Source: Streptacidiphilus carbonis
GTDB lineage: Bacteria; Actinomycetota; Actinomycetes; Streptomycetales; Streptomycetaceae
Length of the DNA stretch: 38,843 nucleotides
Direction of reading: 5' to 3'
Assembly: GCF_000787775.1 (NCBI RefSeq)
Contig: NZ_BBPM01000066.1
Span: 1 to 38,843 of the forward strand
The notes beneath the pieces are model-generated. The model had not been told where the DNA came from and searched no databases. It worked only from the letters and a program-made list of their open reading frames with translations. Shown piece by piece: positions 1 through 38,843 of this stretch (positions are counted from its first letter, which is position 1; the number at the start of each line of letters is the position of its first letter). Position numbers and translations under genes: made by a program.

Positions 1-767
1 CGATCGACCCCTCGGTCCAGCTGATGCTCTCCTCGGACCCCACGACCTACCTCAACCAGGCGTCCTCGCAGAGTCGCATCGCCAGCAGTCAGACCGCGAT
101 GCTCGCCGGCCTCAAGGCCGAGCAGGCGACCCTGGACCAGGAGAAGGCCGACGCCGAAGGCAAGCTGAAGCAGCTGGATGCGGCCGGCAAGCAGCTGGCG
201 GCCGCCAGGAACGCCATGCAGCAGAGACTGGATGCGGCCAAGGCCCAGCTGGATTCGCTGACCACCGCTCAGGCTGCCGCGCTCAAGGCCGCCCAGGACA
301 CGGCGGACGCCCAGGCCAATTCCATCGCCAGCGACAACGCCGGCCACGCCTCGAGTACCGGCGGTTCGAGCGGCAGCTCCAGCACCACCAACGGCGCGAG
401 CGGCCCCAACGCCCCCGGCAGCTCGATCGGCATGGCGGCGCTCGCTGCCGCCAAGACCCAGCAAGGCGACCCCTATCTGCGCGGGGGCACCGGACCGGAC
501 CGCTGGGACTGCTCGGGACTGACCCAGTGGGCCTTCGCCCAGGCGGGCGTGGCCATCGGCCGCACCACATACGACCAGGTCGACAAGGGCACCGCGATCA
601 GCCTCGCCGACATCAAAGTCGGAGACCTGGTCTTCTTCAACAACAACACCCACGTCGGCATCTACGCCGGTGACGGCCTGCTGTTCCACGCCCCGCACAC
701 CGGCACCGTGGTGAAGTTCGAGAAGATGTCCGAGATCGGCTCGATCTACGCCATCCGCCGCATCTGA
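1..767 (+). CDS. NlpC/P60 family cell-wall endopeptidase, 5'-truncated by the window edge
   Basis: The reading frame is open from base 3, and the first ATG at 24 is not preceded by a stop, so the true start lies upstream. The N-terminal part (about residues 10-95 of the visible protein) is an Ala/Gln/Lys-rich coiled coil. A Ser/Gly/Asn linker follows, then a C-terminal NlpC/P60 domain of about 110 residues. The catalytic Cys is visible in the motif RWDCSGLTQWAF and the His in NNTHVGIY; a further His lies in FHAPHTG. Family members are secreted hydrolases that cleave peptide stems of peptidoglycan, usually between D-Glu and meso-DAP. The coiled coil plus linker resembles RipA-like and SCO-type hydrolases acting in growth or division. 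The signal peptide cannot be seen. A strong hairpin follows the stop codon. Confidence 0.92.
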   Translation, partial: IDPSVQLMLSSDPTTYLNQASSQSRIASSQTAMLAGLKAEQATLDQEKADAEGKLKQLDAAGKQLAAARNAMQQRLDAAKAQLDSLTTAQAAALKAAQDTADAQANSIASDNAGHASSTGGSSGSSSTTNGASGPNAPGSSIGMAALAAAKTQQGDPYLRGGTGPDRWDCSGLTQWAFAQAGVAIGRTTYDQVDKGTAISLADIKVGDLVFFNNNTHVGIYAGDGLLFHAPHTGTVVKFEKMSEIGSIYAIRRI

Positions 768-784
768 TCCGCCCGTCGACTGTC

Positions 785-818
785 CCGGCTCCCACCCGGC
801 CTCCCGGGCGGGAGCCGG
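785..818 (+). terminator. Rho-independent-type hairpin after the NlpC/P60 gene
   Basis: Nine-base arms 785-793 and 810-818 are perfectly complementary. The loop contains a second CCCGG/CCGGG pairing, so the hairpin is nearly continuous. It lies 18 bases after the stop of the plus-strand gene. No U-tract follows, which is normal in actinomycetes. Confidence 0.7.
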
Positions 819-867
819 TCCTCGCCAGCAGCTGAGGTTGTTGCCGGCCGGGACGCCAAGCCGGGCA

Positions 868-899
868 CGCCCCGGCCCCGGTGTGGCGGGGCCGGGGCG
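868..899 (-). terminator. Hairpin terminator for the sigma-factor operon
   Basis: Thirteen-base perfect arms (868-880 and 887-899) made only of G and C flank a six-base loop. It lies 35 bases beyond the stop of the minus-strand gene ending at 935, so each of the two convergent transcripts has its own hairpin. Confidence 0.7.
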
Positions 900-934
900 C
901 AATGGGCACCGGGTTCAGGTGACTGGCCAGCGGT

Positions 935-1702
935 TCAGTGCTTCGTCTCCTGGGCCGCGAAGGGATCGGTGTAGGTCTGGGCCGGCAGGCAGGTGGGAAT
1001 GGTGCCGCGCAGCATTCCGATCTGGAAGTCCCGGTAGGTGTCGGCGGGAGAGGTCCTGGCGAGGGGGAAGTAGAGGTAGAGGGTGTCGTCGGCGGGGATC
1101 TTGTCAGGAGTGACCTTGAGGACGGTGGCCCTGCCCTCGTCGGCCACGTTCAGCCCAGCGTGCGTGCTATCGGAGGCGGGGGCGCCCGGCAGGCCCTGGA
1201 GGGCGGGACCGTTGTTGATCACGCTGATCCCGTTGTTGCAGGTGGGGTCGCCGGCGTAGACATGCGCGTGGGCGCCCACGCGGTCCAGATCGCGCTGGAG
1301 GCCGACGAGGTCGATCTCGTTCTTGGCATTGACTACGGTCAGCGTCACGGTGTGGTCGGTGCTGCTCTGCAGGGTGTACCCGGCTGCAGAGATGGTGACG
1401 GCCGTGACAGGGCCATGGGAGGCGTGGGGGGTGCCGGCGGCGGGGTGGCCGGCCGACGCGGCGATGGCGATGCCGGCGGCGGCCAAGCCCGCGGGGAGCG
1501 CGATCCGCAGCGCCAGGGTTCGGCGGGAGCGGGGACGCCGGGCGCGGATGCGGCGGTTGTGGTCGGCCACGGTGTTCATCAGGTGTTCCTTCAGCAGGAG
1601 GTGCCGACTAGGGGAGAGCTCCGGGTCGCCGGCGGCCGGCAGCAGCCGGGCCAGTTCCTCCCGCTCGGCCTGATCGCACCGGGACAGGGGGGTGGCGTTC
1701 AT
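935..1702 (-). CDS. Single-pass membrane protein, probable partner (anti-sigma-like) of the adjacent ECF sigma factor
   Basis: 255 aa. A cytoplasmic N-terminus of about 60 residues is rich in Arg/Glu. It is followed by an Arg-rich stop-transfer stretch, one hydrophobic segment (about residues 67-86) and a 165-residue extracytoplasmic domain that I do not recognise. The N-terminal segment has the gene order and topology of ECF anti-sigma factors and CU044_5270-type partners. It lacks the HxxxCxxC motif of zinc anti-sigma proteins, so any sigma-binding role is inferred from context. The start ATG overlaps the sigma stop codon by four bases (ATGA), indicating translational coupling. Function unproven. 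Confidence 0.75.
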   Translation of the reverse strand: MNATPLSRCDQAEREELARLLPAAGDPELSPSRHLLLKEHLMNTVADHNRRIRARRPRSRRTLALRIALPAGLAAAGIAIAASAGHPAAGTPHASHGPVTAVTISAAGYTLQSSTDHTVTLTVVNAKNEIDLVGLQRDLDRVGAHAHVYAGDPTCNNGISVINNGPALQGLPGAPASDSTHAGLNVADEGRATVLKVTPDKIPADDTLYLYFPLARTSPADTYRDFQIGMLRGTIPTCLPAQTYTDPFAAQETKH

Positions 1703-2346
1703 CGGTAGGTCTCCTTGAGCGTCGTGGCTGCGGATGCGCAGTCATCTGTTACCTGTCCGCGGGTCGGTCGGCGTTGCCCGCCCCCCTGGGCCCCGACTGT
1801 GTCGGCGAGTTGCTCACGGGTCAGCTCCCGCAACCGCTTCCGGGCGCGGGAGAGTCGGGACCGGATCGTGCCCACCGGCTTGCCCAGCGCCTCGGCGACA
1901 GCCTTGTGGTCCAACCCCTCCCACACGCACAGCGCGAAAACCTCCCGCTCGGCGGGACGCAGTTGCTGCAGTGCGGCTTTGGCAGCGGCGATCTGCGCGG
2001 CATCCGCGAGGCGGCCGGTGAGTTCGTCGACGAAGTCAGGTACTACCGCGAGTGGAGGCAGACGGGCGACGGCGTTGCCGTGGCGGCGGGCGGCGCGGCG
2101 GGTGTTGCGTAGGACGTTGGTGGCGATGCCCAGCAGCCAGGGCCGCAGGCTTCCGCCATCGAGTTCGACCCTGGACCGCAGCCGCCAAGCCTCCAGGAAG
2201 GTCAGCGAGACCACGTCCTCGGCGGTCGCCCAGTCACCGGATACCCGTACCGCGTACCGGTAGACGGCTCGGCCGTGTTCCTCGAAGATCTGTCCGAATG
2301 CCGCCGGATCCCCGGCGCGCACCCCGGCGCGTATCGAATTGTCCAT
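1699..2346 (-). CDS. RNA polymerase ECF-subfamily sigma factor
   Basis: 215 aa, typical length. Region 2 is visible at about residues 10-75, with AEDVVSLTFLEAWR as the core-binding and -10-recognition helix and RPWLLGIATNVLRN at its end. Region 4 is at about residues 125-180, with LRPAEREVFALCVWEGL and the helix-turn-helix VAEALGKPVGTIRSRLSRAR that reads the -35 element. A C-terminal tail of about 35 residues has no recognised domain. It is co-transcribed with the downstream membrane protein (4-base overlap). A Crp-like dyad lies 35 bases upstream of the ATG. It directs RNA polymerase to an unknown regulon, probably in response to an envelope signal relayed by the partner. Confidence 0.93.
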   Translation of the reverse strand: MDNSIRAGVRAGDPAAFGQIFEEHGRAVYRYAVRVSGDWATAEDVVSLTFLEAWRLRSRVELDGGSLRPWLLGIATNVLRNTRRAARRHGNAVARLPPLAVVPDFVDELTGRLADAAQIAAAKAALQQLRPAEREVFALCVWEGLDHKAVAEALGKPVGTIRSRLSRARKRLRELTREQLADTVGAQGGGQRRPTRGQVTDDCASAATTLKETYR

Positions 2347-2380
2347 ACCCAGCCCTGTCCGACCCCGCGTGAACGTTGCC

Positions 2381-2394
2381 GTGATTCACATCAC
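2381..2394. promoter_or_regulatory. Crp-like inverted repeat upstream of the ECF sigma gene
   Basis: The sequence reads GTGATTCACATCAC, a perfect GTGA-N6-TCAC dyad matching the core of CRP/FNR-family sites (TGTGA-N6-TCACA). It ends 35 bases before the sigma start, within the expected promoter region. Binding is a prediction from the consensus only. Confidence 0.4.
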
Positions 2395-2589
2395 ATGAGC
2401 ACCGTCAGGACTGTGCACCCACTGCCGTTCGAAGTCACCCTTCTCAACTTTCGCGGCCCCAGGATAAGGCAGGGCGGTCCAAGTCCGGCAACCCCGCCAG
2501 AATGGGGGAAGCATCGTTCGACCACAGTGCGCTCAGCCAAAGACAAGCGGGCGACCGCCTCAGCCAGCTCAGAACGTGTTGGCCATCTG

Positions 2590-4362
2590 TCAGACCGGCT
2601 CGCCTCTCAGGTCGGCTCCGCCCGGCCCGAGCGTGATCGCATAGCCCCCTGGAGACGGTTCGAAGCCGGCCCGGCTCGTCGCGGGGCGCAGGCGTCCGTT
2701 CTCGTCGACCGTGAACAGGAGGTCGTGCCCCTTCGCCGGCGGGGGCTGCCCGGGGTGAACCCGGATGGCCGCGCCGGCCCGGTGGCGACCGGCCAGGACA
2801 GCGCTCGACAGCCCCCGGGCGAACAGCACCTCGCCGTCCAGGAAGGGCGCGACCACGCCTCGGCCCTGTGCTCGTTCGGCAAGCCGGTAGACCTCGGGGC
2901 CGTCCTCACGTTGCAGCAGTACGGCGGCCAGCGCGTTGAAGTCGTCCTGGTTCGTCAGCAGCAGGACGCTGGTGATCCCTTCGAGCTCCGCCCCCTTTCC
3001 GGCCGCGGTGGCGAGCAGTTCACCCGGGGCCAGTTCGAGCCCAGCCGCCCTGATCCGGTCCCGCTGGTCCGGCTCCCCTGCCCACATCAAGACCTCCAGG
3101 CCGGCCTCCAGGAACGCGCGTCCGAGGGCGACGACCCAGGGATCGCCGCCCACCAGCAGCGGCCTTGAGCGAGTGGAGCCCGTCACCTGGAGACGGCGGG
3201 CGACCGGCACGGCGCTCAGCCCGTAGAGGAGCACCGTGGTGACGATCACGATGAAGGTCGCGGGAAGGATCTTCTCGGCTCCCCCGATGCCCTTGTCCAC
3301 GAGGCTGGCCGAGAAGGTGGCGGCGGTCGAGGCCGCGACGATGCCGCGCGGCGCCATCCAGCCGAGGAAGCAGCGCTCGCGCCGTTCGAGGTCGCTGCCG
3401 AACGTGGACAGCGCGGCGACCACGGGTCGGGCGACCAGGACCAGCACCGCAGTCAGCCCGAGGGCCGGCAGGACCACGTGGCGCAGGGACACCGGGGCGA
3501 CCGTCGCGGAGATCGACACGAAGAGCACTCCGATGATCAGCGACACCAGCGTCTCGAAGAACGGCCGTCGAACCGGCAGGTCGGCGAGCGTGGCCATGGC
3601 CACGCCCATGATGATGGCGGCGATCAGTCCGGCATCGTCGCGCAACACGTTGCACCCGGCTGCGATGCCGACCACTGCGGCCAGTTGCGTCGTCGTACCC
3701 AGGATCTCGCCCAGGCCGACACGAGACAGCAGCAGCCAGAGCACGCCGGCGCCGAGGACACCCCCGGCGATCCCGACGCCGGCGCTGCTGAGCACGTGCA
3801 GCGCGGCAGAGCCCGGGGAGACCCGATAGCCGGACTCGAGCGCGGCGAACACCAGCGCGCCGAGCACGCCGCCTACCGCGTCGATCAGGGACCCCTCCCA
3901 GAGCAGGATGCGGCGCAGTTCCCCGCCCGGCCGGACGAAGTTGAGCAGCGGCCCGACCACCGTGGGCCCGGAGACGATGAGGATCACCCCGAGCATTGCG
4001 GCGGACTGGGTCGAGATGTCCAGCAGTGGGGCGGCTGCAAGCGCGGCGATCGGCCAGGTCAGCAGGGTCCCGATCCAGATCAGGCGGACCACGGTGCGCC
4101 GGGCGTCGCCGGTCAGTCGGCGCAGGTCCAGTTCCAGCCCGGCGTCGTAGAGGATGATCGCCACCGCCAGGGAGACAAGTGGAGAGAACGCCGGGCCCAG
4201 CAGCTTGTCCGGGTGGACGTCGTCGGTGAGTGCACCGGCGGCGAAGCCCGCCGGAAGCAGCAGGATGATGCCCGGCAGGCGTAGCCGGCCTGCCAGAATC
4301 TGGGAGCCCACCGCGAGGACGACGATCAGAGCGGTACCCGCGAAGATCTGTTCAGAGGTCAT
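2590..4362 (-). CDS. Cation:proton antiporter, CPA family, with C-terminal TrkA-N-like domain
   Basis: About 590 aa from the ATG at 4362. The frame is open up to 4458, but the extension is polar and Arg/Ala-rich, whereas MTSEQIFAGTALIVV begins the first membrane helix directly. Twelve or so hydrophobic helices fill residues 1-395. These include the LPGIILLLPAGFAAG and YDAGLELDLR segments typical of Na+(K+)/H+ exchangers of the NhaP/KefB kind. A Rossmann-like nucleotide-binding region follows (RPLLVGGDPWVVALGRAF, then VLLLTNQDDFNALAA), as in TrkA-N gating domains. The last 70 residues form a small C-terminal domain. The protein should exchange a monovalent cation for protons across the membrane with nucleotide-dependent gating; the ion cannot be told from sequence. 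Monocistronic by layout. Confidence 0.9.
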   Translation of the reverse strand: MTSEQIFAGTALIVVLAVGSQILAGRLRLPGIILLLPAGFAAGALTDDVHPDKLLGPAFSPLVSLAVAIILYDAGLELDLRRLTGDARRTVVRLIWIGTLLTWPIAALAAAPLLDISTQSAAMLGVILIVSGPTVVGPLLNFVRPGGELRRILLWEGSLIDAVGGVLGALVFAALESGYRVSPGSAALHVLSSAGVGIAGGVLGAGVLWLLLSRVGLGEILGTTTQLAAVVGIAAGCNVLRDDAGLIAAIIMGVAMATLADLPVRRPFFETLVSLIIGVLFVSISATVAPVSLRHVVLPALGLTAVLVLVARPVVAALSTFGSDLERRERCFLGWMAPRGIVAASTAATFSASLVDKGIGGAEKILPATFIVIVTTVLLYGLSAVPVARRLQVTGSTRSRPLLVGGDPWVVALGRAFLEAGLEVLMWAGEPDQRDRIRAAGLELAPGELLATAAGKGAELEGITSVLLLTNQDDFNALAAVLLQREDGPEVYRLAERAQGRGVVAPFLDGEVLFARGLSSAVLAGRHRAGAAIRVHPGQPPPAKGHDLLFTVDENGRLRPATSRAGFEPSPGGYAITLGPGGADLRGEPV

Positions 4363-4839
4363 TCGCCCGCCCCGGGCGGCGTGCGATCCGGCCTCGGATC
4401 GTGCGGCGGCACCGGACGGAACAGGGAAGTGGGCTTCGCATCTTCCCAGCTTGGCCAACGAGGATCAGTTCAGCACGTGGGACGGCCATCCGAGTGCACG
4501 GCTGCGGGTCGCTGATGCGGTACGCCGGTGACAGTTCGTCACCCACGAGTTCACCACGATTCGAGTGCCTCCGGGGCAGGGCCCTGCCGGAGGCCGGCGA
4601 TCACGATCGCCACGTGCCGAGCCGGTCGGTCTCCCCGTCGCTGACGACGCCGCGCAGCGCGCGCACGGCGCTCGCGGCCGGCCCTGCAGGGGAGGTGCGA
4701 CGCCCGCGCCGGCAGGGGGGACAGCGCTCTCCCCAGCATCGGTCGGGGTCGCGCGCCTGGGAAGCGTCGGACCTAGGCTGGAAAGGACGCCGGTACCCGA
4801 AGTCTGGCGTGCACGGCTGCCCGGACGGAGGCGTGGCGC
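4363..4839. other. Intergenic region between divergent antiporter and phosphatase genes
   Basis: This 477-base stretch separates two divergent genes and must hold both promoters. Its open frames are Arg/Pro-rich antisense-type products with no family resemblance. I see no convincing small gene, repeat or strong hairpin. A GGAGG at 4827-4831 is the ribosome-binding site of the following gene. Confidence 0.5.
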
Positions 4840-7242
4840 GTGGAGACGGCGGAGGACAAGCAGGACGCACCCACAGCCGTGGTCGTGCTCGACCTGGACG
4901 GCCTGGTGACCGGCTGGAGCGAGGGCGGACGGCTGCTGCTGGGCTGGACACCGCAGGAAACCGTCGGGCGTCCCTGCGCCTCCCTGCTGGCCGAGCCTGT
5001 CCCCGGCTTCCCCGAGAGCTGTGAGGGACGCGTCGGCCTACGCCACCGGAACGGTTCCACCGTGGACACCGCGGTGACATCGCACCCACTGCACGGCGAC
5101 GGCGGCCAGGCGCTCGGGCGGGTTGTGACTGTGCAGCGCTGGGATCGCCGCCCGGTGATCGCCGACCGGGCTTTCGAGCAGTGCCCGTTCGCCTTGGGCG
5201 TCTACGACCCCGACCTGCGCTTTCTCTGGGTTAACGAGTCCGCCTGCCGGGTGATGGCGCACTCGGAGCAGCAGGTGCTCGGCGAGAAGTACCGCGAGCT
5301 GTTCCCCGAGCTCGACGACACCGCGTACACCAACCAGCTCTCCGAGGTCGCCCGGACAGGCGAACCGGCCCGACTGATCACGGTCTTCCGGCCGCTCGGC
5401 AGCAACTACGCCAACGCCTGGGCCACCAGCATGTGGCCCGTCCGGGACGAGCAGGGCACGATCCGCGCGGTCGCCAACTGGGGCTTCGACATGAGCGCCG
5501 AGTACTGGGCCCGGCAGCGGCTGCTGGTCCTCGGCGAGGCCAGCAAGGGCATCGGCCAGACCCTCGACGTTGCCGGTACCGCCGAGGAACTGGCGCGCGT
5601 CTCGGTGCCGGGTTTCGCCGACCGCGTCACTGTCGACCTCTTCGAGCAGGTGCTGCGCGGCGACGAGCCGCCCCTCTCGGCCGCGTTCACCGTCGACGGA
5701 ACCGTCACGCTGCGACGGGTCGGCCGGTACGGCGTGCGGGAGGGTGCCGACCGGCGTCCCGAGCCCGCATCGGTCCACTACTCGCCGAACTCGGTCGCGG
5801 TCCGCTGCATGGCCTCCGACACGTCGATGGTGCATCTTGCCGCCGAACCCGGCCCAGGCGGCGAGTGGGGCTTCGGGCCCGGTCTCGCCGCCGACCCGGC
5901 GCACTGGCCGCCGGGCAACCCGGTGATCGACGGGACGATCGCCGCGAAGGGGCTGACCGGCCGGATCACCGTGCCGCTCCGGGCGCGCGGCGCCCTGCTC
6001 GGGGTCGTCACGTTCGCCCGCAGCGAGCGGCCGGAGAGCTTCACCGCCGACGACCTGATCCTCGCCGAGGAGATGACCGCGAAGGCGGCCGTCGCCCTCG
6101 ACAACGCCCGCCGCTACACCCGCGAGCACACCACCGCCCTGACCCTGCAGCGCAGCCTGCTGCCGCAGCGGCTGCCGAGCCAGGAGGCGATCGAGGTGGC
6201 CTCCCGGTACCTGCCCGCCGACGCGGACGCGGGCGTGGGCGGCGACTGGTTCGATGTCATTCCGTTGTCCGGCGCCCGGGTCGCCCTGGTCGTCGGCGAC
6301 GTCGTCGGCCGCGGCCTGCACGCCTCGGCCAGCATGGGACGGCTGCGCACGGCGGTCCGCACCCTGGCCGACGTGGACCTGCCACCGGACGAGCTGCTGA
6401 CCCATCTGGACGACCTGGTCCTGCACGCCCCCGACGACCTCCACCCCGAGGGCCGCTTCGAGGCCACCGGCGAATCCGGCGCCACCTGCCTGTACGCGGT
6501 TTACGATCCGGTCTCCCGCCGCTGCGCACTCGCGAGCGCCGGCCACCCGCTTCCGCTGATCATCGCCCCGAACGGCACCGTCACCGCAGTGCCCGCCCAC
6601 GCGGGACCGCCGCTCGGAGTCGGCGGATTGCCCTTCGAGGCGGTAGAGCTCGAACTGCCGGAGGGCAGCCTGCTCGCCCTCTACACCGACGGCCTGCTGG
6701 AGAGCCGCGGGTGCGACGTCGACCGGACCAGCGAACTCGTCCAGATCCTCAGCGGACCGGCCACCTCGCTTGAGGCCCTCTGCGACACCGTGACCAACAC
6801 CCTCCTCCCCTCCCACCGGACCGACGACGCGGCCCTGCTGCTCGCCCGAACCCACGCGCTGGCTCCCGACCACGTCGCCGACTGGGACATCGAGCCCGAC
6901 GTCGCGCAGGTGCGGTACGCCCGAGCGGTCGCCATGGAACGGTTGGACGCGTGGGGCATGCAGGAGGCCGCGTTCGTCACCGAACTGGTCGTCAGCGAGC
7001 TGGTCACCAACGCCATCAAGTACGGCGAGCCGCCCATCAAACTGAGGCTGATCCGCGACAGGCAGCTGATCTGCGAGGTCTCCGACGCCAGGGACACCAG
7101 CCCGCACCTGCGCCGGGCGCGCGCCTTCGACGAGGGCGGCCGCGGCCTGCTGCTCGTCGCCCAGCTCACCCAGGGCTGGGGCACCCGGCACAGCACAAAC
7201 GGCAAGACCATCTGGTGCGCGCAGACCATCGGCCTGTCCTGA
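4840..7242 (+). CDS. PAS-PAS-GAF-SpoIIE/PP2C phosphatase with C-terminal HATPase (RsbU/RsbW-type signalling protein)
   Basis: 800 aa; the GTG start is set by GGAGG eight bases upstream. Domain order: PAS at about 12-97, second PAS at 108-225, GAF at 228-425, SpoIIE-type PP2C phosphatase at 455-670 and a GHKL ATPase at 680-800. Metal-binding acidic residues are visible in GGDWFDVIP (D469, D472), GDVVG (D487), YTDGLLE (D617) and DDAALL. The ATPase N-box is ELVTNAIKYG and its glycine box is DEGGRGLLLV. Such proteins dephosphorylate STAS anti-sigma antagonists, while the HATPase module can act as the kinase/anti-sigma side. Both activities therefore sit in one sensor polypeptide. No membrane helices, so cytosolic. 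A full-length paralogous reading frame lies at 33677-36098, broken by a frameshift. A STAS protein is at 16455. Confidence 0.95.
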   Translation: METAEDKQDAPTAVVVLDLDGLVTGWSEGGRLLLGWTPQETVGRPCASLLAEPVPGFPESCEGRVGLRHRNGSTVDTAVTSHPLHGDGGQALGRVVTVQRWDRRPVIADRAFEQCPFALGVYDPDLRFLWVNESACRVMAHSEQQVLGEKYRELFPELDDTAYTNQLSEVARTGEPARLITVFRPLGSNYANAWATSMWPVRDEQGTIRAVANWGFDMSAEYWARQRLLVLGEASKGIGQTLDVAGTAEELARVSVPGFADRVTVDLFEQVLRGDEPPLSAAFTVDGTVTLRRVGRYGVREGADRRPEPASVHYSPNSVAVRCMASDTSMVHLAAEPGPGGEWGFGPGLAADPAHWPPGNPVIDGTIAAKGLTGRITVPLRARGALLGVVTFARSERPESFTADDLILAEEMTAKAAVALDNARRYTREHTTALTLQRSLLPQRLPSQEAIEVASRYLPADADAGVGGDWFDVIPLSGARVALVVGDVVGRGLHASASMGRLRTAVRTLADVDLPPDELLTHLDDLVLHAPDDLHPEGRFEATGESGATCLYAVYDPVSRRCALASAGHPLPLIIAPNGTVTAVPAHAGPPLGVGGLPFEAVELELPEGSLLALYTDGLLESRGCDVDRTSELVQILSGPATSLEALCDTVTNTLLPSHRTDDAALLLARTHALAPDHVADWDIEPDVAQVRYARAVAMERLDAWGMQEAAFVTELVVSELVTNAIKYGEPPIKLRLIRDRQLICEVSDARDTSPHLRRARAFDEGGRGLLLVAQLTQGWGTRHSTNGKTIWCAQTIGLS

Positions 7243-7358
7243 CCGTCGCGCAAGCCGGGCCCACCGCCCCCGAGCCCTCCCGGAACACAGGCGGCCACGG
7301 CGTCCCCCGCTGAACCCCATCAGCACATCTGCCTGGTCGGGTGATGGGCGCCGGACGG

Positions 7359-7392
7359 GAAGAGGGCTCCCGCTTTCACGGAAGCCCTCTTC
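7359..7392. terminator. Bidirectional terminator hairpin between convergent genes
   Basis: Arms GAAGAGGGCT (7359-7368) and AGCCCTCTTC (7383-7392) are perfectly complementary. The hairpin is central between the phosphatase stop and the stop of the minus-strand secreted protein, so it can serve both. Confidence 0.8.
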
Positions 7393-7408
7393 TGTCACTC
7401 GGGGCAGA

Positions 7409-7831
7409 TCACTCGGGGTAGATGGGGCCGTAGGCGCCGGTGAGGTATTCCAGGCAGCTGTTGGTGTTGGGGCCTGCCTGGCCGTCGATGCCCTGCGAGC
7501 AGGGCGAGTCGGTCTGGAACTTCTTGACCCAGGACTCGGTCGCCGGCCCGAAGTTGCCGTCCACGGCCAGCGGGGCGCCACCGTAGTACGCGTTGATGCC
7601 CTTCTGCAGCAGCTTCACGCAGTAGTCGCCGTTGTCGCCGTAGGCCAGGTTGTGGTTGGGGACCAACTGCTGGAACAGCAGCGCGTTGTTCTTGTAGTAC
7701 ACCGTGGTGCAGCTGGTGGAGGAGTACGCGGCGGTGGTCGCCGCATCCGCGGTGGGTGCAACAGCGAGTCCGCTGCCGACGAGCCCGACCGAGGCGAGTC
7801 CGAGGGCGAGCCCCTTGCCGATGACCTTCAT
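7409..7831 (-). CDS. Secreted peptidoglycan-binding domain protein
   Basis: 140 aa from the ATG at 7831 (MKVIGKGLALGLASV), preceded by AAGGA about nine bases upstream. The frame is open further upstream, but that part is low-complexity and lacks a signal. Residues 1-32 form a Sec signal peptide ending near TADA. The mature part carries a PG_binding_1-like fold: DNGDYCVKLLQKGIN, then PLAVDGNFGPATESWVKKFQ, then GIDGQAGPNTNSCLEYL. Four or more Cys in the mature protein probably form disulfides. No catalytic domain is attached, so it is a stand-alone wall-binding protein. The same GIDGNFGPLTE-type module appears on the outside of the regulator encoded at 9079-9894, suggesting a shared cell-wall theme. 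Confidence 0.88.
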   Translation of the reverse strand: MKVIGKGLALGLASVGLVGSGLAVAPTADAATTAAYSSTSCTTVYYKNNALLFQQLVPNHNLAYGDNGDYCVKLLQKGINAYYGGAPLAVDGNFGPATESWVKKFQTDSPCSQGIDGQAGPNTNSCLEYLTGAYGPIYPE

Positions 7832-8140
7832 GAGCGTGGGTTCCTTCTGTGCGTGGGTTGCTGAGGCACGGTGCCGTCGACGGCCGTGAGGATCCGGGCC
7901 GCCGGGGTCGTGCGGTTCCGATCCTGGCGGCGGCGGCGGTCGGCCCACCACACCCGACCGCCGATTGACGAGATTGCGAGGGCATCCAGGCTCTGACCTG
8001 CGCTTCTCTCGGCCCGGGTGACGGTGGAACGGGTCATGGCCGGGGAACGCGGAGATCTCCGGCGCAGTGGCGCGTTGATGGAGGTCCACGTCTCTGACAT
8101 GCGGAAACACGCCCCCATGACGGTGGGACGGGTCAGCGGG

Positions 8141-9082
8141 CTACCCCTGGGACGCGGAGGCAGCAGGAAACGGCACCGAATCGCAGGTGGTGGACGGGTG
8201 GGAGGACGGCGAAGGCGGCGAGAACGTGGTCAGGCAAACCTTCAAAGGGGCGCCGTTGCTGGTGAAGGCGAGCAGCGGGGTGTAGCTGAACGCGTCGAGC
8301 AGGTGCGGGTCGGTGACAGTGACGACCTGAGTCGGCGCGCCCGGCCTGGACAGTGTGAGCTTGTCACCGAGCTGGTTGTTCCAGGTACGTGCCCAGGCTG
8401 CACGGCACAATGGCTGGTACCGCACTTCCAGCCCGGCCCCGTTCCGGGGCAGTAGCTCCAGCAGCGTCTCCGGTTCCACGCCGCACAGTGTCGTCCCCGG
8501 ATCAAGGCCGTTGCAGGCGGTGCCGACACAGCCGACGTGGAATCCGGACGTCGTGCTGGACAACTGCGCGGAGGCATGGCCACCCGCATGATCCTTGAGG
8601 TAGACCGCAGTACATAGTGCGGCAAACAGGAGCAGCACAGCTGCGACAGCACGGGTGCGGGTTCCGCGTGCGAAGTGATGGGCCTGCTCGGAGAGGCGGC
8701 CCGACTCCTCCGCGTTCTTCGGCGGAACCGGGTCGCACTGACGCTCCGGCTCCGGAGCCGGAGCCGGAGGCGGGGGCGCAGCGGGGACCGAGGCAACGCC
8801 CCCGCGCCCGCTCCAGGCGGCCTCTGCCAGTTCCCACAGGGCTCGGATCCGCGGCTCCGGCTCGCCGGCGAGATGGCACAGCGCCCGCACGGCCAGCCAG
8901 GGCGGCAGTGCGGCGCCGGTCAGATATCGCTGCCAGGAGGACCGGCTGTAGGCGGACTCCTCAGCCAAGGCCGCGATGGTGAGACCTGAGCGCTCGCGCA
9001 GGAGGCGCAGTTCGGCGGCCAGGACTACGCACTGCCGCTGACTACTGGTTCGGGCCTGGCGCAGCATTTGATGGTGGTTCAT
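8141..9082 (-). CDS. Membrane-tethered XRE-family regulator with extracytoplasmic DUF2690-like domain
   Basis: 313 aa from the ATG at 9082, which overlaps the stop of the upstream regulator as ATGA; the longer frame upstream is rejected because it runs inside that gene. Residues 17-75 are an XRE helix-turn-helix (LRLLRERSGLTIAALAEES, then YSRSSWQRYLTG). A Pro-rich linker follows, then one membrane helix at about 144-162 (TRAVAAVLLLFAALCTAVYL). The external domain has four or more Cys and the DUF2690-like pattern GCVGTACNGLDP, LCGVEPETL and LEVRYQPLCRAAWAR. The topology (DNA-binding domain inside, sensor outside) is that of a one-component transmembrane regulator. Ligand and targets are unknown. 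Translational coupling suggests it works with the neighbouring XRE/PG-binding protein. Confidence 0.85.
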   Translation of the reverse strand: MNHHQMLRQARTSSQRQCVVLAAELRLLRERSGLTIAALAEESAYSRSSWQRYLTGAALPPWLAVRALCHLAGEPEPRIRALWELAEAAWSGRGGVASVPAAPPPPAPAPEPERQCDPVPPKNAEESGRLSEQAHHFARGTRTRAVAAVLLLFAALCTAVYLKDHAGGHASAQLSSTTSGFHVGCVGTACNGLDPGTTLCGVEPETLLELLPRNGAGLEVRYQPLCRAAWARTWNNQLGDKLTLSRPGAPTQVVTVTDPHLLDAFSYTPLLAFTSNGAPLKVCLTTFSPPSPSSHPSTTCDSVPFPAASASQG

Positions 9083-9894
9083 CCGCGCAGGGCAGCCCAA
9101 GTGTGCGGGCCGACCTGGCCGTCCACATCCAGGTGGAACTGCTTCTGTGCTTTGATCACGGCGGACTCGGTCAGCGGTCCGAAGTTCCCGTCGATTCCGC
9201 CGGGCGTGATCCCTGCGCGCTGGAGCAGGCACTGAAGCTCGGCCACATCAGGTCCGGACATGTCAACTACCAGCTGCAGTGAATTCGTGGTGCTGTTGCC
9301 CGCGTACCATGCCCCCGCCTTATGGCTCCATGTACAGGCGTAGGTCACCGGCTTGTGGACCGCGGTGGGCGTCGGTGAACAAGCCGCTGCGCCCTGGCTC
9401 GGCTGGACGAGCAGCAGCGTGATCACGGCGCCCACTACGGCCGCGCCGCCGAGCGTGACGATCCCTCGCCATCCCGTACGAAGCCGGTGGCTGGGCCGTG
9501 TGTCTCTCTGCGCCGGGGCCGTAACCGGAACTGCGGGATCTTCGACAGGGGTGCTCGCCGCAGTAGTGACAGGCCCCTCGGCGGTCTCCGGCTGGGCGTC
9601 ACCGGCGGCGCCCCTGGCCTCCAGTTGGGCCCGCCAGGCGTCCGCTGCCAGCTCCAGATGGGCCAGCATACGCACTGGGTCCCCACCTGCGATCCTTGCG
9701 AGCGCCTCCACCGCGGCGCGAGGCGGCAACGACCGACCGCCCAGGTATCGCTCCCAGGAGGATGAGCTGTATCCGGTTTCGCCGGCGAGCTCCTGAAGAG
9801 TCCGCCCGCTGGTGTCCTTTAGCTCGCGCAGCTGAATGACAAATCGCGCAACCACCGGATCAAGTCCCCCAGGCAGGGCCCGCCATCGTGCCAT
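9079..9894 (-). CDS. Membrane-tethered XRE-family regulator with external peptidoglycan-binding domain
   Basis: 271 aa from the ATG at 9894 (MARWRALPGGLDPVV). This start is supported by a GAGGGG just upstream and by the same beginning, MVRWKALPGGLDP, in a truncated copy at 12729. The XRE helix-turn-helix is at about 15-70 (QELAGETGYSSSSWERYLGG). A Pro/Ala-rich linker leads to one membrane helix at about 144-163 and an external PG_binding_1 domain at about 205-270 (DVAELQCLLQRAGI, GGIDGNFGPLTESAV, DVDGQVGPHTWAALRG). A DNA-binding domain in the cytoplasm tied to a wall-binding domain outside suggests direct sensing of peptidoglycan state. The downstream gene starts within its stop codon. A perfect palindrome sits upstream at 9969-9998 and may be its operator. 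Confidence 0.87.
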   Translation of the reverse strand: MARWRALPGGLDPVVARFVIQLRELKDTSGRTLQELAGETGYSSSSWERYLGGRSLPPRAAVEALARIAGGDPVRMLAHLELAADAWRAQLEARGAAGDAQPETAEGPVTTAASTPVEDPAVPVTAPAQRDTRPSHRLRTGWRGIVTLGGAAVVGAVITLLLVQPSQGAAACSPTPTAVHKPVTYACTWSHKAGAWYAGNSTTNSLQLVVDMSGPDVAELQCLLQRAGITPGGIDGNFGPLTESAVIKAQKQFHLDVDGQVGPHTWAALRG

Positions 9895-9968
9895 TTCGCC
9901 CCTCAATCGAACCAGCTTCGGAGGGCTTCCCTGCCTCTCCGGCAGCGATCCTAGCCTCGATCGTTCAT

Positions 9969-9998
9969 GAGGGTCCGTCAGCATGCTGACGGACCCTC
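9969..9998. promoter_or_regulatory. Perfect 30-bp palindrome upstream of the XRE operon
   Basis: Bases 9969-9998 are identical to their own reverse complement over all 30 positions, with no spacer (arms GAGGGTCCGTCAGCA and TGCTGACGGACCCTC). It ends 75 bases before the regulator ATG at 9894. A zero-spacer dyad suits a dimeric helix-turn-helix operator. A cruciform or terminator for the decayed integrase region is the alternative. Confidence 0.55.
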
Positions 9999-10228
9999 TG
10001 TGGTGTGTGCTGACCGGGATTTTCGGAGTCTTGGCAGGCTGACGGCCCGGCTGATGCCCGTCGGGTGGGCGTCGGGGTTCCACGGCTCCGGGATGTTGCC
10101 GTGGCTTGTCGGGGTGGTCGGATTCGCTGGTCAGCCGGGGTTCGGCAGGTCCGCGAGTCGCTGGACCGCTCGGGTGATCACATCCGTCCAGGACCATCGG
10201 GCGGCGACGGCCGGCGGCGACGGCCGGC

Positions 10229-10497
10229 GGCGACCAACTGGGCGGCAGCAACTGCGTGTTCCGCGACTTCATGGTCCGCACCGGCGTGCGCCCGTCCGAG
10301 CAGGCCCACGTCCTCGAGTCGGAGATCCCCACCGGTCCGGGACCGACCGGATACAGCCGCTTCTGGCTGCCCGCCGCGATCGCCGAGGGCGGGTCTGCGG
10401 GATAGATCTACGTCCCCGCATCGGCGAGGCGAGACCTGACCGACTACGCATCCGTGGAGGGCGGGCGAAGCCCGACCTCCACGGACTCCGGACATCG
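10229..10497 (+). pseudogene. Tyrosine recombinase/integrase fragment, interrupted
   Basis: Reading the plus strand in the frame of base 10229 gives segments such as CVFRDFMVRTGVRPSEQ and TGYSRFWLPAAIAEGGSAG. A TAG stop then interrupts at about 10403, after which the same frame continues with IYVPASARRDLTDYASV. This pattern (TGxRxSE, then a WLPAAIAKGGS-like and YVPxSxLRDLxDY-like stretch) matches the middle of phage-type tyrosine recombinases found in actinomycetes. No N-terminal part, no C-terminal catalytic Arg/Tyr region and no start codon are present. A short GC-rich tandem repeat (unit about 13 bases, roughly 10200-10233) lies at the left edge. It is therefore a relic of an integrated element. 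Confidence 0.5.
10451..10485 (-). terminator. Strong hairpin terminator downstream of the dienelactone hydrolase gene
   Basis: Arms TCCGTGGAGG (10451-10460) and CCTCCACGGA (10476-10485) pair perfectly. An inner CGGGC-GAA-GCCCG continues the stem after one mismatch. It lies 44 bases past the stop of the minus-strand gene at 10529. Confidence 0.7.
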
Positions 10498-10528
10498 CTA
10501 GGACTCCGGAAACGTCCGGGCCGGAGCA

Positions 10529-11263
10529 TCAACTCCTGGTCAGGGTGCGGTCGAGAAGGGGCAGCAGGCGGTCCCAGTGAAGCCGCAGTGCGGTGGGGTC
10601 GAAGGCATCGGTGTCGGACATGGTGAAGCCGTGGACGGTGCCGGGGTAGATCTCGGAGGTGTAGCCGACACCCGCCGCGTCCAGGGCCTGGTTGAGCTCG
10701 CCGAGGGCCTCTGGCGTCAAGTCGCTCTCCGCGTGGCCGAAGTGGAGCTCGGCGGTGAGCTTGGAGAGGCTGTCGGGTCCGTCGACTCCCACTGGGCCGT
10801 GGAATGCGGCGAGAGCGGCTACCTGGCTGGGGTGGGCCGCGGCGGTGCGCGTCGCCAGGAGACCGCCGATGCAGTAGCCGGTCACCGCGACCGGTCCGGC
10901 GCTGACCTCGGGCTGAGCGGTGAGGAACTTCAGATAGGCGTCCGCGTCGCTCAGGACACGTTCGGCGGTGTGCGCCTCGATCAAGGGCATCAACTGTGCG
11001 AAGACCGCGGGCCGGACCTCTTCTCCGATGTACTCGGGAAGTTCGATCACCGGTGCCGGGCCGTGCCGGTAGAAGAAGTTGGGGACGAGCACGTAGTACC
11101 CGTGCCCGGACAGTTCGCTGGCCATGTCCCGCAGCACGGGCCGGATGCCGAAGCCGTCCGCGTACATCAGCACCCCCGGGTGCCGCCCGCCGTCGTCGGG
11201 GAAGGAGGCGAACGCGTCGGCCTGGCCGTCCGCGGTGGGAATCTGCAGGATCTTGGTGGGCAT
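10529..11263 (-). CDS. Dienelactone hydrolase family protein
   Basis: 244 aa, the usual length. The alpha/beta-hydrolase fold is complete and the catalytic triad is visible: Cys131 in the nucleophile elbow GYCIGG, Asp181 in HAESDLTPE and His211 in GTVHGF. A Cys nucleophile is diagnostic of dienelactone hydrolases rather than serine esterases. Start ATG at 11263 has AGGAG six bases upstream. Family members hydrolyse lactones and related esters in the cytoplasm; the natural substrate here is unknown. It stands alone, with no aromatic-degradation genes beside it, so a role in chlorocatechol breakdown is not implied. Confidence 0.92.
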   Translation of the reverse strand: MPTKILQIPTADGQADAFASFPDDGGRHPGVLMYADGFGIRPVLRDMASELSGHGYYVLVPNFFYRHGPAPVIELPEYIGEEVRPAVFAQLMPLIEAHTAERVLSDADAYLKFLTAQPEVSAGPVAVTGYCIGGLLATRTAAAHPSQVAALAAFHGPVGVDGPDSLSKLTAELHFGHAESDLTPEALGELNQALDAAGVGYTSEIYPGTVHGFTMSDTDAFDPTALRLHWDRLLPLLDRTLTRS

Positions 11264-11773
11264 GAATTCTCCTGTCGTGATTGACGTGTCGAGCCTGTGA
11301 TCAACACGACGGAGGCGGAGCCCGCGCAGCAGCGCAAGATCCTCGATCCAACAGCGGGCCGGTAACGGCCCGTACGGCGCTCAGAAGAGCACCGGGTCAC
11401 CAATCCGTGTGTGGCGCAATGCCGTCCCGGTAGTCATGGCTGCACAACGTAGCCCACCGGATGAAGCCGATGCCAGCCCACCAGGCGACGGTGCCGTTCG
11501 CGATCTCGGTCGACACCTCGGGATCCTGAACCCGGTCGAACTGACGGCCATGGCGTGCGGGGGTCCGACCGCCCGGCGCAACGGGCGATGTTCCCGGCCT
11601 CCCGCCCAGCGGGCATCACCTGATGAGCGGCAGGCGGCCACGGCCGACCCGTCCGCGGCCCGTCCCGCTCCCACACCGCCGGAGCCAACTGCGTGTCCAC
11701 CGCAGATGTCCGGCTCAGGCACACCGGGGCACCCGGACCCGCCGAGGCGGGCCGGGCGAGCCGACGAACGGGC
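11264..11773. other. Gene-poor stretch with possible degraded coding sequence
   Basis: No convincing gene. On the minus strand, about 11395-11535, one frame reads like coding sequence (RHGRQFDRVQDPEV, then TVAWWAGIGFIRWATL) and ends in TGA near 11398. It has no clear start or family and may be the tail of a lost gene. The remainder gives only Arg/Pro/Gly-rich shadow frames. Confidence 0.3.
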
Positions 11774-12409
11774 TCAGTGGAACCGCTGGTAGCTGTCCCC
11801 GTCGCCCGAGCACGTGTAGGCGTACAGCTCCTTCCCAGAGATCGTCGGATCCCCACCCGCGTCCAGGCACAGCCCTGTCGCGTCGTTCTGGAGCTCCCAG
11901 CCGGTGTTGGTCTTCTTCTCGTACCACTTCTGGTGGGTGCCCTGGTTGCACGGGATCACGTAGACGTGTCCCCTGCCCGTGCCCCACGTGGTGGAGGTCG
12001 AGTCGCTGTCCAGGCACAGGTCATGGGCGGAACTCACGTTCGTCGACCCGTCCCACGACGTCGCCCACAGCTCGTAGTACAGCCCCCCGCCGAGGGACGG
12101 GTCGTACCACTTCTGGTTGTTGCCATTGTTGGTGGCATCCCACGTGTTCGTGGCGGCGTTGCACGAAGAGTCCGTGGGACACGACGAATTGTCGCCGTCC
12201 GACCACACGTACCGGTAGTCGTTGTTGTCCTGCCAGGTTACCGGGCCCGACGCCGACCAGACGCCGGTCGCGAAAGCCGTGCCCGGTTGGATGGTGCCCG
12301 CTATTGCGAACGCGAGCGTCAAGCCAGTGGCCGCGAGCCAGCGGCGGTTGACACCTGCAGTGAGCGCGAGACGGCCAAGCCGCCCTCCGGGGCGCAGATT
12401 GATAGACAT
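11774..12409 (-). CDS. Secreted ricin B-like (beta-trefoil) protein
   Basis: 211 aa from the ATG at 12409 (MSINLRPGGRLGRLAL), preceded by GAGG about eight bases upstream. A Sec signal peptide with an Arg-rich n-region ends near PGTAFA (about residue 45). The mature protein has QxW-type beta-trefoil repeats: NQKWYDPSLGG, HDLCLDSDS, HQKWYEKKTN, TGLCLDAGGDP and YQRFH at the very end. Paired Cys in each repeat probably form disulfides. Such domains bind carbohydrates. No catalytic domain is attached, so it is a free secreted lectin-like protein or an inhibitor-like trefoil. The longer upstream frame was rejected because it precedes a clean signal peptide. Confidence 0.82.
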   Translation of the reverse strand: MSINLRPGGRLGRLALTAGVNRRWLAATGLTLAFAIAGTIQPGTAFATGVWSASGPVTWQDNNDYRYVWSDGDNSSCPTDSSCNAATNTWDATNNGNNQKWYDPSLGGGLYYELWATSWDGSTNVSSAHDLCLDSDSTSTTWGTGRGHVYVIPCNQGTHQKWYEKKTNTGWELQNDATGLCLDAGGDPTISGKELYAYTCSGDGDSYQRFH

Positions 12410-12728
12410 ATGCGTTACCTCTTCCTCTGACGGGCCAGAAATCTCCGGCGTCCAGGGGGTCAGCCCGGCTTCGCCGGACTGGCGGTCGGGCGGCGCTGAC
12501 GGGGATTGCCACCGCCGACGGTGATCCTTGGGCGCATCGCCCTCCGCTGTCGACGGTGGGACGGGATCTGGTGAAATCACGGGACAGCACCAGTTCCGAG
12601 CTGCGAAGACCCGGCGCTGCGGGACCGTTTCCCGGGTCGGCCCTGGTCCGTGCACATTGCGAGGGCGGCCACGATCACCGGCTGAAGCCGTGGGGCTGTC
12701 CATTGGCGGTCGGAATGGGGTGGGCTTT
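12410..12728. other. Intergenic region upstream of the lectin gene
   Basis: Contains the promoter side of the secreted lectin gene and the left flank of the truncated XRE gene. No gene, repeat or hairpin of note was recognised. Confidence 0.4.
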
Positions 12729-12926
12729 ATGGTCAGGTGGAAGGCTCTGCCCGGAGGGCTTGACCCGGCGGTCGTGGAGTTCGTGGGGCAGCTGCGCCAG
12801 GTCAAGGACGAGAGCGGGCTCGGTCTGCGGCGGTTGGCAGCCCGTACCGGTTACGGCATTTCCTCGTGGGAGCGATACCTGGGCCGACGCTGGCCGCCGC
12901 CGCGCGCCGCGGTCGAAGCGCTGGCG
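12729..12926 (+). pseudogene. Truncated copy of the XRE/peptidoglycan-binding regulator
   Basis: Starting at ATG 12729, the first 66 codons (MVRWKALPGGLDPAVVEF to RAAVEALA) are clearly paralogous to the XRE regulator at 9079-9894, including the helix-turn-helix core RTGYGISSWERYLG. Similarity stops abruptly near 12926. The frame stays open to 13583, but it then runs antisense through the small Cys-rich gene and the HSP18 regulator gene with no linker, membrane helix or sensor domain. It is best read as a 5' fragment left by a rearrangement. A short stand-alone HTH protein cannot be excluded. Confidence 0.6.
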
Positions 12927-13043
12927 TCATCTTGCGGTGCATTCCGGCCCGAGGCCGTCTCGGCCCCGCCTTCGACGCCGCGTGCGCCCTCGGCATGCGC
13001 GATGACCGTGGGCTCGCCGCGGGCACAGTTGTTTGGCGGTTCG

Positions 13044-13295
13044 TCAGCTCGCGCGGTTGCCTGCCGACCAGGGCGGGAAGGCTCTGCCGGCGGCGAACAG
13101 GCGCCAGCAGTCCGGGCAGCGCAGCGCCTGCTCGACCACGGGAGCGTGCGTAATCGGCCGGACGTCCGAGACGGGGTCGAGCAGGCGCCCGCACCAGCCC
13201 TTGAGGCGGTGGGTGTGGGCGATGTGCCAGCGGCGCACGCGGCGGCCGACCTCTGCGGGCCGGTGCTCCGCGCGCAGTTCATACGTGGTGGTCAC
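13044..13295 (-). CDS. Small Cys-rich protein, putative zinc-binding
   Basis: 83 aa from the GTG at 13295, chosen because GGAGG lies eight bases upstream (13304-13308). The sequence has WCGRLLDP followed 25 residues later by RCPDCWRLF, with several His residues in the first half. This gives a plausible Cys/His metal site, although only three Cys are present. It follows the HSP18 regulator gene by 55 bases in the same orientation and may share its transcript. I do not recognise a named family. Codon use is normal for the window. Confidence 0.55.
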   Translation of the reverse strand: MTTTYELRAEHRPAEVGRRVRRWHIAHTHRLKGWCGRLLDPVSDVRPITHAPVVEQALRCPDCWRLFAAGRAFPPWSAGNRAS

Positions 13296-13350
13296 TACTC
13301 TCACCTCCAACGATCCGTCCCGTCCTCCCCCCTGACCGTGCCCTTTCGGG

Positions 13351-14046
13351 TCAACCGGGTGGCGCGGTCGCGCCGCGCTGGCGGTCGCTGGCCGCGCGCA
13401 GGCGCCCCGTTTCGGCAGTCATCGCGTCGACCCGCGCCGCCAGCGGCCTGTGCCCCTCGCTCAGATAGGGCCGAGCCGCGACCAGGGAGGGAAGGAGCTG
13501 GGCCGGGTCGGTTCCACCGAGGGCGTCCAACAGGCTCTCTCTCGCGGGTCCGGCGCCGGGACCGAGGTCGGGCAGCGCGCTGACCTGCGCGGCCAGTCGG
13601 CGCAGCTCCGGCCCGTGGTCCTGAGTCCACGCCGCCACGGCGCGGTCGGCCGCGCGCCGGTCCCGGGTCGCCCGTACCCGCTCCTCGCCTGTGGAAGCCG
13701 AACGGTGGTCGGGGTGCAGCCGCAGGTAGCGGCGTTCGGCTGCCTGCCGGCTGGCCACCCCGAGCGGCGCGGCCAGGTCGGCCCAGGTCGCGCCCGCGTT
13801 GCGGGCGTTCTCGATCAGCGAGGTCTCCCATGTGCCGAGTTCCTCGCGCACTTGCCGCAGCAGGGACAGAACCGCCAGTGCCCGCGCGGGGTCGTTCCCC
13901 TCGCCTGTGCCGGGCTCGTCCGGGGGTGCGTGGCGGGCGGTGCGCGCGGCCGCGTCCATCATCCCCAACGCCGCCGCGGCGGCCACGAACGACGCCGGGC
14001 CCACCTCGGGACCCGACGGCCGGGCCTGGATGCGCCTGTCCGCCAT
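13351..14046 (-). CDS. HSP18 transcriptional regulator (RheA-like, by context)
   Basis: 231 aa from the ATG at 14046 (MADRRIQARPSG), with GGGG seven bases upstream; an in-frame ATG at 14061 is the alternative. The central part (about residues 60-115) looks like a DNA-binding fold: LLRQVREELGTWETSLIENARNAG, ATWADLAAPLGVASRQAAERRY. The C-terminal half is Ala/Arg/Leu-rich helix. Proteins of this type lie divergent to hsp18 in streptomycetes. RheA of Streptomyces albus is a heat-sensing repressor of hsp18 that acts at TGTCATC-N5-GATGACA. A close match to that operator lies 24 bases upstream of this gene and a second one overlaps the hsp18 promoter, so autorepression plus hsp18 repression is the likely role. 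Orthology to RheA is inferred from context and operators. Confidence 0.78.
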   Translation of the reverse strand: MADRRIQARPSGPEVGPASFVAAAAALGMMDAAARTARHAPPDEPGTGEGNDPARALAVLSLLRQVREELGTWETSLIENARNAGATWADLAAPLGVASRQAAERRYLRLHPDHRSASTGEERVRATRDRRAADRAVAAWTQDHGPELRRLAAQVSALPDLGPGAGPARESLLDALGGTDPAQLLPSLVAARPYLSEGHRPLAARVDAMTAETGRLRAASDRQRGATAPPG

Positions 14047-14069
14047 CACACAACCCCGCATCACATCGT

Positions 14070-14088
14070 TGTCATCGTCTAGGTGACA
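14070..14088. promoter_or_regulatory. RheA-like operator O1, upstream of the HSP18 regulator
   Basis: TGTCATC-GTCTA-GGTGACA matches the RheA consensus TGTCATC-N5-GATGACA with one mismatch. It lies 24 bases upstream of the regulator start and probably mediates autoregulation. Confidence 0.7.
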
Positions 14089-14352
14089 TACTACAGCCGA
14101 TACCGGCACGAGCACGACCCTGCCGCCCGGGCGGCAGGGCGGCGACGCATTCCCACCGCCGAACACCGGAGCCCGGTTTGCGCGAGGGTGAGGGCCAGTG
14201 GCGAGTGACGTTCTTCGACCGCGCAGGCCTCGGCACCCTGCTCGGGGCCGGAACCTGGCGCCCGGGCTCGGCCGCCCGCCCTGCGTACCCCCCGCGCCGA
14301 CGGTCGAGCGGACCCTGAAAGCCGCCGCGCCCGCAGCCTGTTCGTCCTACAG

Positions 14353-14381
14353 TTGTCGCCCATCCGATGACGTGGTATACC
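14353..14381 (+). promoter_or_regulatory. Probable hsp18 promoter
   Basis: A vegetative-type -35 TTGTCG (14353-14358) and -10 TATACC (14376-14381) are separated by 17 bases. The hsp18 ATG is 56 bases downstream. A RheA-like operator overlaps the -35 element and spacer, which is the arrangement expected for repression. Confidence 0.65.
14354..14372. promoter_or_regulatory. RheA-like operator O2, overlapping the hsp18 promoter
   Basis: TGTCGCC-CATCC-GATGACG fits TGTCATC-N5-GATGACA with three mismatches and identical spacing. It covers the -35 hexamer and most of the spacer of the predicted hsp18 promoter, so bound repressor would block RNA polymerase. Confidence 0.6.
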
Positions 14382-14437
14382 GGCTGGTGTGAGCGCATCG
14401 ATGTTGGAAAGCTGATTCGACGAGGAGGTGCTCGACG

Positions 14438-14872
14438 ATGCTGATGCGCACTGACCCCTTCCGCGAGCTGGACCGGATCACCCAGCAGATGTTCGGCACG
14501 ACCGGTACGTGGTCGCGTCCCTCCGCGATGCCGATGGACGCCTGGCGCGACGGCGACACGTTCTACGTCCAGTTCGACCTGCCCGGCATCACCCCCGAGG
14601 CCATCGACCTGGACGTCGAGCAGAACGTGCTGACCGTCAAGGCCGAGCGCCGCCCGGCCGAGCGCGGCGACGACGCCGAGGTGCAGGTTTCCGAGCGACC
14701 GCTCGGGGTGTTCTCCCGGCAGCTGTTCCTGGGCGACACCCTCGATGCGGAACACATCAGCGCCGCCTACGAGGCCGGCGTGCTGACGCTGAAGATCCCA
14801 GTCGCCGAGACGGCCAAGCCCCGCAAGATCCAGATCAGCGGCGGCGAGGACCGCAAGGAACTCCAGGCCTGA
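14438..14872 (+). CDS. hsp18: Small heat-shock protein HSP18 (Hsp20/alpha-crystallin family)
   Basis: 144 aa, the normal length for actinomycete HSP18. A short N-terminal arm ([17 protein letters not shown]) precedes the alpha-crystallin domain at about 35-130. Visible elements are [44 protein letters not shown] and the conserved [15 protein letters not shown] short C-terminal tail carries KIQISGG. AGGAGG nine bases upstream sets the start. It is an ATP-independent holdase that forms oligomers and protects unfolding proteins. The promoter carries a RheA-like operator and the gene is divergent from its likely repressor. It heads a run of stress-type genes on the same strand. Confidence 0.95.
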
Positions 14873-14965
14873 CACCGTGGCCCGTCAGCCTGGATCCACA
14901 GGGTGCCGAGCGGGCGGAAACACGTTCCCTGCCGCCCGCCCGGCATCCACGTGAGGGCGAGAGCC

Positions 14966-15229
14966 ATGACCCACACCACCGCACCCACCATACGAAGCAG
15001 CGTGGACGCGTTCTGGGACCTGGTCCTGTCCAACCCGGACCTGGCCGGACCGGACTCCTCCCCGCCCCGGCCCGACGGGCCACCACCCCTCAGCGGAAGG
15101 CCGCCGCGGACCCGTACGTGTCTGTCGACGCCTTCCCGAGGTCCCGACCCGCGGTCTCCTCGGGCAAGGTCCGCAGTCCGCCGACCGGCGGGCGCTTTTG
15201 CCGAGCGGCACGAAGGCGTAGGGAGGTGA
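14966..15229 (+). CDS. Hypothetical small protein between hsp18 and the J-domain gene
   Basis: 87 aa if translated from the ATG at 14966 (GAGGG lies 10 bases upstream). The first 25 residues look genuine (RSSVDAFWDLVLSNPDLAG, amphipathic helix). The rest is Pro/Arg-rich with low-complexity character, and another frame over 15080-15230 looks similar in quality. A frameshift or a degraded C-terminus is therefore possible. No family recognised. It sits in the hsp18 transcript, six bases before the next gene. Confidence 0.35.
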   Translation: MTHTTAPTIRSSVDAFWDLVLSNPDLAGPDSSPPRPDGPPPLSGRPPRTRTCLSTPSRGPDPRSPRARSAVRRPAGAFAERHEGVGR

Positions 15230-15234
15230 GTTCG

Positions 15235-15585
15235 ATGCGACCCCGGGTCTGGGTGGACGCCTACCGGGTCCTCGGCCTGGAACAGGGCGCCGACCAGGAG
15301 CAGGCCAAGCGGGCCTACCGCGCCCAGGCAAGGTTCTGGCACCCGGACACCAATCCCAGTCCCGACGCCCCCGAGCGGCTCGCCCGCGTCGTGGACGCCT
15401 ACCGGCAGCTGCGGCGGAGCGCGCCCGCGAGTGCCCCCCAGACGAGCCGACCGGGCGGTCCGGACCCCGAATCTGCATCCCCCGCGGCACAGGCGCCGCC
15501 GACACGACCGGTGCGGCGCCCTCGCCCCAAAGGGGCGACCGTGGTCGCGGGCCCGGTCAACATCAGCGACCTGCCCTGGAGTTGA
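15235..15585 (+). CDS. Short J-domain protein (DnaJ-like co-chaperone)
   Basis: 116 aa; GGGAGG eight bases upstream of ATG 15235. Residues 8-62 are a J-domain: VDAYRVLGLEQGADQEQAKRAY covers helices I-II, the HPD tripeptide is in FWHPDTNPSP, and helix III is ERLARVVDAYRQL. The tail is Pro/Ser/Arg-rich and ends in VNISDLPWS. It has no Gly/Phe or zinc-finger region, so it is a type III (class C) J-protein. Such proteins stimulate Hsp70 ATPase for particular clients. Position behind hsp18 suggests holdase-to-DnaK hand-over of clients; that link is inference. Confidence 0.88.
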   Translation: MRPRVWVDAYRVLGLEQGADQEQAKRAYRAQARFWHPDTNPSPDAPERLARVVDAYRQLRRSAPASAPQTSRPGGPDPESASPAAQAPPTRPVRRPRPKGATVVAGPVNISDLPWS

Positions 15586-15623
15586 GCCGCGGCAGGCCCA
15601 GCCGGCAACGGAGGTGAACGAGG

Positions 15624-16052
15624 ATGATTACCGAGCTTGCCGTGGAGCGGGTGGAGTTCACGTGCGGTCACTGCTGGCGCCAGTGGAGCTGCGACTACGA
15701 CGCCCAGCGCTATACCGACCAGGACGGGCACGAGTGGGAATACTTCGGCCTCGACGGCCGGGCCGCCGAATCCCCCTACACCCCGCGCGGCGCGCAGGCA
15801 TGCCCCGGCTGCGGCCACCGCTGGGTCGGCCGCGTCCTGGCCCGACGCCCTGTCCCCACCCCGCCCGGCCTATCGGAGCGGCCACGAGAAGCGGTCAACG
15901 ACCCGATCGGCCACCGCGCCGAGCGGCACCATGCCCCCCTGCTCGGCTCCCATGCGCACCGCCAGCCGGTCCAGCCCGGCCCGCCCAGCAAGGGCAGCTG
16001 GATTGACGCGGACGAGCAAACCTCCGCCCCGGCATCTCGGGAGACACCATGA
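15624..16052 (+). CDS. Zinc-ribbon-like protein of the hsp18 cluster
   Basis: 142 aa; GGAGG about 10 bases upstream of ATG 15624. Two Cys pairs frame the N-terminal half: FTCGHCWRQWSCDYDA and, about 50 residues later, QACPGCGHRWVGR, a layout expected for a treble-clef or zinc-ribbon site. The remaining 65 residues are His/Pro/Arg-rich and appear disordered. No named family recognised. The stop overlaps the next start by four bases (ATGA), so the two are translationally coupled within the stress cluster. Confidence 0.75.
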   Translation: MITELAVERVEFTCGHCWRQWSCDYDAQRYTDQDGHEWEYFGLDGRAAESPYTPRGAQACPGCGHRWVGRVLARRPVPTPPGLSERPREAVNDPIGHRAERHHAPLLGSHAHRQPVQPGPPSKGSWIDADEQTSAPASRETP

Positions 16053-16423
16053 CCATGACCGGCGCTCCCACCCCCCACGAACTCGCCGCCACGGCGGCCG
16101 AACAGGTGCGCCTGCTCAACCAGGCAACGGCAAGGCCCGGCGCCTGTCCCTACCCGACCGACGCGCACCACGCCCTCGGCGCGCTCGCCGGCATGCTCGA
16201 ACAACTCCCCCGCACCCTGCACCTGGTCGCCGCCGCCCTCAACGCCATCCCTGACGACCACCTCGCGGTACTCTCCGACCCGCCCACTCCCGCCCGGGTC
16301 CAGGCCCAGATCGCCACCGAGCTCGGCAGCGCGATCGCCGGCATCGAACAGGCCGTCGGCCACCTGCGCCAGGCCCAGCACTCCAGCGCCGAACTCGTCT
16401 ACACCGGCCCTATCGGCCAGTAG
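16049..16423 (+). CDS. Hypothetical helical protein coupled to the zinc-ribbon gene
   Basis: 124 aa, mostly alpha-helical by composition (Ala/Leu/His-rich; ALGALAGMLEQLPRTLHLV, then IATELGSAIAGIEQAVGHL). No membrane helix, signal peptide or catalytic motif is visible. A four-base overlap with the preceding gene implies coupled translation and perhaps a shared complex. The family is not recognised. Confidence 0.72.
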   Translation: MTMTGAPTPHELAATAAEQVRLLNQATARPGACPYPTDAHHALGALAGMLEQLPRTLHLVAAALNAIPDDHLAVLSDPPTPARVQAQIATELGSAIAGIEQAVGHLRQAQHSSAELVYTGPIGQ

Positions 16424-16454
16424 CATCCGGCGCCACCCCGAAAGGGGCCACACC

Positions 16455-16904
16455 ATGGCCACCACGACCTCCCGCAGCATCCGCCGGTCCGGGCCGGACG
16501 CGTCCTGGGGAGTACTGACCGACACATGGACCCTCCCCGGGGCCGTCGTCTGCGGGATCATCGGAGAAGTCGACATCGCTACCGCGCCGCAGGTGGTCAA
16601 GGCCCTGTGCCGGGCGCTGAAACGCGTCCGGCCACCGGGTGAGCTGCGGGCGGACCTGTCAGGGGTGGAGTTCTTCAGCGCGGCCGGTCTGAACGCGCTG
16701 CTGCGGACCCGGAAGATCGCCGCCTCACGCAGGATCCACATGGTGCTCGTGGCACCCAGCGGCGCAGTGCGCCGCATACTCGAGGTGACCGACACCACCG
16801 CGCTCTTCCCCGTCACAACCGGTCACCTCCACGTCGTCGCCGACATCTCCCAGGCCACCCCGCCCCCATGCGGCCCGGACAAACCTCCTGGCAGTCCGCG
16901 ATGA
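16455..16904 (+). CDS. STAS-domain protein, anti-sigma factor antagonist-like
   Basis: 149 aa; GAAAGGGG upstream of ATG 16455. The STAS fold spans about residues 25-130: VVCGIIGEVDIATAPQVVKAL, then LRADLSGVEFFSAAGLNALL, and a C-terminal TGHLHVVADI strand. In SpoIIAA/RsbV proteins the phosphorylated Ser follows Asp in the DSSG turn. Here the turn reads S75-A-A-G, so the phosphoacceptor position is Ala and the only Ser is one residue earlier. It may be constitutively active, or use Ser75. Natural partners would be RsbW-type kinases and SpoIIE-type phosphatases; two SpoIIE phosphatases with HATPase domains lie elsewhere in the window. Confidence 0.88.
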   Translation: MATTTSRSIRRSGPDASWGVLTDTWTLPGAVVCGIIGEVDIATAPQVVKALCRALKRVRPPGELRADLSGVEFFSAAGLNALLRTRKIAASRRIHMVLVAPSGAVRRILEVTDTTALFPVTTGHLHVVADISQATPPPCGPDKPPGSPR

Positions 16905-17200
16905 GCTCTTCGAGGACGTTCCGTCGGCCGCATCTCGCTTGCCCTTCCCGCCGTTGCGCCGCTGTCCCCCGGGCGAGAGCTGCCGAGCATGCGTTTCCCG
17001 TCGCCCGTCTCTGAACCAGCGCTCCGGATGGCAGCATGCTCCACTTCAGGCCTCCAGAAGGCCGAACGGGTGGTCGTCCTGGTCCGGATACAGCCTCCGG
17101 CGCGCGGCACCCGCCTCCCCGGGGTCATGATCGAGAGGACATCCGGACCCAGGTGGCACACCTGTTCGTCCGTCTTCGTTGTAGAGGAGTCTCGTCCGCC

Positions 17201-17476
17201 ATGCTGGAGCGCACCCGGCGCAAGAACGCCACCCAGGTCACCTTCGTCCTGCCCGCCGACCAGCCGATGGGACAGGTCAGTGTCGTGGGCGACTTCAACG
17301 AGTGGACGCCCGGCACCCATCCGCTGAGCCCACGCAAGGACGGCATGCGCGCGGTCTCGGTGACCATGCCCGCCGAGACCAGGATCTGCTTCCGCTACCT
17401 CGCGCAGGGCGACCACTGGTTCGATGACCCGGACGCGGACGGCCACGACGGCACCAACGGCTACCTCCACACCTGA
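17201..17476 (+). CDS. Stand-alone CBM48/isoamylase N-terminal (early set) domain protein
   Basis: 91 aa from ATG 17201 (AGAGGAG about 11 bases upstream). The frame continues upstream to 17036, but that part has no family character. The whole protein is one carbohydrate-binding Ig-like domain: TQVTFVLPADQ, then VSVVGDFNEWTPG, the hallmark of CBM48/AMPK glycogen-binding modules, and ICFRYLAQGDHWFDDPDA. No catalytic domain follows. Such short proteins may bind glycogen or trehalose-pathway glucans or regulate branching enzymes. It sits between the STAS and PRC-barrel genes in the stress cluster. Confidence 0.88.
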   Translation: MLERTRRKNATQVTFVLPADQPMGQVSVVGDFNEWTPGTHPLSPRKDGMRAVSVTMPAETRICFRYLAQGDHWFDDPDADGHDGTNGYLHT

Positions 17477-17534
17477 ACCCGCCCACCGGGTCGGGAGCGC
17501 GCCCGACCCTCGAAACGCGACAAGGAAAAGCACC

Positions 17535-17891
17535 GTGGCTGAGGACATCTGGGGCTTCGACCCCGCCCACTACACCGTCGGAACGGACCTGACCGGCTAC
17601 CAGGTGGAGGCCACCGACGGATCCATCGGCAAAGTCGACGAGGCAACCTACGATGTCGGTTCCGCCTGCGTCGTGGTCAACTGCAAGCCCTGGCTGATCG
17701 GCAAACACGTGCTGCTGCCCGCCGGCCTGATCACCGGCATCGATCAGGAGCACGAAACCATCCACGTGGGCCGCAGCAAGGACCAGATCAAGGGCGCTCC
17801 CGAATACCGGCGCACCGAGGATGTCATGGGCGGCCCGGACACCGCATACCGAGACGTCCTGGCCACCTACTACGGACGTCGGCCGCTGTAG
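17535..17891 (+). CDS. PRC-barrel domain protein
   Basis: 118 aa from the GTG at 17535, preceded by AAGGA about nine bases upstream. The central part is a PRC-barrel: LTGYQVEATDGSIGKVDEATY, then CVVVNCKPWLIGKHVLLPAGLI and TIHVGRSKDQIKGAPEY. A short helical C-terminus follows (DTAYRDVLATYYGRR). Soluble PRC-barrel proteins bind protein or RNA partners and are common in desiccation and general-stress loci of actinomycetes. It is the last gene of the run that begins with hsp18. Partner unknown. Confidence 0.88.
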   Translation: MAEDIWGFDPAHYTVGTDLTGYQVEATDGSIGKVDEATYDVGSACVVVNCKPWLIGKHVLLPAGLITGIDQEHETIHVGRSKDQIKGAPEYRRTEDVMGGPDTAYRDVLATYYGRRPL

Positions 17892-18232
17892 TCGCGGCCG
17901 CCGGCATGTGGGCAGCCCGCACTCTTTAGATGTTGTCACCGCCCTATCGCCTCCCGCCCGCGACGACGTGGCGCGGCGCTCGGTGAGCGGAGGCGCGGTG
18001 CCTGGTCTGTCCACCACCGCTGCGGTCAGCGGCTGCATCGGCACCGACTGGTTCTTGCTCCATCCAGGCCAGGACCCGGCGGTCGCGCGTGGACAGGCTC
18101 CGCCGTCTCACCTGCCCGGATCAGCTACGCGGCTGCGGCGTCGCGGTATGGCGCATTCCGCGCTGTCCCGCTTCCTGTGCGTTGCCTTAGGGTCGCGATC
18201 TGACGGCACTTCACCACGTGCAGGGGGACACA
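17892..18232. other. Intergenic region before the small secreted protein
   Basis: 341 bases with no recognisable gene. It must contain the promoter of the secreted-protein gene. I see no strong dyad or repeat. Confidence 0.4.
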
Positions 18233-18748
18233 ATGACTCGATTCAAGCGCCTCACAGTCACCATGGCAGCAGGCCTTACCCTGGTCGCCGCAGGGCTGGT
18301 CGGCACCGCCGGCACCGCCCACGCGGACGGCGACTGCGGGGCCGCGTGGAACAACGTCGGCTCGCCTGCCAACCTGTACCACTACGACAACACCATCAGC
18401 CAGTATGCCTACGCCGGTCAGGTCGAGCAGGAGTACCAGAACTGTGGCGGTGGTGTCGTCAATGCCCGTGCGCACTTCCAGTGGTCCAGCTGGTTCCAGT
18501 ATGAGTATTCGAACAGCGCGGTTGAAGTCCGGATCTACGCGACCAACTCCAGCGATCAAGGAGCGGAAGAGGGGCTGACGAACCGCAAGGACGTGTACTC
18601 CGACGCCGTAGAGATCCACCACGCGACTCCGGATGCGTGGCAGGCCCAAGCGTCGCTGTACGGCTGCAATCCCGGCTACGCAGCCGGCACGTACTGGTAC
18701 TACGGAACCGGCTCCGACTGGGGCACCCCGAGCACCGGGTACTGCTGA
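18233..18748 (+). CDS. Small secreted protein of unknown function
   Basis: 171 aa from ATG 18233, with AGGGGG about six bases upstream. A Sec signal peptide (MTRFKRLTVTMAAGLTLV) ends near GTAHA at about residue 30. The mature part is unusually rich in Tyr, Trp, Asn, Ser and Gly, for example NLYHYDNTISQYAYAG, WSSWFQYEYSNS and GTYWYYGTGSDWG, and contains four Cys that could form two disulfides. No known domain is recognised. The composition suggests a beta-rich extracellular protein. It is monocistronic, closed by a strong terminator hairpin. Confidence 0.82.
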   Translation: MTRFKRLTVTMAAGLTLVAAGLVGTAGTAHADGDCGAAWNNVGSPANLYHYDNTISQYAYAGQVEQEYQNCGGGVVNARAHFQWSSWFQYEYSNSAVEVRIYATNSSDQGAEEGLTNRKDVYSDAVEIHHATPDAWQAQASLYGCNPGYAAGTYWYYGTGSDWGTPSTGYC

Positions 18749-18772
18749 ACCCTGACCCGTGCTCACGGGACT

Positions 18773-18794
18773 GGGGGCAGCCTTGGCTGCCCCC
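18773..18794. terminator. Terminator hairpin between convergent genes
   Basis: GGGGGCAGCC (18773-18782) and GGCTGCCCCC (18785-18794) form a perfect ten-base stem with a two-base TT centre. It lies 24 bases after the secreted-protein stop and can also terminate the convergent dpr operon. Confidence 0.82.
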
Positions 18795-18921
18795 GGAGAA
18801 CGCTGGACCGGCAAGCTGCCCGACCGACGAGGGAGCCGCTCCCCTCAGGCCCGAACCGTGCAGGAGGAAGGCCGGCGGCGGGCGGGCCCCTTGGTCTTCT
18901 GCTGTGCGTGCTGGGGCCCGG

Positions 18922-19671
18922 TCAGCGTTTGACTCTCCGCCAGAGTACCCGTGGGGTCAGGCGCATGAGCAGGGCGATGGGGGCCAGTGCTCGCGGTACC
19001 CACACGGCGGTGGCGGTAGTAGTAGTCAGGGCGGTGGCGACGGCAGCTGCGACCCGGTCGGGAGTGGTGGAGAGGGGGGTCGGGGGCATGCCCTGGGTCA
19101 TGCGGCCGGTGACGAACCCTGGGCGCACCAGCAGGAGGCGCACACCGCTGCCGTGGAGGGAGTCGGCGAGTCCTTGGGCGAAGGCGTCGAGGCCGGCTTT
19201 GCTGGCTCCGTAGACGAAGTTGGCTCGGCGTGGGCGTACAGCGGCGATCGAGGACAGTACGACGAGGGTGCCGTGGCCTTGGTTGCGCAGGTGACGGGTG
19301 ACGGCGAGGAGGGTGGTGACGTGGCCGGTGAAGTTGGTCTGGACGAGTTCTCCGGCGCGTTGCGGGTCGCGGTCGAGCTCGCTTTGCGGGATCAGGATGC
19401 CGGCGGCGGAAATGACCAGGTCGATGTCGGCGTCGGCGAAGACCGTGTCGGCGAAGTCGCGGTGGGTCTCGAGTGCGGTGGCGTCGTAGGCGGTGGTGGT
19501 GACGGTGCAGGGCAGCGTTGCGGCGCGTTCCTCCATCTGTGCCAGGTTGCGGCCGGCGAGGATCAGGTGGGTGTCCGGGGCCAGGGGCAGGGCGGCCACG
19601 ATCGCGAGCCCGATTTCGCTGGCGCCGCCGAGGAGAAGGATACGGGAGGGGCGGCCCTGTGCGTCGTTCAT
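18922..19671 (-). CDS. dprE2: DprE2-like decaprenylphosphoryl-D-2-keto-erythropentose reductase (SDR)
   Basis: 249 aa from the ATG at 19671, which overlaps the dprE1 stop (ATGA); an in-frame GTG lies two codons upstream. Short-chain dehydrogenase fold: the nucleotide-binding LLLGGASEIGLAI is at about 12-25, the catalytic Ser pair near 140 and the YxxxK motif as Y154GASK158. The N-terminal GGASEIG replaces the common TGxxxGIG, as in DprE2 proteins. It reduces the 2-keto intermediate made by DprE1 to decaprenylphosphoryl-D-arabinose with NAD(P)H. The assignment rests on tight coupling to dprE1 and ubiA. It is the last gene of the four-gene operon. Confidence 0.88.
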   Translation of the reverse strand: MNDAQGRPSRILLLGGASEIGLAIVAALPLAPDTHLILAGRNLAQMEERAATLPCTVTTTAYDATALETHRDFADTVFADADIDLVISAAGILIPQSELDRDPQRAGELVQTNFTGHVTTLLAVTRHLRNQGHGTLVVLSSIAAVRPRRANFVYGASKAGLDAFAQGLADSLHGSGVRLLLVRPGFVTGRMTQGMPPTPLSTTPDRVAAAVATALTTTTATAVWVPRALAPIALLMRLTPRVLWRRVKR

Positions 19672-21026
19672 CGGCACAGCCCCAGTCGTCGGCCCAGGTC
19701 GGAGCGCATCAGGTGGCGGGGGTCCAGTTCGTCTCTGACGGTACGCCAGTCTTTCAGGTCACCGTACATGTCGGTGAAGCGACTGGCGCTCAGGCGCGCG
19801 TCCTTGGCCAGGTAGACCTGTCCCCCGGCCTCCGCGATCTTTCGGTCCAGCTGGTCGAGCAGAGGCCCCAGACCAGGTGCTGCGGCGGGCATGTCCACGG
19901 CCAGGCACCATCCTCGCAGCGGGAACGACAGCGGGTTGCCGTTGGCCGGCCCGAAGCGTTTGACGGTGGCCAGGAAGGCGGCCGTGCGATGGTTCTGGAA
20001 GGTCTGCAGGACGTGGGCGATGAGGTGCGCCGAGTCCTCGGGGACGGCGAACTGGTACTGGAGGAAGCCGCGGGGGCCCAGCGCCCGGTTCCAGTGGGCG
20101 ACGGCGTCGAGCCGGTGGAAGAAGTCGTTGAGGGAAGCGGTCCGGTGGGTGTGCCTGGGGGCCTTGCGGTACCACAGTGTGTTGAAGGCACGGGCGGTGA
20201 GTGCGGTGGCCGGGTTGAAGGGCAGCGGCGGTGCTGCAGGTGGCTGCGTCGGCCGGTAGTGCAGGCCGTCGGGTTCGTGGAGCGGGTCGGGGGCGTCCAG
20301 GTGGTCGCCGAGGTCGAGGACTCCGCGCCCGAGGGCACGTCCTTGCGCGGTGGCATCGATCCAGGCCACCGCATAGCGTTGGGTGGCCTGGTGGAGGCCG
20401 GCCATCAGGTCGTCGAGGTGGTCCACCCGGTGGGTGCTGACCTGTAGGCGGCTGCTGCTGATGGGCATCAGGCGCACGGTGGCGGCTCGGATGATGCCGG
20501 TCAGGCCCATGCCGCCGACTGTGGCGCGAAATGCGGGGCCGTCCAGGAGCGGGCTGAGGATCCGTGCTCTGCCTTGTCCGTCGATGAGTTCGATCGACTC
20601 CAGCCATGAGGAGATGCTTCCGTCGACGTGGTGGTTCTTGCCGTGCACGTCGGCCGCGATCGCGCCGCCCAGCGTCAGGTGCCGGGTGCCGGGCAGCACA
20701 GGCAGCAGCAGCCCGTGCGGGACCAGGGCGCTGAGGAGGTCCGCGAAGGTGCTGCCGGCCGACGCACGTACGGTGCCGGCCCTGAGGTCCGGTTCGATGC
20801 GCGGTGCGGCATCCGGTGCCACGACGATGCCGCCCGCGTTCTGGGCCGCGTCGCCGTAGCTGCGTCCGGCTCCCCGTGCCAGGATTCCGCGCGGTGGCTG
20901 GGCCGCCATCAACTCGGCCAGGGCCTCGCCGTCCAGGGAGCCCACGACTCGTGCTCGCGAGCGCGTCGTGCGGCCCCAGCCGGTGAGCACCCGCTCTTCG
21001 GGACGACCGTCGAGACGTGTGGTCAT
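19668..21026 (-). CDS. dprE1: DprE1-like decaprenylphosphoryl-beta-D-ribose 2'-oxidase (FAD)
   Basis: 452 aa from the ATG at 21026, overlapping the ubiA stop as ATGA. The FAD-binding half shows RGAGRSYGDAAQN and PVLPGTRHLTLGGAIAADVHG, followed by KNHHVDG, all typical of DprE1/vanillyl-alcohol-oxidase flavoproteins. The C-terminal half carries RGWCLAVDMP, YLAKDARLSA and SDLGRRLGL. It oxidises the 2'-OH of polyprenyl-phosphoribose on the way to the arabinose donor. The Mycobacterium Lys418 is conserved (K408), but the residue aligned with Cys387, target of benzothiazinone drugs, is Ala (A376, codon 19899-19901); a Cys is two positions earlier. Length matches mycobacterial DprE1. Confidence 0.92.
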   Translation of the reverse strand: MTTRLDGRPEERVLTGWGRTTRSRARVVGSLDGEALAELMAAQPPRGILARGAGRSYGDAAQNAGGIVVAPDAAPRIEPDLRAGTVRASAGSTFADLLSALVPHGLLLPVLPGTRHLTLGGAIAADVHGKNHHVDGSISSWLESIELIDGQGRARILSPLLDGPAFRATVGGMGLTGIIRAATVRLMPISSSRLQVSTHRVDHLDDLMAGLHQATQRYAVAWIDATAQGRALGRGVLDLGDHLDAPDPLHEPDGLHYRPTQPPAAPPLPFNPATALTARAFNTLWYRKAPRHTHRTASLNDFFHRLDAVAHWNRALGPRGFLQYQFAVPEDSAHLIAHVLQTFQNHRTAAFLATVKRFGPANGNPLSFPLRGWCLAVDMPAAAPGLGPLLDQLDRKIAEAGGQVYLAKDARLSASRFTDMYGDLKDWRTVRDELDPRHLMRSDLGRRLGLCR

Positions 21027-21958
21027 GTCAGGACTCCCGGCAGGAACAGGGCGAGCCACAGCAGCTCCCAGCAGAGCATGCCGCGGTCTCTCGTCAGCAG
21101 GTCTTCGACGCGCACCAGGCCCGACCCGGCGGTGAGCCGGTCGAAGCGCAGCAGTGCCCCGGTCAGGGGGAGCAGGGTGGCCAGGTGCCAGGCCCTGGCT
21201 TGGAGGTCAGGTTCGGTCAGGCACCAGGCGTAGTAGGCCGCGAGCATCGCGAGTGCGGTCAACCGTTTGCCCAGGCGCAGCCCGGCCGGGGTGTAGTGGC
21301 GCAGGCTCGGACGGTGTTGCCGGGCTGCGGTGGTGCCCAGTGCGGCGAGTTCGGTGGCGCGTTTCGCGGTCGCCACCAGGAGTGCGCCCAGGCTGCACAC
21401 CAGGACGAACCAGGCGGAGGGGGCGATGCGTCCGGCCGCCGCGCCGCCCAGGATGCGCAGTACGAATCCGGAGGCCACCACTGCCAACTCCAGTACGGGC
21501 AGGTGTTTCAGGCCCAGACTGTACAGCAGGCTGGTGGCCAGGTAGGCGCTGATCAGCAGGGTGAACCAGAGGCTGTCGATCTCCGTGGCACCCAGCGCGG
21601 TGCACAGCCCGCACACGGCGGCCATGGTCATCGCCTGGGCTGGGCCCAGTTGGCCGCTGGCCACCGGCCGGGTGCGTTTGCGGGGGTGTTCGCGGTCGCG
21701 GTCGGCGTCCATGACGTCGTTGACGGCGTACACGGCGGCCGAGGCGCAGATGAAGGCGCCGACGGCCAGAGCCAGGTCGGAAGTCCGGTGTCCGTGCCGG
21801 CCAAGAGTCGCCGCGGCCAGGGGGGCGGCGAGTACCAGTAGGTTCTTGGGCCACTGGTGCGGGCGCGCGGTGCGCAGCAGGGCGCCGGGCAGTCGCAGGA
21901 GTCGCGGCGGCCTGGACAGCGGCGGACTCTGGGCGCGGCCCGTTCCGGTGGTGGTCAC
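21023..21958 (-). CDS. ubiA: UbiA-family decaprenyl-phosphate phosphoribosyltransferase (DPPR synthase)
   Basis: 311 aa from the GTG at 21958, which overlaps the stop of the upstream gene (GTGA). The frame is open far upstream but there it is antisense to that gene and Arg/Pro-rich, so the short form is right. Eight to nine membrane helices. The first Asp-rich loop, N80 to P98 (NDVMDADRDREHP, then RKRTRP), and the second motif YSLGLKHLPVLEL match the mycobacterial Rv3806c type rather than quinone prenyltransferases. It transfers 5-phosphoribose from PRPP to polyprenyl phosphate, the first step of DPA synthesis. The required 5'-phosphatase is not seen in this window. Confidence 0.9.
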   Translation of the reverse strand: MTTTGTGRAQSPPLSRPPRLLRLPGALLRTARPHQWPKNLLVLAAPLAAATLGRHGHRTSDLALAVGAFICASAAVYAVNDVMDADRDREHPRKRTRPVASGQLGPAQAMTMAAVCGLCTALGATEIDSLWFTLLISAYLATSLLYSLGLKHLPVLELAVVASGFVLRILGGAAAGRIAPSAWFVLVCSLGALLVATAKRATELAALGTTAARQHRPSLRHYTPAGLRLGKRLTALAMLAAYYAWCLTEPDLQARAWHLATLLPLTGALLRFDRLTAGSGLVRVEDLLTRDRGMLCWELLWLALFLPGVLT

Positions 21959-23196
21959 CGGGCGTACACGGCGACGAAGTCGCGGCTGGTGGGCGTGTAA
22001 TAGCGGTCGGCGGGGCGTTCCTGACCTGCGAGGAGTTTGGCCGGGACGGGGTCGGCGGGGCCGGTTCCAGAGGTGTAGGACATGAACGACATCCAGGCGG
22101 GGTTGATGTCCAGTTGCATCGCCTCGACGCAGCCGGCGCGTTGCAGCAGGTCGGCCATGGTGCGTACGGACAGGGCGGGACCATAGGTGAAGATCACGCG
22201 TCCGTCGGCGGTGACGCCGAGCCCCGAGCGCCACACGAAGTACTTGCCGCCCATCGTCAGGCCCCAGCCGTTTTCGATGTTGTTGTCCACGTCGGCGGGC
22301 ACGACTGCGTGGTCCACGATCAGTCTCAGGTTCTGCCGAACGCCCACGACGGCGGGGCCCATGGTCTGGTCGCGGCCCCACTGGCCGATGGCGACGTGTC
22401 CGTCCTTGAAGATGACCAGGGAGGCGGTGCCGTTGGTCAGGGTTCCTTTGGTGACGCCGTTGAGGTAGAAGCCGCCGCCGGATTCCTTGACCTTGAAGCC
22501 GCCGTTGAAGGTGGCCACCAGGCCGGTGCGGGCACCTGGGGCGATGGTCGCGGGCACGCCCCAGTCGGCCGGCCCCGGGTCGTTCAGCCCGGGGTGGAGG
22601 GCGAATCGCAGCAGTTGCGGGTCCATGGAGGCGACTGCGGCGACGTAGGAGGTGTGGGCGGCGTCCGGACGTAGGTAGGCGCCGAGCAGAGCGGGGCGTC
22701 CGTGCACCGTGGCCAGGATCCGCCAGGTGCCTTCGCCGGGCAGCGGGACCCCGGCCGGTGAGACGAGCCGCGGCGGCAGCTGCGGCCCCGCCGGTGAGGC
22801 GGAACCGGCCGCTGGAGTGCTGGCGGCGGCCGAGGAGCCGGGGGGACTCAGCGGGATCGTCGGTGTGCCACCGATCTTGGGGGGATTGGCCTTGTACTGC
22901 GCGGTCTCCAGGAAGGTGACCAGGGCGCCGAGGTGGTGGTCGCGGCCCCACTCCGCCACCCGTGCCGCTGTGGAGTCGTCACCGGGGGCGGTCAGTGCCT
23001 CTCCCATCGACCAGGCGAACCACCCGAACAGGACCACTGCCAGGGCAAGCACAGCCCGGGTCGAGCGCAGCGTCAGCAGGTGCCGCAGCCGTCGTCCCCG
23101 GATCCGCACGCGTATCGGTGATCCGGCCCGGGGATCGGGATCGGGGCCCGCTTCTGCTGCGGGCCGGTCCGTTTCGGGTTTCGACGACGGTGTCAC
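21955..23196 (-). CDS. Membrane-anchored phosphodiester glycosidase family protein (NAGPA domain)
   Basis: 413 aa from the GTG at 23196 (AGGCAGGA just upstream); the frame extends to 23328 without a recognisable sequence. The N-terminal 40 residues are cytoplasmic and basic. One membrane helix is at about 48-64 (AVLALAVVLFGWFAWSM), then a Pro/Ser/Ala-rich linker, then an extracytoplasmic NAGPA-like domain. Visible motifs: LVATFNGGFKVKESGGGFYLNG, ASLVIFKDGHVAIGQWG, NNIENGWGLTMGGKYFVWRSG, RTMADLLQRAGCVEAMQLDINPAWMSF. Such domains cleave or transfer sugar-phosphodiester linkages outside the membrane. As first gene of a coupled dpr operon, it may act on a polyprenyl-phosphosugar-derived wall glycan. 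That role is inferred. Confidence 0.85.
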   Translation of the reverse strand: MTPSSKPETDRPAAEAGPDPDPRAGSPIRVRIRGRRLRHLLTLRSTRAVLALAVVLFGWFAWSMGEALTAPGDDSTAARVAEWGRDHHLGALVTFLETAQYKANPPKIGGTPTIPLSPPGSSAAASTPAAGSASPAGPQLPPRLVSPAGVPLPGEGTWRILATVHGRPALLGAYLRPDAAHTSYVAAVASMDPQLLRFALHPGLNDPGPADWGVPATIAPGARTGLVATFNGGFKVKESGGGFYLNGVTKGTLTNGTASLVIFKDGHVAIGQWGRDQTMGPAVVGVRQNLRLIVDHAVVPADVDNNIENGWGLTMGGKYFVWRSGLGVTADGRVIFTYGPALSVRTMADLLQRAGCVEAMQLDINPAWMSFMSYTSGTGPADPVPAKLLAGQERPADRYYTPTSRDFVAVYAR

Positions 23197-23943
23197 CGTG
23201 TCCTGCCTTTCCGCAGTCGGCGGGGCCCGCGTGCATTGGGCACCGGGTCTATGAGGAGGCGCCTGAAGTGAGCGGTCCGGAGCCGGAGTTGGGGGGTTGG
23301 GCCGGGATGTTGCCGTGGTGGTGCCCACATGGGAGACCGGGGTTCCGGCACGGTTCCTTGGCCGGGCTGCGTCGGCCCGATTCCCTGTCCGGCCAACTGC
23401 TGGTTCACAACTGGCCCGGAAGTGGTGCAGGTCTTCCTCGGACCCCCGGCACTGACTTCGTGGCGCCGTTGATGCTGGTTGCGATCTGGGCGGCGATGTG
23501 GCCCGGCAGGACGTGGGCGAAGCCGACGGCCGGCACTGTGCAGCCCAACGTCGCGGTCACGGCGATACGGCGGGTGCAGGACGTGGCGCGGGCCGGGCCC
23601 TGGTCGCGTGCTCGGGCACGGTTGCCGTCCAACAGTGCTCACCCGCTCAGGTGAAGTCCGCTCGACGAACGCATGCGACATGAAGGTGCCAGATCGCTCC
23701 GAGGCCTCAGAAGTACCCATATGTGCAGATCCTTCCTTTTGGCTCCGTTTCGTGGGCATACGATCACGTGCTCAGTTCGCTCGCCACTCGTGCAACTCCC
23801 ATCCCCACGGACCGTGAGGGCCGCATGCAGGCGTCAGCCATGACGACAGAGCGTTACCGAGAGTCCGACCCGGCCGCCCAGGCCCTGCTACGGAGGCATT
23901 GCCACGCGCATGCCGACATGCGGGGACACTCTGGAGCCGGCCG
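23197..23943. other. Gene-poor region upstream of the dpr operon
   Basis: About 750 bases without a supported gene. It must contain the dpr operon promoter. One minus-strand frame (23405 to about 23632) has a hydrophobic stretch (RRIAVTATLGCTVPAVGF) and could encode a tiny exported peptide. It lacks a good start and ribosome-binding site, so I do not call it. Confidence 0.35.
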
Positions 23944-24240
23944 GTGCGGGCGTTCGCGGGAAGGTCCGGATCGGTACTGCGGGCACACCTGCGCCACCCG
24001 AGCGAGGCCGTCAAGGACCTCGCCGAGCTCCCACTGACCGCCCACTAGGTGACTGCCCAGCAGGTGACCGCCCACCAGGACGAATAGGTTCCGCTGCCCT
24101 GGATGCTGGTCGTCGCCGACCGGGCCGACCCCGACGACGCCCGGCAACTCGCCGACCTGCTCGCCCGCGTCCCCGACGCCCCCAGCGCCCTGGTCCTGCC
24201 CGCCGCCGGGCTCAGCGGGTTCAGCCGGGGCGTGCAGGCG
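23944..24240 (+). pseudogene. Degraded plus-strand coding remnant with two in-frame stops
   Basis: One plus-strand frame reads like coding sequence throughout: VLRAHLRHPSEAVKDLAELP, a TAG stop, VTAQQVTAHQDE, a second TAG, then VPLPWMLVVADRADPDDARQ and LADLLARVPDAPSALVLPAAG. The similarity in quality across both stops suggests an inactivated gene rather than chance. Its 3' end runs head-on into a truncated sigma-factor gene at about 24220-24240. The family is uncertain; a piece of a large regulator such as a LysM/BTAD protein is possible but unproven. Confidence 0.35.
24034..24077. repeat. Three imperfect 15-base tandem repeats
   Basis: Units CTGACCGCCCACTA, GGTGACTGCCCAGCA and GGTGACCGCCCACCA follow one another at 24034-24077. 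They fall in the degraded plus-strand frame, encoding LTAH-stop, VTAQQ and VTAHQ. Confidence 0.6.
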
Positions 24241-24519
24241 TGCCGCCTCGGCGTGCTTGTGCGCACGGGCCGATTCGCCGCGTAGCTGGTCGATGGCCCG
24301 GTTGCGGACGTTGGTGATGATCCAGCCGGCCGGGCTGGGCGGTGTGCCGTCGACCGGCCGGCGTCGCAGGGCTGTGGTGGACGCCTCGGCCACCGCGTCC
24401 TCGGCCGTGCTGATGTCGCCGAGCCCGAGCCCGAGCCCGAGCGCGCGTACGCGTATGGCAACGGCTCTGCCGTACTCGGCGGGGAACACGGCCGCGATCA
24501 CCTGCGGAGCCGGGCTCAA
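24219..24519 (-). pseudogene. Truncated ECF sigma factor (SigJ/YCII-associated type)
   Basis: The first 100 or so codons match the N-terminus of the large ECF sigma factors encoded beside YCII proteins: QVIAAVFPAEYGRAVAI, STAEDAVAEASTTALRR, PPSPAGWIITNVRNRAIDQL, HAEAARLHA. Normally this continues into RDDRLRLIFTCCHPALA, region 4 and a long C-terminal domain. Here similarity is lost near 24220 and the sequence becomes the tail of an unrelated plus-strand remnant. A hexamer repeat has also inserted Leu-Gly units before region 2. The start overlaps the end of the YCII remnant (TTG at 24519 or an internal GTG). It cannot make a working sigma factor. Confidence 0.7.
24419..24441. repeat. Hexanucleotide microsatellite in the sigma remnant
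   Basis: Three to four copies of GAGCCC lie at 24419-24441. On the minus strand they encode alternating Gly-Leu (LGLGLGLG) at a place where intact relatives have a short helix, so they probably arose by slippage. Confidence 0.6.
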
Positions 24520-24625
24520 TAGGGCTCGACGTCTTGGAACGGGCGGACCTCGCCGCGATCCGGGCCATGGCTTCGGGGTCGGCCACGCCTTCGGGCTAGT
24601 GGATCGAGAGCAGGTGCGTGCGCAT
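24516..24625 (-). pseudogene. YCII-domain protein gene, internally deleted
   Basis: From ATG 24625 the frame gives MRTHLLSIH, then a TAG (24596-24598) where relatives have Tyr, then PEGVADPEAMARIAA. A second frame then supplies EVRPFQDVEPY and a stop at 24516. These are the beginning and the very end of a YCII-related protein, whose middle (about 90 residues) is missing. The gene lies between the RibD/DHFR-like gene and the sigma remnant, the usual order for YCII-sigma pairs. Confidence 0.6.
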
Positions 24626-24635
24626 GGTTCCTACT

Positions 24636-25220
24636 TCACCGGCGGGTGTAGTGGGCGATGATCACGCCCTTGGTGGTGGTGACGCTGCTGGTGAGGTCGA
24701 ACTCGGTCAGCGGGGCGGGGCCCTCGAACAGCCGCGTGCCGGTGCCCAGGGTGAGCGGGTGGATCAACAGGGTGTAGCGGTCGACCAGGCCGGCGGCGTG
24801 CAGGTCGCGGACCAGCGACGCGCTGCCGATGATCGAAAGGTCGTTGCCCGGTCCGGCCTTGAGCCCCGCCACAGTCTCGACGGCCTCCCCGGACAGCAGG
24901 GTCGAGTTCTGCCAGGCATCGGCGCTGTCCAACGTCCTGGACGCGACGTACTTCTTGGCCGCGTTCATGTGCGTGGTGAACGGGTTCCCGTCGGTCGCAC
25001 CTGCCCAGGCGGTGATGAAGTCCTGCCAGGTCCGCCGCCCGAACAGCATGTCCCCGGGCTTGGCCATGCCCTTGCCCATCTCGCGGCCCATCACCTCGTC
25101 GTTGTACTTCCCACCCCAGCCGCCGTGGGTGAAGCCGCCGCGGGTGTCCTCATCCGCACGGCCCAGGCCCTGAACGACGCCGTCGAGGGTGATGGACAAC
25201 GTGGCATTGATCGAACGCAT
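24636..25220 (-). CDS. Dihydrofolate reductase family protein (RibD C-terminal-like)
   Basis: 194 aa; begins MRSINATLSITLDGVVQG, the typical first strand of this family. Further motifs: GDMLFGRRTWQDF, KYVASRTLDSADAW, LSIIGSASLVRDLHAAGLVD and YTLLIHPLTLGTGTRLF. These form the NADPH-binding Rossmann-like fold of RibD reductases. The family is often found beside YCII proteins and SigJ-type ECF sigma factors, and here remnants of both follow within ten bases downstream. It is a cytosolic NADPH-dependent reductase of unknown substrate and is intact, unlike its former operon partners. Confidence 0.92.
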   Translation of the reverse strand: MRSINATLSITLDGVVQGLGRADEDTRGGFTHGGWGGKYNDEVMGREMGKGMAKPGDMLFGRRTWQDFITAWAGATDGNPFTTHMNAAKKYVASRTLDSADAWQNSTLLSGEAVETVAGLKAGPGNDLSIIGSASLVRDLHAAGLVDRYTLLIHPLTLGTGTRLFEGPAPLTEFDLTSSVTTTKGVIIAHYTRR

Positions 25221-25344
25221 GGCATGCTCCCTGCTCCTGCGGACCGCTCTTCCGCGGCCCCGTCACCCCCTACACGAACGGCCACCGGCGGAATCGACAC
25301 CTGCATCAAAACTTCTTCCCCCACCCAAGCCACCACGAGGAGAG

Positions 25345-25479
25345 ATGCCGCGCAACCAGAGCCTCCCGGGCCCTGACCAGGTGGCCGCCCTGGAGTCGAC
25401 AGCGCCGTCCTTGTCCGAGGCAATGCTCGGCACGATCCGGGTGGTGAGCGTGTCGGGGTGCCGGGACTCATCGTCTTAG
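25345..25479 (+). CDS. Possible 44-residue peptide, doubtful
   Basis: ATG 25345 is preceded by GAGGAGAG, a fair ribosome-binding site, and opens a 44-codon frame with a helical middle (PDQVAALESTAPSLSEAML). Its stop overlaps the end of the convergent DUF89 gene. No family is recognised. It may be chance or a remnant. Confidence 0.2.
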   Translation: MPRNQSLPGPDQVAALESTAPSLSEAMLGTIRVVSVSGCRDSSS

Positions 25480-26627
25480 CGCACCTGCACCAGGCCATGC
25501 GTACCGTCGGTCCGCCATCCCGATCCCGACGCGTCCAGACCGCACACCGTCTCCATCGTCAGGCCCACGACGACATCGGACTTCAAGGTGCGCAGCGCGG
25601 CGACCCGCCCCGGGACGTACGAGGTCACATCGGCGAAGGTGGTGGTCGGCTGCCACCAGCGGTCGCCGACCAGGCGCCGGTAGTTCAGGTCGCCCTTCAA
25701 AATGGTCACGGTGGCCGCGGCGAACTGCTCCGCCAGATCCGCGGGCATCTCGCTGAAGTCGAGCGGGGCGCAGTAGAAGGCGTGAGTGCGGACCCGGAGC
25801 TGCCCGGCCGCCGCGGCCTCCCGGAGGCGCAGGCCGACGGTGCGAGCTTCTCCCTGGCCGCGCAGCAGCTCCTGCACACACTCGGCGACGTCGGTCGGCG
25901 TCGCGTCCGAGACGTAGTAGGGCGACGGCTTGACGTGCAGTTCCACCGTGTCGGCCAGACCGCTCGCGAGCAGATGGTCAATCAGGACCAAGTCAGGGAG
26001 CAATTCGCGGCCAGCATTGTCCGCGACCAGTACCACGGTGCCGCCGCGGCCTTCCTCCAACAGCCGCCACAGCTCGACGCTGTCGTCGGCGACCAGGCCC
26101 GAGCTCTCTCTACTGCTTCCTTCGGTGATCTCCAGCGCCAGATCCGCGCGGTTGCCCCACAGGCTGGACTGCAGCAGCAGCCCGGCCCGCTGCTCCTCGG
26201 GCAGGCCGGACCATCCATCCAGGGCGCGGAGCTCCTCCGCGACCTGCTCGCCCGCAAGCTCGGCGTGCTTGAACGGCGCGAAAGGGTCGACCCCGCGCCA
26301 CGGACCCTCCGAAAAGAAGCCAGTGGCCTCCAGCAGACGCCGGTAGAAGTAGGACTCGGCCCACAGGAACGGCACCGCCGCCCACGGCTGCCCGTAGAAT
26401 CCGGCGCCCCAGGCAGTCCACTGCTCGGCGTCGACGGCGGTTCCGGGCAGCGGCTCGATCACACCGCTGACGTTCTCCTCCGCCAGCAGCGCCAGCGCCT
26501 GGCGCTGCTCCCGCCCGAATGGGAAGGCCGCCATGACCCGGTCGATGAGAGCGGGGTGGCGTTTCGTGAAGACGTCGCGCGCGAACGGCGACTCGGTCGA
26601 GATGATCACTGAGGCCGGTGTGGTCAT
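25476..26627 (-). CDS. DUF89/ARMT1-like family protein (metal-dependent damage-control phosphatase)
   Basis: 383 aa from the ATG at 26627, with AAGGA about ten bases upstream; the frame extends 21 codons further without support. The N-terminal helical part contains FGREQRQALALLAEENVSG and WAESYFYRRLLEATGFF. The catalytic half shows the hallmarks of the DUF89 fold: VVLVADNAGRELLPDLVLID (D203-N204 bind metal), HVKPSPYYVSDATPTDV and TILKGDLNYRRLVGD (D313, N315, R317). Family members dephosphorylate damaged or surplus sugar phosphates such as fructose-1-phosphate in a metal-dependent way. Cytosolic and monocistronic. The bacterial substrate is unknown; an O-methyltransferase role proposed for human ARMT1 is less likely. 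Confidence 0.85.
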   Translation of the reverse strand: MTTPASVIISTESPFARDVFTKRHPALIDRVMAAFPFGREQRQALALLAEENVSGVIEPLPGTAVDAEQWTAWGAGFYGQPWAAVPFLWAESYFYRRLLEATGFFSEGPWRGVDPFAPFKHAELAGEQVAEELRALDGWSGLPEEQRAGLLLQSSLWGNRADLALEITEGSSRESSGLVADDSVELWRLLEEGRGGTVVLVADNAGRELLPDLVLIDHLLASGLADTVELHVKPSPYYVSDATPTDVAECVQELLRGQGEARTVGLRLREAAAAGQLRVRTHAFYCAPLDFSEMPADLAEQFAAATVTILKGDLNYRRLVGDRWWQPTTTFADVTSYVPGRVAALRTLKSDVVVGLTMETVCGLDASGSGWRTDGTHGLVQVR

Positions 26628-26868
26628 GAGAGGTCGGTTCCTTGTCGGAGCTGGTTGAGGTTCCGGTGCCGCAGGAGCGCTCACAGACAATCAGTCCACA
26701 GGACGGGACGTCACCACCGCCCTCTGAGCGAGGCCGGCGCGACCAGCTCGCGACCGAGTTCCCACTGCTGGCCGAACAGCTGCGCCATGCTCTGTTCCAC
26801 TCTCCGAGTCGGGCCCGCTGTACCACGCCGCAGTGATGAGCAGGGTGCCCTGCCGGAACAGGCTGAGC

Positions 26869-27020
26869 TCAGGCCCTGACCTGCTCGACGAAGGTCAGTC
26901 GGCCGCAGCGCTCGCGGTCGCAGAAGTAGCGGCGGACCCGCCGTCGCGCCACAGGCGTCAGACGCCGATCGCGCGCGGCGCGCCAGGCGGGGGGCGACGT
27001 CGCCGATGACGGCGGGCAGG
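26869..27020 (-). pseudogene. ISL3-family transposase N-terminal fragment
   Basis: The minus strand gives LPAVIGDVAP in one frame and RRVRRYFCDRERCGRLTFVE in another, followed by a stop at 26869. ISL3 transposases have just this N-terminal zinc-finger segment (VRRFFCDNxxCxRRTFxEQVPGL) a short way after a DLP-type stretch. No catalytic domain, no inverted repeats and at least one frameshift are seen, so this is a scrap of an insertion sequence. Confidence 0.55.
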
Positions 27021-27135
27021 GTCGGACAGACCGTCGCGGCACCGGCCCCGAGGCGGGCAGGGCCTGGTTGCGACCGCTCTCCGCCAGGAGGAGCGTGGTA
27101 TGCAGCGGGTGCCAACACAGGATTGGAGGCCGGTC

Positions 27136-27744
27136 ATGTATGTGCGCACGGCTTACGTGACGGGCGATCCGGGAAAGATCGACCACGCGCTGGACGGGTT
27201 GCTGGTGGAGGCCGTGAAGCTGCTTTCCGACCAGCCGGGCTACCGGGGCTACGGGCTGTTCGCTGATCGCGAGCTCGGCAAGATCGCCATGGGGAGCTGG
27301 TGGGACAGCGTCGAGGCGGCGCAGTCCAGCAATGAACAGGTGCAGCAGCGGCGTGCGGAACTGCTGGCGCCTTTCGCGTCGTCGCTGTCGGTGATGACGT
27401 TGGAGGCGCTGGTGTACACACCGAACCTGCAGGTCGGAGTGGATGCGGGCTTCCGCCTCGGGCGCTTCCAGATCCCCCCGGACAGGCTGGACCAGATGGC
27501 CGAGCTGTTCCGGGACACGGCCCTGCCGGGGTTCGAGGCGACGCCGGGCTTCGCGGGGGCAGCGCTCCTCGCGGACCGGCGCAGTGGCATGGGCTCCGTC
27601 GGCACCCTGTGGACCACCCGCGACGCCCTGGTCGCGTCCCGAGGCGCACAGGCCGCGTCGAGGGCAAGGGCGACCTCGGACGTGCCGATGAACGTGATCG
27701 CCCTGGAGGAGTTCGAAGTGCTGCTCGTCGACCAACGCGACTGA
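27136..27744 (+). CDS. Two-domain dimeric alpha/beta-barrel protein (ABM-like)
   Basis: 202 aa from ATG 27136, chosen because GGAGG lies six bases upstream; the frame opens earlier at 27100. Two similar halves of about 100 residues are visible. The first is MYVRTAYVTGDPGKIDHALD with GYRGYGLFADRELGKIAMGSWWDS. The second is FRLGRFQIPPDRLDQMAELF with GFAGAALLADRRSGMGSVGTLW. Both follow the beta-alpha-beta pattern of antibiotic-biosynthesis-monooxygenase-like ferredoxin folds. Such proteins can be cofactor-free oxygenases, heme-degrading enzymes or merely binding proteins; no diagnostic residues decide this. Followed by the SnoaL-cupin gene, perhaps in one transcript. Confidence 0.78.
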   Translation: MYVRTAYVTGDPGKIDHALDGLLVEAVKLLSDQPGYRGYGLFADRELGKIAMGSWWDSVEAAQSSNEQVQQRRAELLAPFASSLSVMTLEALVYTPNLQVGVDAGFRLGRFQIPPDRLDQMAELFRDTALPGFEATPGFAGAALLADRRSGMGSVGTLWTTRDALVASRGAQAASRARATSDVPMNVIALEEFEVLLVDQRD

Positions 27745-27928
27745 CGCCGCACACGTACGAGCCGACGCACGAGGGCTTGGCCACAAGGGGCCCCCGCCCG
27801 GCTCTCCCAGCACCTGCCGAGCCAGCGCTGTGGCAGGCGCATCCCGAAGGCGCCGGCAGCCGGGGACATCCGAAAGCCGCCCCGGCCAGTCCGGCGGCCT
27901 GCCCACCGAAATCGGAGGTGGCATCCAC

Positions 27929-28696
27929 ATGAGTACGACGCAGAGCGGACCCAGGTTCGACGTTGAGACGCTGCGCCGCGGCATTGAGGGCCGTGACGCC
28001 TCGGCCTTGCGGGGCCTGTACGCAGAGGACGCACGGATGACCGTCGTGGACCGTCGCGACCAGCCCAGTCACCCGCACGAACTCACCGGCACCGCCGCGA
28101 TCGGGGAGTTCCTCGACGACGCGTGCGGCCGCGACATGGAGCACCAGCTCGGCGAGGTGGTCGTCTCCGCCGACGGCAGCCACGCGGCCTACCTGGAGCA
28201 GTGCCGGTACCCGGACGGGACGAAAGTCCTGTCCACCTCGATGCTCGACCTGCGGGACGGCCGGATCATGAGCCAGACCAGCCTGCAGGCCTGGGACGAG
28301 GAGGCCGAGGGTACGCGAGCGCAGGGGGCGGCCGCGGCCGCGCGGGCCGAACGCCTGGACTTCTCGCGCCCGGACGAGGTCCGCACCTTCCCCCACGGCC
28401 GCGCCGAGATCATCAATGTGGGCGGCGGGGCGGTCGGCCGCCTGGTGTTGGAGCCGGGCTGGCGCTGGTCGAAGGATGTGAAGCCGCTGGCCGGCACGGA
28501 GTGGTGCGAGGCGCCGCACTTCCAGTACCACGTGTCCGGGACGATCCGGATCCGCATGGCCGACGGGACAGAGTTCGACGCGAAGGCCGGCGACATCACC
28601 GTGTTGCCATCCGGCCACGACGCGTGGGTGGTCGGCGACGAGCCGGTGGTGGCCGTGGACTGGCAGGGCGCGGTCCACTACGCAGAGAAGGCCTGA
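27929..28696 (+). CDS. SnoaL-like/cupin two-domain protein
   Basis: 255 aa from ATG 27929; GGAGG lies ten bases upstream. Residues 8-120 are a SnoaL/NTF2-like domain (VETLRRGIEGRDASALRGLY, then HELTGTAAIGEFLDDACG). Residues 150-255 are a small cupin (AEIINVGGGAVGRLVLEPGW, HFQYHVSGTIRIRMADG, AGDITVLPSGHDAWVVGDE). The cupin metal site is partly degenerate: one His in HFQYH, Glu and His later. NTF2-like plus cupin fusions are uncommon but known, and each fold can bind a small hydrophobic ligand. A cytosolic ligand-binding or isomerase role is possible; the substrate is unknown. Confidence 0.85.
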   Translation: MSTTQSGPRFDVETLRRGIEGRDASALRGLYAEDARMTVVDRRDQPSHPHELTGTAAIGEFLDDACGRDMEHQLGEVVVSADGSHAAYLEQCRYPDGTKVLSTSMLDLRDGRIMSQTSLQAWDEEAEGTRAQGAAAAARAERLDFSRPDEVRTFPHGRAEIINVGGGAVGRLVLEPGWRWSKDVKPLAGTEWCEAPHFQYHVSGTIRIRMADGTEFDAKAGDITVLPSGHDAWVVGDEPVVAVDWQGAVHYAEKA

Positions 28697-28791
28697 AGCC
28701 GACCCCGCCACTGGAACCCCTGTCTCGGGGACAGTGCACTGAAGCACGCCGTCATCAGGCCGAAGCCCGGTCACGACCGTGAGCGTGAACG

Positions 28792-28830
28792 GGGAGGCCC
28801 GCCCAGCATGCCTGCTTGGGCAGGCCTCCC
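28792..28830. terminator. Bidirectional terminator between convergent genes
   Basis: GGGAGGCCCGCCCA (28792-28805) pairs with TGGGCAGGCCTCCC (28817-28830) with one C/A mismatch around an 11-base loop. It lies midway between the SnoaL-cupin gene and the aldo/keto reductase gene. Confidence 0.8.
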
Positions 28831-28888
28831 GTCCCCCGTCCTGCGTCCGCTCGGCGTCAAGCCCGCATGACGGCCGACCGGCCTGCGT

Positions 28889-29923
28889 TCAGCGTCCGCC
28901 GCCGATGTTGCGGCTGCGCTGTTCGATGCCGGGGCCCCCGTACGGGTAGTCCGCGGCGCCGGGGTCGCTGGCCTTGCCCAGCCGGGTGGTCTGCTCCGAC
29001 GTCAGGCGCAGGTCCGCAGCGCCGAGGTTGTCGGCGAGGTGGTCGACCGTGCGAGCGCCGAGGACGACCGAGGACACCGCCTGGCGGTCCATCAGCCAGG
29101 CCAGGGCGACCTGTGCCATCGACGCCCCGAGTTCGTCGGCGACTGCGCGCACCTCGTCGACCACCGCCCAGGTCCGCGCCAGGCCGTTGCGCCGCTCGTA
29201 CGCCTCGACGCCGCGTTCCGGGTTCTCGCCCAGTCGGGTGGCCCCGGTCGGCCGGGCGTCCCGCAGGTACTTGCCCGTCAACCAGCCGCCGCCGAGCGGG
29301 CTCCAGGGCAGCAGCCCCAGGCCCTCGGACTGGCAGGCGGGCACGATCTCCCACTCGATCTCCCGAGCCAGCAGGCTGTACTGCGGCTGCAGCGTGACCG
29401 GTCGGCTCAGTCCGCGGAACTCCGCGGTGTCGACGGTCTTCTGCACCTGCCACCCGGTGAAGTTCGACAGGCCCACGTAGTGGATCCGGCCCTGGCGCAC
29501 GGCGTCGTCCAGGAACCGCAGGGTCTCCTCGATCGGCGTGAACGGGTCCCAGGAGTGGACCTGGTAGAGGTCGATGCAGTCGACGCCGAGCCGTCGCAGC
29601 GAGGCGTTGAGCGCACGGTCGAGGTGGCGACGGGACAGGCCCACGTCGTTGGGCGAACCACCGGTCGGAAAGCGGCCCTTGGACGCCAGCACCACGCGGT
29701 CGCGCACCTCCGCCGGACGGGCGGCGAGCCAGCGGCCGACGATCTCCTCGGAGACCCCTGCGACATAGACGTCCGCAGTGTCGACGAGTGTCCCGCCGGC
29801 CTCGACGAACCGGTCGAGCTGCGCGTGGGCGCTCTCCTCGTCCGATTCGGCGCCGAAGGTCATCGTGCCGAGCGCCAGAGCCGAGACACTGCAGCCGCTG
29901 TTTCCGAGCGGACGGTACTCCAT
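28889..29923 (-). CDS. Aldo/keto reductase
   Basis: 344 aa from the ATG at 29923; AAGGAGG seven bases upstream is a near-perfect ribosome-binding site, which rules out the slightly longer frame. The (beta/alpha)8 fold has all four catalytic residues: Asp48 and Tyr53 in LVDTADVY, Lys82 in [10 protein letters not shown] and His123 in LYQVHSWDP. The NADPH-binding end is visible as [18 protein letters not shown]. It is close to the YajO/Tas-type AKR12-like reductases that act on sugars and aldehydes. Cytosolic, substrate unknown. Single gene with its own terminator. Confidence 0.93.
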
Positions 29924-30098
29924 CTGAATCCTCCTTGGTGGGACACGCATTCGATCCAGGCACGACAGACAGGGCGCCCCGCCCGGTCAACCGCCACCCG
30001 AGCATGATTGTCCGGGCCCCAGCGATACGTCCAACAGAAGAAAGAGAACGGATTGATCAGTTGTATTGCTGAATGAGAGGACCGGCGGCAGCGGCCGG

Positions 30099-30749
30099 TC
30101 AGGCCCGGGGGGCTCCGAGGAAGCGCAGCACGGCGAGCACCCGGCGGTGGTCGGCGTCGGCCACCGGCAGGTCGAGCTTGGCCAGGATGCTGTTGATGTG
30201 CTTGGCCACCGCGCTATCGCTGACCGACAGCGCCTCGGCGATGCCGGCGTTGGAGCGCCCCTCGGCCATCAAGCCCAGGACGTCCCGTTCCCGAGGAGTC
30301 AGCCGGTCCAGCGGGTCGCTGTCCCGCCGCAGCAGCAGCTGGGCGACGACCTGCGGATCCAACGCCGTGCCACCGCCCACCACCCGCCGGACCGCGGCCA
30401 CGAACTCCCCGACATCGGCGACGCGCTGCTTGAGCAGGTAGCCCACACCGCTGGAGTTCGCCGCCAGCAGCTCGGCCGCGTACCGCTCCTCCACGTACTG
30501 CGAGAGCAGCACCACGGCCGTCCGCGGCCAGCGCCGGCGGATCTCCGTCGCCGCGCGCACCCCTTCGTCGCCGAAGCCGGGCGGCATCCGGACGTCGACC
30601 AGGGCGAGTTCGGGCCGGTGCTCCTCCACCGCCGCCAACAGCGCCTCCGCATCACCGACTTCCGCGGCGACCTGGAAACCCCCCATCTCCAGCACCTTGA
30701 CCAGGCCGACCCGCAACAGCACCGAGTCCTCGGCGATCACAGCCCGCAC
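30099..30749 (-). CDS. NarL/LuxR-family response regulator
   Basis: 216 aa, GTG start at 30749. Receiver domain at 1-120: acidic pair E7-D8, phosphoacceptor Asp52 in LALVDVRMPP, conserved Lys in VGYLLKQRVADVGEF. The LuxR helix-turn-helix is at about 148-210 (LTPRERDVLGLMAEGRSNAG, then SDSAVAKHINSILAKL). The start lies inside the kinase gene (13-base overlap), so the pair is translationally coupled. It should be phosphorylated by the kinase at 30737-31981. The regulon is unknown; no obvious export pump lies next to it. Confidence 0.95.
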   Translation of the reverse strand: MRAVIAEDSVLLRVGLVKVLEMGGFQVAAEVGDAEALLAAVEEHRPELALVDVRMPPGFGDEGVRAATEIRRRWPRTAVVLLSQYVEERYAAELLAANSSGVGYLLKQRVADVGEFVAAVRRVVGGGTALDPQVVAQLLLRRDSDPLDRLTPRERDVLGLMAEGRSNAGIAEALSVSDSAVAKHINSILAKLDLPVADADHRRVLAVLRFLGAPRA

Positions 30750-31981
30750 GGCAGCTCCGCCGTCACGGTCGTCGGTCCCCCGGCGGGGCTGCTGACGCGG
30801 AAGGTGCCGTCGACCGAGCCGACCCGCTTTGCCAGCCCGCTCAGCCCCGTCCCGGCGCAGGCGTCGGCACCGCCCAGCCCGTCGTCGGTGACGTGCACCC
30901 GCAACACCTTCCCGACCCGTCGGACGGTCACCACGACCCGCGTCGCACGGGCATGCTTGGTCACGTTGGTCAGCGCCTCGGAGATCACGAAGTAGGCGAC
31001 CGACTCCACGGCCGGCGCGACCCGCTCGTCGAGATCCACCCGTAGGCGGACCGGCAACGGCACCCGCGCGGCCAGCCCGGACAACGCCGCGTCCAACCCT
31101 CGGTCTTCGAGGACCGGCGGGTGCAACCCGCGCACCAGGTCGTTGAGTTCGGCGATCGCCTCCTTCGCCTCGAGATGAGCCTCCGCGAGCACCTCGCGAG
31201 CCCCGCCCGACAGGTCGGGGCGGGTGGCCATCGCCAGGCTCAGGTTGACCGCGAGGGAGACCAGCCGCTGCTGGGTGCCGTCGTGCAGGTCACGCTCGAT
31301 GCGGCGGCGCTCGGCATCGACCGCCTCGATCAGGTCGGTTCGGCTCCCGGCCAGGTAGTCGACCCGCTCCTGGAGCCGCTGCGCCCGGCTGGGCCCGAGC
31401 AGCACCAACGCGGGACGCGACTCCAACCGGGCCACCGCCCCGGCCGCCCAGGGCACGACGCACAGCAGGGCCAGACCGCCCAGCGTGTAGCACGGCAGCT
31501 GCGTCGCGTAGCCGAACCAGTCCTGGCGGACCCCCACCGGCAGCGCCCACACCCAACCGCCGGCGGTCGCGCCCGCCAGGCCCGCGATGGCCACCACCAG
31601 CACCGACAGCTCCAGCCCGGCCAGCAACGGGCCCAGCAGCAGGTGGTATCCGAGCCGGCGCCAGGGACGCGTCACCGAGAGCCGGCGGGCGGCCGACGCC
31701 CACGACCACCGCTGCTGCACGGGCGCCGGCCGAGGGATGTCCACGCCGAGCAGCGCCCGGTGGCGGAACCGCTGAACGGCCGTCAGCACCGGGACACCGA
31801 CCAGGAGCAGGGCGGCCGACACGGGGAGCACCAGAGCCCAGTTCCCCGTCTCGGCGAGGGTCAGCACACCCCAGGACCACACGGGCACCAGAGCCAGGTG
31901 CAGCGGGACACCGGCGGCCAGGAAGCCGGCGTCCCGCCGCACCCGAAGCGCCGAGCGCCTCAGCACGGCTGGAATCGTCAT
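30737..31981 (-). CDS. Two-component sensor histidine kinase (NarL-partner type)
   Basis: 414 aa. Residues 1-190 contain about four to six hydrophobic segments (GVPLHLALVPVWSWGVLTL, WALVLPVSAALLLVGVP, LELSVLVVAIAGLAGATAGG, YTLGGLALLCVVPWAAG), so the sensor part is in the membrane. The dimerisation and phosphoacceptor helix is DAERRRIERDLHDGTQQRL with His233. The GHKL ATPase shows ISEALTNVTKHA and VTDDGLGGADACAGTGLSGL. This HisKA_3 class pairs with LuxR-type regulators such as the one that follows. The stimulus is probably a membrane or cell-envelope signal, as no external domain of size is present. Confidence 0.93.
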   Translation of the reverse strand: MTIPAVLRRSALRVRRDAGFLAAGVPLHLALVPVWSWGVLTLAETGNWALVLPVSAALLLVGVPVLTAVQRFRHRALLGVDIPRPAPVQQRWSWASAARRLSVTRPWRRLGYHLLLGPLLAGLELSVLVVAIAGLAGATAGGWVWALPVGVRQDWFGYATQLPCYTLGGLALLCVVPWAAGAVARLESRPALVLLGPSRAQRLQERVDYLAGSRTDLIEAVDAERRRIERDLHDGTQQRLVSLAVNLSLAMATRPDLSGGAREVLAEAHLEAKEAIAELNDLVRGLHPPVLEDRGLDAALSGLAARVPLPVRLRVDLDERVAPAVESVAYFVISEALTNVTKHARATRVVVTVRRVGKVLRVHVTDDGLGGADACAGTGLSGLAKRVGSVDGTFRVSSPAGGPTTVTAELPCGL

Positions 31982-32170
31982 GGCTCGACCCTAGGACAGC
32001 CCGACGGGGGCCTGCCATGAGGCCTGTACCCGGATCCACGGTGAAACCAGTGCCACCCCCACGAACGGCGGGGTCGATGGGCTCTGCTCGCCGAGTCCGC
32101 AGCCGGGAGCGGAGATCCCGCGCCTGACCACGCACGGTGCGACCGTACGGGGCCGGCCCGTCACAGGGAG

Positions 32171-32908
32171 TCAGGCCAGCCCGCCGGACGCCCGCAGGTT
32201 CTGGCCGGTGATCCACCGGCCGTCCGGGCCCGTGAGGAACGCGACGACATCGGCCACGTCGGACGGCTGCCCGAGCCGGCCGAGGGGCGTCAGGCCGATG
32301 ACCGCCTGGAGCGCCTGTTCGGGATTGGTCCCACGCAGCAGCTCGGTATCGGTCGCGCCGGGGGACACGGTGTTGACGGTGATCCCGCGAGGCCCGAGCT
32401 CCCTGGCGACGACCGCGGTCAACTGCTCGACCGCACCCTTGCTGGCAGCGTACGGTGCGATGCCCGGGGCCGGCCGCACGGTGTTCAGTGTGGAGATGTT
32501 CACGATGCGGCCGCCGTCGCGCATGTGCCTGGCCGCGTAGCGCATCGTCAGGAAGACCGACCTGGCGTTGACCGCCATCACGCTGTCGAACAACTCCGCG
32601 TCGGTCTGGGCCAGCGGCGTCGGGGTGAAGGACATGGCAGCGTTGTTGACCAGGATGTCCAGGCCGCCGAGATGTGCCTCGGCGGCTTCCATCAACTGTT
32701 CCGGCCCGTCCGGCTCCTTGAGGTCCAGGCGCATTGCCCGGGCCCTGCCGCCGGCCGCCTGCACGACGCCGACGACCTCGGCTGCGGCCGCCTCACTGGT
32801 GGCGTAGTTGAAGACCACGTCCACCCCCTCACGGCACAGCCGTTCGACGATCGCCCGGCCGATACCCCGGGACCCACCCGTGACGACCGCGGTCATACCT
32901 TGCAACAC
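32171..32908 (-). CDS. Short-chain dehydrogenase/reductase (SDR)
   Basis: 245 aa from the GTG at 32908; TTG 32905 and ATG 32896 are alternatives, and GGAGG at 32913-32917 favours the first two. Classical SDR: cofactor motif TAVVTGGSRGIGRAI, NNAA in place of NNAG, catalytic Ser in IVNISTLNTV and the YxxxK motif in APYAASKGAV. The C-terminal GRWITGQNLRASGGLA is typical of FabG-like oxidoreductases. The Arg-rich extension in the open frame upstream to 33175 is not coding. Cytosolic NAD(P)-dependent oxidoreductase of unknown substrate. Confidence 0.92.
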   Translation of the reverse strand: MLQGMTAVVTGGSRGIGRAIVERLCREGVDVVFNYATSEAAAAEVVGVVQAAGGRARAMRLDLKEPDGPEQLMEAAEAHLGGLDILVNNAAMSFTPTPLAQTDAELFDSVMAVNARSVFLTMRYAARHMRDGGRIVNISTLNTVRPAPGIAPYAASKGAVEQLTAVVARELGPRGITVNTVSPGATDTELLRGTNPEQALQAVIGLTPLGRLGQPSDVADVVAFLTGPDGRWITGQNLRASGGLA

Positions 32909-33186
32909 TGTTCCTCCGCACCGGTGACAAGTCGCGCTAGGACGTCCGAACGTTAGTACACCTTCCCGGTGTCCAGGTCGAGGGCGGCGAGCATGTGCAT
33001 CACCCCGTCGTAGCTGGGTGTCCGTCGGCTGGACCGCCTGCGCTGCCGCGGGTGAACGCAGTCCACGCCTGGATGCACAAGGACGTGGGGTGGGATCACT
33101 CGATGGTCGTAGGCCGGCGTGCGACAGGAGCGGCCGCATGCTCGACTGGGGCTCGTCCCATTCCCACCCCGACACGGGAGAGCACT

Positions 33187-33483
33187 GTGGCGATCATCGC
33201 CGTCTTCGATGCGCCTGGCATGACCCAGGCCATGTATGAACAGGGCACCAACCAGATCACCGGCGGGCACGGGGGCGTCAAGAAGGCGTCCGACTGGCCT
33301 GTCCCGGGCCTCATCTCACACGCGGCCGCCCCCACGCCGAACGGCTGGCTCGTCGTCGACGTATGGGAGTCCGAAGACGCGTTCCGCAAGTTCGGCGAAA
33401 TGCTCATGCCGATGCTCAAGGAGGTCGGCGCGCCGGACGTTCAGCCCAAGATCTACCCGGCATTCAACGTCGTCACTTCCTGA
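33187..33483 (+). CDS. Small ABM-like dimeric alpha/beta-barrel protein
   Basis: 98 aa from the GTG at 33187 (GGGAG seven bases upstream); the frame is open earlier without support. The single domain shows IIAVFDAPGMTQAMYEQ, GLISHAAAPTPNGWLVVDVW, ESEDAFRKFGEMLMPML, and ends in PKIYPAFNVV. The pattern is a ferredoxin-like barrel related to antibiotic biosynthesis monooxygenases. It resembles the two-domain protein at 27136 in fold only. No catalytic residue can be assigned. It is convergent with the phosphatase gene. Confidence 0.8.
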   Translation: MAIIAVFDAPGMTQAMYEQGTNQITGGHGGVKKASDWPVPGLISHAAAPTPNGWLVVDVWESEDAFRKFGEMLMPMLKEVGAPDVQPKIYPAFNVVTS

Positions 33484-33676
33484 CCTCGGTCGACGACGGC
33501 CTCGGCCCGGTTTCCGGGTGGCTGGTCACGACGGCCGGAATGCGTCCTCGGCATTCTCGTCGCCCTGGAACTCCCAGAACTCCACGGCGCGCAGGGGCGG
33601 CTTCGCCACCCGTGACGACGCGCGCGCGGCCCTGCGCCGCCCCGGGCCCCGACCGAATGGGAGTCCTGGAGTGCGG

Positions 33677-35422
33677 TCACGCCCCCGGCAGGGTCTGCTC
33701 GGCCCAGATCGTCTTGCCGGTGTGGTGCTGGCGGCTGCCCCAGCGCTGGGTGAGCTGGGCGACGAGCAGCAGCCCGCGGCCGCCTTCGTCGAAGGTGCGG
33801 GCCCGGCGCAGATGCGGCGAGGTGTTGCTGGCGTCGGACACCTCGCAGATCAGCGAGGCGTCGTGGATCAGCCGCAGCCGGATCGGCGGGGTGGCGTGCC
33901 GGATGGCGTTGGTGACCAATTCGCTCACCACCAGTTCAGTGGTGAAGACTGATTCGTCCAGCCCCCACTCGACGAGCCGCTCGGCCACCAGCCGGCGGAT
34001 GACGGACACCGAGGCGGGGTCAGGCTCCACTTCCCAGGTGCTGACCCGGGAGGGGTCCAGGCCCCGGGTCCTGGACAGCAGCAGGGCTGTGTCATCAGGC
34101 GTCTCCCGGCCCGGGAGCAGGGCGTCCAGGACCGAGTCGCAGATGGATTCCAGCGAACCGGTGGCACCGCGGAGCACCTCGGCCAGGGCCGCGCTGCCGG
34201 CGTCGGGGTCGCGGCGGCGGTCCTCGACCAGGCCGTCGGTGTACAGGGCCAGCAGGGACCCCTCCGGGAGATCCCGCTCCACCGCCTCGAACGGCAGACT
34301 GCCGACGCCCAGCGGCGGTCCGACCGGGAGTTCCACGAATTCCACCGAGCCGTCGGGCAGCGCCAGCGCCGGCGGCGGGTGCCCGGCCGAGGCCATCGAA
34401 CACCTGCGGGTGACCGGGTCGTACACCGCGTACAGGCAGGTGGCCCCGACGTCACCGGCCAGCTGGTCGGCGTCGTTCTCCATGGACAACCGGACGACCA
34501 GGTCGTCCAGGTGGGTCAGCAACTCGTCCGGGGGCAGATCGACGTCCGCCAGGGTGCGTACTGCGGTGCGCAGCCGTCCCATCGTCGCGGACGCCTCGAT
34601 ACCGTGGCCCACCACGTCGCCGACCACCAGGCCGACCCGCGCGCCGGACAGCGGAATGACGTCGAACCAGTCGCCGCCGACACCGGCGTGCGGAGCGGCG
34701 GGCAGGTACCGGGACGCCACCTCCACGGCCGCCGGGCGGGGCAGCGACTGCGGCAGCAGGCTCCGCTGCAAGGACAGGGCGGTCTCGCGCTCGCGCGAGA
34801 AGCGGCGCGCGTTGTCGATGCAGACACCGGCCCGGGTGGTGATCTCCTCGGCGAGCAGCGCGTCGTCCGGTGCGTAGGGCTCCGGTTGCCGATAGCGGAA
34901 GAAGACGGCTACCCCGAGGGTGGTTCCCCTGGCCCGGACCGGCACTGCCATGACGGAGTGCAGCCCGTACCGCTCGATGCGCCCGGCCCTGGGCGACCCG
35001 GCCTCCGGCCAGCCGTGCACCGTCATTCCCGCGACGTCCTGGATGACCGGGGACCCGGTGGCCAGGCATCGCGCGTGCGGTGAGGCGGGCGGGTAGACGT
35101 CCGCGGTCCCCAGCTCCAGGCCGGCCTCGGGGCAGCCTTCGGTGATGGATCGGTGGGCCGTGCGGGTGAGAACCACGCCTGCGGCGGACGGTCCGGGCAG
35201 CCCGGATCTCGGCTCACCGTCGCCGGCGGGGTGCTCCAGCAGGTCCACGGTGACGAAGTCCGCGAGGTACGGAACGCACACCTCGGCCAGTTCCTCGGCC
35301 GTACGAGTGAGGTCCAGGGTCGTGCCGATGCGCACGCTGGCCTCATTGACAAGCAGCAGCCGGCGCCGCCCCCAGATATCGCTCGGTGGTGTCGTGAGCG
35401 GTGAGGCACACGCCGTGAACAT
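33677..35422 (-). CDS. GAF-SpoIIE/PP2C phosphatase-HATPase, 3' part of a frameshifted gene
   Basis: Up to 581 codons in this frame; homology begins near 35376. Domains: GAF (RRRLLLVNEASVRIGTTLDL to about residue 215), SpoIIE-type PP2C (GVGGDWFDVIPLSGARVGLV, GDVVGHGIEAS, YTDGLVEDRR, DDTALLLSR) and a C-terminal GHKL ATPase (ELVVSELVTNAIRHA, DEGGRGLLLVAQLTQRWG). All metal-binding Asp residues are present. The paralogue at 4840-7242 reads continuously from PAS into this GAF domain. Here the PAS part is in another frame ending at 35343, so the two must once have been one protein of about 800 aa. The listed start (35422) is only the nominal open-frame start. Activity would be RsbU-like phosphatase with an attached anti-sigma-type kinase fold. 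Confidence 0.85.
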   Translation of the reverse strand: MFTACASPLTTPPSDIWGRRRLLLVNEASVRIGTTLDLTRTAEELAEVCVPYLADFVTVDLLEHPAGDGEPRSGLPGPSAAGVVLTRTAHRSITEGCPEAGLELGTADVYPPASPHARCLATGSPVIQDVAGMTVHGWPEAGSPRAGRIERYGLHSVMAVPVRARGTTLGVAVFFRYRQPEPYAPDDALLAEEITTRAGVCIDNARRFSRERETALSLQRSLLPQSLPRPAAVEVASRYLPAAPHAGVGGDWFDVIPLSGARVGLVVGDVVGHGIEASATMGRLRTAVRTLADVDLPPDELLTHLDDLVVRLSMENDADQLAGDVGATCLYAVYDPVTRRCSMASAGHPPPALALPDGSVEFVELPVGPPLGVGSLPFEAVERDLPEGSLLALYTDGLVEDRRRDPDAGSAALAEVLRGATGSLESICDSVLDALLPGRETPDDTALLLSRTRGLDPSRVSTWEVEPDPASVSVIRRLVAERLVEWGLDESVFTTELVVSELVTNAIRHATPPIRLRLIHDASLICEVSDASNTSPHLRRARTFDEGGRGLLLVAQLTQRWGSRQHHTGKTIWAEQTLPGA

Positions 35423-36098
35423 TGCCGTCGTCGTCGGCCAGCGGCGTCAGATTCGCCATCCAGGCGTGTTCCCGGTTCTCTCCCCCGGTGCGCAGGAAGG
35501 TCTCCACATCGAGCCGTTCGCCGGTCCTCAGCACGCGCAGCATCTGCGTCTCCAGCTCGGCACTCTGCGGCTTGCCCCCGATCTCCGGGAGCCTCAGGCC
35601 CTGGATCTCCTCCTGGGGCAGCCCGATGACCTCAGCCATCGCGTCGTTCATGGAGAGCAACCGCAGAGACGTGTCGTACACCGCGACCGGGCACGGTGAC
35701 CGGGTGAAGCCCCACCTGGCCACATCGTCCTGCCCGACCTCCGGCCCCGGCTGCGGCAGCGCGCTGACCAGCAACCATCCGCCGTCCGGTGTCTTGTCGG
35801 GATCCACCGCGTGGGCCAACAGCCGCACCTTCACCGGCCTTCCGTCCCGATGCCGCAGGACAGCCGTGCCGTTCCAGCGGACGTCCCCTGCCGCGGGCGG
35901 TGCGGCGTCCTGTGCACCGGCCAGCAACTCCGCGGCGGGACGGCCCACCACCTCCTCGGCCGCGTAGCCCAGCAGCCGGGTCGCGCCGGCGTTCCATTCC
36001 GTCACGGCTCCGTAGCCGTCCACCCGCACGCGGGCGCTGGCTTCCTCCCCGAACGGCCCATGCGGGTGACCCGCCGACCCACCGTCCTGCTCTCTCAT
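35343..36098 (-). CDS. Tandem PAS domain protein, 5' part of the frameshifted SpoIIE phosphatase gene
   Basis: 251 aa; ATG 36098. PAS 1 at about 18-110 (ARVRVDGYGAVTEWNAGATR, LLGYAAEEVVGRPAAELL). PAS 2 at about 128-240 (CPVAVYDTSLRLLSMNDAM, then GENREHAWMANLTPLADDD and HGVCLTAHDTTERY). After Tyr the frame gives an eight-residue nonsense tail and stops. Shifting by one base at about 35375 continues directly as WGRRRLLLVNEAS, matching EYWARQRLLVLGEAS in the intact paralogue at 4840. Either the gene is disrupted or the sequence has a one-base error. On its own it would be a soluble PAS sensor without an output. Confidence 0.8.
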   Translation of the reverse strand: MREQDGGSAGHPHGPFGEEASARVRVDGYGAVTEWNAGATRLLGYAAEEVVGRPAAELLAGAQDAAPPAAGDVRWNGTAVLRHRDGRPVKVRLLAHAVDPDKTPDGGWLLVSALPQPGPEVGQDDVARWGFTRSPCPVAVYDTSLRLLSMNDAMAEVIGLPQEEIQGLRLPEIGGKPQSAELETQMLRVLRTGERLDVETFLRTGGENREHAWMANLTPLADDDGNVHGVCLTAHDTTERYLGAAPAAACQ

Positions 36099-36358
36099 GG
36101 GTCGCCGTCCTCGTCCCGATGCCCTGGCCCGTAAACCTACCGTCGGCCCTCGACAATCCCTTCACGGACAGCTTTGCCCAGACCCCCACCATTCTCAACG
36201 CAGGGGCGCGGCGAATCGCTGAGGCCGAAGGGATCAGAGGGGCAGGGGTCGGGTAGGTCGGGTACTCGACACCTGGACATACCGGCTAAGGGCTGTCCCG
36301 TTATCTCCCACAGGCTGGCGGCGGAGATGTGTCGGTGGGGCTTGAGACACTCTGGTCC

Positions 36359-36877
36359 ATGCTGATCAAGGGATACGACTACGGGCCGCTGGTCGCAGGC
36401 GAGTGGCTGCTTGAGCGTTCCGGGTTCTGGTCCAATCACCTACTGGCCATGTGCCGGTTCACCTCGGGTGAGATCCGGCCGGCACCCGAGTGGTTCGGTG
36501 ACGACGGCGCCGACACGGACGCCCTGGCCGGCCTGTCCTGGCGCGACATCTCTCACATCGCCGATACGCCGGACCTGACCGCACCGGGCGTGCACGACAC
36601 CGAGGCACGACTCCTGCTCCTGCTGCCGCTGCTCGCCGACGACGAACTGCCGCCGGAAGCGCCGGCACGGGCAAACGCCGCCCTCACAGCCGTCGGAGCA
36701 CCCGAGGACTCCGCCCAGGACACCGCTGACCACCTCCTTCGGAACAGGCGGCCCGCAGCCAGTCGCCGTGGTGGTGCCGACTCCCCCCTGAGCGGTGGCA
36801 GCCGCCGTCTCACTGAGCCGCACTCAGATCCGGATCCAGCGGTTTCGGATCCACTGGGACGACGGGGTGCTCGGTGA
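36359..36877 (+). CDS. Hypothetical protein
   Basis: 172 aa from ATG 36359; a GTG at 36329 is also in frame and neither has a strong ribosome-binding site. The first 120 residues look like real protein (YDYGPLVAGEWLLERSGFW, RPAPEWFGDDGADTDALAGL, HDTEARLLLLLPLLADDELP). They have acidic and Trp-rich segments typical of a small actinomycete hypothetical family that I cannot name. The last 45 residues are Arg/Ser/Pro-rich and doubtful, so a frameshift near 36760-36800 is possible. No signal peptide or membrane helix. Confidence 0.6.
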   Translation: MLIKGYDYGPLVAGEWLLERSGFWSNHLLAMCRFTSGEIRPAPEWFGDDGADTDALAGLSWRDISHIADTPDLTAPGVHDTEARLLLLLPLLADDELPPEAPARANAALTAVGAPEDSAQDTADHLLRNRRPAASRRGGADSPLSGGSRRLTEPHSDPDPAVSDPLGRRGAR

Positions 36878-36947
36878 CGTGTGCGGGTACGTCGTCGAGC
36901 ACCTGGGCAACCCGGGCGACATCTCCACCGATGCCGAGGCAGGATAG
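36795..36947 (+). CDS. Possible 50-residue ORF or displaced C-terminus
   Basis: A frame from GTG 36795 to TAG 36947 contains a coding-like stretch (QRFRIHWDDGVLGDVCGYVV, then EHLGNPGDIS). It overlaps the doubtful tail of the preceding gene in another frame. It may be a remnant of a separate gene. No ribosome-binding site of note. Confidence 0.25.
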   Translation: MAAAVSLSRTQIRIQRFRIHWDDGVLGDVCGYVVEHLGNPGDISTDAEAG

Positions 36948-37032
36948 CGCCGTTACGCTTTTGAGGGCCTCCGTAGGCGAACGGCAGACGGTACGGTCTG
37001 ACGGTATGTCGACGATCGCGTTGAGGTGACAG

Positions 37033-38163
37033 ATGCCGCTGACTCCCGAAGACGTTAGCAAGAAGCAGTTCACGACTGTCCGCCTTCGCGAGGGCTACGA
37101 CATGAAACAGGTCGATGACTTCCTCGACGCGGTCGAAGCCGAGCTCACGCGACTCATTGGGGAGGTCGAGGACCTCCACGCCAACAACGAGGACCTCAGC
37201 ACCAAGCTGAAGGCCGCTCAGAGCCAGGCGCGCGGGCAACTCCAAATACGCGAGGGTCCCAAGTCGCGTGACACCTCGCCTCCGGCCCTCATCGCCCCTC
37301 TTGAGGTGCACCAAGCACTGGGACAGGACGATCCCCGGCGTATCGGTCGCTATCGTCTGACAGCCCGTCTGGGTCAAGGAGGCATGGGAACTGTGTACCT
37401 CGGCCGCTCCCCTGGACAACGTTTGGTCGCGGTCAAGGTCGTCAGGGCCGAATTCGCCGCCGACCCGGACTTCCGCGGACGGTTCAACCGAGAGATCGAG
37501 ACGTCGCGCCGCGTCGGCGGGTTCTATACCGCTGCGGTGGTCGACGCTGATGCCCAAGGTGATCCGCCTTGGCTGGCCACCGAGTACATCCCCGGCGTGT
37601 CCCTGCAGGAGGTCTTGCGGCAGCAGGGCGCCCTGCCGGTGCGCACCGTCCACGCCCTGGCCCTCGGCATCGCTGAGGCACTGGAGGCGATCCACTCCGG
37701 CGGCGTCGTTCACCGCGACCTGAAGCCCGGCAACATCATCGTCACGAGCGCCGGGCCACGCGTCATCGACTTCGGCATCGCCCGTGCATTTGACGGCACG
37801 GCCCTCACCCGCACCAATCACGTCATCGGCACTCCGGGATTCCTCGCTCCAGAGCAGCTCACCGGCGCAACTGTGACAGCTGCCGCTGACCTGTACGCCT
37901 TCGGCATGGTGCTGTGCCACGCCGCAGGAGCCGCTCCCTTTCCCGACGGCGAACCGCTTGCCGTGGCTCTCGGGCTACTGCCCTCCTGGCTCGTCAGCGT
38001 GATCACCCGATGCCTGGACCACGATCCAGCCAAGCGCCCGAGTCCCGCCGACGTGCTCGGCCTGCTCACCTCGAATCACTCCCCCGCAGAGGATTGGCTG
38101 CCGCTCCCCGTGCGGACGATGATCGATATGCGCCAGGCCCATATTGATTCCGCCAGCTCGTAG
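37033..38163 (+). CDS. DivIVA/Wag31 N-terminal domain fused to a Ser/Thr protein kinase
   Basis: 376 aa, ATG 37033 (GAGGTGA upstream). Residues 1-65 are a DivIVA N-terminal domain, nearly identical in pattern to Streptomyces DivIVA: MPLTPEDVSKKQFTTVRLRE, then EGYDMKQVDDFLDAVEAELT, with the membrane-binding loop (F13, R17, R19) and the start of the coiled coil (to about 66). A 35-residue linker follows. Residues 104-345 are a complete Hanks-type kinase: glycine loop LGQGGMGTV (113-121), Lys135, Glu154, HRDLKPGN (227-234), DFG (246-248), GTPGFLAPE (266-274) and Arg335. There is no membrane helix and no PASTA or repeat domain, so the DivIVA part probably sets its location at poles or hyphal tips. 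In relatives DivIVA is a kinase substrate; here scaffold and kinase are one chain. No database comparison was possible. Confidence 0.93.
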   Translation: MPLTPEDVSKKQFTTVRLREGYDMKQVDDFLDAVEAELTRLIGEVEDLHANNEDLSTKLKAAQSQARGQLQIREGPKSRDTSPPALIAPLEVHQALGQDDPRRIGRYRLTARLGQGGMGTVYLGRSPGQRLVAVKVVRAEFAADPDFRGRFNREIETSRRVGGFYTAAVVDADAQGDPPWLATEYIPGVSLQEVLRQQGALPVRTVHALALGIAEALEAIHSGGVVHRDLKPGNIIVTSAGPRVIDFGIARAFDGTALTRTNHVIGTPGFLAPEQLTGATVTAAADLYAFGMVLCHAAGAAPFPDGEPLAVALGLLPSWLVSVITRCLDHDPAKRPSPADVLGLLTSNHSPAEDWLPLPVRTMIDMRQAHIDSASS

Positions 38164-38357
38164 GGTGCGATCGCGAGTCAGGCATGAAGTGGGCGGACGT
38201 GCTGGCTGGTTAGGGGACGGAGTCGTTAGTGCTCTTGCCGCTCATGGAAGATCCACCAGTCGGGGAAGTCGCCGTTGCTGCTGACAGTGCGGAGGGTGAG
38301 GACAACTCGGCCCTGGGGACAGGTCCTCGGCAAAGTAACGCTTCGCCCGTTTCCCGA

Positions 38358-38480
38358 TCATCCGATCCCGAGGAGGGCGTGGGTCGGTGGAGGCCTCGGG
38401 CGCTGTGTCGCAGGCCGGCGGCGATACTGGTGGCGCCGGCGAGCCGGAGGGCGCCGATGGCGAGGCCGCGCCAGGTGGCA
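38358..38480 (-). pseudogene. ISAs1-type transposase C-terminal remnant
   Basis: The minus strand reads TWRGLAIGALRLAGATSIA, then AGLRHSARGLHRP. In a second frame it ends with THALLGIG and TGA at 38358. This is the characteristic end of ISAs1-family transposases (RNLAIxxxRLAGxTxIAxxLRxxARxxxRPLxLLGI). One frameshift and loss of everything upstream show it is a relic. Bases 38164-38357, between the kinase stop and this remnant, hold no gene that I can support. Confidence 0.6.
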
Positions 38481-38608
38481 CCCGTCGAGCCCGTGGACAC
38501 CTCGATGCCCGCTAATTTCGTTGAGCCCGCACCCTGCAATCGTGTTGGCTAGCGGCACCGAACTGTCAGTACCGCAGGTGTCCGCTTGGCTGTAGCAGGG
38601 AGTCCAAG

Positions 38609-38843
38609 GTGCAGGACGATGTTGTCGACCCGGTTGCCCACAATCGGGCAGCCTGGGACAGGTATGTCCAAGAGGGCAACGAATGGTCGAGGCCGGTGAG
38701 TGCTGAGGATGTCGAGCGGGCCCGCATGGGCGACTGGTCGATTGTTCTCATCGGGCGTGAGCCAGTCGACCGCTCCTGGCTGCCGACGGACCTGACCGGC
38801 AAGGACGTGTTGTGCCTGGCCTCCGGCGGTGGCCAGCAGGGCT
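38609..38843 (+). CDS. SAM-dependent methyltransferase, 3'-truncated by the window edge
   Basis: An open frame of 78 codons runs from GTG 38609 (GGGAG about six bases upstream) to the end of the window. The start reads DPVAHNRAAWDRYVQEGNEW, then ARMGDWSIVLIGREPVDRSW and DVLCLASGGGQQG. The last is the glycine-rich SAM-binding motif I (LASGGGQQGP) of a well-known class I methyltransferase family in actinomycetes. The substrate is unknown. A smaller antisense frame at 38566-38802 is a shadow. Confidence 0.85.
   Translation, partial: MQDDVVDPVAHNRAAWDRYVQEGNEWSRPVSAEDVERARMGDWSIVLIGREPVDRSWLPTDLTGKDVLCLASGGGQQG

Follow-up and report, generated by a model that had tools for sequence, protein, structure and literature searches.

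A single open reading frame in the soil actinomycete Streptacidiphilus carbonis joins the N-terminal domain of the polar scaffold protein DivIVA, which marks the tips at which the filaments grow, to a complete Ser/Thr kinase. This architecture, seen in one genome, gives an enzyme of a familiar type a novel anchor: the kinase belongs with a group of Streptomycetaceae kinases that mostly carry an SPFH (Band_7) domain, and the sequences suggest that this anchor has most likely been swapped for the 5' end of divIVA. The origin put forward in an earlier note on this DNA, a DivIVA domain joined to a soluble kinase, is accordingly replaced by that of a mostly SPFH-anchored group. Both domains, the clade placement of the kinase, the homology of the front to divIVA DNA and the low dN/dS of the two parts are read from the sequence itself.

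In Streptomyces, the known DivIVA-modifying kinase, AfsK, and DivIVA are separate proteins; the natural fusion is a ready-made test of whether the DivIVA N-domain is by itself enough to direct an enzyme to growing tips. It also suggests that SPFH and DivIVA modules can stand in for one another in anchoring bacterial kinases to the membrane.

Domain organization of the fusion protein

The window, by which the whole stretch of DNA analysed is meant, is the entire contig C74 (38843 bases) of a genome of 8.46 Mb in 139 contigs. The fusion gene occupies positions 37033-38163 of the forward strand, on which all of its features lie, as one open frame of 376 codons with an ATG start and no internal stops; its reading as a continuous DivIVA-kinase fusion is thereby upheld. 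It is preceded by a leader (36988-37032) that blastn and the alignment of 45 native loci identify as homologous to housekeeping divIVA leaders, and the ribosome-binding site GAGGTGA (37023-37029) ends 3 bases upstream of the ATG. Residues 1-23 (37033-37101) correspond to the DivIVA membrane-binding segment, with M1-D23 boundaries taken from the available part of PMC12585849, and residues 24-66 (37102-37230) to the first DivIVA coiled coil (CC1), as indicated by the heptads and the Pfam match. A linker, residues 67-103 (37231-37341), is delimited by alignment with SPFH-kinase relatives. It leads into a complete, AfsK-like Hanks-type Ser/Thr kinase, residues 104-345 (37342-38067), assigned from Pfam, NCBIfam, catalytic residues and clade, and the alignment places the group motif DWLPxPVRTM in the C-terminal tail, residues 346-376 with the stop codon (38068-38163).

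The N-terminus matches the Pfam DivIVA family PF05103 over residues 3-64 (E=3.8e-10; 40.3 bits, cut-off 28) and the NCBIfam DivI1A domain TIGR03544 (47.3 bits, cut-off 22). The kinase matches PF00069 over residues 107-342 (E=1.8e-38; 132.9 bits, cut-off 31.7), while Band_7 (PF01145) finds no Pfam match in the protein. Four PDB sequences match the front, namely Wag31, two of B. subtilis DivIVA, and GpsB; those matching the kinase include PknB, PknA and many others. All six catalytic residues that were checked are present, K135, E154, D229, N234, D246 and E274, which in the kinase fold are the catalytic lysine and glutamate, the HRD aspartate, the asparagine, the DFG aspartate and the APE glutamate. 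No membrane helix was found: the best 19-residue hydropathy window within residues 1-100 scores 0.44, and the maximum of the whole protein, 1.71, is located within the kinase domain. The earlier description of a catalytically complete Hanks kinase without a membrane helix is therefore confirmed. The claim that residues 1-65 copy DivIVA stands insofar as the domain is real, but "copy" is too strong a word for a segment of which 39 of 66 residues are identical to the genome's own DivIVA. A long antisense frame at 36553-37920 (-) was judged spurious because it is the kinase frame that shows the GC3 pattern and matches the protein families.

Rarity of the architecture

A DivIVA N-domain query matched 394/394 family genomes, and the 45 native divIVA loci used below come from among the matches listed. 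Besides the window's own, no DivIVA-kinase architecture was found in the 393 other family genomes and further overlapping draws. When the kinase part was searched by tblastn over 76 DivIVA-type loci, native and accessory, with some genomes represented twice and the window's own locus included, only the latter matched. In a class-wide draw of 394 genomes (E <= 1e-72, five candidates each), only the window's row starts before residue 67. Such searches cover fusions with recognizable partners, and would miss those whose kinase is very unlike this one or whose DivIVA domain has diverged. The earlier note had set down beforehand that absence of the architecture from any relative would refute the fusion; it is absent in the sets searched, yet the pattern of selection described below still argues that the fusion is real.

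Extra DivIVA-type copies occur at 16 loci (L169-L184) in 15 family genomes besides the window's, and these were rejected as kinase fusions, being coiled-coil proteins by eye. They consist of the N-domain followed in most by an apparent further coiled coil, and are diverse in length and sequence.

Among plasmids, three records matched the N-domain, two of them annotated "DivIVA domain-containing protein" and the third featureless there. With the full protein as query, 624 plasmid records matched, and four of them contain a single place that covers 80% or more of its length; among the best 15 of the 624 is one of these four, in which the match starts at residue 65. None of the 38 matched phage records reaches 80% coverage (the best 10 of the 38 were listed), and of seven pattern matches in viral contigs none was confirmed. 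The titles and abstracts listed from the open-access literature describe no DivIVA-kinase fusion, and the available part of PMC7159879 has no mention of DivIVA. The suggestion that the architecture is undescribed thus agrees with what was found in the open-access literature and the searched genomes.

The kinase and its SPFH-anchored relatives

The best NCBIfam match of the kinase is AfsK (NF053615; residues 95-370, 263.5 bits, cut-off 1300), although that profile has 809 positions, whereas the fusion has 376 residues and a DivIVA domain. The score against the PknB PASTA kinase NF033483 is 204.2 bits, below the cut-off of 450, and no PASTA family appears among the Pfam hits. The closest kinases are found in other genera of Streptomycetaceae, with the kinase part 60-74% identical in 18 relatives. 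The next best kinase of the same genome is 53% identical, and of the 13 other genomes among the 14 of the genus compared, three match at E <= 1e-80 (51-54% identity) and ten do not match.

With five candidates scored per genome, 15/394 family genomes, the window's own included, match at E <= 1e-95; a draw by genus gave matches in 11/392 genomes, again with five candidates scored in each. Two further draws, with matches in 7/70 and 6/286 genomes, added no new kinase relative, and the draws overlap one another. Together with eight named loci that were added (L025-L031 and L048), 26 distinct relatives were left after the removal of five duplicates (L110 = L026, L111 = L030, L112 = L028, L117 = L048, and L210, whose kinase part equals that of L027).

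Band_7 is present in 21/26 of these relatives, the underlying Pfam counts being 15/18 and 7/9 (L210 in the latter), and the match in L048 is partial; a DivIVA domain was found by Pfam in 0/26. The members of the SPFH-kinase group are L025-L031, L108, L109, L113, L114, L116, L118, L120, L209-L211 and L214-L217. Most have a membrane helix and Band_7, where the fusion has the DivIVA N-domain and no membrane helix. Nevertheless, the fusion resembles them in the kinase part, in the pre-kinase linker, with which its residues 93-103 (HQALGQDDPRR) align, and in the DWLPxPVRTM tail motif. Proteins that combine a helix, SPFH/Band_7 and an AfsK-like kinase are scattered over the Streptomycetaceae, and the open-access literature searched holds no description or name for the group. 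Judged by ORF starts at eight relative loci, no gene neighbours are shared.

Five of the 26 relatives lack an in-frame Band_7 (L115, L119, L121, L212 and L213). For L115, L119 and L121 the lack is read from the alignment. A hydrophobic N-terminal helix takes its place in L115 and L119, and no in-frame N-domain was seen in the other three. In L048 and L213 the SPFH part appears to lie partly or wholly out of frame before the open kinase frame. Since SPFH seems out of frame in these two and is missing from L121 and L212, the anchor may have been lost repeatedly in this group.

In a 65-row kinase tree the fusion falls inside a 19-row clade (support 100/99), and in an enlarged tree inside a 27-row clade (100/99) whose inner branching is not settled. 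Within the 65-row tree it lies in a 14-row fork of which the other 13 members all carry SPFH, with support of 93/88, below the tool's mark. A tree that excluded the five relatives lacking Band_7 and was constrained to group 21 SPFH rows apart from the fusion was 13.4 log units worse, yet was not rejected (p-AU = 0.072). The trees favour, with less than certainty, a position of the kinase nested inside the SPFH group. Because of the fork support, the unsettled inner branching and the AU result, the direction of exchange that we infer, SPFH first and DivIVA later, is favoured but not proven.

Origin of the DivIVA segment

The fusion shares with DivIVA/Wag31 of the Streptomycetaceae residues 1-66, comprising the membrane loop and CC1, as well as the leader and the ribosome-binding site. 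However, it scores only 45.8 on the Wag31 profile NF050102 (cut-off 260), and the intercoil region, the second coiled coil (CC2) and the C-terminal domain of DivIVA are missing, the kinase standing in their place. Relative to the genome's own DivIVA, an open frame of 422 codons on contig C127, residues 1-48 are 77% identical and segment 1-23 retains 21/23 residues. Of the first 51 residues 13 are changed, none of them within 11-23, and the heptads are kept. The core of CC1 (a positions V27, V34, L41, L48, L55 and A62; d positions L31, L38, V45, N52, L59 and A66) is hydrophobic or alanine with the exception of N52. It differs from that of the genome's own DivIVA at position 45 (V versus N) and position 52 (N versus L).

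The homology extends to the DNA. By blastn, the fusion is 80% identical to the genome's own divIVA (L168) from 37007 to 37184 and 81% identical to the native L158 copy from 36988 to 37184. The match to native L127 reaches 37227 at 77% identity, that to the native L143/L144 copies begins at 36962, and over the 45 native loci the identity of the front is 76-81%. Beyond codon 50 the match fades, and 66 codons aligned without gaps are 66% identical, codons 51-66 having diverged; the break is therefore placed between codon 50 and about codon 66. The alignment of the 45 native loci further shows that a short pre-divIVA leader, including GTTGAGGTGA, is common to the fusion and native divIVA, and that the gene preceding it at native loci, which we take to be yggT, is not shared with the fusion locus. 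Because homology to divIVA DNA already sets in some 45 bp upstream of the start codon, the leader and the ribosome-binding site came along with the N-domain. An accessory DivIVA-like gene is a less likely donor, since the fusion leader matches that of housekeeping divIVA when native leaders are aligned. A simple scan found no sigma-70-like promoter upstream of the fusion.

According to the available part of PMC12585849, the N-domain of Kitasatospora DivIVA spans M1-N65, made up of the membrane segment M1-D23 and CC1 (E24-N65), with the intercoil region beginning at M66. The breakpoint falls close to this published boundary at residue 65/66, and the fusion therefore carries about one N-domain and nothing recognizable beyond it.

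Constraint on both parts of the gene

For the first 50 codons, comparison with the genome's own divIVA gave dN 0.143, dS 0.796 and dN/dS 0.18, and medians over the 45 native copies were pN 0.126 and pS 0.495. Five comparisons between native copies gave a pN of just 0.009, which means more change in the fusion's copy than among the natives. The kinase part compared with L108 gave dN 0.149, dS 0.73 and dN/dS 0.20. Similar divergence and constraint on both parts would be the pattern expected of a standing fusion. Some of these differences may have arisen before the two parts were joined, and dN/dS is accordingly an indication of constraint rather than a post-fusion measurement.

These values bear directly on the possibility that the fusion is an assembly chimera or a decaying gene, which is considered highly improbable. 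It is true that the gene ends 680 bp before the end of the contig and that its architecture occurs in no other searched genome. Yet a difference of about 20% in DNA between the two segments makes a chimera with the genome's own divIVA unlikely, and the front stands at a similar distance from the 45 native copies. Similar dS and a dN/dS of about 0.2 in both parts tell against an artefact of assembly and against a gene that has died, the frame and the catalytic residues are intact, and the genome is listed as 99.88% complete with a contamination of 0. The fusion gene is real, and the sequence evidence indicates that it is probably functional.

Within the fusion, GC3 is 0.83 in the DivIVA part, 0.65 in the linker and 0.78 in the kinase. 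That of native divIVA is 0.95 over the first 400 codons and 0.88 in the N-domain alone. In 31/36 other window ORFs that were kept, not all of which are genes, GC3 lies above that of the whole fusion, which hints at a foreign origin.

Possible functions of the fusion

The reading that we regard as fairly probable is that of an SPFH-group kinase in which SPFH has been exchanged for the divIVA 5' end, yielding a dimeric, membrane-tethered enzyme biased to the curved membrane of tips or septa. The exchanged piece would comprise the leader, ribosome-binding site and N-domain of divIVA; the protein's attachment to the membrane, pairing, catalytic activity, preference for curvature and targets are inferred from its parts. 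The DivIVA loop would hold the kinase at the inner membrane face, and CC1 would form a parallel dimer, within which the two kinase domains could undergo trans-autophosphorylation. The linker of roughly 35 residues would allow the kinase domains to reach nearby substrates. The loop, possibly together with contacts to native DivIVA, could make the protein favour the curved membrane of hyphal tips, branch points or septa, where the kinase might phosphorylate envelope or polarisome proteins.

According to PMC12585849, in L-forms of K. viridifaciens the Kitasatospora membrane segment reduces the foci of B. subtilis DivIVA from several to one or a few, which supports a role of this segment in focus formation, but that chimera still does not restore growth. 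The paper also finds CC2 necessary for oligomerisation and function of DivIVA. Since CC2 is missing from the fusion, tip placement may be partial or rely on native DivIVA. A DivIVA-like N-terminal motif is also found, as in the fusion, on the other tip-associated proteins FilP, Scy and SepIVA (available part of PMC11571769), but these are coiled-coil proteins and no enzymes, whereas the fusion has a kinase. In Mycobacterium ulcerans, the Ser/Thr kinase PknQ is likewise paired with a DivIVA-domain protein, MupDivIVA, albeit as two separate adjacent genes for kinase and substrate rather than a single fusion (available part of PMC4238996). A location of the fusion kinase at growing poles, as the earlier note had envisaged, is plausible. 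DivIVA or its partners are reasonable candidate substrates, given the AfsK-like kinase, the relation of AfsK to DivIVA, and the PknQ-MupDivIVA pair.

How far the captured domain confers polarity is where the readings diverge. SPFH is a general membrane scaffold, and it is possible, if somewhat unlikely, that the DivIVA N-domain has replaced it as a membrane-binding, self-associating handle without specificity for poles or tips. This would accord with the nature of the usual SPFH partner, with the two relatives that have just a hydrophobic helix, and with the absence of the CC2 required for DivIVA oligomerisation; on the other hand, what was captured is the membrane module of the protein that marks the tip, with no change in loop residues 11-23. 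At the opposite end stands a kinase built into polarity, which at tips or branch sites, alone or with native DivIVA, would phosphorylate DivIVA or wall-synthesis proteins. This is rather doubtful; if true, it would be a one-protein shortcut of the AfsK-DivIVA pathway, reached via exchange of an SPFH for a DivIVA scaffold module.

A DivIVA-directed enzyme, in which the N-domain pairs with native DivIVA as a heterodimer or joins its assemblies and the kinase, carried in the polarisome, phosphorylates DivIVA as AfsK does, is distinctly unlikely, notwithstanding several points in its favour. The kinase domain is AfsK-like, AfsK of S. coelicolor phosphorylates DivIVA at five C-terminal residues (available part of PMC13432765), the adjacent PknQ and MupDivIVA form a kinase-substrate pair (PMC4238996, as above), and the DivIVA-like proteins SepIVA and FilP contact DivIVA (PMC11571769, likewise). 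However, the likeness to AfsK may be weakly specific: within its own genome the fusion protein query matches 38 places, a count that takes in the fusion gene and divIVA. In addition, the fusion has V45 and N52 in its core against N45 and L52 in the genome's own DivIVA, and by general coiled-coil rules such differences favour self-pairing; it may be conjectured that the two changed residues insulate the fusion from native DivIVA. That the exchange merely captured expression, the divIVA leader and start being what mattered and the 66 residues a passive N-terminal extension, is quite improbable. The leader and ribosome-binding site did come along with the coding part, but the low non-synonymous change over the 45 native comparisons (pN 0.126, pS 0.495), the unchanged loop and the kept heptads speak against it.

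Surroundings of the fusion gene

No RNA families or tRNA were found within the window. At 33677-36098 (-), a GAF-SpoIIE-HATPase frame overlaps by 80 bases with a PAS frame that is read in a different phase, and the two may represent a split or frame-shifted gene; a similar PAS-GAF-SpoIIE-HATPase protein is encoded at 4840-7242 (+) in a single frame of 800 aa. Upstream of the fusion, the ORF at 36286-36877 (+) has no Pfam hit. Its first part matches pieces in four genus genomes (L220-L223) at 79-90% DNA identity, and two pieces matching L222 cover most of it; it is possibly a decayed gene.
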